Shown here: positions 1 through 64,000 of the stretch, piece after piece
Layout of the letters: each line of letters starts with the position of its first letter
How positions within the stretch are numbered: the stretch's first letter is position 1
Assembly: GCF_018323885.1 (NCBI RefSeq)
Contig: NZ_AP024585.1
Span: 1,612,001 to 1,676,000, forward strand
Source: Citrobacter amalonaticus
GTDB lineage: Bacteria > Pseudomonadota > Gammaproteobacteria > Enterobacterales > Enterobacteriaceae
Direction of reading: 5' to 3'
Length of the DNA: 64,000 bases
Translations under genes and position numbers: made by a program
Notes under the pieces: generated by a model
Seen by the model: only the letters and a program-made list of their open reading frames with translations
The model's database searches: none
What the model was told of the DNA's origin: nothing

Positions 1-507
1 AATGAAGTCATTGATGACCTGTTTAGCCGCCAGCTCGATTTTATCATTTCTCCACAGTATGTTTCGGCTCGCGTGCAGGAGCTGGACAATCTGACCATCA
101 GTGAGTTGAAGCCTTTGCGTCTGGGGTTTCTTGTTTCCCGTCGCTATGAGGATAAACAGCCGCAGACGCTTTTGCGTGAACTGCCCTGGCTGCAAATGCG
201 CTTTCAGAATCGGGCCAATTTTGAAGCGATACTGGAAGCGCATATGCGGCCATGCGGTATTAACCCAACGATCATCTATCGTCCCTACAGCTTTATGGCG
301 AAGATAAGCGCGGTAGAGCGCGGGCAGTTTCTGACCGTGATCCCCTGGTTTGCCTGGCGTCTGGTGAATCCGGCAACGTTGAAGTATTTCGATGCGCCCG
401 GCGGTACGATGTATATGCAGGAGTACCTTTACTCCCTGAAAAACCACCGCTATACCGCCACGATGCTTCAGTATATTGCGGAAGATCGTGGCGCAGAGAT
501 GGCTTAG
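1..507 (+). CDS. LysR-family regulator, C-terminal part (YgfI-like)
   Basis: The reading frame is open from base 1 and runs to a TAG at 505-507, so the gene starts outside the window. The 168 visible residues look like the effector-binding half of a LysR-type regulator (a Rossmann-like substrate-binding fold), with a late segment reading PWFAWRLVNPATLKYF. The DNA-binding half is missing here. In E. coli a LysR gene, ygfI, converges on the end of the methylmalonyl-CoA mutase operon in exactly this arrangement, so this is probably its orthologue. Its stop codon overlaps the stop codon of scpC. The target genes cannot be read from this fragment. Confidence 0.75.
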   Translation, partial: NEVIDDLFSRQLDFIISPQYVSARVQELDNLTISELKPLRLGFLVSRRYEDKQPQTLLRELPWLQMRFQNRANFEAILEAHMRPCGINPTIIYRPYSFMAKISAVERGQFLTVIPWFAWRLVNPATLKYFDAPGGTMYMQEYLYSLKNHRYTATMLQYIAEDRGAEMA

Positions 508-1982
508 CCGAGCATCGAACCGCGTTCAATCAGATTACGGTGCAGATCGAACACGTGGTTGAGATCGTGATGAATGTGCCCGCCAGGCGCACTGGCGAGA
601 TAGCGATGTAGATAGTCCTGATAGAGAGGATGCGCACAGTTGTCGATGATCGTGTGCGCCCGTTGTAGCGGTGAGAGTCCCCGCAGATCGGCGATCCCCT
701 GTTCGGTGATGATCACCTTCACGCTGTGCTCGCTGTGATCAACGTGACTGCACATGGGGACGATAGTGGAAATCTTGCCGCCTTTGGCGATGGATGGTGC
801 CATAAAGATAGACAGGTAGGCGTTGCGCTCAAAATCACCGCTGCCGCCAATGCCGTTCATTAGATTCACGCCAGCCACGTGCGTTGAGTTGGCATGGCCG
901 TAGATATCAAACTCCAGCCCGACATTAAGGGCTATTACGCCAAGACGGCGAATAATTTCCGGATTATTCGAGATCTCCTGTGGGCGAAGCACAATACGGC
1001 TGGCGAAGAAGTCCATATTGTCATAAATCTTTCGCAAGGAATCGGCGGATACCGTCAGACTGGAGGCGCTGGCTCCGGTGATTTTTCCCGTTTCCAGTAG
1101 ATGAACGACAGACTCCTGTAACACCTCCGAATACATCATAAAAGACGGAATATCCGGATTTTCACCCAGTCGCGCCATCACGGCATTATTGATATTACCC
1201 ACCCCGCTTTGCAGCGGCAGAAACTCCGCGGGGATCCGCCCATGCGCCATTTCTTCCAGCAGAAACGTTACGACGTTATCGGCGATTTGCTGGCAGACAG
1301 GATTGGCGTTATCCAGCACGTTTCCGCCGTCGGGGAGTTCTGTATCGACCACCGCAATAATCTTGGTGGGATCAATCTGCACATACCGGGCGCCCACGCG
1401 ATCCATCGCATGAAAAATGGGGACGCTGTTGCGACGCGGCGGTGCGCCGGGAATGACGATATCAGCCAGTTCAGCGACGCGTGGGTTATGGTAGTGATTC
1501 AGCTCAATGATGACTTTCTTCGCCCGCAGTAGCCAGGTGGGCGCATTGCCGATCCCGCTGGTGAGCCAGACTCGTCCGTCAGGCGCGATCGCCGAGGCTT
1601 CAATCACCGCGACGTCAATATCACCAAAGAAACCATAATTTACCATCTGCGCCACTTCACTCAGATGCAGGTCTACAAATCGAACCTGACCCTGATTGAT
1701 TTTTTGCCGAAGGCTGCCTGACGTCTGATAGGGCGCACGCCATGAAATGGCGTCAGCCTCAGACAGCGCATCATCGGCGGCAGCGCCAATAGACGCTCCC
1801 GTCAATAACCGAATCTGAAACGGTTGTTGTGCCTGATGCAGTTCGCTGGCGCGGCGGGCGATAGCCGCAGGGAGTGCTTTGGGCGAACCGGCGGGGGTAA
1901 AGCCGCTGAAAGCAACCATCGCATTGTGCTCAATGACCTGCGCGGCGTCGTCGGCGCTCATCCGTGTCCAGGGGTCTTTCAT
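504..1982 (-). CDS. scpC: Propionyl-CoA:succinate CoA-transferase ScpC
   Basis: This 492-residue protein matches E. coli ScpC (YgfH) in length and almost throughout. It belongs to the acetyl-CoA hydrolase/CoA-transferase family. It moves CoA from propionyl-CoA to succinate, closing the succinate-to-propionate cycle run by scpA and scpB. The start is set at ATG 1982, preceded by AGGAAGG about 8 bases upstream. An upstream in-frame ATG at 2015 would add 11 residues inside the end of scpB and is less likely. The motif VGNINNAVMARLG and the C-terminal HIHHDLNHVFDLHRNLI are family signatures. It is the last gene of the scpA-argK-scpB-scpC operon, 19 bases after scpB. Confidence 0.95.
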   Translation of the reverse strand: MKDPWTRMSADDAAQVIEHNAMVAFSGFTPAGSPKALPAAIARRASELHQAQQPFQIRLLTGASIGAAADDALSEADAISWRAPYQTSGSLRQKINQGQVRFVDLHLSEVAQMVNYGFFGDIDVAVIEASAIAPDGRVWLTSGIGNAPTWLLRAKKVIIELNHYHNPRVAELADIVIPGAPPRRNSVPIFHAMDRVGARYVQIDPTKIIAVVDTELPDGGNVLDNANPVCQQIADNVVTFLLEEMAHGRIPAEFLPLQSGVGNINNAVMARLGENPDIPSFMMYSEVLQESVVHLLETGKITGASASSLTVSADSLRKIYDNMDFFASRIVLRPQEISNNPEIIRRLGVIALNVGLEFDIYGHANSTHVAGVNLMNGIGGSGDFERNAYLSIFMAPSIAKGGKISTIVPMCSHVDHSEHSVKVIITEQGIADLRGLSPLQRAHTIIDNCAHPLYQDYLHRYLASAPGGHIHHDLNHVFDLHRNLIERGSMLG

Positions 1983-2001
1983 ATCTTGTCCCTTCCTGGT
2001 A

Positions 2002-2787
2002 TCAATGGCCCACAAAATTGGGTTTACGTTTATTCATAAACGCGTTCATCCCTTCCTGATAATCTTCGCTGTCGTAAACGGCGCGGCGCATCCCCTGAAT
2101 ACGTTCGAACTCATCGGAATTCATGGTGTGCGCTTCGCCAAGCACGCGTAGCTCTTCCTTGATCACGGCAATGGCCAGCGGCGCTTTTTCCGAGATATGG
2201 TGCGCCATCTGCAACGTGAAATCCTCCAGCTCTTCGGCGGCGACGACATGGTTGAGAATGCCGACCGCCATCGCGCGCTGTGCGGTGATAGGGGACGCGG
2301 TGAAGATCAGCTCTTTGACGATATGGAAACCCGCATCGCGGGTCAGGTTGTGGATCCCGACCAGATTGTATGGAACGCCAAGGTTGACCGGGGTCATGGA
2401 GAACGTGGAGGTACTGGCGGCGATGATCAGATCGGAGCTCATGATCATCTCAAACGCCCCTCCCCAGACGCTGCCTTCGACCATGGAGATCACCGGTTTG
2501 GGGTACTTCTGAATCATGCGGGTGATCTGGCGCAGCGGATCGTCATAAGAGAGCGGATCGCGACGTCCGGAGGGAAGTTCATGAATGTCATGACCGGCGG
2601 AGAAGACCTTCGCGCCGCTGGGCGCACGCAGGATAATACAGCGAATATCCGGGCGATTGAGATCGCTGAGCGCCAGCATGAGATCGTCAATAAAGACTTT
2701 GCTCAGGGCGTTCAGTTTGCGGGCATAGTTGAACTCAATGACCGCCACTTTACGGATGATAACAACATTAACGTATTGATAAGACAT
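2002..2787 (-). CDS. scpB: Methylmalonyl-CoA decarboxylase ScpB
   Basis: A 261-residue crotonase-fold enzyme, the same length as E. coli ScpB (YgfG). It decarboxylates methylmalonyl-CoA to propionyl-CoA. The oxyanion-hole segments are visible as FSAGHDIHELPSG (around residue 65) and VEGSVWGGAFEMIMSSDLIIA (around residue 105). The start is the ATG at 2787, matching the family N-terminus MSYQYVNVV. An ATG at 2805 would add six residues and lies in the end of argK. Only 10 bases separate it from argK and 19 from scpC, so the genes are very probably co-transcribed. Confidence 0.95.
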   Translation of the reverse strand: MSYQYVNVVIIRKVAVIEFNYARKLNALSKVFIDDLMLALSDLNRPDIRCIILRAPSGAKVFSAGHDIHELPSGRRDPLSYDDPLRQITRMIQKYPKPVISMVEGSVWGGAFEMIMSSDLIIAASTSTFSMTPVNLGVPYNLVGIHNLTRDAGFHIVKELIFTASPITAQRAMAVGILNHVVAAEELEDFTLQMAHHISEKAPLAIAVIKEELRVLGEAHTMNSDEFERIQGMRRAVYDSEDYQEGMNAFMNKRKPNFVGH

Positions 2788-2797
2788 ATTTTTCTCT

Positions 2798-3793
2798 TTA
2801 TGCAAAGTAATGATTCTGAAGGTATTCGCTGATTCGCTGAAGGCCAGCGCGCGGCGAGAGACGGTTGTTTTTGACGGCCTGCTGCGTCAGGTGGTAGTAG
2901 CGGTCGAAGTCGTCACGGGAGAACAGCAATCGCAACGCCTCGGCTTCCGTCTGCTTTTTCAACCAGGCAATTTCCTGCAACTGGCGCACCTGTTGCAGCC
3001 GTCCGCTGGAGGTCATCTGTGTTCTGAAATCGCAGATGGTCTGCCAGACCTCGTCAATCCCGCGTTTTTCCAGCGCGCTACAGGTCAATACCTGCGGCTG
3101 CCACTCGGCATATTTATGCCGCACAATATGCAGTGCGCTTTCGTACATATGGCGGGCGATGGCGACACGGTTATGGTTTTCCCCGTCATCCTTGTTGATG
3201 ACAATCACGTCCGCCATTTCCATGATCCCTTTTTTGATGCCCTGCAGGTCGTCGCCGCCGCCGGCTATCTGTAACGACACAAAGCAGTCCACGATCTGGG
3301 CAATTTCTGTTTCCGATTGTCCAACGCCGACGGTTTCGATAATCACAACGTCGAAGCCCGCCGCTTCGCACAACAGCCCCAGCTCTCGTGCATGCAGACA
3401 GGCTCCACCCAGATGCCCGCGGGAGGGGGCCGGACGGATGAAGGCGGCATCCGATCGCGCCAGTTCGGTCATCCGCGTTTTGTCGCCAAGGATGCTGCCA
3501 CCGCTGATCGGACTGCTGGGGTCGACGGCAATCACAGCCACGCGCAGTCCGTCGCGGATCAGTCGCGTACCGAAAGCCTCCAGAAAGGTGCTTTTCCCGG
3601 CCCCCGGCGTACCCGTGATTCCCAGACGCAGCGCGTTGCCGGTGAAAGGCATTATGGCATCCAGCAGTTGTGTGCTCAGCGTCTGGTGACGAGGGTGCTG
3701 ACTTTCAATCAGCGTCATGGCCTGGGCGAGCGTTGCCCGCTCGGCCTGGCGTAATCGCCGAACGGTGTCAGCCAGCGTGGATTCGCTAATCAT
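2798..3793 (-). CDS. argK: MeaB/ArgK-type G-protein chaperone of methylmalonyl-CoA mutase
   Basis: A 331-residue P-loop GTPase of the MeaB/ArgK family (E. coli YgfD/ArgK, same length). It assists loading and protection of the B12 cofactor in methylmalonyl-CoA mutase. The P-loop GTPGAGKST lies at residues 61-69, [18 protein letters not shown] follows, and the guanine-specificity motif is NKDD near residue 200. An ETVGVGQSE switch segment is also present. Its start overlaps the end of scpA by 8 bases, which suggests translational coupling between chaperone and client. The older name, arginine kinase, reflects a superseded transport role. Confidence 0.95.
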
Positions 3794-5930
3794 GATGCTG
3801 ACTTATCCGTTTCAGTACGTCGCGTACGCTTTCCAGCATTGGTGTGCCGGGTCCATAAATGGCCGCCACGCCGCGCTCCTCCAGGAAGGCGTAATCCTGG
3901 GGAGGGATCACGCCGCCGGCGACCACGCAGATATCGTCGCGTCCCCATTTTTTCAACGCGCCGACCAGTTCCGGGATGAGTGTTTTATGACCGGCCGCGA
4001 GCGATGAGGCGCCGACGACGTGTACATCGTTTTCTACCGCCAGGCGGGCGATCTCTTCCGGAGTGGAGAACATCGGGCTGAGATCGACGTCGAAGCCGAG
4101 ATCGGAATAGGCGCTGGCGATCACTTTTGCGCCGCGATCGTGACCATCCTGACCCATTTTGGCGATCAAAATGCGCGGACGACGACCGCGGTCAGCCAGG
4201 AACTGCTCTGTTTGCGCAACAATGGCGTCAAACTCGCAGGCCGATTGGTTGGACTGATGGTAGCTCTGCGCAATCACCCCAGTGACGCACTGGCTAGGCA
4301 CCAGATAACGGTCAAACGCCGACTCCAGCGCGTCGGAGATCTCACCCAGCGTGGCGCGGACGCGTGCGGCGTTCACGGCGGCGGCCAACAGGTTTTCATG
4401 ATGCAATGCGGCGTGAGTCAACGCCGCCAGCGCCGCGTGAACGGCGGCATCATCGCGGGTCGCGCGGATCCGCGTCAGAGAGGTGATCTGCTCGTTGCGC
4501 ACCTTGACGTTGTCGATCTCCAGGACGGTCGTGTCGTCCTCTTTTTCCAGCTTGTATTTGTTGACGCCGACAATGACGCGTTTGCCCTGGTCGATCAGTG
4601 ATTGCTCGCGGGCAGACGCTTCTTCAATCATCCGTTTCGGTAACCCGGCTTCGATAGCCTTTGCCATCCCGCCCGCGTCGTCGATCTGCTGGATGATGGC
4701 CCGCGCCTGTTTAACAATGTGATCGGTCAACGACTCCACATAGTAAGAGCCAGCCAGCGGATCCACGGTGCGGCAGATTTCTGATTCCTCTTGCAGGATG
4801 ATTTGCGTGTTACGCGCGATGCGGGCAGAAAAGTCGGTGGGCAGACCGAGTGCTTCGTCAAAGGCGTTGGTATGGAGTGACTGGGTGCCGCCAAGCGTGG
4901 CGCCGAGCGCTTCGATAGTGGTACGGATCACGTTGTTATAGGGATCCTGTTCGGTCAGGCTCCAGCCGGAAGTCTGGCAGTGGGTACGAAGGGCTAACGA
5001 TTTCGGGTCTGCTGCGCCGAAGCCGCTCACCGCTTCGCTCCACAGATAACGCGCCGCGCGCAGCATGGCGACGTTCATGAACAGATCCATGCCGATGCCA
5101 AAGAAGAACGAAAGGCGGGGCGCAAAGTCATCAATGTTCAGCCCGGCTGAAAGGGCGGCTTTGATGTATTCAATACCATCCGCCAGGGTAAAAGCGACCT
5201 GTTGCACGCAGTTGGCGCCTGCTTCGCCCATATGGTAGCCGCTGATGCTGATGGTATTAAAGCGTGGCATGTTGCCCGAACACCAGGCGATGATGTCGGC
5301 GATAATGCGCATGGAGGGTTTCGGCGGGTAAATGTAAGTGTTACGGCACAGGTACTCTTTCAGAATATCGTTCTGAATGGTGCCGGTAAGCTGTTCCGGC
5401 GAAACGCCTTGCTCTTCCGCGGCCACGATATAAAAAGCCATTACTGGCAGCACCGCGCCGTTCATGGTCATTGATACCGACATCTTATCCAGCGGGATCT
5501 GGTCGAACAGTATCTTCATGTCTTCAACGGTATCGATAGCCACACCGGCCTTCCCGACATCACCTGCGACGCGTGGATTATCGGAATCATAGCCGCGGTG
5601 GGTGGCGAGATCGAAGGCGACAGAAAGGCCTTTTTGCCCGGCGGCAAGGTTGCGACGATAGAAGGCGTTAGATTCTTTGGCGGTAGAGAAGCCAGCGTAC
5701 TGACGAATGGTCCACGGTTGCGCGGTATACATGGTAGCGCGTGGGCCGCGAACGTAAGGCGGCAGGCCGGGAAGGGTGCCGGTGATCTCCAGTTTATCGA
5801 GGTCGGCTTCGGTGTACAGCGGCTTGATGGCAATGCCTTCCGCTGTCTGTGTGACCAGCGACTCGACGGTTTTATTCCGCCGGCTGAGCTCCTTGTTGGC
5901 GAGTGTCTGCCACTCTGATAAGTCTGACAT
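3786..5930 (-). CDS. scpA: Methylmalonyl-CoA mutase ScpA (Sleeping beauty mutase)
   Basis: The protein has 714 residues, as in E. coli ScpA (Sbm). It interconverts succinyl-CoA and methylmalonyl-CoA using adenosylcobalamin. The N-terminal TIM barrel carries the substrate region [21 protein letters not shown]. The C-terminal cobalamin-binding domain carries GQDGHDRG with the lower-ligand histidine, then GASSLAAGH and [12 protein letters not shown]. The ATG at 5930 follows ACGGAG with a 7-base gap and fits the family start. An ATG at 5951 would add seven residues. It is the first gene of the scp operon. In E. coli this operon lies far from modE, whereas here modE ends about 190 bases upstream. 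Confidence 0.96.
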
Positions 5931-6067
5931 ATTTTGCTCCGTATTCCGCAATAAAAAGAGGGGATTGCGAGTACGATGAGCTTTTTACTGTCCTCTGTCG
6001 CCAGCAAAAAATAGCCAACGATGCGTCGTTTTTTGCCGGGTGGAATTATTCATCCTGTAATGAATTT

Positions 6068-6102
6068 CAAAGAAAAATTTACGGCGGGTAACATCCCGCC
6101 GT
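6068..6102 (-). terminator. Rho-independent terminator after modE
   Basis: An 8-bp perfect stem (ACGGCGGG at 6081-6088 with CCCGCCGT at 6095-6102) has a 6-base loop. On the minus strand it is followed by AAATTTTTCTTT. It lies 20 bases beyond the modE stop and should separate modE from the scp operon, which therefore needs its own promoter in 5931-6067. Confidence 0.8.
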
Positions 6103-6122
6103 AATCACCGTGGTGGCGATAC

Positions 6123-6911
6123 TTAGCACAATGTTGCGATAATTACCCTGTCGGCGTTGAAATACGCCGTCACGTTCGTGCCTTCCGTCAGCGTGGCGGC
6201 GGCGTCCAGCGGCACGGTGGCGCACAACGTCTGACCGTCCGGTAGCGCCATCAGTACTTCACACTGCTCTGTGCCGCGTTCAATATGATTGATAATGCCC
6301 TGGAGCTGGTTATCCGCCGCCTGGGCGATGGCGTCGTCCTGGGTAATCCCCACCCACGGCGCTTTCAGCAGCACGAGAACCTCTTTGCCTTCATCAAGCC
6401 CTAAACGCTCGCCGCTCTGGGCGGTAATGGCCACTTTCAGTCGCGTTTCGCCATCGGCTAACAGCACGTCGACATGCTGCTGTACCTGATTGCGATCGCG
6501 GGCGGTAATGGTGCCAAACCACTGGTTGCGCGCACTGGTCTGCAGAGAAAAACGCGAGATGGCCGCCAGCAGGCTGTTGAGCGGCAGCGCGTCATCGTCG
6601 CTTAAAACATCGAAGGCTTTTTGCTGAATCTGTGCCAGCAGATCGTAGAGCTGGATCAGACGCTGACCGTAGCGGGTTAACACCGCACCGCCGCCGCCTT
6701 TACCGCCTGTCGCACGCTCGACCAGCGTTTGCTCGCTGAGAAGATTCATTTCATTAATGGCGTCCCAGGCGCTCTTATAGCTGATGCCTGCGTCTTTCGC
6801 GCCCTGACTAATGGAACCGGAAAGCGCAATGTGCTTGAGCAAAGAGATGCGTCGGGGATCGGCGAACAGTTTTTGCTGAAGTTTCAGGGTAAGAAGGATT
6901 TCGGCTTGCAT
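6123..6911 (-). CDS. modE: Molybdate-responsive transcription regulator ModE
   Basis: A 262-residue protein matching E. coli ModE. The N-terminal winged helix-turn-helix contains SGSISQGAKDAGISYKSAWD near residues 30-50, followed by the family segment ATGGKGGGGAVLT. Two molybdate-binding MOP domains follow, with SARNQWFGTI and TARDRNQVQQHVDVLL in the first. With molybdate bound, ModE represses modABC and activates moa expression. The start is ATG 6911. An upstream in-frame ATG at 6974 would add 21 residues in the divergent promoter region and is rejected on length. E. coli has modF immediately downstream, but here a terminator and the scp operon follow. Confidence 0.96.
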   Translation of the reverse strand: MQAEILLTLKLQQKLFADPRRISLLKHIALSGSISQGAKDAGISYKSAWDAINEMNLLSEQTLVERATGGKGGGGAVLTRYGQRLIQLYDLLAQIQQKAFDVLSDDDALPLNSLLAAISRFSLQTSARNQWFGTITARDRNQVQQHVDVLLADGETRLKVAITAQSGERLGLDEGKEVLVLLKAPWVGITQDDAIAQAADNQLQGIINHIERGTEQCEVLMALPDGQTLCATVPLDAAATLTEGTNVTAYFNADRVIIATLC

Positions 6912-7039
6912 AACAAGATCCTGGCAAAAAGGGTATTGTGACGGAAAACTGCAGAGACGCAAAGCCGACCGCACAAAAGGGGAGTGCTTTTCTCAGTGAT
7001 GCGGTTAGAATACTACAAGGACTATATCAGGAGTTGACC

Positions 7040-7189
7040 ATGTTAGAGTTATTGAAAAGTCTGGTATTCGCCGTAATCATGGTACCTGTGGTGATGGCCA
7101 TCATCCTGGGTCTGATTTACGGTCTCGGTGAAGTGTTCAACATTTTCTCCGGTATCGGTCAGAAAAACCAGTCCAGACAGAATCATTGA
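7040..7189 (+). CDS. acrZ: AcrZ, small membrane partner of the AcrB efflux pump
   Basis: A 49-residue protein starting [18 protein letters not shown] and forming one transmembrane helix, with a polar tail [10 protein letters not shown]. This matches E. coli AcrZ (YbhT), which binds AcrB in the inner membrane and alters export of some drugs. The ATG at 7040 follows CAGGAG with a 6-base gap. The reading frame is open further upstream (to 6938), but those codons lie in the modE-acrZ promoter region. It is transcribed divergently from modE and closed by its own terminator. Confidence 0.93.
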
Positions 7190-7197
7190 TTTCCCAA

Positions 7198-7226
7198 ACG
7201 CCCGCTCAGTCGGGCGTTTTTGTTTT
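7198..7226 (+). terminator. Terminator of acrZ
   Basis: The stem ACGCCCG (7198-7204) pairs with CGGGCGT (7211-7217) around loop CTCAGT. It is followed by TTTTGTTTT, 8 bases after the acrZ stop. Confidence 0.88.
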
Positions 7227-7376
7227 CTCATCTTTCAAACCGTATCTTTGTTGGTCGCGCCTCAATGCAGTGCGCACCCCATTGGGATTGTTTCTCAAGT
7301 TCTCCTTATTCCTGCCGATATTTTCTTTGCGTAACCTCTTAGTGGTATCAATAACTTCTGGGAAAATCGTTGCTTT

Positions 7377-7404
7377 ATCGTTATATTCATAAATACATAA
7401 CGAT
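7377..7404. promoter_or_regulatory. ModE operator of modABC
   Basis: The perfect inverted repeat ATCGTTAT (7377-7384) / ATAACGAT (7397-7404) flanks ATTCATAAATAC and includes TACATAACG. This is the known ModE operator pattern (CGTTATAT, 7-base gap, TACATAACG). It lies 17 bases before the modA start codon, where bound ModE would cover the promoter and transcription start. Confidence 0.85.
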
Positions 7405-7421
7405 ATGCAAAGGAGTTACAA

Positions 7422-8195
7422 ATGGCTCGTACCTGGTTACGCCTGTTTGCTGGGGCAACCTTATCATTGTCGGTTGCTGGACAAACGCTGGCGGATGAAG
7501 GGAAAATCACCGTGTTTGCCGCAGCGTCATTGACTAATGCGATGCAGGATATCGCGGCAGAGTATAAAAAAGAGAAGAATGTCGACGTGGTCTCCTCTTT
7601 TGCGTCGTCTTCCACGCTGGCTCGCCAGATAGAAGCCGGTGCGCCAGCAGATCTGTTCATTTCTGCCGATCAGAAATGGATGGATTACGCGGTAGATAAG
7701 AAAGCGATTGATACCGCAACGCGTCAGACGCTGCTGGGCAACAGCCTTGTGGTGGTGGCGCCAAAAGCCGGTGAGCAGAAAGCGTTTACGATTGACAATA
7801 ATACCCGCTGGACGACGCTGCTGAACGGTGGACGTCTGGCGGTAGGCGACCCGGAACACGTTCCGGCGGGGATCTACGCGAAAGAAGCACTGCAGAAACT
7901 GGGGGCCTGGGAGACGCTGTCACCGAAACTGGCTCCGGCGGAAGATGTGCGCGGCGCGCTGGCGCTGGTCGAGCGTAACGAAGCGCCGTTGGGCATTGTT
8001 TACGGCTCTGATGCGGTTGCCAGTAAAGGCGTTAACGTCGTGGCCACCTTCCCGGAAGATTCGCACAAAAAAGTGGAGTACCCCATCGCGATTGTTGATG
8101 GACATAAAAACGCCACGGTCAGCGCGTTCTATGATTACCTGAAAGGACCGCAGGCTGCTGAAATCTTTAAACGTTACGGATTTACGACCAAGTAA
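7422..8195 (+). CDS. modA: Periplasmic molybdate-binding protein ModA
   Basis: A 257-residue protein, the E. coli ModA length. It starts with a signal peptide (MARTWLRLFAGATLSLS...), probably cut after GQTLA at residue 24. The mature part begins DEGKITVFAAASLTNAM, in which the serines bind the oxyanion. SSTLARQIEAGAPADLFISAD is a second signature of the family. It captures molybdate or tungstate and delivers it to ModB. The start codon follows AGGAG with a 6-base gap. Its stop overlaps the modB start by one base (TAATG). Confidence 0.97.
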   Translation: MARTWLRLFAGATLSLSVAGQTLADEGKITVFAAASLTNAMQDIAAEYKKEKNVDVVSSFASSSTLARQIEAGAPADLFISADQKWMDYAVDKKAIDTATRQTLLGNSLVVVAPKAGEQKAFTIDNNTRWTTLLNGGRLAVGDPEHVPAGIYAKEALQKLGAWETLSPKLAPAEDVRGALALVERNEAPLGIVYGSDAVASKGVNVVATFPEDSHKKVEYPIAIVDGHKNATVSAFYDYLKGPQAAEIFKRYGFTTK

Positions 8196-8884
8196 TGATA
8201 TTGACCGATCCTGAATGGCAGGCCGTGCTTCTGAGCCTGAAAGTGTCTTCCCTGGCCGTGTTGTTTAGTTTGCCGTTTGGGATCTTCTTTGCCTGGCTGC
8301 TGGTGCGCTGCACTTTCCCAGGCAAAGCCCTGCTGGACAGCGTACTGCATCTGCCGCTGGTATTACCGCCGGTGGTGGTCGGTTATTTGCTGTTGATTTC
8401 GATGGGACGGCGCGGATTTATCGGCCAGTGGCTATACGACTGGTTCGGCATAACCTTTGCCTTCAGCTGGCGCGGCGCGGTACTGGCGGCGGCAGTGATG
8501 TCTTTTCCGCTGATGGTGCGGGCTATCCGACTTGCGCTGGAAGGGGTGGATCTTAAGCTTGAGCAGGCCGCCCGGACGCTAGGGGCGGGACGCTGGCGCG
8601 TCTTCTTCACCATTACCCTTCCGTTGACGCTGCCTGGCATTATCGTCGGGACGGTACTGGCATTTGCCCGTTCGCTCGGCGAGTTTGGCGCGACGATTAC
8701 CTTCGTTTCCAATATTCCCGGCGAAACCCGCACCATTCCTTCGGCGATGTATACCCTGATTCAGACGCCGGGCGGTGAAAGCGCTGCGGCAAGGCTGTGT
8801 CTTATTTCCATCGTACTGGCGCTGATTTCGCTGTTAATTTCTGAATGGCTGGCGCGACTCAGCCGTGAGCGGACGGGGCGATAA
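8195..8884 (+). CDS. modB: Molybdate ABC transporter permease ModB
   Basis: A 229-residue inner-membrane permease with about five or six hydrophobic helices. The EAA loop contacting ModC is visible as [27 protein letters not shown] (roughly residues 127-153). Length and sequence match E. coli ModB. It forms the membrane channel for molybdate and is coupled to modA by a one-base overlap, with modC two bases downstream. Confidence 0.96.
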
Positions 8885-8886
8885 TT

Positions 8887-9945
8887 ATGCTGGAACTCAA
8901 TTTCTCTCAGACGCTGGGGACCCACTGCGTCTCGCTCAACGAAACGCTGCCCGCCAGCGGTATCACCGCGATATTTGGCGTCTCTGGTTCTGGAAAAACC
9001 TCGCTGATCAATGCCATCAGTGGCCTGACGCGACCGCAGAAAGGGCGCATTGTACTCAACGGACGGGTGCTGAATGACACGGAAAACCACATCTGTCTGA
9101 CCCCGGAAAAACGCCGGATAGGCTACGTTTTTCAGGATGCGCGCCTGTTTCCCCATTATAAAGTGCGCGGCAACCTGCGTTACGGCATGGCGAAAAGTAT
9201 GGCCGGCCAGTTCGATAAGCTGGTGGCGCTATTGGGTATTGAGCCTCTGCTCGACAGACTGCCGGGCGGCCTCTCCGGCGGTGAAAAACAACGTGTGGCG
9301 ATTGGCCGGGCGCTGTTGACCGCGCCGGAACTGTTACTCCTGGATGAACCGCTCGCCTCGCTGGATATTCCGCGTAAGCGTGAACTGTTGCCCTATCTGC
9401 AACGGCTGGCGCGGGAGATCAATATTCCCATGCTCTATGTCAGTCACTCGCTCGATGAAATTCTCCATCTGGCCGATAACGTAATGGTGCTGGAAGACGG
9501 TCAGGTGAAGGCGTTTGGCGCGCTGGAAGAGGTCTGGGGGAGCAGCGTGATGCATCCATGGCTGCCGAAAGAACAGCAGAGCAGCATCCTGAAAGTGAGC
9601 GTACTGGAGCATCATCCGCATTACGCGATGACGGCGCTGGCGCTGGGTGATCAGCATCTATGGGTCAATAAGCTCAATGAGCCGCTGCAGGCCTCGCTGC
9701 GCATTCGCATTCAGGCGTCGGATGTCTCGCTGGTGCTACAGCCGCCGCAGCAGACCAGCATTCGTAATATCCTGCGCGCGAAGGTGATCCACTGCTACGA
9801 CGATAACGGGCAAGTGGAAGTTCAGCTTGAGGTGGGAGGTAAAACGCTGTGGGCGCGCATTAGCCCATGGGCCAGGGATGAATTGGGGATCAAAGCTGGC
9901 CTCTGGCTGTATGCGCAGATTAAGAGTGTATCGATAACCGCCTGA
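8887..9945 (+). CDS. modC: Molybdate ABC transporter ATPase ModC
   Basis: A 352-residue ATPase equal in length to E. coli ModC. The Walker A motif GVSGSGKTS is at residues 31-39, the signature is LSGGEKQR, and Walker B is [14 protein letters not shown]-terminal MOP-like domain (from about residue 290, reading [14 protein letters not shown]) probably senses molybdate, as known for the family. It powers uptake through ModB. Its TGA stop at 9943-9945 abuts the stop of convergent ybhA with no gap. Confidence 0.96.
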
Positions 9946-10764
9946 TTACAGCAGCTGGCTATAGATGAACTTCGCGATGCTGTCGGTGGTGTTATCGCCG
10001 ATGACGACGTTGGCGCGTGCTTTGATTGCGTCGTCAGCATTGCCCATCGCCACGCCGGTACCAGCCGCTTCCAGCATACTGATGTCGTTGTAGTTATCCC
10101 CGAAGGCAATTACGTTTTCCATCGACCCACCCTGAGATTCAACCCACTGGGTCAGGCGTTTGCCTTTGCTGTTACCCTGACGAGCGATATCGACCTGATC
10201 GTGCCAGGACCATTCGCACTCAAGGCCCAACAGCTCTTCGACATGCTTGCCAAATTGCTGCAGCTTAGGAATATCGTCGTCTGTCAGAGCGAACTTCCAC
10301 ACCGCGTTGACATCGTGCGCCGCCTGCGCCAGTGAAGGCACCTGGGTGAAGATCGGGCGCTGTTCCGGCGGCAACGTCTGCGCCCAGTTTGAGGTGCGAA
10401 TGACATGGCCGGTCGGGTGCTCATACAGCATGGCGTCATCGACATACATCAGGCCGTGAATCTGATGCGCTTCCAGCAGCGTAATAAGCTGTAGCGCCTG
10501 GTTAACCGGCAAGGGATCGGCTGCGAGAACATTTTTTGCGTGATAATCATACAAATAGGTGCCATTACAGCAAATTGCAGGTGTATCCAGTGCCAGTGCC
10601 TGATAAAAAGGATGAATTGCGACGTGATGACGCCCGGTGACGATGATAAGTTGGTAGCCTGCCTCCCTGGCGCGCGACAGTGCTTCGACAGACGAGGGGA
10701 GCAGGGTTTTTTGCGGGGTTAGCAAGGTTCCATCTAAATCAAGGGCAATCACGCGAGCGGTCAT
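9946..10764 (-). CDS. ybhA: HAD-family phosphatase YbhA
   Basis: A 272-residue haloacid dehalogenase-type phosphatase of the Cof subfamily. Motif I DLDGTLLTP has the catalytic aspartates D9 and D11, and motif IV reads AFGDNYNDISML. E. coli YbhA acts on pyridoxal phosphate and sugar phosphates in vitro. The start is ATG 10764, matching family length. The reading frame is open a further 30 residues upstream (to 10854), but those residues do not resemble a HAD N-terminus. It converges with modC, the two stop codons being adjacent. Confidence 0.93.
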   Translation of the reverse strand: MTARVIALDLDGTLLTPQKTLLPSSVEALSRAREAGYQLIIVTGRHHVAIHPFYQALALDTPAICCNGTYLYDYHAKNVLAADPLPVNQALQLITLLEAHQIHGLMYVDDAMLYEHPTGHVIRTSNWAQTLPPEQRPIFTQVPSLAQAAHDVNAVWKFALTDDDIPKLQQFGKHVEELLGLECEWSWHDQVDIARQGNSKGKRLTQWVESQGGSMENVIAFGDNYNDISMLEAAGTGVAMGNADDAIKARANVVIGDNTTDSIAKFIYSQLL

Positions 10765-10911
10765 ATCGTCATCCCGATTAACATTGAAGTTTTGTCTGCC
10801 TGAATGGTACACCGGGACGGGGAGCAGGCAAAATTTTGTGCGTATATTCAGCATTCACCGTTAAAAGCGACTACGTTAAGCTGTATTCCATTTTTGCAGC
10901 CAGTTGCCTAA

Positions 10912-11922
<1,011 letters not shown>

Positions 11923-11951
11923 TAGGGGCGCTTATTAGCCAACCGATAAAT

Positions 11952-11983
11952 AAAAACCGGCATCCTGTGATGCCGGTTTTTTT
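11952..11983. terminator. Bidirectional terminator between pgl and ybhC
   Basis: The arms AAACCGGCATC (11954-11964) and GATGCCGGTTT (11969-11979) form an 11-bp stem with loop CTGT. A run of T follows on the plus strand and a run of A precedes it, so it can stop transcription of both convergent genes. Confidence 0.9.
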
Positions 11984-11987
11984 ATGC

Positions 11988-13271
11988 TTACTGCTTCGGC
12001 GCAGCCACGACTTTGCTGCCCACACCGCGGTTATTGTATTCCCACATGCGGTTAAAGTTGGTGTCGTTCAGGTTACGCTGGGTTTCGCCTTTATCATCCT
12101 TCGCCCCGGTATTGCCCGCGAATGGACGTTTAGAGATCACGGCGTCAGCCCACGGCTGTGCCATGTTAAAGCCCTCGTTAATCACGCTATCACGGATCAC
12201 GACCTGACCGTTGGTGTTGCCGTCGACATCCAGTGCGCGACCCAACTGCGCCACGCCGTCACCGGCGGCGGTAAAGCGGCTGTTGGTGGCGAGGAAACCG
12301 TAATAAATGTTCGCAAGCGTTGCAGGCGCGAAGACGTACGCTTCCTGTTGAGTACGCGAGTTCACTACGCGGAAGTCGGTGTTATCGAACACCACCGCGC
12401 CGCGACCGGAAACGATATCCACATCACCTTCGATATAGCTGTTGGTCACCAGGGTACGCGGTTGGCGATTATTTTCCAGACGGTTCTGCACGCCGCTGTT
12501 GGTCACAAAGAAGGTGTTCTGGCGGCCCAGAATGTTCACATTATTGATTTGAACTTTGTCACCGTCGGTGCGCAGCGCAACGGCCGGGTGGTTACCCGCA
12601 TCCACGCTATCGCCAAGATTGTTTTCAACGGTCAGATTCTGTAACTGCAGGCCATTATTCTGTGACCACAATACCGCTGAACACATCACGCCGATAGTCG
12701 CGCCGCGTTTGCTCTGGCAGTTGTCAAACATGTACCAGGCCGGTTTACCAGGCATATATTTCCCGCCCGGATTCACCGTATGACGCCAGTCAGCGGTGCT
12801 CATTTCACCGTCAATTGCTGCGCCAATCTTCACGTCCAGCGGTTTCTCACCCGTTCCGTACAGCGTCAGGCTGCCTGGCGCCGCAGGGATATAAACAGTC
12901 CCCTGATACTCACCTGGCATAATCGCAATGTACTGACGTTTGTTGGTGCGCGTAGTGATCGCCGCATCCACCGCCGCCTGAATGGTGGTGTGGGTAACGC
13001 CTTGCGTACCGGCCGGGCCGACCACAAAGTCAGGCTGCGCAGGCAGAGAAATTGAAGATGGCGTCCACGGCGCGGTGTTCGGCGTCAGGGAAGAAAAATA
13101 GTTTTTAGCGACAAAATTCTGCGCTTCATTCGCCGATAAAATCGGGCGCGAGGAGGTTCCTGGCGCGGTTTGATCGGAAGGAATTTGATCCGGCGGGGTA
13201 GAGCTACAGGCGGTCAGCGTCACGCCAAAAGCCAGTGCCAGCGCCAGACGGGAAACTGATGATGTGTTCAC
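11988..13271 (-). CDS. ybhC: Lipoprotein with pectinesterase-like fold (YbhC)
   Basis: The protein has 427 residues, as E. coli YbhC. The N-terminus is a lipoprotein signal with lipobox LTAC and lipidated Cys22, then a Ser/Thr/Pro-rich linker. The rest is a right-handed beta-helix of the pectin methylesterase type (TTIQAAVDAAI, YEGDVDIVSGRGAVVFDN, GRALDVDGNTNGQVVIRDS). The E. coli protein is an outer-membrane lipoprotein with acyl-CoA thioesterase activity, and a role on pectin is unproven. It is transcribed divergently from hutI. Confidence 0.93.
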   Translation of the reverse strand: MNTSSVSRLALALAFGVTLTACSSTPPDQIPSDQTAPGTSSRPILSANEAQNFVAKNYFSSLTPNTAPWTPSSISLPAQPDFVVGPAGTQGVTHTTIQAAVDAAITTRTNKRQYIAIMPGEYQGTVYIPAAPGSLTLYGTGEKPLDVKIGAAIDGEMSTADWRHTVNPGGKYMPGKPAWYMFDNCQSKRGATIGVMCSAVLWSQNNGLQLQNLTVENNLGDSVDAGNHPAVALRTDGDKVQINNVNILGRQNTFFVTNSGVQNRLENNRQPRTLVTNSYIEGDVDIVSGRGAVVFDNTDFRVVNSRTQQEAYVFAPATLANIYYGFLATNSRFTAAGDGVAQLGRALDVDGNTNGQVVIRDSVINEGFNMAQPWADAVISKRPFAGNTGAKDDKGETQRNLNDTNFNRMWEYNNRGVGSKVVAAPKQ

Positions 13272-13460
13272 GAGTTGCTCCGGGCTATAAAAGTATCCAT
13301 TGAAGCCTGCTTTTTTATACTAAGTTGAGCAAAACAGAAAGGTGAAAAGCTAAAAAGTTGTTTTTAAACCCCTCCTCGCGGATTCGGGTACCGTCAAAGT
13401 CACAATTAAATAACATATTTGCCTGGGATGATTGACTTCCCGCGTGCGATCTCAAATAAA

Positions 13461-13471
13461 TGTCTATACAA
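13461..13471 (-). promoter_or_regulatory. Candidate HutC operator upstream of hutI
   Basis: The 11 bases TGTCTATACAA are the exact reverse complement of TTGTATAGACA, which forms the core of the palindrome upstream of hutU (16486-16496). This copy lies 23 bases before the hutI start. The right half of the palindrome is imperfect here, so binding may be weaker. Confidence 0.6.
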
Positions 13472-13493
13472 CCTAAGACAAGCTGGAGAAAGC

Positions 13494-14717
13494 ATGGAAC
13501 CCCTGTTACCTGATGATACGCTCTGGCGAAACCTGCGCCTGGCGACGCTCGATCCGGCGCAGACGGCACCGTATGGCATGCTGGACCATCATGCGCTGAT
13601 TATCCGTAAGGGAAGGGTGCTGGCGATTGTGCCAGAGGCTTCACTCCCGACTGCGCATGCCAATACGCATGACCTGCAAGGACGTCTGGTGACGCCTGGG
13701 TTGATTGATTGTCACACTCATCTGGTGTTTGGCGGCAATCGCGCCAGCGAGTGGGAGCAACGGTTGAACGGCGTTTCTTATCAGCAGATTAGTGCGCAGG
13801 GCGGCGGGATTAACGCCACCGTGACGGCGACGCGTGCCGCGACGGAGAAGGCGCTTTTAGCCTCTGCTCAGGCGCGGATCGCGCGTCTGATGCGCGAGGG
13901 CGTGACGCTGCTGGAAGTGAAATCCGGCTATGGGCTGAATGCGACAGCCGAAGAAAAGATGCTGCGCGTCGCGGCCCGCCTGGCCGAAGAGAATCTTATC
14001 GAAATCAGCCCCACGCTGCTGGCGGCCCATGCCGTGCCGGTTGAGTATCGGGACAATCCTGACGGCTATATCACCCACGTCTGCGAAACGATACTGCCGC
14101 AGCTATGGGAAAAGGGGCTGTTTGAAGCGGTCGATCTGTTCTGTGAGAGCGTGGGCTTTACCCTGGCGCAAAGCGAGCGGGTATTGCGCGCGGCGCAGGC
14201 GGCGGGCATTCCGGTCAAAGGGCATGTCGAGCAGTTGTCTCTGCTGGGTGGAGCGCAACTGGTCAGTCGCTATCATGGGCTTTCTGCGGATCACATTGAA
14301 TATCTTGATGAAGCGGGCGTGGCCGCGATGCGTCACAGCGGCACCGTTGGCGTACTGCTGCCGGGGGCGTTCTATTTCCTTAAAGAGACGCAGCATCCGC
14401 CCGTTGAGTTGCTGCGCCGTTACCAGATACCTATGGCGGTGGCGACCGATTTCAACCCCGGCACCAGTCCCTTTATCAGCTTGCATCTGGCGATGAACAT
14501 GGCCTGCGTTCAGTTCGGACTGACGCCGGAAGAGGCATGGGCGGGCGTCACCCGTCATGCCGCTCAGGCGCTGGGCCGCCAGGCGACGCACGGACAGCTA
14601 AAGGCGGGTTACGTTGCCGATTTTAACGTCTGGGATGCGCAAAACCCGGTGGAGATCCTCTATGAGCCTGGGCGCAACCCGCTGTATCTACGCATATTTC
14701 GAGGACAAATCACATGA
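13494..14717 (+). CDS. hutI: Imidazolonepropionase HutI
   Basis: A 407-residue amidohydrolase-superfamily enzyme that opens imidazolonepropionate to formiminoglutamate, the third step of histidine breakdown. The metal-binding motif [10 protein letters not shown] places H74 and H76 in the protein. [17 protein letters not shown] and [11 protein letters not shown] are further family signatures. The ATG at 13494 follows GGAG. The frame is open from 13419, but those codons cover the promoter and the putative operator. It overlaps hutG by ATGA, giving a hutI-hutG-hutC transcription unit. Confidence 0.95.
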
Positions 14718-15655
14718 CGCAATGGGAAGCGGCTGCCCCTGACCTGTGGCGGGGGCGAGATGACAGCGGCGAAGCCGCAAACGCGCTGCGCCTGTTTCAG
14801 ACGATCGATCGCAGCCTGACGTTTTCGCCAGAGCGATACCGCGACAGGATAGCGCTGCTCGGCTTTGCCTGCGATGAGGGGGTCAAGCGTAATCATGGGC
14901 GTCCTGGTGCCGCCGGTGCGCCGGACGCGCTGCGTTCAGCGCTGGCTAACCTGGCGAGTCACGCGGGACACGAGCGACTGGTGGATATGGGGAATCTGCT
15001 GGCCCCGACAGCGGATCTGGAAGGGGCGCAGCAAGCACTACGTGATGCGGTCTGTCAATGTCAGCAGGCGGGGATGCGCACCTTCGTTCTTGGCGGCGGG
15101 CACGAAACGGCATTCGGTCATGGAGCGGGCATTTTCGATGCATTCCCTGGCGAGCGGGTAGGGATCATTAATCTCGACGCGCATCTGGATCTGCGTAACG
15201 CTGGGCGGGCAACCTCAGGCACGCCGTTTCGTCAACTGGCGCAGCTTTGCGACCAGCAGCAGCGTGAGTTCCGCTATGCGTGCATCGGCGTTAGCCGGGC
15301 GGCAAACACCCAGGCGCTGTGGGATGAGGCGCACAAGCGCAACGTGCTGGTGGTGGAAGATTTGCAGTGTAATGACGCCCACGCTCAGCTGGCGGCGTTT
15401 ATCAGCGAGGTGGATAAACTCTATCTGACTGTCGATCTCGACGTCCTGCCCGTAGGAGAGATGCCAGCCGTATCGGCGCCTGCGGCGCTGGGCGTACCGT
15501 TGGCGACCCTGCTGAAATTGATTGAACCTGTTTGCCGCAGCGGTAAGCTCCAGGCGGTGGATGTGGTTGAATTTAATCCGCGCTTTGATAATGATGGCAG
15601 GTCGGCACGCGTGGCGGCGCGGCTTGGCTGGCAAATCGCCCACTGGTGGCAGTAA
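14714..15655 (+). CDS. hutG: Formimidoylglutamase HutG
   Basis: A 313-residue ureohydrolase of the arginase family that hydrolyses N-formiminoglutamate to glutamate and formamide. Manganese ligands are visible: GGGHE (H130), NLDAHLD (D155, H157, D159) and a later DLDVLPV segment. It starts inside the end of hutI (4-base ATGA overlap), which implies translational coupling. With HutI, HutU and HutH it completes the four-step route from histidine to glutamate. Confidence 0.95.
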
Positions 15656-15679
15656 TCGATTGATAAGGTAAACATTCCC

Positions 15680-16405
15680 ATGACACTTTCTCGCCCTCGT
15701 TCTGCTCCCGCGCCGTTTTATGAGACGGTTAAACGCGAGATTAGCGAAAAGATCGCCAGCGGCGTCTGGCAGCCGCACGATCGTATTCCGTCGGAAGCGG
15801 AGCTGGTGGCGCAGTACGGCTTCAGCCGGATGACCATCAACCGGGCGCTGCGTGAACTGACTGACGAAGGGATGCTGGTGCGCCTGCAGGGGGTGGGAAC
15901 CTTTGTCGCGGAGCCGAAAGGCCAGTCCGCGCTGTTTGAAATTCGCAGTATTGCCGACGAAATTGCCGCACGGGCGCATCGACATCACTGCGAGGTGCTG
16001 ATTCTGGAAAAGAAACCGGCCAATGCGCGGCAGGCAGCGGCGCTGAAGGTGACGGAAGGTACGCCGATTTTTCATTCTGTGATGGTACATTTTGAAAACG
16101 ACCAGCCGGTACAGATTGAAGATCGCTGTGTGAATGCCGACATTGTGCCGGAGTATCTGGCGCAGGATTACAGCCAGACCACGCCGCATGCATATTTGTC
16201 GTTGATTGCCCCACTGACGGAAGGGGAGCACATTGTTGAAGCGGTGCGCGCCACGACGCAAGAGTGCGCGTTACTCGACATCGGCGAGACCGATCCTTGC
16301 CTGCTCATTCGTCGTACCACCTGGTCCGCCTCGCAGATCGTTTCTCACGCGCGGTTGCTCTTTCCAGGCTCTCGTTACCGCTTGCAGGGCCACTTCTCCT
16401 CCTGA
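15680..16405 (+). CDS. hutC: Histidine utilisation repressor HutC
   Basis: A 241-residue GntR-family regulator of the HutC subfamily. The N-terminal winged helix contains RIPSEAELVAQYGFSRMTINRALRELTDEGMLVRLQGVGTFVAEP (about residues 36-80). The UTRA ligand domain follows, with RRTTWSASQIVSHARLLFPGSRYRLQGHF at the C-terminus. In related bacteria HutC represses the hut genes until urocanate accumulates. It lies 24 bases after hutG with only a weak Shine-Dalgarno (AAGG). The palindromes near hutI and hutU are its likely targets, so it should repress its own operon. Confidence 0.94.
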   Translation: MTLSRPRSAPAPFYETVKREISEKIASGVWQPHDRIPSEAELVAQYGFSRMTINRALRELTDEGMLVRLQGVGTFVAEPKGQSALFEIRSIADEIAARAHRHHCEVLILEKKPANARQAAALKVTEGTPIFHSVMVHFENDQPVQIEDRCVNADIVPEYLAQDYSQTTPHAYLSLIAPLTEGEHIVEAVRATTQECALLDIGETDPCLLIRRTTWSASQIVSHARLLFPGSRYRLQGHFSS

Positions 16406-16440
16406 CGCACGCGGACTGAAAGCGTGATTGCTGACGCAAT

Positions 16441-16455
16441 ATAACAAAAATGTAT
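16441..16455 (+). promoter_or_regulatory. Candidate NAC activator site upstream of hutU
   Basis: ATAACAAAAATGTAT fits the ATA-N9-TAT core of sites bound by the nitrogen assimilation control protein NAC, a known activator of hutUH in Klebsiella. It lies about 40 bases upstream of the HutC palindrome. The call rests on pattern and context only. Confidence 0.45.
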
Positions 16456-16484
16456 CTTATTTGTTAAATTGTGCCTTGTTATGT

Positions 16485-16498
16485 CTTGTATAGACAAG
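16485..16498. promoter_or_regulatory. HutC-type operator of hutUH
   Basis: CTTGT-ATAG-ACAAG is a perfect 5-bp-arm palindrome lying immediately before TATATT (16501-16506), a good -10 candidate. Repressor bound here would block RNA polymerase. The 11-base core TTGTATAGACA recurs upstream of hutI. Confidence 0.72.
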
Positions 16499-16574
16499 TA
16501 TATATTTACCTCACACCCGATCATTCCCTTTGCCGGATAAACCTTTTCCGGCATGTCCGTGAGGAGTCGTTGTT

Positions 16575-18260
16575 ATGTCTCATAGCAAGTTTCGTCAGCA
16601 AGATATCCGCGCCCCGCGAGGGACAACGCTGACGGCCAAATCCTGGCTGACCGAAGCGCCATTGCGCATGTTAATGAACAACCTGGACCCCGACGTCGCC
16701 GAGAACCCACATGAGCTGGTGGTGTACGGCGGTATAGGCCGCGCGGCCCGGAACTGGGAATGCTATGACGCGATTGTCAACGCCTTGACCCAACTGGAAG
16801 AGGACGAAACGCTGCTGGTCCAGTCCGGTAAACCGGTAGGCGTGTTCAGAACCCATCAGAACGCCCCGCGTGTGCTCATTGCCAACTCCAACCTTGTTCC
16901 GCACTGGGCGACCTGGGAGCATTTCAATGAACTGGATGCGAAAGGGTTGGCGATGTACGGACAGATGACGGCCGGAAGCTGGATCTATATCGGCAGTCAG
17001 GGAATTGTGCAGGGCACTTATGAAACATTTGTTGAAGCGGGACGGCAGCACTACGACGGCGACCTGCGCGGGCGTTGGGTGTTAACCGCCGGGCTCGGCG
17101 GCATGGGCGGCGCGCAGCCACTGGCGGCGACGCTGGCAGGCGCCTGTTCCCTGAACATTGAATGTCAGCAGAGTCGTATCGATTTTCGTCTGCGCACTCG
17201 TTATGTCGATGAACAGGCGACATCTCTTGATGATGCGCTGGCGCGTATCGAAAAATACACCCGCGAAGGTCAAGCCGTATCGATTGCCCTGTGCGCCAAT
17301 GCGGCGGATGTGGTGCCCGAACTGGTGAAGCGCGGTGTGCGTCCGGACATGGTTACCGACCAGACCAGCGCTCATGACCCGCTGCACGGTTATCTGCCTT
17401 CCGGCTGGGACTGGGAAACCTATCAGCAAAAAGCGCTCGCCGATCCACAGGGTACGGTAGAGGCAGCGAAGCGCTCGATGGCAAAACACGTGGAGGCGAT
17501 GCTGGCGTTCAACGACATGGGCGTACCGACGTTCGATTACGGCAACAACATTCGTCAGATGGCTAAAGAGATGGGCGTGGAAAACGCCTTCGCCTTTCCT
17601 GGCTTCGTACCGGCCTATATTCGCCCGCTGTTCTGCCGCGGCATTGGGCCGTTTCGCTGGGTGGCGCTTTCCGGCGATCCGCAGGATATTTATAAAACCG
17701 ACGCCAAAGTAAAAGCGATCGTGGCGGATGACGAACATCTCCACCGCTGGCTGGACATGGCGCGGGAGCGCATTAATTTTCAGGGGCTGCCAGCGCGTAT
17801 CTGCTGGGTGGGGCTCGAATGGCGGCAAAAACTGGGTCTGGCATTCAACGAAATGGTGCGCAGGGGGGAAGTGTCTGCGCCAATTGTGATCGGTCGCGAC
17901 CACCTGGATTCTGGCTCTGTCGCCAGCCCCAACCGCGAGACCGAAGCGATGCGCGATGGTTCTGACGCCGTCTCCGACTGGCCGCTGCTCAATGCGCTAC
18001 TCAACACGGCCAGCGGGGCGACCTGGGTATCGCTGCATCACGGCGGCGGTGTGGGAATGGGCTTCTCACAGCATGCCGGGATGGTCATTGTCTGTGACGG
18101 TAGCGATGAAGCCGCCGAGCGCATTGCCCGGGTTTTGCATAACGATCCGGCGACCGGCGTAATGCGTCATGCGGATGCGGGCTACGATATTGCCGTGGCG
18201 TGCGCTGTGGAACAAGGGCTGAATCTGCCGATGGTTGCGGCAACGCAGGGGAAACGCTGA
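16575..18260 (+). CDS. hutU: Urocanate hydratase HutU
   Basis: A 561-residue cytoplasmic enzyme that hydrates urocanate to imidazolonepropionate with tightly bound NAD+. Family signatures include [12 protein letters not shown] near the start, the nucleotide-binding [15 protein letters not shown] and [20 protein letters not shown] near the end. Length agrees with other enterobacterial HutU. The start follows GAGGAG. It is the first gene of hutUH, separated from convergently oriented neighbours by the 169-base control region after hutC. The hutH start lies one base beyond its stop. Confidence 0.96.
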
Positions 18261-18261
18261 T

Positions 18262-19782
18262 ATGAATACCATGACCTTAACGCCGGGCCATCTGAGTTTT
18301 TCACAACTACGCGAAGTCTGGCAGCAGCCGGTTAAACTGCGCCTCGATGCCAGCGCTATTGACGGCATTAACGCCAGCGTGGCCTGCGTCAACACCATTG
18401 TCGCTGAGGGCCGCACGGCCTACGGCATTAACACCGGCTTTGGTCTGCTGGCGCAGACGCGCATCGCCAATGAGGATCTGCAAAACCTGCAACGTTCGCT
18501 GGTGCTGTCCCATGCGGCAGGCGTGGGTGATGCCTTAGATGACTCACTGGTGCGCCTGATCATGGTGCTGAAGATAAACAGCCTTGCGCGCGGCTTCTCT
18601 GGTATTCGCCTTAGCGTGATAGAAGCGCTGATTGCGCTGGTGAACGCCGAAGTCTGGCCGCACATCCCGGCGAAAGGATCGGTAGGCGCCTCCGGTGATT
18701 TAGCGCCACTGGCCCATATGTCGCTCACGCTGCTGGGGGAAGGAAAGGCGCGTTGGCAGGGGGAATGGTTACCGGCGACGGAAGCGTTAAAAAAAGCCGG
18801 CCTGGAGCCGATTACGCTGGCGGCGAAAGAAGGGCTGGCGTTACTTAACGGCACACAGGCATCGACGGCGTTTGCGTTACGCGGACTGTTTGAAGCACAA
18901 GAGCTGTTCGCGTCGGCTGTCATGTGCGGATCGTTAACCACCGAAGCGGTGTTAGGGTCTCGCCGTCCGTTTGATGCGCGTATTCACGCCGCGCGGGGGC
19001 AGCGTGGACAGATCGACGCGGCGGCGCTGTATCGCCATGTATTGACGGAGACCAGCGCGCTGTCTCAGTCGCACCACAATTGCGAAAAGGTGCAGGACCC
19101 GTATTCTCTGCGCTGTCAGCCGCAGGTGATGGGCGCATGTCTGACACAGATGCGTCAGGTGATGGACGTACTGCTGGCGGAAGCCAATGCGGTCTCCGAT
19201 AATCCGCTGGTTTTTGCTGAGCAGGGAGACGTTATCTCAGGCGGTAATTTCCATGCTGAACCGGTGGCGATGGCGGCAGATAATCTGGCGCTGGCGATTG
19301 CTGAAATTGGCGCGTTGTCCGAACGCCGTATTGCGCTGATGATGGATAAGCATATGTCGCAGTTGCCGCCTTTCCTCGTCAAAAACGGGGGCGTGAACTC
19401 CGGCTTTATGATTGCCCAGGTGACGGCGGCGGCGCTTGCCAGCGAGAACAAAGCGCTGGCGCATCCGCACAGCGTGGACAGCCTGCCAACGTCGGCGAAT
19501 CAGGAAGATCATGTCTCGATGGCACCGGCGGCAGGGCGCAGGTTGTGGGAAATGGCGGCGAATACTCGCGGCGTGCTGGCCGTCGAATGGCTGGCCGCGT
19601 GTCAGGGGATCGATTTGCGTGAAGGATTAACGTCAAGCCCGCTGCTGGAGCAGGCGCGAACGGTATTACGTGAGCAGGTTGCGCATTACACCCAGGACCG
19701 CTTCTTCGCCCCGGATATTGAGCGTGCGACAGAATTGCTTGCACAGGGGGCGTTGCTGCAGCTCGTGCCGGAATTTCTTTGA
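18262..19782 (+). CDS. hutH: Histidine ammonia-lyase HutH
   Basis: A 506-residue enzyme that deaminates histidine to urocanate. The MIO cofactor tripeptide Ala-Ser-Gly is at residues 143-145 in [18 protein letters not shown] and QEDHVSMAP are further conserved active-site segments. The start at ATG 18262 directly follows the hutU stop and gives the family length. An earlier in-frame ATG at 18235 lies within hutU. It is the last gene of the hutUH operon, and downstream only REP elements are seen. Confidence 0.96.
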
Positions 19783-19786
19783 ACCG

Positions 19787-19868
19787 CGCCGGATGGCGCT
19801 AACGCTTATCCGGCCTGTGAATCCCTCCCGTAGGCCGGATAAGACGCGTGAGCGTCGTCATCCGGCAC
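19787..19868. repeat. REP/BIME pair after hutH
   Basis: Two inverted units with the enterobacterial REP pattern occur. One reads GCCGGATGGCGCTAACGCTT...CCGGCC (about 19788-19815). The other reads GTAGGCCGGATAAGACGCG...CATCCGGCAC (about 19831-19867). The pair sits between convergent hutH and ybhB and may protect 3' ends or serve as a gyrase site. Confidence 0.88.
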
Positions 19869-19876
19869 AACAGCGA

Positions 19877-20353
19877 TCAACTGAACATCGCGGTAATTGA
19901 GGCGCTGGCAAGCGAGTGGAAATGGACGTTAAATCCGACCATCGCCCCGCTGGCACCTTCATCGACGTCAATCCTGTCCACCTCCAGCGCGTGAACGGTA
20001 AAGATATAGCGGTGGGTTTCGCCTTTTGGCGGCGCCGCGCCGCCATAGCCCGCTTTACCGAAATCGGTTCGTGTCTGGATAACGCCGTCTGGCACGGCGA
20101 CCAGCCCGGAGCCATAGCCCTGGGTCAGAACACGGGTATCGGCCGGTAAATTAGCCACCACCCAATGCCACCAGCCAGAGCCGGTCGGTGCATCGGGGTC
20201 GAAACAGGTCACCACGAAACTCTTCGTTCCGGCAGGCACTTCATCCCAGGCCAGATGCGGGGAAATATTATCCCCTTCATAACCCATACCGTTGAAGACA
20301 TGGCGCAGGGGGAGTTTTTCCCCGTCGCGAAAATCGTTGCTGATTACTTTCAT
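19877..20353 (-). CDS. ybhB: PEBP/Raf-kinase-inhibitor-like protein YbhB
   Basis: A 158-residue protein of the phosphatidylethanolamine-binding family, identical in length to E. coli YbhB. Family signatures are SFVVTCFDPDAPTGSGWWHWVV (about residues 45-66) and the later HRYIFTVHALEVD. It is probably cytoplasmic and its ligand is unknown. It follows bioA on the same strand after 58 bases, as in E. coli, so read-through from bioA is possible. Confidence 0.93.
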   Translation of the reverse strand: MKVISNDFRDGEKLPLRHVFNGMGYEGDNISPHLAWDEVPAGTKSFVVTCFDPDAPTGSGWWHWVVANLPADTRVLTQGYGSGLVAVPDGVIQTRTDFGKAGYGGAAPPKGETHRYIFTVHALEVDRIDVDEGASGAMVGFNVHFHSLASASITAMFS

Positions 20354-20411
20354 GCACTCTCCTTAATTCTCGCCAAAAAGTGTAGCCAGAAACCGCACAG
20401 CTTACCGCCAG

Positions 20412-21701
20412 TTACCCGTTAAAAAATGTTTCGTCGCGCACAGCGTCGTTCACGGCCTGCGTCAGGCGGCGTAGTTGCTCTGGCTGGATGAGATACGGCG
20501 GCATCAGGTAGATGAGTTTGCCAAACGGGCGGATCCACACACCCTGTCGCACAAAGAATTTCTGCAGGGCCGCCATATTAACCGGATGCGTCGTCTCCAC
20601 CACGCCAATCGCTCCCAGCACGCGGACATCAGCCACCCATGGCGATGTCTGCGCCGGGGCGAGTTCCTGGCGTAGCTGGGTTTCAATGGACGAGACCTGC
20701 GCCTGCCAGTCGCCGGATTCGAGTAGTGACAGGCTGGCGATCGCCACCGCGCAAGCCAGCGGATTGCCCATAAACGTCGGACCATGCATAAAACAGCCCG
20801 CCTCGCCGTTGCTGATGGTTTCCGCCACCTGGCGGGTGGTCAGGGTGGCTGAAAGGGTCATCGTTCCGCCGGTCAGCGCTTTTCCCAGACACAGAATGTC
20901 GGGCGCGATCCCGGCGTGTTCGCAGGCAAACAGTTTGCCCGTGCGGCCAAATCCGGTGGCGATTTCATCCGCAATCAGCAGAATGCCTTCACGGTCGCAC
21001 ATTTTGCGGATACGGCGCAGCCACTCCGGATGGTACATCCGCATTCCGCCCGCGCCCTGAACAATCGGCTCGAGAATCACTGCCGCAATGTCATGACGAT
21101 GTGCGGCCATCAGGCGCGCGAAGGCCACCATATCGCGCTCATCCCACTCGCCGTCCATTCGACTTTGCGGCGCAGGGGCAAACAGGTTTTCCGGCAGATA
21201 GCCCTTCCACAGGCTGTGCATGGAGTTGTCTGGATCGCAGACCGACATCGCGCCGAAGGTATCGCCGTGATAGCCGTTACGGAACGTCAGGAAGCGCTGA
21301 CGGGATTCCCCTTTGGCCTGCCAGTATTGCAGCGCCATTTTCATCGCCACTTCCACCGCGACGGAACCGGAATCGGCGAGGAACACGCATTCCAGCGACG
21401 CGGGCGTCATGGCGACCAGTTTACGGCACAGGTTGACGGCGGGGGCATGCGTGATCCCGCCAAACATCACATGCGACATGGCGTCTATCTGCGTTTTCAT
21501 CGCCGCATTGAGCTGCGGATGGTTGTAGCCGTGAATCGCGGCCCACCACGACGACATGCCATCAATCAGGCGTTCACCGCTGGATAAAATCAGTTCGCAG
21601 CCCTCGGCCCGTTCAACAGGATAGACCGGTAGCGGGGAGGTCATAGAGGTGTAGGGGTGCCAGATGTGGCGCTGATCAAACGTGAGATCGTCCGTTGTCA
21701 T
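20412..21701 (-). CDS. bioA: Adenosylmethionine-8-amino-7-oxononanoate transaminase BioA
   Basis: A 429-residue class III PLP aminotransferase, same length as E. coli BioA. It converts KAPA to DAPA with S-adenosylmethionine as amino donor. [16 protein letters not shown] (substrate pocket), [12 protein letters not shown] (PLP aspartate) and [11 protein letters not shown] (Schiff-base lysine, around residue 274) are visible. The ATG at 21701 gives MTTDDL. An upstream start at 21719 falls in the operator. It is transcribed divergently from bioBFCD across the BirA operator. Confidence 0.96.
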
Positions 21702-21705
21702 AATC

Positions 21706-21745
21706 GACTTGTAAACCAAATTAAAAAGATTTAGGTTTACAAGTC
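21706..21745. promoter_or_regulatory. BirA (biotin repressor) operator
   Basis: A perfect 12-bp inverted repeat, GACTTGTAAACC (21706-21717) and GGTTTACAAGTC (21734-21745), is separated by 16 bases. It matches the known 40-bp bio operator. Biotinyl-AMP-bound BirA would shut both bioA and bioBFCD. Confidence 0.93.
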
Positions 21746-21777
21746 TACACCCTTATCACCACAAAACGTATAAAATT

Positions 21778-22818
21778 ATGACCACTCATTCTCGCTGGAC
21801 GCTGTCGCAAGTCACCGAATTATTTGAAAAACCGCTGCTGGATCTGCTGTTCGAGGCGCAGCAAATCCACCGTCAGCATTTCGATCCTCGTCAGGTGCAG
21901 GTCAGCACACTGTTGTCGATCAAAACCGGTGCCTGCCCGGAAGACTGCAAATATTGTCCGCAAAGTTCGCGCTATAAAACCGGCCTTGAAGCTGAGCGGC
22001 TAATGGAAGTTGAGCAGGTGCTGGAGTCGGCGCGCCAGGCGAAGAACGCCGGTTCCACTCGTTTCTGCATGGGGGCGGCGTGGAAGAACCCGCACGAGCG
22101 CGACATGCCATATTTGCAGCAGATGGTTCAGGGGGTGAAAGCGCTGGGACTGGAAGCCTGCATGACGCTTGGCACACTCGATGAATCACAGGCGCAACGG
22201 CTGGCGGAGGCGGGGCTGGACTATTACAACCACAACCTCGACACCTCGCCGGAATTTTACGGCAACATCATCACCACCCGTTCCTACCAGGAGCGACTCG
22301 ACACGCTGGACAAAGTACGCGAGGCCGGGATCAAGGTCTGTTCCGGCGGCATCGTCGGCCTGGGCGAAACGGTGACCGATCGCGCCGGGTTGCTCCTGCA
22401 ACTGGCAAACCTGCCGACCCCGCCGGAAAGTGTGCCGATCAACATGCTGGTGAAGGTGAAAGGTACGCCGCTGGCAGATAACGATGACGTCGACGCATTT
22501 GATTTTATTCGCACCATTGCCGTGGCGCGCATCATGATGCCGACCTCGTATGTGCGCCTGTCTGCCGGTCGCGAGCAGATGAATGAACAAACGCAGGCCA
22601 TGTGCTTTATGGCTGGCGCCAACTCTATTTTCTACGGCTGCAAACTGCTCACCACGCCAAACCCGGCAGAGGACAAAGATCTCCAGCTTTTCCATAAGCT
22701 GGGGCTGAATCCGCAGCAAACGGCGGTGCTCGCCGGGGATAACGAGCAGCGTGCGCGTCTGGAGCAGGCGCTGCTGACACCGGATACTGACGATTACTAC
22801 AACGCGGCTGCCGTATGA
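21778..22818 (+). CDS. bioB: Biotin synthase BioB
   Basis: A 346-residue radical SAM enzyme that inserts sulfur into dethiobiotin. The 4Fe-4S cluster cysteines C53, C57 and C60 are in [21 protein letters not shown] and SAGREQM are further family segments. The start agrees with the E. coli length ([11 protein letters not shown]), yet the 20 bases before it hold no purine-rich Shine-Dalgarno, which is unusual for a biosynthetic gene. It overlaps bioF by 4 bases. Confidence 0.96.
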
Positions 22819-23972
22819 CCTGGCAACACAAAATCGACGATGCGCTGGCGGCGCGTCGTTCGGCGGATACGTTGCGCCGACGTTATGTGGTAGCACAGGG
22901 AGCCGGTCGCTGGCTGGAGACGAATGACCAGCGCTATCTCAATTTTTCCAGCAATGATTATCTGGGGTTGAGTCATCATCCGCATATCCTTCGCGCCTGG
23001 CAGCAGGGGGCGGAGCGGTTTGGCGTCGGTAGCGGCGGCTCGGGCCACGTCAGCGGTTATTCCATTGCTCATCAGCAACTGGAAGAGGAACTGGCCGACT
23101 GGCTGGGCTATCCGCGCGCGTTACTGTTTATTTCCGGTTTCGCCGCAAATCAGGCGGTGATTACCGCGCTGATGGAAAAGGATGACCGGATTGTCGCTGA
23201 CCGTCTCAGCCATGCTTCGCTGCTGGAAGCGGCCAGTCTTTGCCCGGCGCAGCTTCGCCGTTTTACCCATAACGACGCCTCGCATCTCACGCGCCTGCTT
23301 GGCACCCCCTGTTCCGGGCATCAACTGGTGGTGACCGAAGGCGTGTTCAGCATGGATGGCGACAATGCGCCGCTTGTGGACATTCAGCAGGCCGCACAGG
23401 CGCGTAATGCCTGGCTGCTGGTGGATGATGCCCACGGCATTGGCGTCAGTGGAGAAGCGGGTCGCGGGAGCTGCTGGCAGCAGCGGGTAAAACCTGAGCT
23501 ATTGGTCGTAACATTCGGCAAAGGCTTTGGCGTCAGCGGTGCGGCGATTCTGTGCTCTGAAAACGTTGCCGATTATTTGCTGCAGTTCGCCCGTCATCTG
23601 ATTTACAGCACCAGCATGCCGCCCGCGCAGGCGATGGCGTTACAGGCGTCGCTTTCGGTGATTCGCAGTCAGGAAGGTGACGCACGCAGGGAGAAAATGA
23701 CTGCGCTGATCCAGCGCTTCCGCTCGGCTATCAACCATCCCGATTTCATGCTGGCGCAGTCGCACAGCGCCATCCAGCCGCTGATTGTCGGCGAAAATGC
23801 GCGCGCATTGCAGCTGGCGGACACCTTGCGCCGTCAGGGATGTTGGGTCACGGCGATCCGTCCGCCGACCGTGCCCGCCGGGACAGCCCGTCTGCGACTG
23901 ACCTTAACTCAGGCGCATGAGCCTGAGGATATCGACCGATTGCTGGAGGTGCTGCATGGGGCAGGTAAATAA
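22815..23972 (+). CDS. bioF: 8-amino-7-oxononanoate synthase BioF
   Basis: A 385-residue PLP enzyme that condenses pimeloyl-ACP (or -CoA) with alanine to form KAPA. Signatures are [16 protein letters not shown] near residue 40, [13 protein letters not shown], and [12 protein letters not shown] with the PLP lysine near residue 236. It starts at the ATGA overlap with bioB and is one residue longer than the E. coli protein. It is the second gene of bioBFCD. Confidence 0.95.
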
Positions 23973-24711
23973 ACAGGCAATCGCGGCGGCGTTTGGTCGT
24001 GCGGCAGCGCACTATGAGCAGCACGCTACATTGCAGCGCCTGAGCGCCGACGCGTTGCTGGCGCAACTGCCGGAACGCCCATTTTTACAGGTACTGGATG
24101 CCGGCTGCGGGCCGGGGCGTTTGAGTCGCTACTGGCGCGAGCTGGGGAGTCAGGTTACCGCGCTGGATCTCTCTGCCCGCATGCTGGACGAGGCGCGTCG
24201 CCAGGACGTGGCGCATCACTATCTCACCGGCGACATTGAGTCACTGCCGTTAGCCAGTGCAACGTTTGACCTGGCCTGGAGCAATCTGGCCGTGCAATGG
24301 TGTAACAGTCTGCATCAGGCGCTGAGCGAACTGTATCGGGTCGTGCGCCCCGGTGGCTGCGTGGCCTTCACCACGCTGGCCCAGGATTCGCTACCGGAGC
24401 TTCATCAGGCCTGGCGCGCGGTGGATGAGCGGGCGCACGGCAACCGGTTTTTATCCCGCGAGGCGCTGTGTGAAGCGATGCACGGCTGGCAGGGGCATCA
24501 TCAATCAATCTCCCTGACGCTGGAGTTTGATGACGCCCTGAGCGCTATGCGCTCACTGAAAGGCATCGGCGCGACCCATTTGCACGAGGGGCGCGAGCCG
24601 CGCGTCTTAACCCGCTCACAGTTGCAGCAGCTTCAACTGGCCTGGCCGCAGCGGCAGGGAAAATATCTGCTGACCTACCATCTTTTTGCAGGAGTGATTG
24701 CACGTGACTAA
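23956..24711 (+). CDS. bioC: Malonyl-ACP O-methyltransferase BioC
   Basis: A 251-residue SAM-dependent methyltransferase with motif [10 protein letters not shown] at residues 46-54 and WSNLAVQWC further on. It methylates malonyl-ACP so that fatty-acid synthesis can build the pimelate chain. The ATG at 23956 follows GGAGGT by 6 bases and lies inside the last 17 bases of bioF. The open frame reaches 23917, but those codons are all within bioF. Confidence 0.94.
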
Positions 24712-25390
24712 ACGTTATTTTGTCACCGGTACCGATACGGAAGTCGGTAAAACCGTCGCCAGCTGTGCGCTGCTCCAGGCGGCGCGCAGTCTGGGTTATC
24801 GGACGGCCGGGTATAAACCTGTCGCATCAGGTAGTGACATGACGCCAGAGGGACTGCGCAACAGCGACGCCCTGGCGCTTCAGCGCAACAGCAGTCTGGC
24901 GCTGGACTACGCGGCGGTGAATCCTTACACCTTCGCGGAACCCACCTCGCCGCATATCATCAGTGCTGATGAGGGAAGGCCAATTCGTGCTGATGTGATG
25001 TCAGACGGCCTGCGCGCGCTGGACGTGCAGGCGGAGTGGCTGCTGGTGGAAGGTGCTGGCGGCTGGTTTACCCCGCTTGCGGAAGATTTTACCTTCGCTG
25101 ATTGGGTGCAGATCGAGCGCCTGCCGGTGGTCCTGGTCGTCGGCGTGAAACTGGGGTGTATAAACCATGCGATGCTGACCGCGCAGGCGGTACAGCAGGC
25201 AGGACTTCCGCTTGTCGGGTGGGTGGCGAATGACGTCACGCCGCCGGGAAAACGCCATCATGAGTATCTGGCGACGCTTAAACGGGTCATCCCTGCGCCA
25301 TTGTTAGGCGAAATCCCGTGGCTGGCGGCGGGAGCCGAAAATGCGGCCACAGGACAATATCTGGATCTCGCTTTACTCGCGGGTGAGTAA
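24704..25390 (+). CDS. bioD: Dethiobiotin synthetase BioD
   Basis: A 228-residue ATP-dependent carboxylase that closes the ureido ring of dethiobiotin. The P-loop GTDTEVGKT is at residues 9-17, and [11 protein letters not shown] and [12 protein letters not shown] follow. The preferred start is GTG 24704, giving MTKRYFVTG as in E. coli BioD (M-S-KRYF), with CAGGAG 9 bases upstream. An alternative TTG at 24698 would add two residues. It overlaps bioC by 8 bases and ends the operon. Confidence 0.93.
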
Positions 25391-25538
25391 AAGGCGAAAT
25401 TGCGAGCAAGATCTCGCCTGCCAGGGACACTTCTTTAGCTGATAAAAATCAAAATTTAGCGATAATTTTTTTTTATGTGCTGCCTGGTGGGTTGGACCGG
25501 GAATTTGCCAGGCGGCAGACCATATGGCCTGCAGGCAG

Positions 25539-25561
25539 TTATCCACCATTCCTGTGGATAA
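25539..25561. promoter_or_regulatory. Facing pair of DnaA boxes
   Basis: TGTGGATAA (25553-25561) is the reverse complement of the consensus DnaA box TTATCCACA. TTATCCACC (25539-25547) matches 8 of 9 bases on the other strand. The two face each other 5 bases apart. DnaA binding upstream of uvrB has been reported for E. coli. Confidence 0.6.
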
Positions 25562-25861
25562 CCTTGTGTATTATAGTTAGAAAACACAAGGCAAGCGAGA
25601 GATTACGCGGCTTCCAGCCGAATTGGTGCGAAAGGCGTCTTTATAAAATATCCTTTAATTTACAGCGCGTTAGATAAAATCAATGGCTGTCATATTGTGG
25701 TCATTGAATGCAATAAAACTTTCATCACGCATCTTGACAATGTTAACGAAGTCAATGGTCTGGGGATAAACCCGCTTCATAGTGTAATATCTTGCCAGCG
25801 GTGAAATTATAGCCATCTCCGATCCGCTTTTATCATGCGTAACACAAATTTTATGAGGCGT

Positions 25862-25881
25862 TACTGTTTTTTCATCCAGTA
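25862..25881. promoter_or_regulatory. LexA (SOS) box of uvrB
   Basis: TACTGTTTTTTCATCCAGTA contains CTG-N10-CAG with flanking TA on both sides, a near-ideal LexA site. It lies 73 bases before the uvrB start. Confidence 0.9.
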
Positions 25882-25954
25882 TATTTTACTGGCAATATTA
25901 TCTTCTGCGAGTAAAATTACACACCTGCCCGCTCATTCCTTCAGGTAGCTGCTC

Positions 25955-27976
25955 ATGAGTAAACCGTTCAAACTGAATTCCGCATTTAAACCTTCCGGCG
26001 ATCAGCCTGAGGCGATACGCCGTCTGGAAGAGGGACTGGAGGACGGCCTGGCGCATCAGACGCTACTTGGCGTAACGGGGTCGGGGAAAACGTTCACCAT
26101 TGCGAATGTGATCGCGGATTTGCAGCGACCGACGATGGTGCTGGCACCCAACAAAACGCTGGCGGCGCAGCTGTATGGTGAAATGAAAGAATTTTTCCCG
26201 GATAACGCCGTCGAGTATTTCGTCTCCTACTACGACTACTATCAGCCGGAAGCGTATGTTCCCAGCTCAGACACCTTCATCGAAAAAGATGCCTCGGTGA
26301 ATGAACACATCGAGCAGATGCGTCTGTCGGCCACCAAAGCGTTGCTGGAGCGTCGTGACGTGATCGTCGTGGCCTCCGTTTCTGCCATCTATGGTCTGGG
26401 CGATCCCGATTTATATCTGAAGATGATGCTGCACCTGACGGTGGGCATGATTATCGATCAGCGCGCCATTCTGCGGCGACTGGCTGAACTGCAATATACC
26501 CGTAACGATCAGGCGTTCCAGCGCGGGACTTTCCGCGTGCGCGGTGAGGTGATTGACATCTTCCCGGCGGAGTCTGACGACATCGCGCTGCGTGTGGAGC
26601 TGTTTGATGAAGAGGTGGAGCGTCTGTCGCTGTTTGACCCGCTGACCGGGCAGGTGGAATCCACTATTTCGCGCTACACCATCTACCCCAAAACGCACTA
26701 CGTGACCCCCCGTGAGCGCATTGTGCAGGCGATGGAAGAGATCAAAGTCGAACTGGCTGAACGTCGCAAAATCCTGCTCGCCAACGACAAACTGCTGGAA
26801 GAGCAACGCCTGAGTCAGCGTACCCAGTTTGATCTGGAGATGATGAACGAGCTGGGTTACTGCTCGGGGATCGAAAACTACTCGCGCTTTCTGTCAGGAC
26901 GCGGGCCGGGTGAGCCGCCGCCGACCCTGTTTGACTATCTGCCCGCTGACGGTTTGCTGGTGGTGGATGAATCCCACGTCACCATCCCGCAGATTGGCGG
27001 GATGTATCGTGGCGATCGGGCGCGTAAAGAGACGCTGGTGGAGTACGGTTTCCGTTTGCCATCGGCGCTGGATAACCGTCCGTTAAAGTTCGAAGAGTTT
27101 GAAGCGCTGGCTCCGCAGACCATATATGTGTCTGCGACGCCGGGCAATTACGAGCTGGAGAAATCGGGCGGAGAAGTGGTTGATCAAGTGGTGCGTCCGA
27201 CAGGGTTGCTGGATCCGGTCATTGAAGTGCGACCGGTGGCAACGCAGGTGGACGATCTGCTCTCTGAAATCCGCAAGCGCGCAGAGATCAACGAGCGCGT
27301 GCTGGTTACCACGCTCACCAAGCGTATGGCGGAAGATCTCACCGAGTATCTGGAAGAACACGGTGAGCGGGTGCGTTACCTGCACTCGGACATCGATACC
27401 GTTGAGCGTATGGAGATCATTCGTGACCTGCGTCTGGGCGAGTTTGATGTGCTGGTGGGGATCAACCTGTTGCGCGAAGGTCTCGACATGCCTGAGGTGT
27501 CGCTGGTGGCGATTCTCGACGCCGACAAGGAAGGGTTCCTGCGTTCCGAACGTTCGCTGATACAGACCATCGGTCGTGCGGCGCGTAACATCAACGGGAA
27601 GGCGATTCTTTACGGTGACAAAATTACGGCCTCAATGGCGAAGGCGATTGGCGAAACCGAGCGTCGTCGCGAGAAACAGCAGCAGTACAATGAAGAACAC
27701 GGCATTACTCCGCAGGGCCTGAATAAAAAAGTGGTCGATATTCTGGCGCTGGGGCAGAACATTGCGAAAACCAAAGCGAAGGGCCGAGGCAAATCGCGTT
27801 CCGCAGTGCAATCGGATGTGGTGGAACTGGACATGACGCCAAAAGCGCTGCAACAGAAGATTCACGAGCTCGAAGGGCAGATGATGCAGCATGCGCAGAA
27901 CCTGGAATTCGAAGAGGCCGCGCAGATCCGCGATCAACTGCATCAGCTGCGTGAACTGTTTATCGCTGCGTCGTGA
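25955..27976 (+). CDS. uvrB: Excinuclease ABC subunit UvrB
   Basis: A 673-residue protein matching E. coli UvrB in full. It is the damage-verification helicase of nucleotide excision repair. Walker A GVTGSGKT is at residues 39-46, and the beta-hairpin [12 protein letters not shown] follows at about 92-103. Helicase motifs include VVDESHV, SATPG, and QTIGRAARN. The C-terminal UVR domain that meets UvrC is at about 633-668. The start follows TCAGGTAGCTGCTC. It is a single-gene unit under SOS control. Confidence 0.97.
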
Positions 27977-27982
27977 GAGATT

Positions 27983-28074
27983 GCCGGATGGTGGTGTAAC
28001 CACCTTATCCGGCCTGTTCGCTGGTAGTTTGCAGAGTAGATAAGTAGGCCTGATGAGCGTAGCGCCATCAGGCA
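27983..28074. repeat. Two REP-type units after uvrB
   Basis: One inverted unit begins GCCGGATGGTGGTG and ends CTTATCCGGCC (27983-28014). A second, more diverged one reads GTAGGCCTGATGAGCGTAGC...CATCAGGC (28045-28074). They fill the gap between convergent uvrB and ybhK. Confidence 0.8.
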
Positions 28075-28083
28075 ATAAACCCT

Positions 28084-29229
<1,146 letters not shown>

Positions 29230-29270
29230 TTATGTTCGTTTACACGCTAGTATCGCCATAACCACAGTTA

Positions 29271-29386
29271 ACACTCTAGCCTCTGCACCTGGGTCAAATG
29301 ATACGGTGCTTTGGCCGTGACAACGCAAACGCATTGCCACCAGGGCGCAGGAAGAAATGACTTCGCCTCCCGTATTTGGAAAGGTG
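29271..29386 (+). ncRNA. Molybdenum-cofactor riboswitch (Moco RNA motif)
   Basis: The moaA leader closely matches the E. coli Moco RNA element. Its conserved segments CTCTGCACCTGGGTCA, GATACGGTGCTTTGGCCGTGAC, GCCACCAGGGCG, GGAAGAAATGA and CTTCGCCTCCCG are in order. CTGGGT and CACCAGGG form the central helix. It ends just before the GGAAAGG Shine-Dalgarno of moaA, so cofactor binding would hide the start. One base pair of the final hairpin is broken (GGCGCAG against CTTCGCC). Confidence 0.9.
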
Positions 29387-29389
29387 TAC

Positions 29390-30379
29390 ATGGCCACACA
29401 ACTGACCGATGCTTTCGCGCGCAAGTTTTACTATTTGCGTCTGTCGATTACCGATGTGTGTAACTTTCGTTGCACATACTGCCTGCCGGATGGCTACAAG
29501 CCCGGCGGCGTCACCAATAAAGGTTTTCTCTCCGTCGATGAAATTCGTCGGGTGACTCGCGCCTTTGCCAATCTGGGCACCGAAAAAGTGCGCCTGACCG
29601 GTGGCGAACCTTCTCTGCGTCGTGATTTTACCGACATCATTGCCGCCGTGCGTGAAAACGAGGCGATTCGTCAACTGGCGGTGACCACCAACGGCTACCG
29701 TCTGGCGCGTGATGCCGCCCACTGGCGCGATGCGGGTTTGACCGGCATTAACGTCAGCGTTGATAGCCTTGATGCGCGTCAGTTCCACGCGATTACCGGG
29801 CAGGATAAATTCCAGCAGGTGATGGCGGGCATCGACGCCGCGTTTGATGCCGGTTTTGCAAAAGTTAAAGTCAACACCGTGCTAATGCGCGATGTGAATC
29901 ATCATCAGCTCGATACTTTTCTTGGCTGGATCCAGACGCGTCCCATTCAACTGCGTTTCATCGAACTGATGGAGACGGGTGAGGGCAGCGAACTGTTCCG
30001 TAAACACCACATCTCCGGTCAGGTGTTGCGTGACGAACTGTTGCGTCGCGGCTGGATCCACCAGCTACGCCAGCGCAGTGACGGCCCGGCGCAGGTGTTC
30101 TGTCACCCCGATTATGAGGGTGAAATCGGCCTCATCATGCCGTACGAAAAAGATTTCTGCGCCACCTGCAACCGTCTGCGCGTCTCCTCCGTGGGTAAAC
30201 TTCATCTCTGCCTGTTCGGCGAGGGTGGCGTCAGCCTGCGTGATTTGCTGGAAGACGATGGGCAACAAGACGCGCTCGAAGCGCGTATCTCGCTTGCGTT
30301 GCGTGAGAAAAAGCAGACCCATTTCCTGCACCAGAACAACACCGGTATTACCCAGAACCTCTCATACATCGGCGGTTAA
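29390..30379 (+). CDS. moaA: GTP 3',8-cyclase MoaA
   Basis: A 329-residue radical SAM enzyme that performs the first step of molybdopterin synthesis. The N-terminal cluster cysteines C24, C28 and C31 are in CNFRCTYC. The second cluster is in [12 protein letters not shown] and the later LHLCLF. The C-terminal Gly-Gly (SYIGG) needed for activity is present. The ATG at 29390 follows GGAAAGG by 6 bases. The in-frame ATG at 29357 lies within the riboswitch. It leads the moaABCDE operon. Confidence 0.96.
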
Positions 30380-30403
30380 CGCCGCTTGAACAAGGAGTAT
30401 TCC

Positions 30404-30916
30404 ATGAGTCAGGTAAGCGCTGAATTTATCCCGACCCGCATTGCTATTCTGACAGTATCTAATCGCCGTGGCGAAGAGGACGATACCTCTGGTCATTTTC
30501 TGCGGGATTCCGCGCAGGAAGCGGGACATCAGGTTATCGATAAAGCAATTGTCAAAGAGAACCGTTACGCCATTCGCGCGCAGGTGTCAGCATGGATTGC
30601 CAGTGATGAGGTGCAGGTGGTGTTGATCACCGGCGGCACGGGCCTGACTGAAGGCGACCAGGCACCGGAAGCGCTGCTGCCGCTGTTTGATCGCGAAGTG
30701 GAAGGCTTTGGTGAAGTGTTTCGTATGCTGTCATTTGAAGAGATCGGCACGGCCACGCTGCAGTCGCGCGCAGTGGCGGGCGTGGCCAACAAAACGCTAA
30801 TTTTTGCGATGCCGGGTTCCACCAAAGCCTGCCGCACGGCGTGGGACAATATCATCGCTCCGCAACTTGATGCCCGTACGCGTCCTTGTAATTTTCACCC
30901 ACATTTGAAGAAATAA
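30404..30916 (+). CDS. moaB: Molybdopterin-pathway protein MoaB
   Basis: A 170-residue protein of the MogA/MoaB fold, same length as E. coli Moa[33 protein letters not shown] contains the family motifs for molybdopterin binding. In E. coli it is dispensable, MogA doing the adenylation. The ATG follows AAGGAG. It is 24 bases after moaA. Confidence 0.95.
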
Positions 30917-30921
30917 TAAGT

Positions 30922-31407
30922 ATGTCGCAACTGACTCACATAAACGCCGCCGGTGAAGCGCACATGGTGGATGTCTCCACAAAAGCGGAGACCGTACGCG
31001 AAGCGCGCGCCGAAGCCTTTGTCACCATGCGCAGCGAAACACTGGCCATGATTATCGACGGCAGCCACCATAAGGGCGATGTGTTCGCCACCGCGCGTAT
31101 CGCCGGGATTCAGGCAGCAAAGCGCACCTGGGAGCTCATCCCGCTGTGCCATCCGTTGCTGTTGAGCAAAGTGGAAGTCCAGCTCCATGCACAGCCGGAA
31201 CACAACCGTGTCCGTGTTGAATCGTTGTGTCGTCTTACCGGCAAAACCGGGGTGGAAATGGAAGCGCTGACGGCGGCGTCCGTCGCCGCGTTGACCATTT
31301 ACGACATGTGCAAAGCGGTGCAAAAAGACATGGTGATTGGCCCGGTGCGCCTGCTGGCGAAAAGCGGCGGCAAGTCTGGCGATTTTAAGGCGGATTCGAA
31401 TGATTAA
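30922..31407 (+). CDS. moaC: Cyclic pyranopterin monophosphate synthase MoaC
   Basis: A 161-residue enzyme that, after MoaA, rearranges 3',8-cyclo-GTP into cyclic pyranopterin monophosphate. The signatures [29 protein letters not shown] and [20 protein letters not shown] hold the active-site histidine, lysine and aspartate. It starts 5 bases after moaB and overlaps moaD by 8 bases. Confidence 0.96.
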
Positions 31408-31645
31408 GGTTTTGTTCTTTGCTCAGGTTCGCGAACTGGTTGGTACGGATACGCTGGACGTCGCGGCAGATTTCCCGACAGTGGAAGCGCTGCGTCAGCA
31501 TCTGGCGACTAACAGCAACCGTTGGGCGCTGGCGCTGGAAGACGGCAAGCTGCTGGCGGCGGTAAACCAGACGTTGGTGAGCTTTGATCATCCGCTGACG
31601 GCGGGTGATGAAGTGGCTTTCTTTCCCCCGGTGACGGGAGGCTGA
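31400..31645 (+). CDS. moaD: Molybdopterin synthase small subunit MoaD
   Basis: An 81-residue ubiquitin-like protein ending PVTGG. The C-terminal glycine is thiocarboxylated and donates sulfur to the pterin. The start ATG 31400 ([15 protein letters not shown]) lies inside the end of moaC, the open frame above it being moaC in another frame. The gene moaE begins one base after its stop, giving coupled production of the two subunits. Confidence 0.96.
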
Positions 31646-31646
31646 G

Positions 31647-32099
31647 ATGGCTGAAACGAAAATTGTGGTCGGGCCTGCGCCGTTCAGCGTGGGGGACGAG
31701 TATCCCTGGCTGGCGGCACGCGACGAAGACGGTGCGGTGGTGACCTTTACTGGTAAAGTGCGCAACCATAATCTCGGCGACAGCGTGAAGGCGCTTACGC
31801 TGGAGCACTATCCGGGGATGACGGAAAAAGCGCTGGCGGAGATTGTCGATGAGGCGCGGGTGCGCTGGCCGCTGGGACGCATCACGGTGATTCACCGGAT
31901 TGGCGAACTGTGGCCGGGCGATGAAATCGTCTTTGTTGGCGTCACCAGTTCGCACCGTAGCAGTGCGTTTGAGGCCGGTCAGTTCATCATGGACTATCTA
32001 AAGACGCGTGCGCCGTTCTGGAAGCGTGAAGCCACGCCGGAAGGCGAGCGCTGGGTGGAAGCCCGTGACAGCGATCGGCAGGCGGCTAAACGCTGGTAG
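31647..32099 (+). CDS. moaE: Molybdopterin synthase large subunit MoaE
   Basis: A 150-residue protein that forms the MoaD2-MoaE2 synthase and makes molybdopterin. FTGKVRNHNLGDSVKALTLEHYPGM and FVGVTSSHRSSAFEAGQFIMDYLKTRAPFWKRE carry the catalytic lysines and arginines known for the family. It is the last moa gene, and no clear terminator follows before ybhL. Confidence 0.96.
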   Translation: MAETKIVVGPAPFSVGDEYPWLAARDEDGAVVTFTGKVRNHNLGDSVKALTLEHYPGMTEKALAEIVDEARVRWPLGRITVIHRIGELWPGDEIVFVGVTSSHRSSAFEAGQFIMDYLKTRAPFWKREATPEGERWVEARDSDRQAAKRW

Positions 32100-32153
32100 C
32101 ACGAAATTGTGATACGCTTATCCAGAGTGGTCACTTTCAATCAGGAGATTATC

Positions 32154-32858
32154 ATGGACCGATTTCCACGATCCGAATCAATCGTGCAGGCACGTTCCGG
32201 CCTGCAAACCTATATGGCGCAGGTATACGGCTGGATGACGGTCGGGTTGCTGCTTACCGCGTTTATTGCGTGGTATGCGGCGAATACGCCAGCCGTCATG
32301 ATGTTCGTTTTTTCCAGCAAAATTACGTTCTTCGGTTTAATCATCGCCCAACTGGCGCTGGTCTTTGTGCTGTCTGGGTTGGTGCATAAACTCAGTGCAG
32401 GTATGGCGACGACGCTGTTTATGCTCTATTCGGCGCTAACCGGGCTCACACTTTCCAGTATTTTTATCGTCTACACCTACTCCTCCATCGCCAGCACCTT
32501 CGTGGTGACCGGCGGGATGTTTGGAGTGATGAGCCTGTGGGGATACACTACGAAGCGCGATCTGAGCGGCTGGGGCAACATGCTGTTTATGGCGCTGATT
32601 GGCATCATCCTGGCCTCACTGGTGAACTTCTGGCTGAAAAGCGAGGCGCTGATGTGGGCGGTGACCTATATTGGCGTGGTGGTGTTTGTTGGGCTGACCG
32701 CCTATGACACCCAGAAGCTGAAGAACATTGGCGAGCAAATCGATGTGCGCGACAGTTCTAACCTGCGTAAATATTCGATTCTCGGTGCGCTGACGCTGTA
32801 TCTGGACTTTATCAACCTGTTCCTGATGCTGCTGCGTATTTTAGGCAATCGCCGTTGA
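32154..32858 (+). CDS. ybhL: BAX inhibitor-1 family membrane protein YbhL
   Basis: A 234-residue inner-membrane protein with about seven hydrophobic helices. The C-terminal TAYDTQKLKN and TLYLDFINLFLMLLRILG are BI-1/YccA-family signatures. Its function in enterobacteria is not established. The ATG at 32154 follows CAGGAG with a 7-base gap and gives the E. coli length. E. coli has a paralogue, ybhM, next to it that is absent here. Confidence 0.93.
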   Translation: MDRFPRSESIVQARSGLQTYMAQVYGWMTVGLLLTAFIAWYAANTPAVMMFVFSSKITFFGLIIAQLALVFVLSGLVHKLSAGMATTLFMLYSALTGLTLSSIFIVYTYSSIASTFVVTGGMFGVMSLWGYTTKRDLSGWGNMLFMALIGIILASLVNFWLKSEALMWAVTYIGVVVFVGLTAYDTQKLKNIGEQIDVRDSSNLRKYSILGALTLYLDFINLFLMLLRILGNRR

Positions 32859-32867
32859 GTTCGTTGT

Positions 32868-32900
32868 GCCGGATGGCGGCTACGCCTTATCCGGCCTACG
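32868..32900. repeat. Single REP unit between ybhL and ybhN
   Basis: GCCGGATGGCGGCTACGCCTTATCCGGCC-type palindromic unit, a standard REP sequence, located between two convergent genes. Confidence 0.82.
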
Positions 32901-32928
32901 AAATGATGCCGAGGGCGGTGACGAGGTA

Positions 32929-33891
32929 TTACTTCGCCATCGCCTTCTCGTTCTTCGCCCGCAGCTTCTTCGCCCGACTCTCCAGCACCAGATAGCAGAT
33001 CAGCGCCAGCAATAAGGGAATAAAGTAATACAGCACGCGGTAGGCGAGCAGGGCGGCAATAATCGCGCCTTGCGACGTGTCTTCCCCCGCCAGCAGCGCG
33101 ATAAACACCGCTTCCAGAACGCCAATTCCCGCCGGAATGTGGACAATCACTCCCGCGATACTGCTGACCAGCAGCACGCCCAGCACGAAGAAATAATTCA
33201 CCTCCTGGCCCAGCAGCAACCAGATAATCGCCCCCATCACCATCCAGTTGGCGCTGGAGATAGCCATCTGGGCCAGCGCAAATTTCCACGACGGTAGCAC
33301 CAGTTTCTGCCCTTTGATCGTCATATGACGGTGTTTTGCGAAAGCGCAGAACCACAGATAAATAGCGATGATTAACAGCAGCACCACGCCGAGAATACGC
33401 AGCGTGCCCTCGTCGATATACCAGTGGGCAGGCAGTTGCACCACGCCAAAGGTGAAGATGATCCCGCCAAGCAAAATATAGCCCAGCCAGTTGGTGGTGA
33501 TGCTAAGAGAGAAGATACGGGTGATGGTGCCACCCGGCAGGCCGAGGCGGGAATAAAGCCGGTAGCGCATACCGATGCCGCCGACCCAGGTACTGAGCGT
33601 CAGGTTAAAGGCATAGCAAATAAACGACACCAGCATCACTTGCCGCTTTGCCAGCTTGTGACCGCAATAGGCACGGCCCAACAGGTCATAGCAGCCATAG
33701 AGCAGATAGCTGAGGATCACCAGCCCGACGGCGCTCAGCAACGCAACCCGGTTGTAGTCGCGGATCACCGTCCAGACGTCTTCCCAGTTCACCTTTTTGG
33801 CGTAGACCACCAGCAGCACAATCACGGCGATAAAAAACAGCCAGGTGAGGATCTTTTTTGCCAGCCGCCAGCGCGGATGTGATTTTGCCAT
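32929..33891 (-). CDS. ybhN: YbhN-family integral membrane protein
   Basis: A 320-residue protein with about eight transmembrane helices, belonging to the family that includes the flippase domain of lysylphosphatidylglycerol synthase. GGIGMRYRLYSRLGL and IPAGIGVLEAVFIALLAG are its signatures. Its neighbour is a cardiolipin synthase, so a phospholipid-linked role is plausible but not shown. The start ATG 33891 overlaps the clsB stop by one base (TGATG). A longer frame to 34062 lies inside clsB. Confidence 0.9.
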   Translation of the reverse strand: MAKSHPRWRLAKKILTWLFFIAVIVLLVVYAKKVNWEDVWTVIRDYNRVALLSAVGLVILSYLLYGCYDLLGRAYCGHKLAKRQVMLVSFICYAFNLTLSTWVGGIGMRYRLYSRLGLPGGTITRIFSLSITTNWLGYILLGGIIFTFGVVQLPAHWYIDEGTLRILGVVLLLIIAIYLWFCAFAKHRHMTIKGQKLVLPSWKFALAQMAISSANWMVMGAIIWLLLGQEVNYFFVLGVLLVSSIAGVIVHIPAGIGVLEAVFIALLAGEDTSQGAIIAALLAYRVLYYFIPLLLALICYLVLESRAKKLRAKNEKAMAK

Positions 33892-35132
33892 CAGGGTTTG
33901 GCTCCTGTGTTCTGTACTTCTACCCGATCCTGCGTTTCCATCTCGGGCTGGGCTGGCGGATCCACCTGCGCGAGATGGGGAGTATGCGCCGGAAGCCAGC
34001 CGACCAGCGCCGGGAAGTGACGTAAGAAGTGGAACGCCAGCACGCTTTTGGTCAGGTTCCACCAGGTGCGTCTCGGCAGCATCGACTCATCGACCTGCTT
34101 ACAGTCTTCGGCAATGATCGCGTTAAGGTTGTCGCGCAGCGTCTGGTTGAACTGGCGATCGTGCACGATCAGGTTGGCTTCCAGATTAAGCGACAGGCTG
34201 AGCGGGTCGAGATTGCTGGAGCCGACCGTCGCCCAGTGGTCATCCATCAGCGCCACTTTGCCATGCAGTGGCTTGCGGCGATATTCGTAAACCTGGACAT
34301 CGCCTTTCACCAGATAGTTGTACAGCAGACGGGCTCCGACCTTCACAATTGGCATATCCGGCTCCCCCTGCACGATCAGTTTGACGCGCACGCCGCGGCG
34401 GGCGGCTTTGCGCATGGCGTGCAGTAACCGGTAACCGGGAAAGAAGTAGGCGTTGGCGATAATCACTTCCCGCCGTGCCTGGGTGAGCATTTTCAGGTAG
34501 TGACGTTCGATATCGTCGCGGTGCTCGTCGTTGTCGCGCCAGACGAACAGCGCCTGCGCCTCGCCGGGCTGGCGGTTCTCTTCAGCACGGTGATGACGGC
34601 GCCACCAGCGGCGTACTGCACTCTGCCCGGGAAGGTTTTCCACTTCAAACTGCAGTATATCGGCGACGACAGGTCCTTCCACGCGTACCGCGTAGTCCTG
34701 CTTGGCTTCCGGGCCATAGTCGGACATATGTTCATCGGAATAGTTGATCCCGCCGATAAACGCCACCCGGTCGTCTATCACCACAATCTTGCGATGCATA
34801 CGGCGAAAGACGTTGGTGCGCATACCAAAGATCCGGGGACGCGGATCGTAATAACTAAACACCACGCCTGCCGAGGTCAGTTCGCCAACGAATGCATCGC
34901 TCAGGTCCGGTGAGCCGTAGCCGTCCAGCAGTACTTCCGCCTTCACGCCGCGTTTTGCTGCGGCCAGCAGAGCCGCATGAAGCTGTTTTCCTACCTCATC
35001 TTCAAACCAGATGAAAGTTTCGAGAATAATTCTTTGCTGCGCATCGGCTATTGCCGCAAACACAGCGGGATAATACTGGTCGCCGTTTTCCAGTAACTGG
35101 ATCTGATTACCTTCACGCCAGCCACATTTCAT
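33891..35132 (-). CDS. clsB: Cardiolipin synthase B
   Basis: A 413-residue phospholipase D-superfamily enzyme equal in length to E. coli ClsB (YbhO). Two HKD motifs are intact: H113-K115-D120 in [12 protein letters not shown] and H290-K292-D297 in [12 protein letters not shown]. It joins phosphatidyl groups to phosphatidylglycerol to make cardiolipin. It is coupled to ybhP upstream by a 4-base overlap and to ybhN downstream by one base, so the three form an operon. Confidence 0.95.
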
Positions 35133-35887
35133 AGATGGATCTCCGCGCTAAGGGGGGCATGGTCAGAGAGATGCCGCCAGTTGCGCAGCGGTAGCGCTGT
35201 CGGCGAACTGGCATTGGCATTTTTCACGTAAATACGATCAAGGCGCAGCAGCGGCAGGCTGACAGGAAAGGTCCGTGCCGGGCGGCCGCGGGCGCGGGTG
35301 AAAATTTCCTCCAGGCCCGCGGCTTTTAAGGAATGGTTTGCCTTTTGCCGCCAGTCGTTGAAATCACCGGCCACCACCACCGGTTCACCGTCGGGCAGGG
35401 CGTTGACCCAGTCTGTCAGCAGGGTAAGTTGCGCCTGCCGGTGAGCTTCACGCAGGCCGAGGTGAACACTCATCACATGAATCGGTTTCCCGAGTTGCGG
35501 CGGAACAATACGGCAATAGAGCACGCCGCGCTTTTCACTGCTGCCGACCGAAACATCACGATTTTCATAATGTTCAATAGGATAGCGTGACAGCACCGCG
35601 TTGCCATGATGCCCTTGCGGGTAGACGGCGTTACGCCCGTAAGCGTAGTCACTCCACATTGTGTCGGCGAGAAATTCGTAGTGCGTGGTATCCGGCCAGT
35701 TTTCGACGTGCAGCGGATGCACTTCGTGCGCGCCCATCACCTCCTGCAGGCAGACAATGTCGGCTCCAACCGTACGAACGGCATCACGCAGTTCCGGTAA
35801 AATGAAGCGCTTGTTAAAGGCGGTAAAGCCTTTATGCGTATTGATGGTGAGCACGGTGAATGAAAAATTTCGTGTCGATTGAGTCAT
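35129..35887 (-). CDS. ybhP: Endonuclease/exonuclease/phosphatase-family protein YbhP
   Basis: A 252-residue protein of the EEP fold. The signature residues are spread along [30 protein letters not shown] and the final [11 protein letters not shown], giving a complete metal-dependent catalytic set. In E. coli clsB-ybhP form an operon, and YbhP is needed for full ClsB-dependent cardiolipin formation in vivo. The ATG at 35887 follows AGGAG. It is transcribed divergently from ybhQ. Confidence 0.92.
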
Positions 35888-36019
35888 TTTTCTCCTGTTG
35901 GCGTCACTCTTCTGATTGAAATAGTGTAGTCGTCGTCACAAAAAGGTGCGGTGTTACGGAATTTTCCGTAAAGTGCGGTACTCTGAGTCATTAGAGAAAA
36001 ATCCTTCAGGAGAAAAGCC

Positions 36020-36430
36020 ATGAGGTGGCAACAACGAGTTCGTGTCGCAACGGGGTTAAGTTGCTGGCAGATTATGTTGCATTTACTGGTCGTGGCGTTG
36101 TTGGTCGTAGGCTGGAAGAGTGGCACGCTGGTGCACGTTGGCCTGGGATTATGCGTAGTGTATGGCGTGACCGTATTACTGATGCTGGCGTTACAGCGTC
36201 ATCACGAGCAGCGCTGGCGCGAAGTCGCCGACGTGCTGGAAGAACTCACCACCACCTGGTATTTCGGCGCGGCGCTGATTGCGTTGTGGCTGCTGTCCCG
36301 GGTTTTACAAAACAACGTCTTGTTGGCGTTAGCGGGACTGGCAATCCTGGCCGGACCCGCTGTGGTTTCGCTGCTGGCGAAAGACAAAAAGTTACATGAT
36401 TTTGCGTCTAAACATCGCATACGCCGCTGA
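36020..36430 (+). CDS. ybhQ: Small inner-membrane protein YbhQ
   Basis: A 136-residue protein with about four hydrophobic helices, equal in length to E. coli YbhQ. The function is not known. The start follows CAGGAGAAAAGCC. The last 39 bases overlap the 3' end of convergent ybhR, so each gene's stop lies within the other's coding sequence. Confidence 0.9.
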
Positions 36431-37498
36431 TCCCGTTGTGGCCGCTATCACCAGTAGCGGCCACAAGCTTCCCCAGACAATCTGCAAACTCGCATCTTTC
36501 AAATAGATCTGCTTGGTGATATCCGTGAAATGACGGATCGGGTTTATCCATGTCAGATTCTGTAACCAGACCGGCATGTTCTCGACCGGAGAGACGTAGC
36601 CCGACAGTAAAATTGCCGGCATCATAAAGACGAATACGCCGATAAACGCCTGCTGCTGCGTGGAGCAGAGTGAGGAGATCAACAGGCCAAATCCCACCAG
36701 CGACAGCCCGTAAATCACCATCGTGAAGTAAAACAGCGCCAGCGACCCGGCAAACGGGATCTGATACGCCCAGATACCGATTGCCAGCACGATAGAGGCC
36801 TGGCCGGTGGCGACAATCAGTGCAGGAACCGCTTTACCGATAAATATTTGCCAGGTGGTGAGCGGGGAGACCAACAGCTGATCCAGCGTGCCCTGTTCGC
36901 GCTCGCGCGCGACAGACAGCGAGGTAACGATCATCACGCCAATGGTGGTGATCATCGCGATCAGTGACGGCACCACAAACCATTTGTAGTCGAGGTTAGG
37001 GTTGTACCAGTTGCGCACCACCAGCTCGCTGTTGTTCGGCTTCGGCTTGCCCTCCATCAACTCCTGCTGATAGTTCTTCACGATTTGCTGGAGATAGTTG
37101 GCGGCGATCTGCGCGCTGTTCGAGTTACGACCATCAAGTATTAACTGCATGGGCGCAGACTGAAAGGTATCCAGATTGCGCGAGAAATCCGCCGGAAAAC
37201 GCACCAGCAGCAGCGCTTTTTGCGTATCGATTGTGGGCTGAATTTCCTGCGGGCTTTTCAGTAGCAGGATGTGGGTAAAGGCTTTGGCACGGGCAAAGCG
37301 TTGGGTCAGCTCCACCGAATGCTTGCCGTTGTCTTCGTTATAGATGGCGATGGTGGCGTTAGTCACTTCCAGCGTTGCGGCAAAGGGAAACAAAAGCACC
37401 TGAATCAGTACCGGCAAAATTAAAATCGCGCGGGTCTGCGGCTCGCGCAGCAGCGACTGCAATTCTTTGCGGATTAACGTCCATAAGCGATGAAACAT
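36392..37498 (-). CDS. ybhR: ABC exporter permease YbhR
   Basis: A 368-residue ABC-2-type permease with one N-terminal transmembrane helix, a large extracytoplasmic loop and about five C-terminal helices. [26 protein letters not shown] is the family signature. With YbhS and YbhF it forms the YbhGFSR exporter, linked in E. coli to export of cefoperazone, tetracycline and Na+/Li+. It is the last gene of the operon, 10 bases after ybhS. Confidence 0.93.
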
Positions 37499-37508
37499 AC
37501 GCGTCTCC

Positions 37509-38642
37509 CTAATCCAGCCGACGTTTGGTTTTCAGCCACGTCAGGCCAATAAACATCACCGCTGAGGCGATCAAAAACAGCACGTTGACCACCAGCACCA
37601 CCGGGATATTACCGGCGAGAAACAGGCTTTGCAGGGTGCTGACGAAGTAGCGCGCCGGAATAATATAGGTCACCGCGCGGATCACCGCAGGCATACTGTC
37701 TATTTGAAAAATAAAGCCTGACAGCATAATCGACGGCAAAAAGGCGGCGTTAAGCGCCACCTGGGCGGCATTAAACTGGTTGCGGGTGATGGTGGAGATC
37801 AGAAGTCCCATCCCCAGCGTGCTGAGCAAAAACAGGCTGGTGATGAAAAACAGCAGCAGAAGCGATCCGCGATACGGGACGCCGAGAATAAACACCGACA
37901 CCAGCATACACAGCAGCATCGCCAGCATGCCGAGGAAGTAGTAGGGGATGAGCTTGCACAGCAGCAGTTCTGCGCGCGTCACTTCCGTGGAGAGCAACGC
38001 TTCCATGGTCCCGCGTTCCCATTCGCGCGCCACCACCAGCGAGGTGAGGATCGCGCCGATCACCGTCATGATGATGGTCACTGCGCCCGGGATAATAAAA
38101 TGCTGGCTGATTGCCGCAGGGTTAAACCAGTAGCGGGTTTGCACATCAATCAGTGGTTCAAACGTTTCCCCGCGATCTTCCGCTCGCTGCATCTGCCAGA
38201 TTTGCCAGATCCCTTCCACATAGCCCTGCACGAAGTTGGCGGTATTGGGTTCACTACCGTCGGTGATTACCTGAATGGGTGCGGTGTCGTTGGCGCGCGC
38301 CATCTGCTGGGCGAAATCGACCGGAATGACCACCAGACCGCGAATACGTCCGGCCTGCATCTTTTCAATCAGCGCCTGGCGGTTATCGCTGATGGTGGCG
38401 TCGATGTACGGTGAGCCGGTCATCGCATGGGTAAAGTCCAGCGCCTCTTCGCTTTGCTGCTCAAGCAGGATCCCCACCCGCAACTTGCTGGAGTCAAGGT
38501 TAATGCCGTAGCCAAAAATAAACAGCAGCAGCAGTGGGATCACCACGGCGATCAGCCAGCTACTGGGATCGCGGACAATCTGCCGCGTCTCTTTGACGCA
38601 CAGCGCCCGTACGCGACGCCAGGAGAGAAGGCGGTTACGCAT
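37509..38642 (-). CDS. ybhS: ABC exporter permease YbhS
   Basis: A 377-residue ABC-2-type permease, paralogous to YbhR, with the signature [28 protein letters not shown]. An in-frame ATG at 38648 also exists. The preferred start is ATG 38642, because AAGGAG lies 7 bases ahead of it but only one base ahead of the other. It overlaps ybhF by 8 bases. Confidence 0.92.
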
Positions 38643-40371
38643 TGGCATGCTCCTTATCCCAGTCGTTAATTAACCGGATAAAAGCCTGCTCCATGGTCGG
38701 GTCCGGCGTGTCGTCATCGGCGGCCTGCGCTTTCAGATCGTCCGGCGTACCGCTGGCAATCAGTTTCCCGCGATAGACCAGTCCGATGCGGTCGCAGTAT
38801 TCCGCTTCGTCCATAAAGTGGGTCGTCACCATCACCGTCACGCCTTTTTCCACCATGCTGTTGATATGCAGCCAGAACTCTCGGCGGGTGAGGGGATCGA
38901 CACCAGAAGTGGGCTCGTCAAGAAACAGAATGTCCGGTTCATGCATCAGCGAACAGGCCAGCGCCAGACGCTGCTTAAAGCCCAGCGGCAGTTCGTCGGT
39001 GGCATGCGAAGCGATGCTCTTCAGACCAAACGCCTCGCTCATGCGGGCGATTTTTTCGTTCTGCGCGCGTCCCCGCAGACCATAAACGCCGGAGAAAAAG
39101 CGCAGGTTTTGCTCCACCGTCAGGTTGCCGTAGAGCGAGAACTTTTGCGCCATATAGCCAAGATGCTGGCGAGCTTTGCCGGAGCTGACCTTCAGATCCA
39201 TGTCCAACACCAACGCTTTCCCGGACGTGGGCACCAGCAGGCCGCACATCATTTTAAAGGTTGTCGATTTTCCCGCGCCGTTGGGGCCCAGCAGGCCAAA
39301 AATTTCTCCGCGCTGGACGGCAAAATCAACGTGGTCAGTGGCGGCAAAATCGCCGAATTTCTTGGTCAGCGCTTTCGCTTCAATCACCGTTTCGCCTGGC
39401 GTTCCCTCTACGGTATGCAAAATGGCGCCCAGCGGCGATTCAGAGGTCGCGGCACCGCCCAGCAGATCGATAAACGCATCTTCGAAGCGTGGCGCAGTCT
39501 CGCTGATGTCGAGTTCCGGCATGCCGTTGCCATGGCGAATGTCGTCCGCTGTGGCCTCTTTTTTCAGGATCAGACGCACCGATTTCCCCTGAATCATGCC
39601 GTCGCTAACCTGCGGCAGTTTTAACGCCCGCTGGAGCAGTTTCCGGTTGTTTTCCTGCGGGCTGTGCATCAAAAAACTGCGTCCCGCCATGGTTTGTGTC
39701 AGTTGGGTCGGCTCCCCCTGATACAGCAGTTCGCCTTCGTTCATCAGCAGCACGTCCCGACACTGTTCGGCTTCATCCAGATAGGAGGTGCTCCACAGGA
39801 TCAGCATCCCGTCTCCCGCCAGTTCGTGCACCATCTGCCACAGTTCGCGACGTGAGATTGGGTCAACGCCGACGCCAGGTTCATCCAGCAGCAGCACTTT
39901 GGGTTCGCCGACCAATGTACAGGCCAGCCCCAGCTTTTGTTTCATCCCGCCGGACAGTTTTCCCGCCAGACGTCCGGTAAACGGGCCGAGCGAGGTAAAT
40001 TCCAGCAGACGGGCAAAGGTTTTTTCCCGCACCTCGCCCGTCACGCTGCGTAAATCCGCGTAAAGATTGAGGTTCTCCATTACAGTGAGATCCTCATACA
40101 GACCGAATTTCTGCGGCATGTAACCGAGCACAGCATGCAGCGCGCTGTCGTTTTTGATTGGATCAAAGCCAATCACCGTTGCGCTACCGCCATCCGGCTT
40201 CAGCAAGCCCGCCAGCATTCGCATCAGCGTGGTTTTCCCGGCGCCATCCGGCCCCACCAGACCGGTTACATACCCGGCGTGAATCGTACAATCGAGTGGG
40301 GCGACCGCCGGCTTTTCCAGTCCGGAAAAACGCTTAGTCACCCCGCTCAGCGTGATGACGGCGTCATTCAT
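38635..40371 (-). CDS. ybhF: ABC exporter ATPase with two nucleotide-binding domains, YbhF
   Basis: A 578-residue protein with two complete ATPase domains in one chain. The first has Walker [10 protein letters not shown] at residues 40-48 and [12 protein letters not shown]. The second has [11 protein letters not shown] near 362 and [17 protein letters not shown]. It energises the YbhR/YbhS permease. It starts within the last 8 bases of ybhG. Confidence 0.95.
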
Positions 40372-41362
40372 GTCCAGCCTCGTTGCCGAACTTCACCGTC
40401 ACCGGCATGCCCTGGCGCAGCGCGTCGTCGGCATCGGTGACCACAATGCGCAGACGGTAAACCAGATCGGTACGCAGGTCCGGTGTCTCTACCGTTTTCG
40501 GCGTGAATTCTGCCGTCGGAGAGACAAAGCCGATTTTACCGTGATAAGGCTTGTCGGGACGTCCATCGGTATACAGCAGGATTTCGCGTCCCGGCTGTGC
40601 CTGAGAAAGATGACGTTCGTCGACGTAGGCGCGCACCCAGACTGGTCGGGTGAGAGAGAGCGTCAGCACGGTGCCTCCTGCGCTGAGCATGCTGCCAGGC
40701 TCGACCGCACGAGTTAGTAGCGTGCCGTTCGAGGGGGCGACAAGCGTGGTGTCATGGAGATCGAGTTCCGCCTGTGCCAACTGCGCCTGTGCCTGTTCAA
40801 GGCTGGCTTTCGCCTGGGCGATATCCTGTTCGCGATTACCGGAACGGTACTGACTCAGTTTGTCCTGCGCGGATTTCAACGTGGCCAGCGCCTGGTCGCG
40901 GGAAGAACGGGCGTTTTCCAGATCGTTAGCGGAAATAGTGCGGCTTTTCCACAATCCCTGCTGTCGGTTGTAGAAATTCTGTGCGTAATCATAGGCAGCC
41001 TGGGCCTGTTTCACCGCTGCCGCCACCTGCGCAATCTCTTCCTGACGATAGCCCGCCAGCATCAAATCGTACTGGGCCTGGGCGACGGAAACGCCTGCTT
41101 TTGCCTGCATCAGGGCGTTCTCATAAGGAGCATGATCCAGTTCACCCAGCACCTGTCCCGTTTTAATGGTATCCCCTTCATCCACCGCCAGCGACGCGAG
41201 TCGGCCTCCGACGCGAAAGCTGAGGTTAACGGTACGGATGTCCACGTTGCCGTAGAGCGTCAGTCCGTTATCCTGCCGGCTTTGATACCACCATGTGCCA
41301 CCCGCAATCACGGCGAGCAGTGCCGCAATCACCAGCCCGATAACGACAGGTTTTTTCATCAC
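40364..41362 (-). CDS. ybhG: HlyD-type periplasmic adaptor YbhG
   Basis: A 332-residue membrane-fusion protein with one N-terminal anchor helix, a lipoyl half ([20 protein letters not shown]), a long coiled coil (about residues 85-200, rich in AQAAYD and [11 protein letters not shown] repeats) and a beta-barrel. It would link the inner-membrane pump to an outer-membrane channel. Its start overlaps the end of cecR by 4 bases, so regulator and exporter are co-transcribed. Confidence 0.94.
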
Positions 41363-42033
41363 TCCAGACTCCTTTGCGATAACCCTTGCAGAATAAGATC
41401 GATATGGCAGGTCACGGTCTGCGTAATCAGTGCAGTTTTTTCTTCATCAAACTGCGACCAGCCGGTACGTAACAAAATGGTTTCTTTACCAAGACGGAAT
41501 GCCAGCACTTCGCCGAGCAGCGCGTGGGTATGCAGAATCATGCGCGTATCGCTGGCGTCGCAGCCGGTATACGCGGCGATAAGACGAGTGAGATGACTGT
41601 GCAGCGGCTCAATAACCTGCTCGTGCACCCGTTGATAAGCTGCGGTAGGGGAGAGCTGTTCACGCGAGATAAATTTGCTCAGATTGACGGTGTCCTCCTG
41701 GGTCAACAGCATGATCATGTTTTTGCAGGCACGCAGAATCAGTTCGCGCATGGCCGTACGGTCGGGATGAGGCTCGGCGAATAAGCGTTCGGCTTCTTCC
41801 GCGTGTGGCCGAAACTGCCCGCCAATAAAATCGGCAATCCACTGGGCGCAGGCGAGGTATAAATCCTCTTTTGAGCCAAAATAGTAGGTAATGGCGGCAA
41901 TATTTTGTCCGGCCTGCGCGGCAATGTCGCGGGTGGTGGCATGCAGGCCATACTCGCCAAACTGTGCCAGTGCGGCGGCAATCAGCTGGCTTTTGGCCTG
42001 TTCACCTTTCGTGGTCATGGTGGGTGTATTCAT
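41359..42033 (-). CDS. cecR: TetR-family regulator CecR
   Basis: A 224-residue TetR regulator matching E. coli CecR (YbiH). The helix-turn-helix region is [24 protein letters not shown] (about residues 34-57). E. coli CecR controls the ybhGFSR operon and rhlE and affects cefoperazone and chloramphenicol sensitivity. The start is ATG 42033 rather than the in-frame GTG directly before it. A perfect 22-bp palindrome 15 bases upstream is the expected operator. Confidence 0.94.
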
Positions 42034-42047
42034 CACGCGACCTAATT

Positions 42048-42069
42048 CTTAATCAATCGATTGATTAAG
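42048..42069. promoter_or_regulatory. CecR operator palindrome
   Basis: A perfect 22-bp palindrome with arms CTTAATCAAT (42048-42057) and ATTGATTAAG (42060-42069) around CG. It lies in the cecR-rhlE divergent region, close to the cecR start, and fits a TetR dimer site controlling both directions. Confidence 0.85.
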
Positions 42070-42264
42070 ATTATGACTGAATATTCTCCTTGTCCAGTCT
42101 GGCCGTTTATTTTGTCTTTTCCAGTGACCGGGATAATTTATGCGGTGTGTCACAAAAACTGCTACACTCCGCCCCTTCATGACATTGTGGTTTTTGTCAT
42201 TCCCAAATTGTATGCATCTCCCTGAAAACGACACCGGGAACGGTCGGGGCGGTTCGGAGTAGTT

Positions 42265-43626
42265 ATGTCTTTTGATTCCCTGGGTTTAAATCCTGATATT
42301 CTGCGCGCCATTGCTGAGCAGGGTTACCGTGAACCTACCCCTATTCAGCAACAGGCGATCCCTGCCGTGCTGGAAGGTCGCGACCTGATGGCGAGTGCGC
42401 AGACCGGTACCGGTAAAACGGCGGGCTTTACGCTGCCGCTGTTACAGCACCTTATTACCAAACAGCCGCATGGCAAAGGGCGTCGCCCGGTGCGTGCGCT
42501 GATCCTGACGCCAACGCGTGAGCTGGCGGCGCAGATTGGTGAAAACGTCCGTGATTACAGCAAGTATCTGAACATTCGCTCGCTGGTGGTTTTTGGCGGC
42601 GTGAGTATTAACCCGCAGATGATGAAACTGCGCGGTGGCGTCGATGTGTTGGTGGCAACGCCGGGCCGCTTGCTGGACCTGGAACACCAGAACGCGGTGA
42701 AGCTGGACCAGATTGAGATTCTGGTGCTGGATGAAGCGGACCGTATGCTGGATATGGGCTTTATTCACGATATTCGCCGCGTGTTAGCGAAACTGCCGGC
42801 GAAGCGTCAGAACCTGCTGTTTTCCGCGACGTTCTCTGATGAGATCAAAGCGCTGGCTGAAAAGCTGTTGCATAACCCGCTGGAAATTGAAGTGGCGCGT
42901 CGCAACACGGCGTCTGAGCAGGTGACGCAGCACGTCCATTTTGTCGATAAGAAACGCAAGCGCGAACTGTTGTCGCAGATGATCGGTCAGGGCAACTGGC
43001 AGCAGGTACTGGTCTTTACCCGCACCAAACACGGCGCCAATCACCTGGCGGAACAGCTCAACAAAGATGGTATCCGCAGCGCAGCGATCCACGGTAACAA
43101 GAGCCAGGGGGCGCGTACCCGTGCGCTGGCGGATTTCAAATCAGGCGATATCCGCGTGCTGGTGGCGACTGACATTGCGGCGCGAGGTCTGGACATCGAA
43201 GAACTGCCGCACGTGGTGAACTACGAGCTGCCGAACGTTCCGGAAGATTATGTGCATCGTATCGGTCGTACCGGTCGTGCTGCGGCGACGGGGGAAGCGC
43301 TGTCGCTGGTTTGTGTTGATGAACACAAACTGCTGCGTGACATTGAAAAACTGCTGAAAAAAGAGATCCCGCGTATTACCACGCCGGGCTATGAGCCAGA
43401 TCCCTCGATCAAAGCTGAGCCGATCCAGAATGGTCGTCAGCAGCGTAGCGGTGGTGGCGGTCGGGGCCGTGGTCAGGGACAAGGGCAGGGCGCGGGTCGC
43501 GCTCAGCAGCCGCGTCGTCAGGACGGTGGCGCGTCGAAGGGCAAACCGCGTGGCGCAGAAGGCAAACCGGCGGGTGAAAAGCCACGTCCACCGCGTCGCC
43601 CGCGCAGAATTACACCCGTACAGTAA
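42265..43626 (+). CDS. rhlE: ATP-dependent RNA helicase RhlE
   Basis: A 453-residue DEAD-box RNA helicase that acts in ribosome assembly. The Q motif ([11 protein letters not shown]), Walker [15 protein letters not shown] ([12 protein letters not shown]), SAT and HRIGRTGR are all present. The C-terminal 70 residues are rich in Arg, Gly and Gln ([24 protein letters not shown]), a typical RNA-binding tail. It faces away from cecR. Nothing resembling a strong terminator follows, and the repeat pair starts 72 bases later. Confidence 0.95.
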
Positions 43627-43698
43627 GGGGGTCAGGAAGGCCTGATACTCTGAGAAATGTTACGTTCACTTTGTATTCAGTGATTCTCTGAAACCGCA
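43627..43698. other. Spacer between rhlE and the repeat pair
   Basis: A 72-base stretch with no gene. The partial inverted repeat CAGGAAGGCCTGATAC is visible near 43633-43648, without a following T run. Confidence 0.4.
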
Positions 43699-43965
43699 GT
43701 ACACGTGAACGTGCAAGGGAGGCTCACCGCCGCCTCCCTTGCAACCCTGGCTCCCGGCAAGGAAAATCGCCACTTCGTGGTTCATTCGTCTTATGCCGTC
43801 TGCCTGTCGGGTCGGGGTCGAGCCTGCATCCATGCAGGCCGTCCCCTCCGCCCGCTTCCCTGCGGGCGGCCCCGGTCAGCCGCCAACGCCTCATCGATTT
43901 TCACGCCGGACCAATGCCATCGCTTCAATTCTCTGCCTTTCAGCTAAATTCACTTCGCTGTAAAA
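43699..43965 (+). repeat. Structured repeat, copy A
   Basis: This is one of two related ~250-base elements facing each other. Starting from GTACACGTGAACG, it holds four hairpins in order: H1 43713-43742 (11 bp, 8-base loop), H2 43770-43780 (CCAC-TTC-GTGG), H3 43822-43839 (8 bp around CC) and H4 43848-43869 (8 bp, 6-base loop). Copy B on the other strand has the same four at matching spacing, with compensatory changes in the stems. The shared linkers are TGGCTCCCGGC and TTTTCA(C)GCCGGACC. A short open frame (43705-43947) exists but has no start signal, so I treat it as a by-product. The family is not recognised. Confidence 0.72.
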
Positions 43966-44211
43966 AAAAGCAAACCGTGGAGATGGTCAGGTATGGATAG
44001 GTCCGGCTGAAAATTGCCGACGCGTTTCCGTAAGGCCGGGAGAACCCGCAGGGATGCGGGTTCAGGGCGCGCGAAGCAGGGATGCTGAGTCGTGCCCGGC
44101 CCGGTAGCCTGAAGGAATAAGCGGAGGGTATCGCGAAGCGACAATTTTCCAGCCGGGAGCCAGGATTGTTAAGGAGGCGGCGACGAGCCTCCTTAACCCG
44201 TTCACAGGTAC
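43966..44211 (-). repeat. Structured repeat, copy B (inverted)
   Basis: The partner of copy A on the minus strand, starting GTACCTGTGAACG at 44211 and running leftward. Hairpins in plus coordinates are H1 44168-44197 (11 bp, 8-base loop), H2 44131-44141 (TCGC-GAA-GCGA), H3 44075-44086 (AGCA/TGCT, 4-base loop) and H4 44042-44063 (8 bp, 6-base loop). On the minus strand it ends near an eight-T run (43971-43964), where the two copies meet tail to tail. An open frame (44062-44298, minus) has a product resembling that of copy A (A-A-S-L-x-x-L-A-P-G), as expected of homologous DNA. Confidence 0.72.
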
Positions 44212-44294
44212 TGGTGTACCAGATTGGCTGCGAACATGAGGTGAACGGTACTCGTCCCACAGGGGCATATGCTTCTCAAAGCGTATACGCCCCC

Positions 44295-45029
44295 TCACTC
44301 CCCCGCATTCTGCGATTTCAACACAATAGAACAGGTATACCTTCCCGCCGGGTGAATTGAAATCGTGGTCTCGAACACTTTCCCGTCACGATCCCGATAG
44401 CGCCGTACGATGCGCATCCCCGGAGAGTCGGGCTCGACATTCAGTATCTTGGCGATTTTCTTCGGTACGCCAACGGCGGTGATCGTCTGATGCACTTCGT
44501 GACTCTTAATTCCGTAGTGCGTTTCGATCAGATCGCTAATCAGCGAGTGCGGATCGTCGCGGATGAACGCGCGTAGCCTGGAATAATCGGTGCTGGCGTA
44601 ACTGTCCGTCCAGCAAATAGGCGCATCCGGGTTTTGCGCATCCTCACGAATACTGGCGATATGTAGCCAGCGTGAACCGGGCGGGCAATCTATCAGTTGG
44701 GAAAGCTCAATATCCGCTACAATCTCATCGATCTTCTTAATCACCCGCAGGTTGTTTTTCGCCAACAGCAGCAGATCTTCCAGATGTGACAACGGATGGT
44801 TAACCCCGCTCGCCTGCGGTTCGCATACGCGCGTGCCAGCGCCTTTACGTCGCGAAATCAACCCCTGTTCCGTTAATTCCCTCAGCGCTTCGCGCATGGT
44901 GTGACGACTCACTTGCCAGGTTTCGCACAGTTCCATTTCTGTCGGAAACAGTGAACCGGGCGGGTAAGTTCCCGTTGAGATTTGATGAGCCAGTTCACGG
45001 GCTATCCGTTTGTACAGAGATTCTTTCAT
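44295..45029 (-). CDS. GntR/UTRA-family regulator of the adjacent lyase-transporter genes
   Basis: A 244-residue regulator. The N-terminal GntR winged helix reads FPTEMELCETWQVSRHTMREALRELTEQGLISRRKGAGTRV (about residues 28-68), followed by a UTRA effector domain (LIETHYGIKSHEVHQTITAVGVP, then RRYRDRDGKVFETTISIHPAGRYTCSIV). It resembles HutC-type repressors that bind small catabolites. The start ATG has only a weak Shine-Dalgarno. It is divergent from the lyase gene, and three tandem palindromes lie between them, so it very probably represses both itself and the lyase-transporter operon. Confidence 0.88.
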   Translation of the reverse strand: MKESLYKRIARELAHQISTGTYPPGSLFPTEMELCETWQVSRHTMREALRELTEQGLISRRKGAGTRVCEPQASGVNHPLSHLEDLLLLAKNNLRVIKKIDEIVADIELSQLIDCPPGSRWLHIASIREDAQNPDAPICWTDSYASTDYSRLRAFIRDDPHSLISDLIETHYGIKSHEVHQTITAVGVPKKIAKILNVEPDSPGMRIVRRYRDRDGKVFETTISIHPAGRYTCSIVLKSQNAGE

Positions 45030-45110
45030 CGCAGTTTCGTCAAATAATTAATGATCACAGTCACAGAAATGACTACGGGCTATTCCCTGGATTCGTCATG
45101 ATTATTATAA

Positions 45111-45157
45111 ATGTCCGTACATTTTAAATGTACGGACATTTATGTATGTTCGGACAT
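45111..45157. promoter_or_regulatory. Three tandem operators for the GntR regulator
   Basis: Three near-identical 12-bp palindromes, ATGTCCGTACAT (45111-45122), ATGTACGGACAT (45128-45139) and ATGTTCGGACAT (45146-45157), give the consensus ATGTNCGNACAT. The first two also form one long perfect inverted repeat with 18-bp arms (45107-45124 and 45126-45143) around a single base. The spacing of 17 and 18 bases suggests binding on nearly one face of the helix. Confidence 0.85.
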
Positions 45158-45231
45158 TTTTGTTGGCCCGATTGCGTCGTAAACCGGGTCAGACGCTCAT
45201 CTTATCATTATCAGATTGAACCGGGGGATTT

Positions 45232-46584
45232 ATGGCTTCGAATGTAATGGATTCTGTTTTATTTAGAGATTCTTTTGGTACACCAGCAATGCGCGCCGTG
45301 TTTGATGACTACGAACTTATTCGCAAGTATGTCGAAGTGGAGGTGGCGCTCGCCAAAGCGCAGGCGCGTTGCGGAGTGATCCCGGAAGCGGCAGCCAAAG
45401 AGATCGCTGAGAAGTGCAATGCCGATACGCTGGATTTCGATTTGTTACGTCATGAGACGGAAATCGTCGGTTATCCGATCCTGCCGCTTGTGCACCAGAT
45501 TTCAAAGCAGGCCGGAGAGTCTGGCGGCTATGTGCACTGGGGAGCGACGACGCAGGACATCATGGACACGGCGGTGGTACTGCAAATCCGTGATGCCTTT
45601 GAACTGATCGAGGCGGACATGAACCGGTTACGTGCAACGCTGGCTGACCTGGCGCTGCGCTATCGGGATACGCCAATGGCCGGTCGCACCCATTTACAGC
45701 AGGCGCTACCGGTGACGTTTGGTTATAAAGCCGCTATCTGGCTGGACATGTTTGAACGCCACGCCGAACGTTTGCAACAGGCGCGTCCGCGAGTGTTGGT
45801 CGGTGAATTTGCCGGGGCCGCCGGAACGCTGGCATCGCTGGGCGACAAAGGATTGCCGGTACAAAAAGCGCTGATGGAAGAGTTAGGTCTTAACGTCCCG
45901 ACCTCCACCTGGCACGTAGCGCGCGACGGCTTCGCAGAGGCGGTGAACCTGCTGGCGGTCATCACCGGTTCGCTAGGGAAGATTGCTTATGACGTGATGC
46001 TGATGGCATCGAACGAGTTTGGCGAACTGTATGAACCGTTCGTTAAAGGCCGTGGTGCCAGCAGCACTATGCCGCAAAAACGCAATCCTATCTCCAGCGA
46101 ACTGATGCTGGCCTGTGCAAAAGGCGTTCGTCAACAGGCCGGGCTGATGTTGGATGCGATGGTTCAGGATCTGGAACGCGCCACCGGACCGTGGCACGCG
46201 GAGTGGATTGCGATCCCGGAAAGTTTCGTCCTGAGCGCAGGGGCGCTGCATCAGGCCAACGTTATGCTGGCAGGACTGGAGGTCGATGAAGCGGCAATGT
46301 TGCGCAATCTTGGGATGACCAACGGCCTGATTGTGGCAGAAGCGGTGATGATGGGGCTGGCTCCGTACATCGGCCGCCAGGATGCCCATGATGTCGTCTA
46401 TGACGCCTGTCGTATCGTCAACGAGAAGGGCGGTCACTTGGCCGACGTACTGAACGCTATGCCGACAGTGGCACAACGACTGGATCCGCAACTGATTAAC
46501 CAACTGACCGATCCGGCTAATTATCTGGGAATGGCGCCGGAAATGGTCGATCAGGTGCTGTCCAGGTATCAGTCACGGAAATGA
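45232..46584 (+). CDS. Fumarase/aspartase-superfamily lyase, CMLE/adenylosuccinate lyase-like
   Basis: A 450-residue member of the superfamily that eliminates an amine or other group from a succinyl compound to release fumarate, or cyclises carboxymuconate. Signature regions are HWGATTQDIMDT (residues 102-113), GRTHLQQALPVTFG (151-164) and the catalytic-loop GASSTMPQKRNP (275-286). The pattern WGATTQD resembles 3-carboxymuconate cycloisomerase and adenylosuccinate lyase, but the purB genes have different contexts. The gene is regulated by a UTRA-type repressor and linked to a dicarboxylate transporter, so degradation of an imported N-substituted aspartate or related acid is a reasonable guess. 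The substrate is not known. Confidence 0.85.
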   Translation: MASNVMDSVLFRDSFGTPAMRAVFDDYELIRKYVEVEVALAKAQARCGVIPEAAAKEIAEKCNADTLDFDLLRHETEIVGYPILPLVHQISKQAGESGGYVHWGATTQDIMDTAVVLQIRDAFELIEADMNRLRATLADLALRYRDTPMAGRTHLQQALPVTFGYKAAIWLDMFERHAERLQQARPRVLVGEFAGAAGTLASLGDKGLPVQKALMEELGLNVPTSTWHVARDGFAEAVNLLAVITGSLGKIAYDVMLMASNEFGELYEPFVKGRGASSTMPQKRNPISSELMLACAKGVRQQAGLMLDAMVQDLERATGPWHAEWIAIPESFVLSAGALHQANVMLAGLEVDEAAMLRNLGMTNGLIVAEAVMMGLAPYIGRQDAHDVVYDACRIVNEKGGHLADVLNAMPTVAQRLDPQLINQLTDPANYLGMAPEMVDQVLSRYQSRK

Positions 46585-46617
46585 AGGTTCTCGTGTTAAC
46601 GGAATAAGGATATGGCT

Positions 46618-48039
46618 ATGTCTACAAATACTGTCGCGGGAAAGAAACTTCTCTCATTTCTGATCCCGCTGGTAATCGGTGCCGTCATTTGGTTTATTCC
46701 CGTTCCTGAAGGGTTAACCCCGGCGGCCTGGCATATGTTTGCGATTTTTGCCGCCACCATTGCGGCAATCCTGACCCAGCCGCTCCCTTCGGGGGCGGTC
46801 ATGCTGATTGCGCTTTGCGTGGTGATCTTTAGCAAAACGTTGACTGAGGCGAAGGCACTGTCAGGCTTTGCCTCTGGCACGGTATGGCTGATTTTCTGCG
46901 CCTACGTGCTCTCGCTGGGGTTTGTGACCTCCGGACTGGGAAAACGTATTGCCTATAAAATGCTGTCGCTGTTTGGCGGAAGCAGTCTGGGAATTGCCTA
47001 TTCACTCGGTGTTTCTGACCTGATTATGGCCCCGGCGATGCCGTCGGTGACGGCGCGGTCTGGCGGGATTATTTTCCCGATCGCTCGCTCAATCAACGAC
47101 GTACTCGGTTCGGCGCCTGGCGCGACTGGCAAGCGGATTGGCGATTTCTTGACGATGGTTTGCTTTCAGTTTACGCCGATCACCGGGGCGATATTTTTAA
47201 CCGGTATGGCGGCGAACCCGCTAGTGGCAAGCCTGGCAAAATCCACGCTGGGTCTGGAGATCACCTGGGGCGGCTGGTTTATTTCTGCCGTCGTTCCAGC
47301 GATGGTCTGTTTTTGCCTGATGCCGCTGCTGGTCTACAAGTTGCTGGATCCAGAACTGAAGCATACACCGGAAGCCAAAGCGATGGGCAAACAGTCGCTG
47401 GGCGAACTGGGTGTCATGAGCAGTAATGAGAAAAAAGTGGCCGTAGGGTTTGTGCTGGCGCTTGTCGGCTGGGGAACCAGTCTGATTACCGGGATCTCGG
47501 CGACATCGGTCGGGCTGGGGCTGGCCGCTTATTTGTTTGCGACCGGGGCCGTCAGTTGGAAAAGTCTCCTCAATGACCATGCGGCGTGGGACACGGTGAT
47601 CTGGTTCAGCGTGATCATCAGCCTGGCGACGGGTCTGGCGGATCTGGGATTCATCAAATGGATGACGGTGAAGTTGGGTAGCGGGATTCAGGGATTCGGT
47701 GCGATGGAAGCCTTTATCGTGCTCGGTGTCTTGTACATCTACGTCCACTATCTGTTTGCCACTGCCACGGGGCACGTTGCCGCGTTGTACGCACCATTTG
47801 CCGCCACGGCGATTGCCGCCGGCGCACCGCCGATGATGGTGGCTATCTGCTTCGGTATCTTCAGTAACCTGATGTGGGGGAACACCGAGTACGGCGGAGG
47901 ACCCGGCCCTATCTACTTTGCGCAAGGTTATTTCGAGCGACCACGGTTTTACCGAATCAACCTGTGTGTGGTGACCTTCAACGTCATTATCATTTTCGCG
48001 GTTGGCATGCTGTGGTGGAAGCTGCTGGGTTACTATTAA
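46618..48039 (+). CDS. DASS-family anion:sodium or anion exchange transporter
   Basis: A 473-residue inner-membrane protein with about 12-14 hydrophobic helices, of the divalent anion:sodium symporter (DASS) family that includes CitT, TtdT and plastid DiT1. Family segments are LTPAAWHMFAIFAATIAAI near residue 35, DLIMAPAMPSVTARSGGIIFPIARS, FTPITGAIFLTGMAANPLVA, and ATATGHVAALYAPFAATAIAAG. The ATG at 46618 has AAGGA 7 bases upstream. An ATG at 46612 is only one base from it and is less likely. It lies 33 bases after the lyase and probably imports the lyase substrate, a di- or tricarboxylate. Confidence 0.88.
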   Translation: MSTNTVAGKKLLSFLIPLVIGAVIWFIPVPEGLTPAAWHMFAIFAATIAAILTQPLPSGAVMLIALCVVIFSKTLTEAKALSGFASGTVWLIFCAYVLSLGFVTSGLGKRIAYKMLSLFGGSSLGIAYSLGVSDLIMAPAMPSVTARSGGIIFPIARSINDVLGSAPGATGKRIGDFLTMVCFQFTPITGAIFLTGMAANPLVASLAKSTLGLEITWGGWFISAVVPAMVCFCLMPLLVYKLLDPELKHTPEAKAMGKQSLGELGVMSSNEKKVAVGFVLALVGWGTSLITGISATSVGLGLAAYLFATGAVSWKSLLNDHAAWDTVIWFSVIISLATGLADLGFIKWMTVKLGSGIQGFGAMEAFIVLGVLYIYVHYLFATATGHVAALYAPFAATAIAAGAPPMMVAICFGIFSNLMWGNTEYGGGPGPIYFAQGYFERPRFYRINLCVVTFNVIIIFAVGMLWWKLLGYY

Positions 48040-48052
48040 GTCACAGCGCAGT

Positions 48053-48140
48053 TGCCTGATGGCGCTGCGCTTATCAGGCCTGCGCGCATAGAATTGTCTA
48101 TAGCCGTAGGCCGGATAAGGCGTAAGCTGCCATCCGACAC
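48053..48140. repeat. Two REP units before dinG
   Basis: One unit reads GCCTGATGGCGCTGCGCTTATCAGGCC-like (48054-48080). The other reads GTAGGCCGGATAAGGCGTAAGC...CATCCGAC (48106-48138). They mark the end of the accessory block. Confidence 0.82.
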
Positions 48141-48213
48141 GTCGAATCCAGGTTGCGAAGCACCTTCCAGAAGCGGCAAAAAAGATACGTTCCAGGTCTG
48201 AAATGTGCCACAA

Positions 48214-48233
48214 TAGTGGCTGTTTATACAGTG
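48214..48233. promoter_or_regulatory. LexA (SOS) box of dinG
   Basis: TAGTGGCTGTTTATACAGTG aligns with the E. coli dinG SOS box TATTGGCTGTTTATACAGTA. The right half CAG is intact, but the left half is GTG instead of CTG, so it is a weakened site. It lies 14 bases before the dinG start. Confidence 0.72.
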
Positions 48234-48247
48234 TTTCAGGTTTTCTC

Positions 48248-50398
48248 ATGGCATTAACCGCTGCGCTTAAAGCGCAAATCGCCGTCTGGTATAAGGCGCT
48301 TCAGGAACAGATCCCCGACTTTATCCCCCGTGCGCCGCAGCGGCAGATGATTGCCGATGTCGCGAAAACGCTGACCGGAGAAGAAGGGCGTCATCTGGCG
48401 ATAGAGGCGCCTACCGGAGTGGGGAAAACCCTGTCCTATCTCATTCCCGGCATTGCCATTGCACGGGAAGAGCAAAAAACGCTGGTGGTTAGCACCGCCA
48501 ACGTGGCGTTGCAGGATCAGATCTACAGTAAAGATCTGCCGTTACTGCGCAAAATTATTCCCGATCTTCGCTTTACCGCCGCGTTTGGACGCGGGCGCTA
48601 TGTGTGTCCGCGAAATCTGACGGCGCTGGCCAGTACTGAACCCACGCAACAGGATCTGCTCGCCTTTCTTGACGATGAACTCACGCCGAACAACCAGGAA
48701 GAACAGAAGCGCTGCGCAAAGTTAAAAGGCGACCTCGACAGCTACAAGTGGGACGGCCTGCGCGATCATACGGATATCGCCATTGACGACGACCTCTGGC
48801 GACGACTGAGTACCGATAAAGCCAGTTGCCTGAACCGCAACTGCCACTACTACCGCGAGTGCCCGTTTTTTGTCGCCCGTCGCGAGATTCAGGAAGCGGA
48901 AGTGGTGGTGGCAAACCATGCGCTGGTGATGGCGGCGATGGAAAGCGAAGCGGTGTTACCGGACCCGAAAAACCTGCTGCTGGTTCTGGATGAAGGCCAT
49001 CACCTGCCGGATGTCGCCCGCGATGCGCTGGAAATGAGTGCGGAAATTACCGCCTCCTGGTATCGCCTGCAACTGGATCTGTTCAGCAAACTGGTGGCGA
49101 CTTGCATGGAGCAGTTTCGCCCCAAGACCACGCCGCCGCTGGCGAATCCGGAGCGTCTAAACGCCCATTGCGAAGAGCTGTATGAACTTATCGCGTCACT
49201 TAATCACATTCTCAGTCTGTACATGCCTGCCGGGCAGGAAGCGGAACATCGCTTTGCGATGGGGGAACTGCCGGATGAAGTGATGGAGATTTGCCAGCGT
49301 CTGGCGAAGCTCACCGAAACGCTGCGCGGTCTGGCGGAGCTGTTTTTGAACGATCTCAGCGAGAAAACCGGCAGCCATGACGTTGTGCGTTTGCATCGGG
49401 CTATTTTGCAGATGAACCGGGCGCTGGGGATGTTTGAAGCGCAAAGCAAACTGTGGCGACTGGCCTCGCTGGCCCAGTCATCCGGCGCACCGGTGTCGAA
49501 ATGGACGACGCGCGAGGTGCGCGACGGGCAACCCCACGTCTGGTTTCACTGCGTGGGGATCCGCGTGAGCGATCAACTCGAGCGATTACTCTGGCGCAGT
49601 GTGCCGCATATCATCGTCACCTCCGCCACGCTGCGTTCGCTTAATAGTTTTTCGCGTCTGCAGGAGATGAGCGGCCTGAAGGAAAAAGCCGGAGACCGCT
49701 TCGTCGCGCTCGATTCGCCGTTTAACCATGTCGAACAGGGTAAAATTATTATTCCGCAGATGCGCTATGAACCGTTGATCGACAACGAAGAACAGCATAT
49801 TGCGGAGATGGCGGCTTATTTCCGCGAACAGCTGGAAAGTAAAAAACATTCCGGCATGCTGGTGCTATTTGCCAGTGGGCGAGCGATGCAGCGCTTTCTG
49901 GAATACGTCAGCGATCTGCGCTTGTTGCTGTTGGTCCAGGGTGACCAGCCTCGCTACCGGCTGGTGGAACTGCACCGTAAGCGGGTGGAAAACGGCGAGC
50001 GTAGCGTGCTGGTGGGGCTGCAATCCTTCGCCGAAGGACTGGACCTGAAAGGCGATTTACTCAGTCAGGTGCATATCCACAAAATTGCTTTTCCTCCCAT
50101 CGACAGCCCGGTGGTGATCACCGAAGGCGAGTGGCTTAAAAGTCTCAATCGCTATCCGTTCGAAGTGCAGAGTTTGCCCGCCGCCTCGTTTAATCTAATC
50201 CAGCAGGTGGGACGCTTGATCCGTAGCCACGGGTGTTGGGGAGAAGTGGTAATTTATGATAAGCGTCTGTTGACCAAAAATTATGGCAAGCGTTTACTGG
50301 ATGCATTACCTGTTTTTCCCATAGAACGACCCGCAGTGCCAGACGTTATCGTTAAGGCAAAAGAAAAAGCGAAACCCACGCGCCGTCGGCGTAAATAA
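48248..50398 (+). CDS. dinG: ATP-dependent helicase DinG
   Basis: A 716-residue XPD-like 5'-3' helicase, equal in length to E. coli DinG. It unwinds D-loops, R-loops and forks, and its iron-sulfur cluster cysteines are in RYVCPRN, ASCLNRNCHYYRECPFF. Walker A EAPTGVGKT, the DEGH box (VLDEGHHLPD), VTSATLRSL and QQVGRLIRS are present. The ATG 48248 follows the conserved N-terminal MALTAALKAQIAVWYK. The in-frame ATG at 48203 lies over the SOS box. The C-terminus is basic (KPTRRRRK). Confidence 0.96.
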   Translation: MALTAALKAQIAVWYKALQEQIPDFIPRAPQRQMIADVAKTLTGEEGRHLAIEAPTGVGKTLSYLIPGIAIAREEQKTLVVSTANVALQDQIYSKDLPLLRKIIPDLRFTAAFGRGRYVCPRNLTALASTEPTQQDLLAFLDDELTPNNQEEQKRCAKLKGDLDSYKWDGLRDHTDIAIDDDLWRRLSTDKASCLNRNCHYYRECPFFVARREIQEAEVVVANHALVMAAMESEAVLPDPKNLLLVLDEGHHLPDVARDALEMSAEITASWYRLQLDLFSKLVATCMEQFRPKTTPPLANPERLNAHCEELYELIASLNHILSLYMPAGQEAEHRFAMGELPDEVMEICQRLAKLTETLRGLAELFLNDLSEKTGSHDVVRLHRAILQMNRALGMFEAQSKLWRLASLAQSSGAPVSKWTTREVRDGQPHVWFHCVGIRVSDQLERLLWRSVPHIIVTSATLRSLNSFSRLQEMSGLKEKAGDRFVALDSPFNHVEQGKIIIPQMRYEPLIDNEEQHIAEMAAYFREQLESKKHSGMLVLFASGRAMQRFLEYVSDLRLLLLVQGDQPRYRLVELHRKRVENGERSVLVGLQSFAEGLDLKGDLLSQVHIHKIAFPPIDSPVVITEGEWLKSLNRYPFEVQSLPAASFNLIQQVGRLIRSHGCWGEVVIYDKRLLTKNYGKRLLDALPVFPIERPAVPDVIVKAKEKAKPTRRRRK

Positions 50399-50424
50399 CG
50401 TGAGTGTGAGGCAAGGAGTTTTCG

Positions 50425-51393
50425 ATGGATTACCGCAAAATAATTAAAGAGATCGGCCGGGGGAAAAACCACGCCCGCGATCTGGATCAGGATACCGCGC
50501 GAGGGCTTTATACCCACATGCTCAACGGCGACGTGCCGGAACTGGAAATGGGCGGCGTGCTGATTGCATTGCGTATCAAAGGGGAAGGGGAAGCCGAAAT
50601 GCTGGGCTTTTATGAGGCGATGCAAAACCATTCCATTAAGCTTACCCCGCCGGTTGCGAAGCCGATGCCGATCGTTATCCCCAGCTATAACGGCGCGCGT
50701 AAACAGGCGAACCTGACGCCGCTGCTGGCGATTTTATTGCACAAGTTGGGTTTTCCGGTCGTCGTGCATGGGGTGAGCGAAGATCCGACCCGCGTGCTGA
50801 CAGAGACCATTTTCGAACTGATGGGGATTGCGCCGACGCGTCATGCCGGACAGGCACAGGCGAAACTGGATGGACATCAGCCAGTCTTTATTCCGGTGAG
50901 TACGCTCTGCCCGCCGCTGGAAAAACAGCTGGCAATGCGCTGGCGACTGGGTGTGCGCAACAGCGCACATACGCTGGCGAAGTTAGCGACACCGTTTGCC
51001 GAAGACGCCGCGCTGCGTCTTGCCAGCGTGTCGCATCCGGAATATGTGCCGCGCGTCGCGAAATTCTTTAATGATATTGGTGGGCGTGGGTTGTTGATGC
51101 ACGGAACCGAAGGTGAGGTTTACGCCAATCCGCAACGCTGCCCGCAGATTAGCCTGATTGATAGCACTGGCACCCGGGTGTTACAGAGCCGACAAAGTGA
51201 AATGCCCGACGAACCTGTACCGCTGCCCGCGGCAAAGGATCCTGAGACGACCGCGCGCTGGATTGAACGCTGCCTGGCGGGAAGTGAGCCGGTACCCGCA
51301 TCGTTGAAAATCCAGATGTCCTGTTGCCTGGTGGCAACGGGTGAGGTGGCAACACTCGAGCAAGGACTGGCGCGAGTCAACGACAGTTTTTAG
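50425..51393 (+). CDS. ybiB: Anthranilate phosphoribosyltransferase-like DNA-binding protein YbiB
   Basis: A 322-residue TrpD2-family protein, close to the 320 residues of E. coli YbiB. The fold is that of anthranilate phosphoribosyltransferase, for example VLIALRIKGEGEAEMLGFYEAM and VVVHGVSEDPTRVLT, but it lacks the full substrate motifs. The E. coli protein binds nucleic acid without sequence preference and is upregulated with dinG. It lies 26 bases after dinG with an AAGGAG signal, so it is probably co-transcribed with it. Confidence 0.92.
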   Translation: MDYRKIIKEIGRGKNHARDLDQDTARGLYTHMLNGDVPELEMGGVLIALRIKGEGEAEMLGFYEAMQNHSIKLTPPVAKPMPIVIPSYNGARKQANLTPLLAILLHKLGFPVVVHGVSEDPTRVLTETIFELMGIAPTRHAGQAQAKLDGHQPVFIPVSTLCPPLEKQLAMRWRLGVRNSAHTLAKLATPFAEDAALRLASVSHPEYVPRVAKFFNDIGGRGLLMHGTEGEVYANPQRCPQISLIDSTGTRVLQSRQSEMPDEPVPLPAAKDPETTARWIERCLAGSEPVPASLKIQMSCCLVATGEVATLEQGLARVNDSF

Positions 51394-51403
51394 CGCGACA
51401 GAT

Positions 51404-51433
51404 AAAAAAAAGCCCGTCCAGTGGCGGACGGGC
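51404..51433 (-). terminator. Terminator of ybiJ
   Basis: The stem GCCCGTCC (51412-51419) and GGACGGGC (51426-51433), 8 bp with a 6-base loop, reads on the minus strand into TTTTTTTTATC (51411-51401). It therefore ends the ybiJ transcript on the minus strand and shows no clear stop for ybiB. Confidence 0.82.
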
Positions 51434-51501
51434 AAACAAGGGTAATTCAGGTTCAATGAGGGTTGGAGCAGGGTGTCTGTTGGCAGCAGACGGGGTAAAA
51501 C

Positions 51502-51762
51502 TTATTTGTAGATAACAGCAGTACCGCTCATTTTGTTGTTGTTGTTGGCGGATGTGATGCTGTAACCGCTTGCGCCGGCAGCAGCGGCTTTCTCAGCCAG
51601 TTTTGCTTCCAGGCCGTCCAGCGTGGTTGCGCCTTCTGCAGAAACCACACCGATTTTATTCATGCTTTGCGCCTGAGCAGCCGTAACAGGTTCGGCAGCG
51701 AAAACGCCAAAAGACAGAGTAGACAGGGCAACAGCGGCAACAGCATATTTGATAGTTTTCAT
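51502..51762 (-). CDS. ybiJ: YhcN/DUF1471-family small periplasmic protein YbiJ
   Basis: An 86-residue secreted protein with signal peptide MKTIKYAVAAVALSTLSFGVFA, cleavage before EPV. The mature part holds the DUF1471 motifs (KIGVVSAEGATTLDGLEAKLAEKAAAAGASGYSI and GTAVIYK). Members of this family respond to stress and to acid or peroxide. It has its own terminator. It is a paralogue of the mcbA-like gene 700 bases away. Confidence 0.93.
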   Translation of the reverse strand: MKTIKYAVAAVALSTLSFGVFAAEPVTAAQAQSMNKIGVVSAEGATTLDGLEAKLAEKAAAAGASGYSITSANNNNKMSGTAVIYK

Positions 51763-52047
51763 TGTTAATCTCTCGCAGGTTATTTATTAAGGAAGACGAT
51801 GTTCCGTCGATGTGATGAGTATCACGCTTTTTTTCGAGAGATAAAATCGAAGAGAATTGACAGCATTAATCAAAAAAATTGAATGACAAATAACTTATTG
51901 ATTATTAATTAATTCACGAGATGAATTTACGGTTCTACGCAGTTCACTTTACAGTTGAGGGATGAACGGCACATTTTGCTACGCAAAGAGAAATTTAACG
52001 TGAGCGTAAGCGAAACGGCATGTTCTTGATATCTATGTAAGCTTAGG
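51763..52047. other. Intergenic region between ybiI and ybiJ
   Basis: A 285-base AT-rich stretch with no gene I can support. It must hold the ybiJ promoter, for which I see no convincing -10/-35 pair. Confidence 0.4.
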
Positions 52048-52314
52048 TCAACGTAGCTGGCTGTCTTTTGATCCTCTGCGATTATATCCTGTATAGGATG
52101 AGTTCTGTGAATCTTTCTCCTGCTGGCAGTTAAGGCACAGTCTTACACCTGGCACTGCCTGTCGGCGGGCTTCAGGGATCGGATCGCCACATTCTTCACA
52201 TTCATACAGGCTATCACCGCGCGGAATTTCGCCTCTTGCACGTGCAACAGCATCTTCAATTGTACTGTTGATTTGTTCGTTCACAGCGTCATCATTTGCC
52301 CAACCAGAAGCCAT
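52048..52314 (-). CDS. ybiI: DksA-type zinc-finger protein YbiI
   Basis: An 88-residue protein of the DksA/TraR C4-type zinc-finger family, same length as E. coli YbiI. The finger ECEECGDPIPEARR...GVRLCLNCQQEKD carries four cysteines that bind zinc. It lacks the long coiled coil of DksA. No established function. E. coli has ybiX and fiu between ybiI and mcbA, and neither is present here. Confidence 0.93.
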   Translation of the reverse strand: MASGWANDDAVNEQINSTIEDAVARARGEIPRGDSLYECEECGDPIPEARRQAVPGVRLCLNCQQEKDSQNSSYTGYNRRGSKDSQLR

Positions 52315-52393
52315 AGCACTATTCTCCTCACGCTTTTTACCGAGGTTATTATAGTCAAGATGGGGTCAAAAATTGCGCAGTCAAGGGAACATT

Positions 52394-52420
52394 GCCCGAT
52401 AAGCGGCGTCGCTATCGGGC
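52394..52420 (-). terminator. Weak hairpin after mcbA
   Basis: The stem GCCCGATA and TATCGGGC (52394-52401, 52413-52420) extends inward by GCG-CGC with a one-base bulge. On the minus strand what follows is AATGTTCCC, so it has no clear T run and may be a weak terminator or an mRNA-end hairpin. Confidence 0.5.
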
Positions 52421-52435
52421 AGGTGGTGGGGAAGG

Positions 52436-52696
52436 TTACTTGTAAATGGTGGCTGTACCATACATCTGGTTCTTACCGCCTGCGGAATTAACCATAAAGC
52501 CTTTCGCGCCTTGTTCTTGCGCTTTTTCCGCCAGCTTATCCTCCAGATCACTCAGGTTGGTTGCGCCAGTGGCAGAGACGGTACCTGACGCACGTAGCTG
52601 ACCGGTATCGGGACTGCTCAAAGGTTGTGCTGCAGACGCCGCGAATGCCACGCCTGCAAGCGTGGTGGCGACGAGTAATACGAGGCATTTTTTCAT
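52436..52696 (-). CDS. mcbA: DUF1471 protein, McbA-like
   Basis: An 86-residue secreted protein with signal peptide MKKCLVLLVATTLAGVAFAASA and mature DUF1471 motifs (GTVSATGATNLSDLEDKLAEKAQEQGAKGFMVNSAGG, ending GTATIYK). It matches E. coli McbA (YbiM), an MqsR/McbR-pathway protein tied to colanic acid and biofilm. The start ATG 52696 is used because the 48 extra residues of the longer frame do not fit the family. It is transcribed divergently from rlmF. Confidence 0.9.
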   Translation of the reverse strand: MKKCLVLLVATTLAGVAFAASAAQPLSSPDTGQLRASGTVSATGATNLSDLEDKLAEKAQEQGAKGFMVNSAGGKNQMYGTATIYK

Positions 52697-52982
52697 GATG
52701 CTCTCCTCAGTGAAACAACGTGTAGTGCCAGATAAGTTTAGGTCGTCAATGCGGCAGAAATGGCGTAAAAAATTGATGATGATCTGCTTAAAATTTGAAC
52801 GAAAAATATTGGCGTATGTTGACAAATCAATGACATACATATCATTGATATTTGGGCGATTTGCGCCACTTCACCCCATTTCGCGCGCAGATGCGCTGCA
52901 GAGAAGCGCCCGTTTGTTATCAACCCGGTTTACCGCGTTGCGTTATGCGGGTATCTTACGCCGCTGTTAAAAGGAGAATGCT

Positions 52983-53909
52983 ATGTCCCCCCAGAAACCG
53001 GGCTTACACCCGCGCAACCGTCACCACAGTCGCTACGATCTTGCCACGCTCTGCAAAGGCACGCCTGAGCTGGCGCAGTATCTCGTCCTGACCCCCGCAG
53101 GCGAACAAAGCGTTGATTTTGCCAATCCGCTGGCGGTAAAGGCCTTGAATAAGGCGCTGCTGGCGCATTTCTATGGGGTGGCAAATTGGGATATTCCTGA
53201 AGGGTTTCTGTGTCCGCCTGTTCCTGGGCGTGCCGATTACCTCCACCATCTGGCCGATCTGCTTGCAGAGACAACGGGAAGTGTGCCAACTCAGGCCACA
53301 ATCCTGGATGTTGGCGTGGGCGCGAACTGTATTTATCCGCTGATCGGCGTGCATGAGTATGGCTGGCGTTTTACGGGCAGTGAGACGCATGAGCAGGCGT
53401 TAGCCAGCGCGCAGGCCATTATCAGCGCCAATCCAGGGCTGACGCGCGCCATTCGCCTGCGTCGTCAGAAAACCCCAGCGGCTATTTTTAACGGCATTAT
53501 TCATAAAAATGAGCAATATGATGCGACGCTGTGCAACCCGCCGTTCCATGATTCCGCCGCCTCTGCTCGTGCAGGAAGCGAGCGCAAACGTCGCAACCTC
53601 GGACAGAGCAAAGATGATGCGCTGAACTTCGGCGGTCAGCAGCAGGAGTTGTGGTGCGAAGGGGGGGAAGTCGCGTTCATCAAAACGATGATTTCCGAAA
53701 GTCAGGCTTTTGGCCGTCAGGTCATGTGGTTTACCACGCTGGTGTCACGCGGCGAAAACCTGCCGCCGCTCTATCGTGCGCTGACTGACGTGGGAGCGGT
53801 CAAGGTGGTGAAAAAAGAGATGGCCCAGGGGCAAAAGCAGAGCCGCTTTATTGCCTGGACCTTTATGGACGACGACCAGCGCCGTCGTTTTAGCGCGCGT
53901 AAGCGCTAG
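52983..53909 (+). CDS. rlmF: 23S rRNA adenine-N6 (A1618) methyltransferase RlmF
   Basis: A 308-residue SAM-dependent methyltransferase equal in length to E. coli RlmF (YbiN). The catalytic motif NPPF is in [15 protein letters not shown], and motif I is [16 protein letters not shown]. The start follows AAAAGGAGAATGCT. The stop and that of convergent ybiO share the CTAG at 53906-53909. Confidence 0.95.
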
Positions 53910-56146
53910 AGCGTCGGCTCGCCGGGTGGCCGCGACGGCGGTGTGGCCGGTGTTGTGGCTGCCGCTGGCGCGGCGGGCAGAAACTGCCAGGTCTGCACCG
54001 GTGGACGAACGCCCGCCAGGTCGAAATGTTTTTTCACCTGACTGTCCAGCGCGAAGCGAACCGTCCACTGCTTCAGCGGCAGCGTGGTAAACGATACCCG
54101 TAGCGTAAATGCCGTGTTGGTTAATCCGACAATCCCGGCAAACGACGGCTCACCAATAATCAGCCCACGAACGTCCTCGGTTTCCATTACCGCAGCGACC
54201 GCCTCTTTCAGCGCCTGATTGGCCTTATCAGCATCTTCATGACGATCCACATCGTAATTGGCGACCACCGAGCCAATGCCGCGGACAAAGTTGGCAAAGG
54301 TGGTGATCGATGACCACGGAATAATATGATACGCCCCGGTGTCCTGGCGTACGCCAACGGAGCGAATCGACATGCGTTCTACCGTACCGGTTAACGGCCC
54401 GATGGTCACCAGATCGCCCGTATTCATGCCATTTTCAAACTGAATAAAGACCCCGGTAATAATATCTTTCACCAGCGTTTGCGCACCAAAGGAAATTGCC
54501 AGCCCCAGCGCCCCGGCCCCGGCCAGCAGTGGGGCGATGTTAACGCCGATTTCCGAAAGTACGATCATGATGGTGATTGTGCTGATGATCACCGCCAGTG
54601 CGTTACGAAACAACGTTAACAGCGTGCGGGTACGCGCGCTGGGGAGAGGACGGCCATGAATATCGGAAGCCAGCCGGTTTTCGATCAGGCTGGCAAGCAG
54701 TGTCCAGCCTACTGCGGAGAAAAACAGAATCAGCACGATGCGGATCAGAATATCAACCGTCTTCTCACCGGCGCCGTTGTGCAGCCAGTTCCAGAAATCA
54801 AACAGTCCCCAGGCGTTCAGCAGCAGCATGATGGCGACACACACCGTCAGGATCCGCGCCACGTTCAATGCGGTAGAAAGCCAGCCGTTGAGCCGCTTTT
54901 GCAGTTCGGGATAATTGCGCTGCGTATGCGGGGAGAGGGTAATGGTTTTGGCGATCCAGCGGGTAAACATTCCGGAAACGAAGGCCGCAATGCCGATGAT
55001 CACCAGACTGCGCACTGTCGCCCCCATCATAAACTTCAGGCTGTTGCCGGGGTCGAACAGGGAGAAGAAAAACAGGACGATGAAATAGGCGCTTGCCAGC
55101 CAGTGCCAGACCAGAGCAAAGGCGCGAATAAACAGACTGAAAAAGGCCAGCGATCGTTCCGCAAGATTCAGCAGGTGCTGGGTAATCTCTTTCTTGTTAC
55201 GAAAAATCAGGTACAGCGCCCACAGCGTAATACACAGCATGATGACCACGTTGGCCATCGCACCGACCTGTACGTTCACCTGATTGGAAATAATCGGAAC
55301 AGCGACGATCAGGCCATAGCCAATCAGACTGCTCAGCGAACTCAGTCGCCGGTTCCAGTAGCGGGCGCTGGCATCCTGAATGGTAAAAGGCCGCAGTTCC
55401 GCCACGTTCGGACAGAAGATCAGTCGCAGAATGGCTTTGAAAAATTCGATCAGGGCAAAGGCGTTCAGAAACAGTCCTTGTTGAAACGCGATGGTGCGAC
55501 TGCCCGCGTTCAGTCTGTCGCTCAACAACTGACCGACAAACAGGGTAAGCGCCAGCAGAAGCAGATCAATAATAAAGGCGCCAACGATCATTGCCGGTAG
55601 CTGGAGCCAGTTGCTGCGCTCGCGGTTCTTCTTCCGCGCCCAGTTTCCCATTTTACGGTACAACGGCAACATACACAGACGAATCAACCAGTAGAAGCCG
55701 AACACCGCAGCGGCCAACATCAGAAAGTGACTGAGGGCATTACTGAAGGTCTGGCTGTTAAAGGGCTTGTGTGGCGCATCGGTGATGTTGCGATAGAGCT
55801 GGGCAAAGCGGCCAGACAGGGCTTCGCCGTAATGGCGGCTGAGATCGGTAACGTTCTCCAGTACCGTTTTTTCCTCCACAACCACCGGCGGGGTGATTTT
55901 AGGCACCGGTTCCGGCGGTGGCGTGGCGGCAACGGTACGCAACTGGTCAATCAATTCTTTGCGCGATGTCTCATTTTCCAGTACGTCGGCCAGCGCTCCG
56001 TAGGCCGCTTTCTTTTGCTCGACATCAGGTTCGGGCGCAGGTGTTGTTTGCGCGTCAGCATCAGCGCCGGTTGTGACACCGGGAATGGTTACCGCCTGGG
56101 CTGGTGCGCCCAGCAGGCAAAAGAGGATGAACAGGATCCACCGCAT
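53906..56146 (-). CDS. ybiO: Mechanosensitive channel of small conductance family, YbiO
   Basis: A 746-residue protein, close to the 741 of E. coli YbiO. It begins with a signal peptide ending PAQA, then a predicted periplasmic stretch, about ten helices, and the MscS core with pore helix [32 protein letters not shown] and a cytoplasmic C-terminal domain. E. coli YbiO gives a moderate-conductance channel activated by osmotic down-shock. The start ATG 56146 was chosen because the signal peptide fits there, not at 56173. Confidence 0.93.
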
Positions 56147-56263
56147 GACTCCTCCAGTGAGAAAACAGAACAAAGAGATAAGTATAGTGGCTGGAGGCGC
56201 GGCGATTCGAAATGGGAAGAGTCGTAGAGAAACCTCCCTTCCAGATGGAAGGGAGGCAGGCCG

Positions 56264-56986
56264 TCAGGAAACGTGCTGCAAGAACTCCTGCAAACGCTGG
56301 CTTGGCGGGTTTTCAATCAGGGTTTGCGGATTACCGTCCTCGGCAATACGACCCTTATCGATGAAGATCAGGCGTGAGGCGACTTTTTCGGCAAAGCCGA
56401 TTTCGTGCGTAACGATGACCATCGTCATCCCTTCTTCCGCCAGATCCTGCATCACTTTCAGTACTTCGTGGCGCAGTTCCGGATCGAGTGCAGAGGTCGG
56501 TTCATCAAACAGCATCATCTTCGGCTTCACCGCCAGGGCGCGGGCAATCGCCACACGCTGCTGCTGACCGCCGGAAAGCTCAGACGGATAGTGGTGAGCG
56601 CGCTCGGCCAGACCCACTTTCGCCAACAGCTCTTTTGCCTGCTTCTCGGCAGCGTCTTTCTTCGTCCCACGAACGCGCAACGGGCCAAACATGACGTTTT
56701 CCAGCGCGGTCAGATGAGGGAAAAGATAGAACTGCTGGAACACCATCCCGGCTTCCTGACGGATCAGACGCTCGTCGACCTTCGGGTCGTTGACCTTTAG
56801 CCCATCAACGATCAGATCGCCGGAGGTAATCTCTTCGAGTTTATTTATGCAGCGCAATAACGTGGATTTACCGGAACCCGATGGCCCGATAATCACCACC
56901 ACTTCGCCCTGCTTAATGCTCAGATCAATGTTATGCAGCACCTGGGTCGGGCCAAAATGCTTTGAGACGTTTTTAAATTCAATCAC
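56264..56986 (-). CDS. glnQ: Glutamine ABC transporter ATPase GlnQ
   Basis: A 240-residue ATPase matching E. coli GlnQ. Walker [10 protein letters not shown], the signature [16 protein letters not shown] and Walker [14 protein letters not shown] are present. It overlaps glnP by 4 bases and is the last gene of glnHPQ. Confidence 0.96.
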
Positions 56987-57642
56987 AGGATTTTCATCCT
57001 TCTTTCCAGACTACGAAGCACGATGTTCAGGACTTGCGTGATGATGAGGTAAATAACACCCACCGCGGTCCAGATTTCCAGGGCACGGAAATTGCCGGCA
57101 ATAATTTCCTGACCGCTGCGGGTCAGTTCCGCCGCGCCGATGACGATAAACAGCGATGTATCTTTGATACTGATGATGAGCTGGTTACCGAGCGAAGGCA
57201 GCATACGACGCAGCGCAAGTGGCATGATCACATGACGGATGGTTTCCCGACGGGAAAGACCCAGCGCCAGACCCGCTTCGCTAAATCCTTTATGGATCGA
57301 CAGGACCGAACCACGGGTGATTTCCGCGATATAGGCTCCGGAGTTAATCATGATCGTGATAACGGCGGCGCTGAAGGTGTCGATGCGCAAGTCCGGGAAA
57401 GCCATCGGCAGGGCGAAATAGATGTACATCACCTGGACGACGATCGGCGTGCCGCGGATGACTTCAATGAAGACGAGAGAGACGTGATTGGCTATCCAGC
57501 CGCCATAAGTTCGGGCTAAACCCGCCAGCAAGCCGATGATGATCCCGCCAGCCAGACCGAGGATGGAGATCCACAGGGTCATTTTGGCGCCCTGAAGCAG
57601 GATCGGAATGGCGGGCCAGATGGCGCTCCAGTCAAACTGCAT
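56983..57642 (-). CDS. glnP: Glutamine ABC transporter permease GlnP
   Basis: A 219-residue permease of the HisM/GlnP family with about five helices. The EAA loop is [36 protein letters not shown]. It forms the membrane path for glutamine. It starts 86 bases after glnH, the gap holding a hairpin. Confidence 0.96.
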
Positions 57643-57671
57643 ATGTTGTTCCTGTTACCGTGGTGAAAAAA

Positions 57672-57705
57672 AATCAAATGCCCGGTACGCTTAGCGCCTC
57701 CGGGC
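57672..57705 (-). terminator. Intercistronic hairpin between glnH and glnP
   Basis: GCCCGG (57680-57685) and CCGGGC (57700-57705) form a 6-bp stem with a 14-base loop. On the minus strand it is followed by ATTTGATTTTTTTTC. It can act as a partial terminator, lowering glnPQ relative to glnH, which suits the need for more binding protein. Confidence 0.68.
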
Positions 57706-57728
57706 AACATCTGAAGGCAAAGCCATTA

Positions 57729-58562
<834 letters not shown>

Positions 58563-58617
58563 TTAACAAGAGGGGACTGCACGCTTGTGCACAGGTCTCG
58601 GAGCAAAACTCGCTTTT

Positions 58618-58647
58618 TGCACCATTCTGGGGCACTGATTTAGTGCA
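58618..58647. promoter_or_regulatory. Overlapping NtrC sites upstream of glnH
   Basis: TGCACCATTCTGGGGCA (58618-58634) and GGCACTGATTTAGTGCA (58631-58647) both fit the NtrC consensus TGCACYA-N3-TRGTGCA. They overlap by 4 bases and lie some 75-100 bases upstream of the sigma-54 element, which suits activation by phosphorylated NtrC. Confidence 0.78.
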
Positions 58648-58791
58648 GCCTGGAGGGGGCGTGAACGGTCTGCCTATTTAGCGCAAAGATCGTTGATAAA
58701 ACAATCTTTCGTTAACGATTGTGTGAGGTGATTATTACAAATATTTTACTTTACGACGGAGTGGTGACGATGTGGTGCACCATAAAAGTGC

Positions 58792-58815
58792 AAAACCCCC
58801 GCCGTGGCGAGGGTT
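58792..58815 (-). terminator. Terminator of dps
   Basis: On the minus strand, AACCCTCGCC, then ACGGCGGGGGTT forms a GC-rich hairpin with a short loop, followed by TTGCACTTTT. It lies 25 bases after the dps stop. Confidence 0.75.
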
Positions 58816-58839
58816 GTAGAGGGAATACTTATGAGGCGA

Positions 58840-59652
<813 letters not shown>

Positions 59653-60540
59653 TTAATTTACATCAACCTCTTTTATTTTGCTTTCCCGTCGAATGGTCAA
59701 CGTCGAGCCCATCGAGGCGGCAATGATCGCGCCAAGCGCCAGCAACTGGACAAACGTGAGCGTTTCGCCCAGAAACAGGATACCTGCCAGTGCGGCTAGT
59801 GCGGGTTCCATACTCATCAGCGTGCCAAAGGTGCGCGTAGGCAGACGGGTTAAGGCAATCATCTCCAGCGAGTAGGGGAGCGCCGTCGACAGTACCGCAA
59901 CCGCCAGACCCAGCGGAATGACAGACCAGTGCCAGAGCGCTTCCCCGGCCTGCACAGCCCCAAGTGGGACGAAAACCAGAGCCGCAATCAGCGAACCTAT
60001 CGCGACAGTGGCCGGGCCGTGCTCAGCGCCGGCGCGTTGTCCGCTGAGAATATAGATAGCCCAGCAGGCGCCTGCGCCCAGTGCCATGGTGGCGCCGAAC
60101 AGGTCGACATGCGAAACGTCCTGACCCAGCGGCAGCAGGAACCAGAGTCCGAGAACCGCGAGTACCACCCAGATAAAATCAACGGGGCGTCGCGAAGAGA
60201 ACAGGGCGACCGCCAGCGGCCCGGTAAACTCCAGCGCGACAGCGATCCCCAGCGGGACCGTCTGAATCGACAGATAGAAGAGGTAGTTCATTCCCCCCAG
60301 CGACAGGCCGTAAAAAAGCAGCGGCAGACGCTGCTCTTTGGCAAACCGCAGACGCCATGGCTTGAAGAAGACAATAAGAATCAGCGTGCCTAACGCCAGA
60401 CGGAGAGCGGTGACACCGGGCGCGCCAACCAGCGGAAACAATGATTTTGCCAGCGATGCGCCGCTCTGGATTGAGGCCATGGCAATAAGCAGTACTAAAA
60501 CAGGCAGCCAAACTGGCGTTTTACGTGACGACCCTGGCAT
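59653..60540 (-). CDS. rhtA: Threonine/homoserine exporter RhtA
   Basis: A 295-residue EamA-family exporter with about ten helices in two halves, matching E. coli RhtA (YbiF) in length. ALEFTGPLAVALFSSRRPVDF and TFGTLMSMEPALAALAGILFLGETL are the repeated DMT motifs. It exports threonine, homoserine and related amino acids. The start ATG 60540 gives MPGSSRKTPVWLP. The frame extending to 60636 holds no recognisable residues. Confidence 0.94.
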   Translation of the reverse strand: MPGSSRKTPVWLPVLVLLIAMASIQSGASLAKSLFPLVGAPGVTALRLALGTLILIVFFKPWRLRFAKEQRLPLLFYGLSLGGMNYLFYLSIQTVPLGIAVALEFTGPLAVALFSSRRPVDFIWVVLAVLGLWFLLPLGQDVSHVDLFGATMALGAGACWAIYILSGQRAGAEHGPATVAIGSLIAALVFVPLGAVQAGEALWHWSVIPLGLAVAVLSTALPYSLEMIALTRLPTRTFGTLMSMEPALAALAGILFLGETLTFVQLLALGAIIAASMGSTLTIRRESKIKEVDVN

Positions 60541-60928
60541 CCGTTCTCCCGACATAACTGTAGATACACGCCATCCAGCAACTTGCCTGATTTGTGTATA
60601 GAAAAGTAAAAGAGGCAGTGTAATGGAAATAACCATCTACGGTTGAGTCTTCGTTGAAAAAAAATTTCTGGAAAGCCGTAAAATGGCGGCAAATTGATGG
60701 ATTAATGCGCTGGCAGATTAGGAATAATCTGGATGAATGTCCTTTATTATGCGCGTAATAATGGGGCAAATATCTGGAAAAGTGATGTTAATTGAAAGAG
60801 ATAGCGATTGATGGAAACGTTCTGTTACATGAAATTGCCCGTTAGACATCACTAATCGCAAAGAGTTTCTCATCAATTTTTGATATATTTAACACTTAGG
60901 ATTTATTTGAAGCACATTTGAGGTGGTT
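60541..60928. other. Intergenic region between rhtA and ompX
   Basis: A 388-base AT-rich stretch with no supported gene. Its last 90 bases (from about 60840) match the E. coli ompX leader closely. They include TATATT at 60884-60889 as a candidate -10 and the AGGTGG Shine-Dalgarno. In E. coli the ompX start region is the target of the CyaR small RNA. Confidence 0.5.
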
Positions 60929-61444
60929 ATGAAAAAAATTGCATGTCTTTCAGCACTGGCCGCTGTTCTGGCTATCTCCGCAGGTTCCGCTGTCGCTGCA
61001 ACGTCTACCGTTACCGGTGGTTATGCTCAGAGCGATGCTCAGGGCGCGGCGAACAAAATGAACGGTTTCAACCTGAAGTATCGCTATGAGCAGGACAACA
61101 ACCCGCTGGGCGTAATCGGTTCCTTCACTTACACCGAAAAAGATCGTACTAACGGTGCAGGCGATTACAACAAAACTCAGTACTACGGTATCACTGCTGG
61201 TCCGGCTTACCGTCTGAACGACTGGGCAAGCATCTACGGTGTTGTGGGTGTGGGCTACGGTAAATTCCAGGACACCAACTATCCGACGCATAAAGATGAC
61301 ACCAGCGATTATGGTTTCTCTTATGGCGCAGGTGTGCAGTTCAACCCGATCGAAAACGTTGCTCTGGACTTCTCTTACGAGCAGAGCCGTATTCGTAGCG
61401 TTGACGTTGGCACCTGGATCGCAGGCGTCGGTTACCGCTTCTAA
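60929..61444 (+). CDS. ompX: Outer membrane protein OmpX
   Basis: A 171-residue eight-stranded beta-barrel protein, same length as E. coli OmpX. The signal peptide ends SAVA before ATSTVTGGY. The strong alternating pattern, with GYGKFQDTNYP and the C-terminal aromatic GYRF, is typical of Ail/Lom proteins. The start follows AGGTGGTT, and the GTG three codons... reading MVMKK at 60923 is less likely. It is closed by a strong terminator. Confidence 0.96.
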   Translation: MKKIACLSALAAVLAISAGSAVAATSTVTGGYAQSDAQGAANKMNGFNLKYRYEQDNNPLGVIGSFTYTEKDRTNGAGDYNKTQYYGITAGPAYRLNDWASIYGVVGVGYGKFQDTNYPTHKDDTSDYGFSYGAGVQFNPIENVALDFSYEQSRIRSVDVGTWIAGVGYRF

Positions 61445-61461
61445 TCACGTCAGTGATATAA

Positions 61462-61490
61462 AAAATCCGCCTCAAGAGGCGGATTTTTTT
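61462..61490. terminator. Bidirectional terminator between ompX and opgE
   Basis: AAAATCCGCCTC (61462-61473) and GAGGCGGATTTT (61476-61487) form a long perfect stem with a tight loop. T runs follow on both strands, so it can end both convergent transcripts. Confidence 0.9.
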
Positions 61491-61508
61491 TGGATGTATT
61501 TCAATAGG

Positions 61509-63095
61509 TTATCGCGATTTGGTGCTAAAGATATCGGTTCCCAGGTGGTTATAATCCACCTTCTGCAATTTGAAATTGGTGATATACACCGGCCCGGCTT
61601 TCTGTTCAGAGATAAACCGGTACTTCATCTTAATCTCTTTTGCACTGATCCCTGTCCACTGTGAGAAAAAGCCAAGGAAGTCGTTGGCGGAGCGCCGCGC
61701 TTTGATGACTTTATGCGCTTTGTCATCGCTGGAGAGCACCATAAACGGGACCTGAAAGTTTTGCTGGAACTGGTCGTCATGCGCCAGATACTGCACTTCC
61801 TTCCCACGCTCTTTAAAGGCGAGACCGTGATCGGAGAAATACGCCAGCGAGAAACTGTCGCCGCTGTTGCGGAGCTGATCGTACAGTTTTCGCAGCAGGT
61901 CGTCGGTCTGAGTCATGGTATAGAGATAGCAGGAGGTTTCTTTCGACTGGACGAACGTGTCGTACTTGCCTTTTGTCCGATCGCAGGCCTGTGGATGAGA
62001 CCCCATCAGATGCAGGACAATCAGCTGCGGCTGGGTGCGTTCCGTTTCCAGCACCTGTGCGGTCATTTTTAACAGCGCCTCGTCCTGGGTGTTTTTGTCC
62101 GCCTCGAAGTCACCGTTTTTAAGAAAATGCACTTCATCAGCCCGCTTTGCGATACTGGCGATAGCGGTATCGTATTCGCCGATTTGTCCCTGATTCGAGA
62201 ACCACCACGTCTGGAAACCGGCGCGGTTTGCCAGCGTGACAAAGTTGTCCTGATACTGCGGCTTATCATCAACGACCCGGTTGAGGGTCAGCCCGAGCGA
62301 TTTTTGCGTTGACCCGCTGGCCGCGACGTAATCGGCAAACAGGTAGCCGTTAACGCTGCTGGCAAACGGAGTGTTATCCCAGTGCCCGCCAAACGCCCCC
62401 AGCGCATCACGACGAGCGCTTTCACCGATCACCACCACATAGGTGTGATATTTCGGCTTCACGGCGGTGACAGTCCAGGTGTCTTTCATGCTGGCTAACT
62501 TCGCCATGCGCTCCTGCTCGTCAATGACTTCATTGTTATTGACGATGACGTCTTTGGCGAAACGGAACACCGGATAGCCGGTATCCTTTAATTTAAACAC
62601 GCCGCCCCAGGCCAGGTTCTGTACGGGGGTGACAAAAAAAGCCACGACGCTGAACAGCAGGCACAGGCTGTCATATTTATTCCAGCGTTTCTTCTCTTCG
62701 TCAGGTTTGCGACGCACGGCGATCACGCCAAGAGCAAAGATAAACACCCCCATCAGGTAATTATACCAGGGGAAAATCGTCAGGATTTCCGTGGACTCTT
62801 CCATATTGGTCGAGTGCAGAGCCAGCAGCGTATTAAAGTTTGGCGATCCGTAGGCCTGGCCGAAAGGAAAGTAACAGGCGGCGACCAGCGAACACACGCC
62901 GATCAGCACCTTCTGCGCTTTCGGCGCGCTCCGCCAGAGCAACTGCAATATGCAGGTGAAGGCAAGGGTATACAGCAGACTAAACGGATAGCCCAGCGCC
63001 AGGTTGATCAGCAGCGACTGCAGAACATAAAAGCCAGTCCACGGGCTAAGGGCCCGGCTGCGAGCAAGAAGTGAGTCTTTGACGGTTAAATTCAT
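61509..63095 (-). CDS. opgE: Osmoregulated periplasmic glucan phosphoethanolamine transferase OpgE
   Basis: A 528-residue member of the EptA/OpgE sulfatase-fold family. The N-terminal ~160 residues form about five helices. The periplasmic enzyme domain carries VVIGESARRDALGAFGG, SGSTQKSLGLTLNR with the likely nucleophile threonine, HLMGSHPQACDRTKGKYDTF and FSDHGLAFKERG. It transfers phosphoethanolamine to periplasmic glucans. Length agrees with E. coli OpgE (527). Confidence 0.94.
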   Translation of the reverse strand: MNLTVKDSLLARSRALSPWTGFYVLQSLLINLALGYPFSLLYTLAFTCILQLLWRSAPKAQKVLIGVCSLVAACYFPFGQAYGSPNFNTLLALHSTNMEESTEILTIFPWYNYLMGVFIFALGVIAVRRKPDEEKKRWNKYDSLCLLFSVVAFFVTPVQNLAWGGVFKLKDTGYPVFRFAKDVIVNNNEVIDEQERMAKLASMKDTWTVTAVKPKYHTYVVVIGESARRDALGAFGGHWDNTPFASSVNGYLFADYVAASGSTQKSLGLTLNRVVDDKPQYQDNFVTLANRAGFQTWWFSNQGQIGEYDTAIASIAKRADEVHFLKNGDFEADKNTQDEALLKMTAQVLETERTQPQLIVLHLMGSHPQACDRTKGKYDTFVQSKETSCYLYTMTQTDDLLRKLYDQLRNSGDSFSLAYFSDHGLAFKERGKEVQYLAHDDQFQQNFQVPFMVLSSDDKAHKVIKARRSANDFLGFFSQWTGISAKEIKMKYRFISEQKAGPVYITNFKLQKVDYNHLGTDIFSTKSR

Positions 63096-63372
63096 ATGCC
63101 ACTATCGTAAAAACGCCATGTGCTTACCCTGGCGTCAAGGGTCATTACCTGCTGAGAGTGCGTGAAGAGGGAAAGAGGTCCGCATCTGCGAGCCGCAAGT
63201 TAGGCAGGGCTGCAAGAAGATAGAGCGTGTGAATGTGAAGGTCAACGGGCAGACAGAAATTGTTTTGCGAAGGGGTTAGCAAATCCGACAAAAAGAAGGG
63301 CTATTTTGACATAAGCAGAAGTGTAACGGCCGTAGATGACAGCCAGATGACGCGGCGTACCGCGACGCCGCG
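63096..63372. other. Intergenic region between opgE and mntS
   Basis: A 277-base stretch with no supported gene, holding the opgE promoter region. It ends in a 9-bp hairpin (63350-63373, arms ACGCGGCGT and ACGCCGCGT) that reaches the first base of the mntS stop codon. No T run follows on the minus strand. Confidence 0.45.
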
Positions 63373-63501
63373 TTATTTATCCGAGGGCTTATCCTGCTCA
63401 GGTTTGCTGTTGATCATATCGCACAGCATTGAGAGCAGCATTAACCGGACTTTAAAGGGAGAGTGGCTAAACACGCGCATACACCTCTTAAACTCGTTCA
63501 T
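63373..63501 (-). CDS. mntS: Small manganese-related protein MntS
   Basis: A 42-residue protein, MNEFKRCMRVFSHSPFKVRL at the start and DMINSKPEQDKPSDK at the end, which matches E. coli MntS closely in both length and sequence. E. coli MntS is repressed by MntR when manganese is plentiful and is thought to raise available manganese, in part by blocking the MntP exporter. The ATG at 63501 follows GGAGGTCAAT. It is transcribed divergently from mntR, whose product controls it. Confidence 0.92.
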   Translation of the reverse strand: MNEFKRCMRVFSHSPFKVRLMLLSMLCDMINSKPEQDKPSDK

Positions 63502-63559
63502 ATTGACCTCCTGACGTTCTGGTCCCTCGATCCGTGAGAGATGACTGCATTACATACAG

Positions 63560-63577
63560 ATATAGCACAGGCTATAT
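63560..63577. promoter_or_regulatory. MntR operator between mntS and mntR
   Basis: ATATAGC-ACAG-GCTATAT is a perfect 7-bp inverted repeat around 4 bases. It resembles the known MntR box AACATAGC..GCTATGTT. It lies about 58 bases upstream of mntS, where manganese-bound MntR would repress transcription. Confidence 0.78.
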
Positions 63578-63686
63578 TATATAGCTATTGCTAAAACGTT
63601 AATTTTTTGTGCCTGGGCAACTCTGGTTTACAATGGACGCTCTCCAATTAGATGCTGTTAACGCGTCACAGGAATGAGGAAGCAGA

Positions 63687-64000
63687 ATGAGTCGTCGCGC
63701 AGGTATGCCAACAACAAAAAAAGTGACGCAGTTAGTGAACGTTGAAGAACACGTCGAAGGGTTTCGTCAGGTGAGAGAGGCACATCGGCGTGAGCTGATT
63801 GACGACTATGTTGAGTTGATTTCTGATCTGATTATCGAAGTCGGTGAAGCGCGTCAGGTGGATATGGCGGCCCGGCTCGGGGTGTCCCAACCCACGGTGG
63901 CGAAGATGCTCAAACGCCTGGCCTCGGTGGGATTGATCGAAATGATCCCCTGGCGCGGCGTTTTCTTAACCCCGGAAGGGGAGAAGCTGGCGCAGGAAAG
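63687..64000 (+). CDS. mntR: Manganese-responsive regulator MntR (5' part)
   Basis: The first 104 codons of a DtxR-family regulator, truncated by the window end. E. coli MntR has 155 residues. [34 protein letters not shown] and the helix-turn-helix [28 protein letters not shown] are visible. In E. coli, MntR represses mntH and mntS and activates mntP with manganese. The ATG follows GAGGAAGCAGA. Confidence 0.94.

Follow-up and report, generated by a model that had tools for sequence, protein, structure and literature searches.

A scattered two-armed intergenic repeat of Citrobacter with TwoAYGGAY-type RNA arms that may act as CsrA decoys

Introduction

Between rhlE (42265-43626, plus strand) and a minus-strand GntR-like gene (44295-45029), both named by resemblance, the chromosome of Citrobacter amalonaticus carries an intergenic region in which two similar sequences face each other. 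All coordinates refer to the window, by which we mean the whole stretch of 64,000 nucleotides that was analysed. An earlier note, made from the sequence letters, had described two facing copies of an element with four hairpins (H1-H4) and had suggested a structured RNA or a mobile palindromic family. The locus thus raises the question of what the two copies are, whether their hairpins act as RNA or as DNA, and what such hairpins could do.

Results

One repeat with two arms

The two facing copies with stems H1-H4 are indeed present in the sequence and in the alignment, and the pair matches its own reverse complement with 67% identity over 517 bases (E 7.4e-39). The arms lie within 43699-44211, the extent first assigned to the element, whereas the unit itself is wider, at approximately 43643-44270 (~630 bp), as judged from outer ends that recur at other copies. 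These ends are GTTACGTTCAC (43659-43669) and GTGAACGGTAC (44241-44251), both of which were found at further copies. Outward of each H1, many listed copies have CGTTCAC, about 30 variable bases, GTGAACGGAAC, and then about 13-18 bases to an RCATRT-like end; this end motif is our reading of the copy list, from which some copies deviate, for example on the left side of L020. Terminal inverted repeats are therefore present, GTGAACG(G/T)(A/T)AC-like at both ends of this element and with GTGAACGGAAC in many copies.

Among the collected loci, we found 124 distinct pairs of neighbouring arm matches separated by under 250 bases, which are not independent events because near-identical orthologues are among them. 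In 81 of the 124, both 5' ends are intact and the arms stand back to back with their 5' ends in the centre. Of the rest, nine retain both 5' ends and face the opposite way, one is a tandem pair, and 33 are missing the 5' end of one or both arms; the back-to-back order is seen in 11 of the 33. Elsewhere in the genome, a tauA-like gene is preceded by a second copy, again laid out back to back and with its right arm shortened. The 81 pairs and this second copy argue for one two-armed element and not two separate insertions. The facing copies of the earlier note are thus real, but copies A and B belong together as the arms of a single interspersed repeat, about 630 bp long (Table 1).

Other arrangements were also seen. 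Near the tauA-like gene, an extra outer-end motif (GGCGAACGGAACC..GACATGAAA; L002 1979-2013) lies past the element end and is perhaps a remnant. At L057 1102-3861 (G018), four two-armed units stand in tandem, with left arms 634-641 bases apart, upstream of a formate-dehydrogenase-like gene, named by resemblance. L133 (G183:C1:1789218-1790270) holds three same-strand arms at 446-base spacing and a fourth further on.

Table 1. Parts of the two-armed element, in window coordinates; the strand is that of the GGA loops or of the outward reading.
Feature	Position	Strand	Basis or remark
Whole two-armed element	43643..44270	.	limits approximate; outer motif plus ~13-18 nt to RCATRT-like end
Left outer motif, outward reading GTGAACGTAAC	43659..43669	-	
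Arm A hairpin H1, 12 bp, 8-nt loop	43712..43743	-	sequence, alignment
Arm A RNA core, TwoAYGGAY-like fold	43749..43912	-	model R1 158.1 bits (L001 1560-1723); fold z -4.0
Arm A small hairpin H2	43770..43780	-	helix 10 of 139-arm alignment, 99.5% of cells paired
Arm A second GGA hairpin (H3), loop AUGGAU	43822..43839	-	positions, predicted fold
Arm A first GGA hairpin (H4), loop AGGGAA	43848..43869	-	positions, predicted fold
Central AT-rich spacer between arm 5' ends	43913..43999	.	similar spacer length in aligned loci
Arm B RNA core, TwoAYGGAY-like fold	44000..44161	+	RF01731 44.0 bits (43996-44163); R1 177.5 bits; z -5.3
Arm B first GGA hairpin (H4), loop AGGGAU	44042..44063	+	positions, predicted fold
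Arm B second GGA hairpin (H3), short stem, loop AGGGAU	44075..44086	+	ANGGA at 44078; predicted fold
Arm B small hairpin H2	44131..44141	+	positions, predicted fold
Arm B hairpin H1, 11 bp, 8-nt loop	44168..44197	+	alignment
Right outer motif GTGAACGGTAC and end GCATAT	44241..44270	+	

The arm fold is kept by paired base changes

To describe the fold, 78 distinct full arms were reduced to 19 representatives below 88% identity, and one with an internal deletion was removed. The remaining 18 were aligned by sequence alone (alignment A1), and a covariance model, R1, was built from them. According to A1 and the predicted folds, each arm comprises an outer stem, the small hairpin H2, an inner stem and a junction bearing two hairpins. 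In A1, 94.5% of the cells are paired, as opposed to 77.9% in shuffles, with none of 500 shuffles as high; sliding the partners gave at most 46.2%, and 32 of the 49 pairs show two-sided changes. A larger set, comprising the best 150 of 184 R1 matches and yielding 139 distinct rows, was fitted to R1. Here, 95.7% of the cells are paired (81.0% in shuffles, again 0 of 500 as high) and 34 of the 49 pairs show two-sided changes, compared with 26.7 in shuffles. On the strand with the GGA loops, the arm cores also fold better than all 200 of 200 dinucleotide shuffles (z -5.3 for arm B and -4.0 for arm A).

The covariation is strong in both the 18 representatives and the 139 distinct arms, and the arm fold is kept by paired base changes, which bears out the structured RNA of the earlier note. 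That note had proposed searching related genomes with a covariance model and had named a lack of covariation, or a coding origin, as grounds for giving the idea up. Run on the relatives' genomes, R1 gave widespread matches with covarying pairs among the 139 distinct arms, and the open frames over the arms had no Pfam match at E 10.

The wobble pairs favour the strand with the GGA loops

Helices leave the strand open, and G-U wobble pairs discriminate, so we counted G-U against A-C cells. On the GGA-loop strand, the 139 distinct arms have 115 G-U and 24 A-C cells, one pair supplying 38 of the 115. The counts are 29 and 9 in 32 representatives below 90% identity, 7 and 5 in 13 representatives below 80%, and 20 and 12 in a hand count of A1; counted as pair types, they are 29 and 20 (139 rows), 16 and 8 (32 rows), and 5 and 5 (13 rows). 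The asymmetry leans moderately towards an RNA read from the GGA-loop strand, and it fades in the most stringent sets (the 13 representatives and A1). By the G-U excess, the two arms would be read outward from the centre, A as minus-strand and B as plus-strand RNA. The copies had first been described as plus (A) and minus (B); the GGA loops lie on the opposite strand in each, minus in A and plus in B.

The hairpin loops carry a CsrA-type motif

The first hairpin loop is ANGGA, N being any of the four bases, in all 78 distinct full arms, and the second in 55 of them, being missing in 23. Column by column, the first loop C A N G G A N G (n=139) has C in 135, A in 137, G in 139, G in 138, A in 139 and the final G in 136 arms; the N before GG is G in 94, T in 38, A in 6 and C in 1. 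Changes of the flanking C and G mostly come as a pair, as with GAGGGAAC in 3 rows. A further sample of 20 loci, chosen to be mostly divergent, has 25 arms; GGA is kept in 24 of their first loops and 25 of their second loops, intact ANGGA in just 19 and 14, respectively. Per arm, ANGGA occurs on average 2.45 times on the GGA strand, 0.49 times on the opposite strand and 0.87 times in mononucleotide shuffles.

In one report, the RsmE/CsrA consensus is given as 5'-A/U-CANGGANG-U/A and the motif as 5'CANGGANG3', the SELEX sequence being RUACARGGAUGU (PMC6849547). At the level of this motif, the first arm loop matches the published Rsm/CsrA docking site, a likeness that the earlier note had missed. 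The host genome encodes both csrA and csrB. Its CsrB contains 21 GGA, just 5 of them within ANGGA; since it mostly has GGA without ANGGA, the longer motif is dispensable as a signature.

Another, smaller repeat, about 75 bases long, was seen at L021 1429-1500, L022 1428-1500, L174 754-825, L200 1399-1472 and L016 907-978. It forms four small hairpins, the last of which usually has a CA[GT]GGATG loop. This smaller repeat sits inside arms at two different positions as well as alone elsewhere and has matches in 20 of 59 relatives; two of its loci scored 40.4 and 38.5 bits against Rfam AaHKsRNA22 (cut-off 39.8). A few hundred bases from an arm in L017, we also observed an isrA match (977-1105, 60.7 bits, cut-off 51) and a sub-threshold SymR match (1171-1244, 47.3 bits, cut-off 61).

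TwoAYGGAY is the nearest family

The earlier note had recognised no family. The arm fold is nearest to TwoAYGGAY (RF01731), copy B lying marginally above the gathering cut-off of 43 with 44.0 bits at 43996-44163 on the plus strand, in a search of 701 bases with lax filters. Copy A gave no RF01731 match in the same search, and RF01731 at E 1e-3 had no match in the whole genome. Matches in relatives reach 55.8 bits and cover part of the model. Rfam on the whole window listed a molybdenum cofactor riboswitch alone (29260-29402, 95.7 bits), TwoAYGGAY being absent from the list. RF01731 and CsrB form the Rfam clan CL00106. Against the AYGGAY of the family name, the four GGA loops of this element are one AUGGAU, two AGGGAU and one AGGGAA.

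TwoAYGGAY was reportedly described in 2010, without a function. Human gut, gamma-Proteobacteria and Clostridiales are listed for it (PMC2864571), and a 2014 text proposes CsrA binding and names Clostridia (PMC4333381). The RNA family and the CsrA idea were thus already known. Among the titles and abstract beginnings of the open-licence literature, we found no description of a dispersed, two-armed version that has H1, H2 and common outer ends.

The element is widespread in the family

By BLAST, 12 of 59 relatives have matches. With R1 at E 1e-5, at least 90 of 246 family genomes match, such counts being lower bounds as at most 11 candidates were scored per genome. Of 247 genomes of the order, R1 matched 30, and 19 of the 30 belong to six families other than this one. 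Scanning named genomes for the pattern returned 65 stretches, of which 54 with an arm or arm piece belong to Citrobacter, Yokenella and Trabulsiella; the arm profile found no arm in the other 11, from unrelated bacteria. Partial matches occur in 3169 of 5426 E. coli genomes, none of them spanning 80% of the query; annotation is absent from all 20 matches listed. The E. coli relatives are single-arm, and E. coli K-12 retains a deletion remnant between yegH and asmA.

Phage records gave no match, and 14 of 72,556 plasmid records did. All six of those inspected lie among chromosome-type genes, in five records typed as non-mobilizable and one conjugative IncHI1A record (a 57-base match). Carriage by plasmids is thus possible and weakly shown.

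Orthologous sites are filled or empty

Five sites were compared by the spacing of their flanks in ten genomes, leaving out genomes with a single flank. The L020 site measures 762 bases when filled (G003) versus 189-191 (G000, G002 at two places, G005, G030, G198) and 277 (G001), and the L070 site 703 (G002) versus 226-228 (G000, G001, G003, G005). For L072, 602 bases (G002) compare with 117-119 (G000, G001, G003, G004, G005), other spacings being 217 (G030, G198), 314 (G006) and about 7.3 kb (G007). L071 has 578 bases (G002) versus 227 (G006) and 148 (G004). L031 has 753 bases (G005) versus 177 (G003) and 131 (G006), with longer spacings of 1100-1200 bases in G000, G001 and G002 (an arm being present in G002), about 5.4 kb in G030 and 2.5 kb in G198.

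Orthologous sites are thus filled or empty within the genus, and the proposed mobile palindromic family stands in so far as the element is dispersed and polymorphic in its presence. The earlier note had also suggested looking for clean insertion sites. Empty sites were seen, but at the three sites that were aligned the element replaces short intergenic DNA in every case, and neither a target duplication nor exact ends were found in any of the three. At the rhlE site of a related genome (G006, L089), the element is absent and repeats that we judge to be REP-like stand in its place; repeats that we judge likewise occupy the empty form of one aligned site. We infer that transposition, by an enzyme acting in trans, spread the element; deletion or replacement would explain single filled and empty cases equally well. 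As a partner enzyme, a Y1 transposase is unsupported: none of 18 loci around Y1 matches (12 genomes, flanks up to 1.5 kb) has an arm, and 3 of the 12 arm-bearing genomes lack a Y1 match altogether.

Copies tend to lie behind genes

The contexts of 102 copies are 51 convergent, 41 co-directional and 10 divergent, as opposed to 22, 70 and 66 among 158 other gaps; these counts rest on crude gene calling, and some orthologous sites are counted repeatedly. Copies tend to sit behind genes, so read-through could transcribe them. A consensus scan found no sigma-70-type promoter in the central spacer, which gives no support to a central promoter; the lone promoter-like match lies off centre at 44172-44144 on the minus strand. 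The same scan detected neither a terminator nor a terminator-like T run. With no central promoter and no terminator, the element is unlike a stand-alone sRNA gene.

Discussion

We give about an even chance to the reading that the element is a scattered intergenic repeat of back-to-back TwoAYGGAY-type arms whose transcripts are likely to serve as CsrA decoys. Several ANGGA in hairpin loops, a feature of CsrA-titrating sRNAs, are found in the arms (first loop in 78 of 78, second in 55 of 78). Read-through from the ends of flanking genes would transcribe the arms, each gene's transcript running antisense through the arm next to it and sense through the more distant one. The GGA loops of the arm transcripts would then bind CsrA, two loops per arm suiting a dimer, and the many dispersed copies might jointly lower free CsrA. 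Several points count against a decoy. The second loop lacks ANGGA in 23 of the 78 arms, the conserved core is far larger than two CsrA hairpins require, and the wobble signal fades among the most divergent representatives. With the arms pointing outward, read-through would also enter the first of them from its antisense side.

Other readings of the same repeat have to be weighed against decoys. The arms could be a REP/BIME-like 3'-end element, whose hairpins protect or end messages between neighbouring genes, the loop motif being there for the fold itself or for a different RNA-binding protein. We regard this as unlikely, even though convergent genes make up 51 of 102 contexts as opposed to 22 of 158 other gaps (divergent genes, 10 of 102 as opposed to 66 of 158) and REP-like repeats occupy the rhlE site of one relative and another empty site: hairpin ends alone would not fix the A and GGA of the loop amid varying neighbours, and a terminator-like T run is absent. 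It is quite unlikely, in our estimate, that the element is purely mobile DNA, its hairpins being single-stranded or cruciform transposase signals and its GGA loops being read by the enzyme, with no RNA role. The back-to-back arms, the inverted outer ends, the presence and absence at orthologous sites, the dispersal in many genera and the weak wobble asymmetry in the most divergent set (7 versus 5) would fit such signals, whereas the overall excess of G-U over A-C (115 versus 24; 29 versus 9 in representatives), the three aligned sites without target duplication, the 0 of 18 Y1 loci with an arm and the 3 of 12 arm-bearing genomes without a Y1 match speak against them.

That the arms are protein-coding, with hairpins as a by-product, is scarcely credible. 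Open frames of 80 and 106 codons do overlap the arms, but a Pfam search at E 10 gave nothing for them, PHROGs yielded a single match (E 0.024), and the stems carry two-sided changes.

Beyond the decoy reading lies a bolder and doubtful possibility, that of a self-spreading enterobacterial CsrA sponge. A selfish two-armed repeat would have taken up the hairpin that a host regulator binds, the level of free CsrA in a strain would be set by the number of copies and by how active the genes upstream of them are, and the smaller repeat with the same kind of loop would insert into the sponge. If true, this would be selfish DNA plugged into a global RNA regulator. The two-armed repeat occurs in common enterobacteria and has single-arm relatives in E. 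coli, which brings the CsrA idea to easily handled organisms; if the loops bind CsrA, differences in repeat number between strains become a candidate cause of differences in CsrA-controlled traits.

Among known systems, MITEs are short non-coding elements with inverted ends, filled and empty sites, a target duplication and a partner transposase. The present element shares the first of these features, being short and non-coding with inverted ends and filled and empty sites, but it shows no target duplication at three sites and no partner transposase was found (Y1 was searched). Like REP/BIME elements, it is intergenic, often 3' of genes, palindromic and multicopy; unlike REP palindromes, described as 20-40 bp long (PMC3733652), it measures about 630 bp and has no Y1/RAYT gene near the arms in the loci examined. 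CsrA-titrating sRNAs of the CsrB/CsrC type likewise have GGA in hairpin loops, and CsrB belongs to the clan of RF01731. The element differs from them in having two main sites per arm, no promoter or terminator of its own that we could find, and dispersed copies instead of one gene. With TwoAYGGAY its predicted fold shares the outer stem around two GGA-loop hairpins; the element departs from that family in that its arms form back-to-back pairs within a repeat with shared outer ends, H1 and H2 are added, and the commonest first loop is AGGGAU, not AYGGAY.
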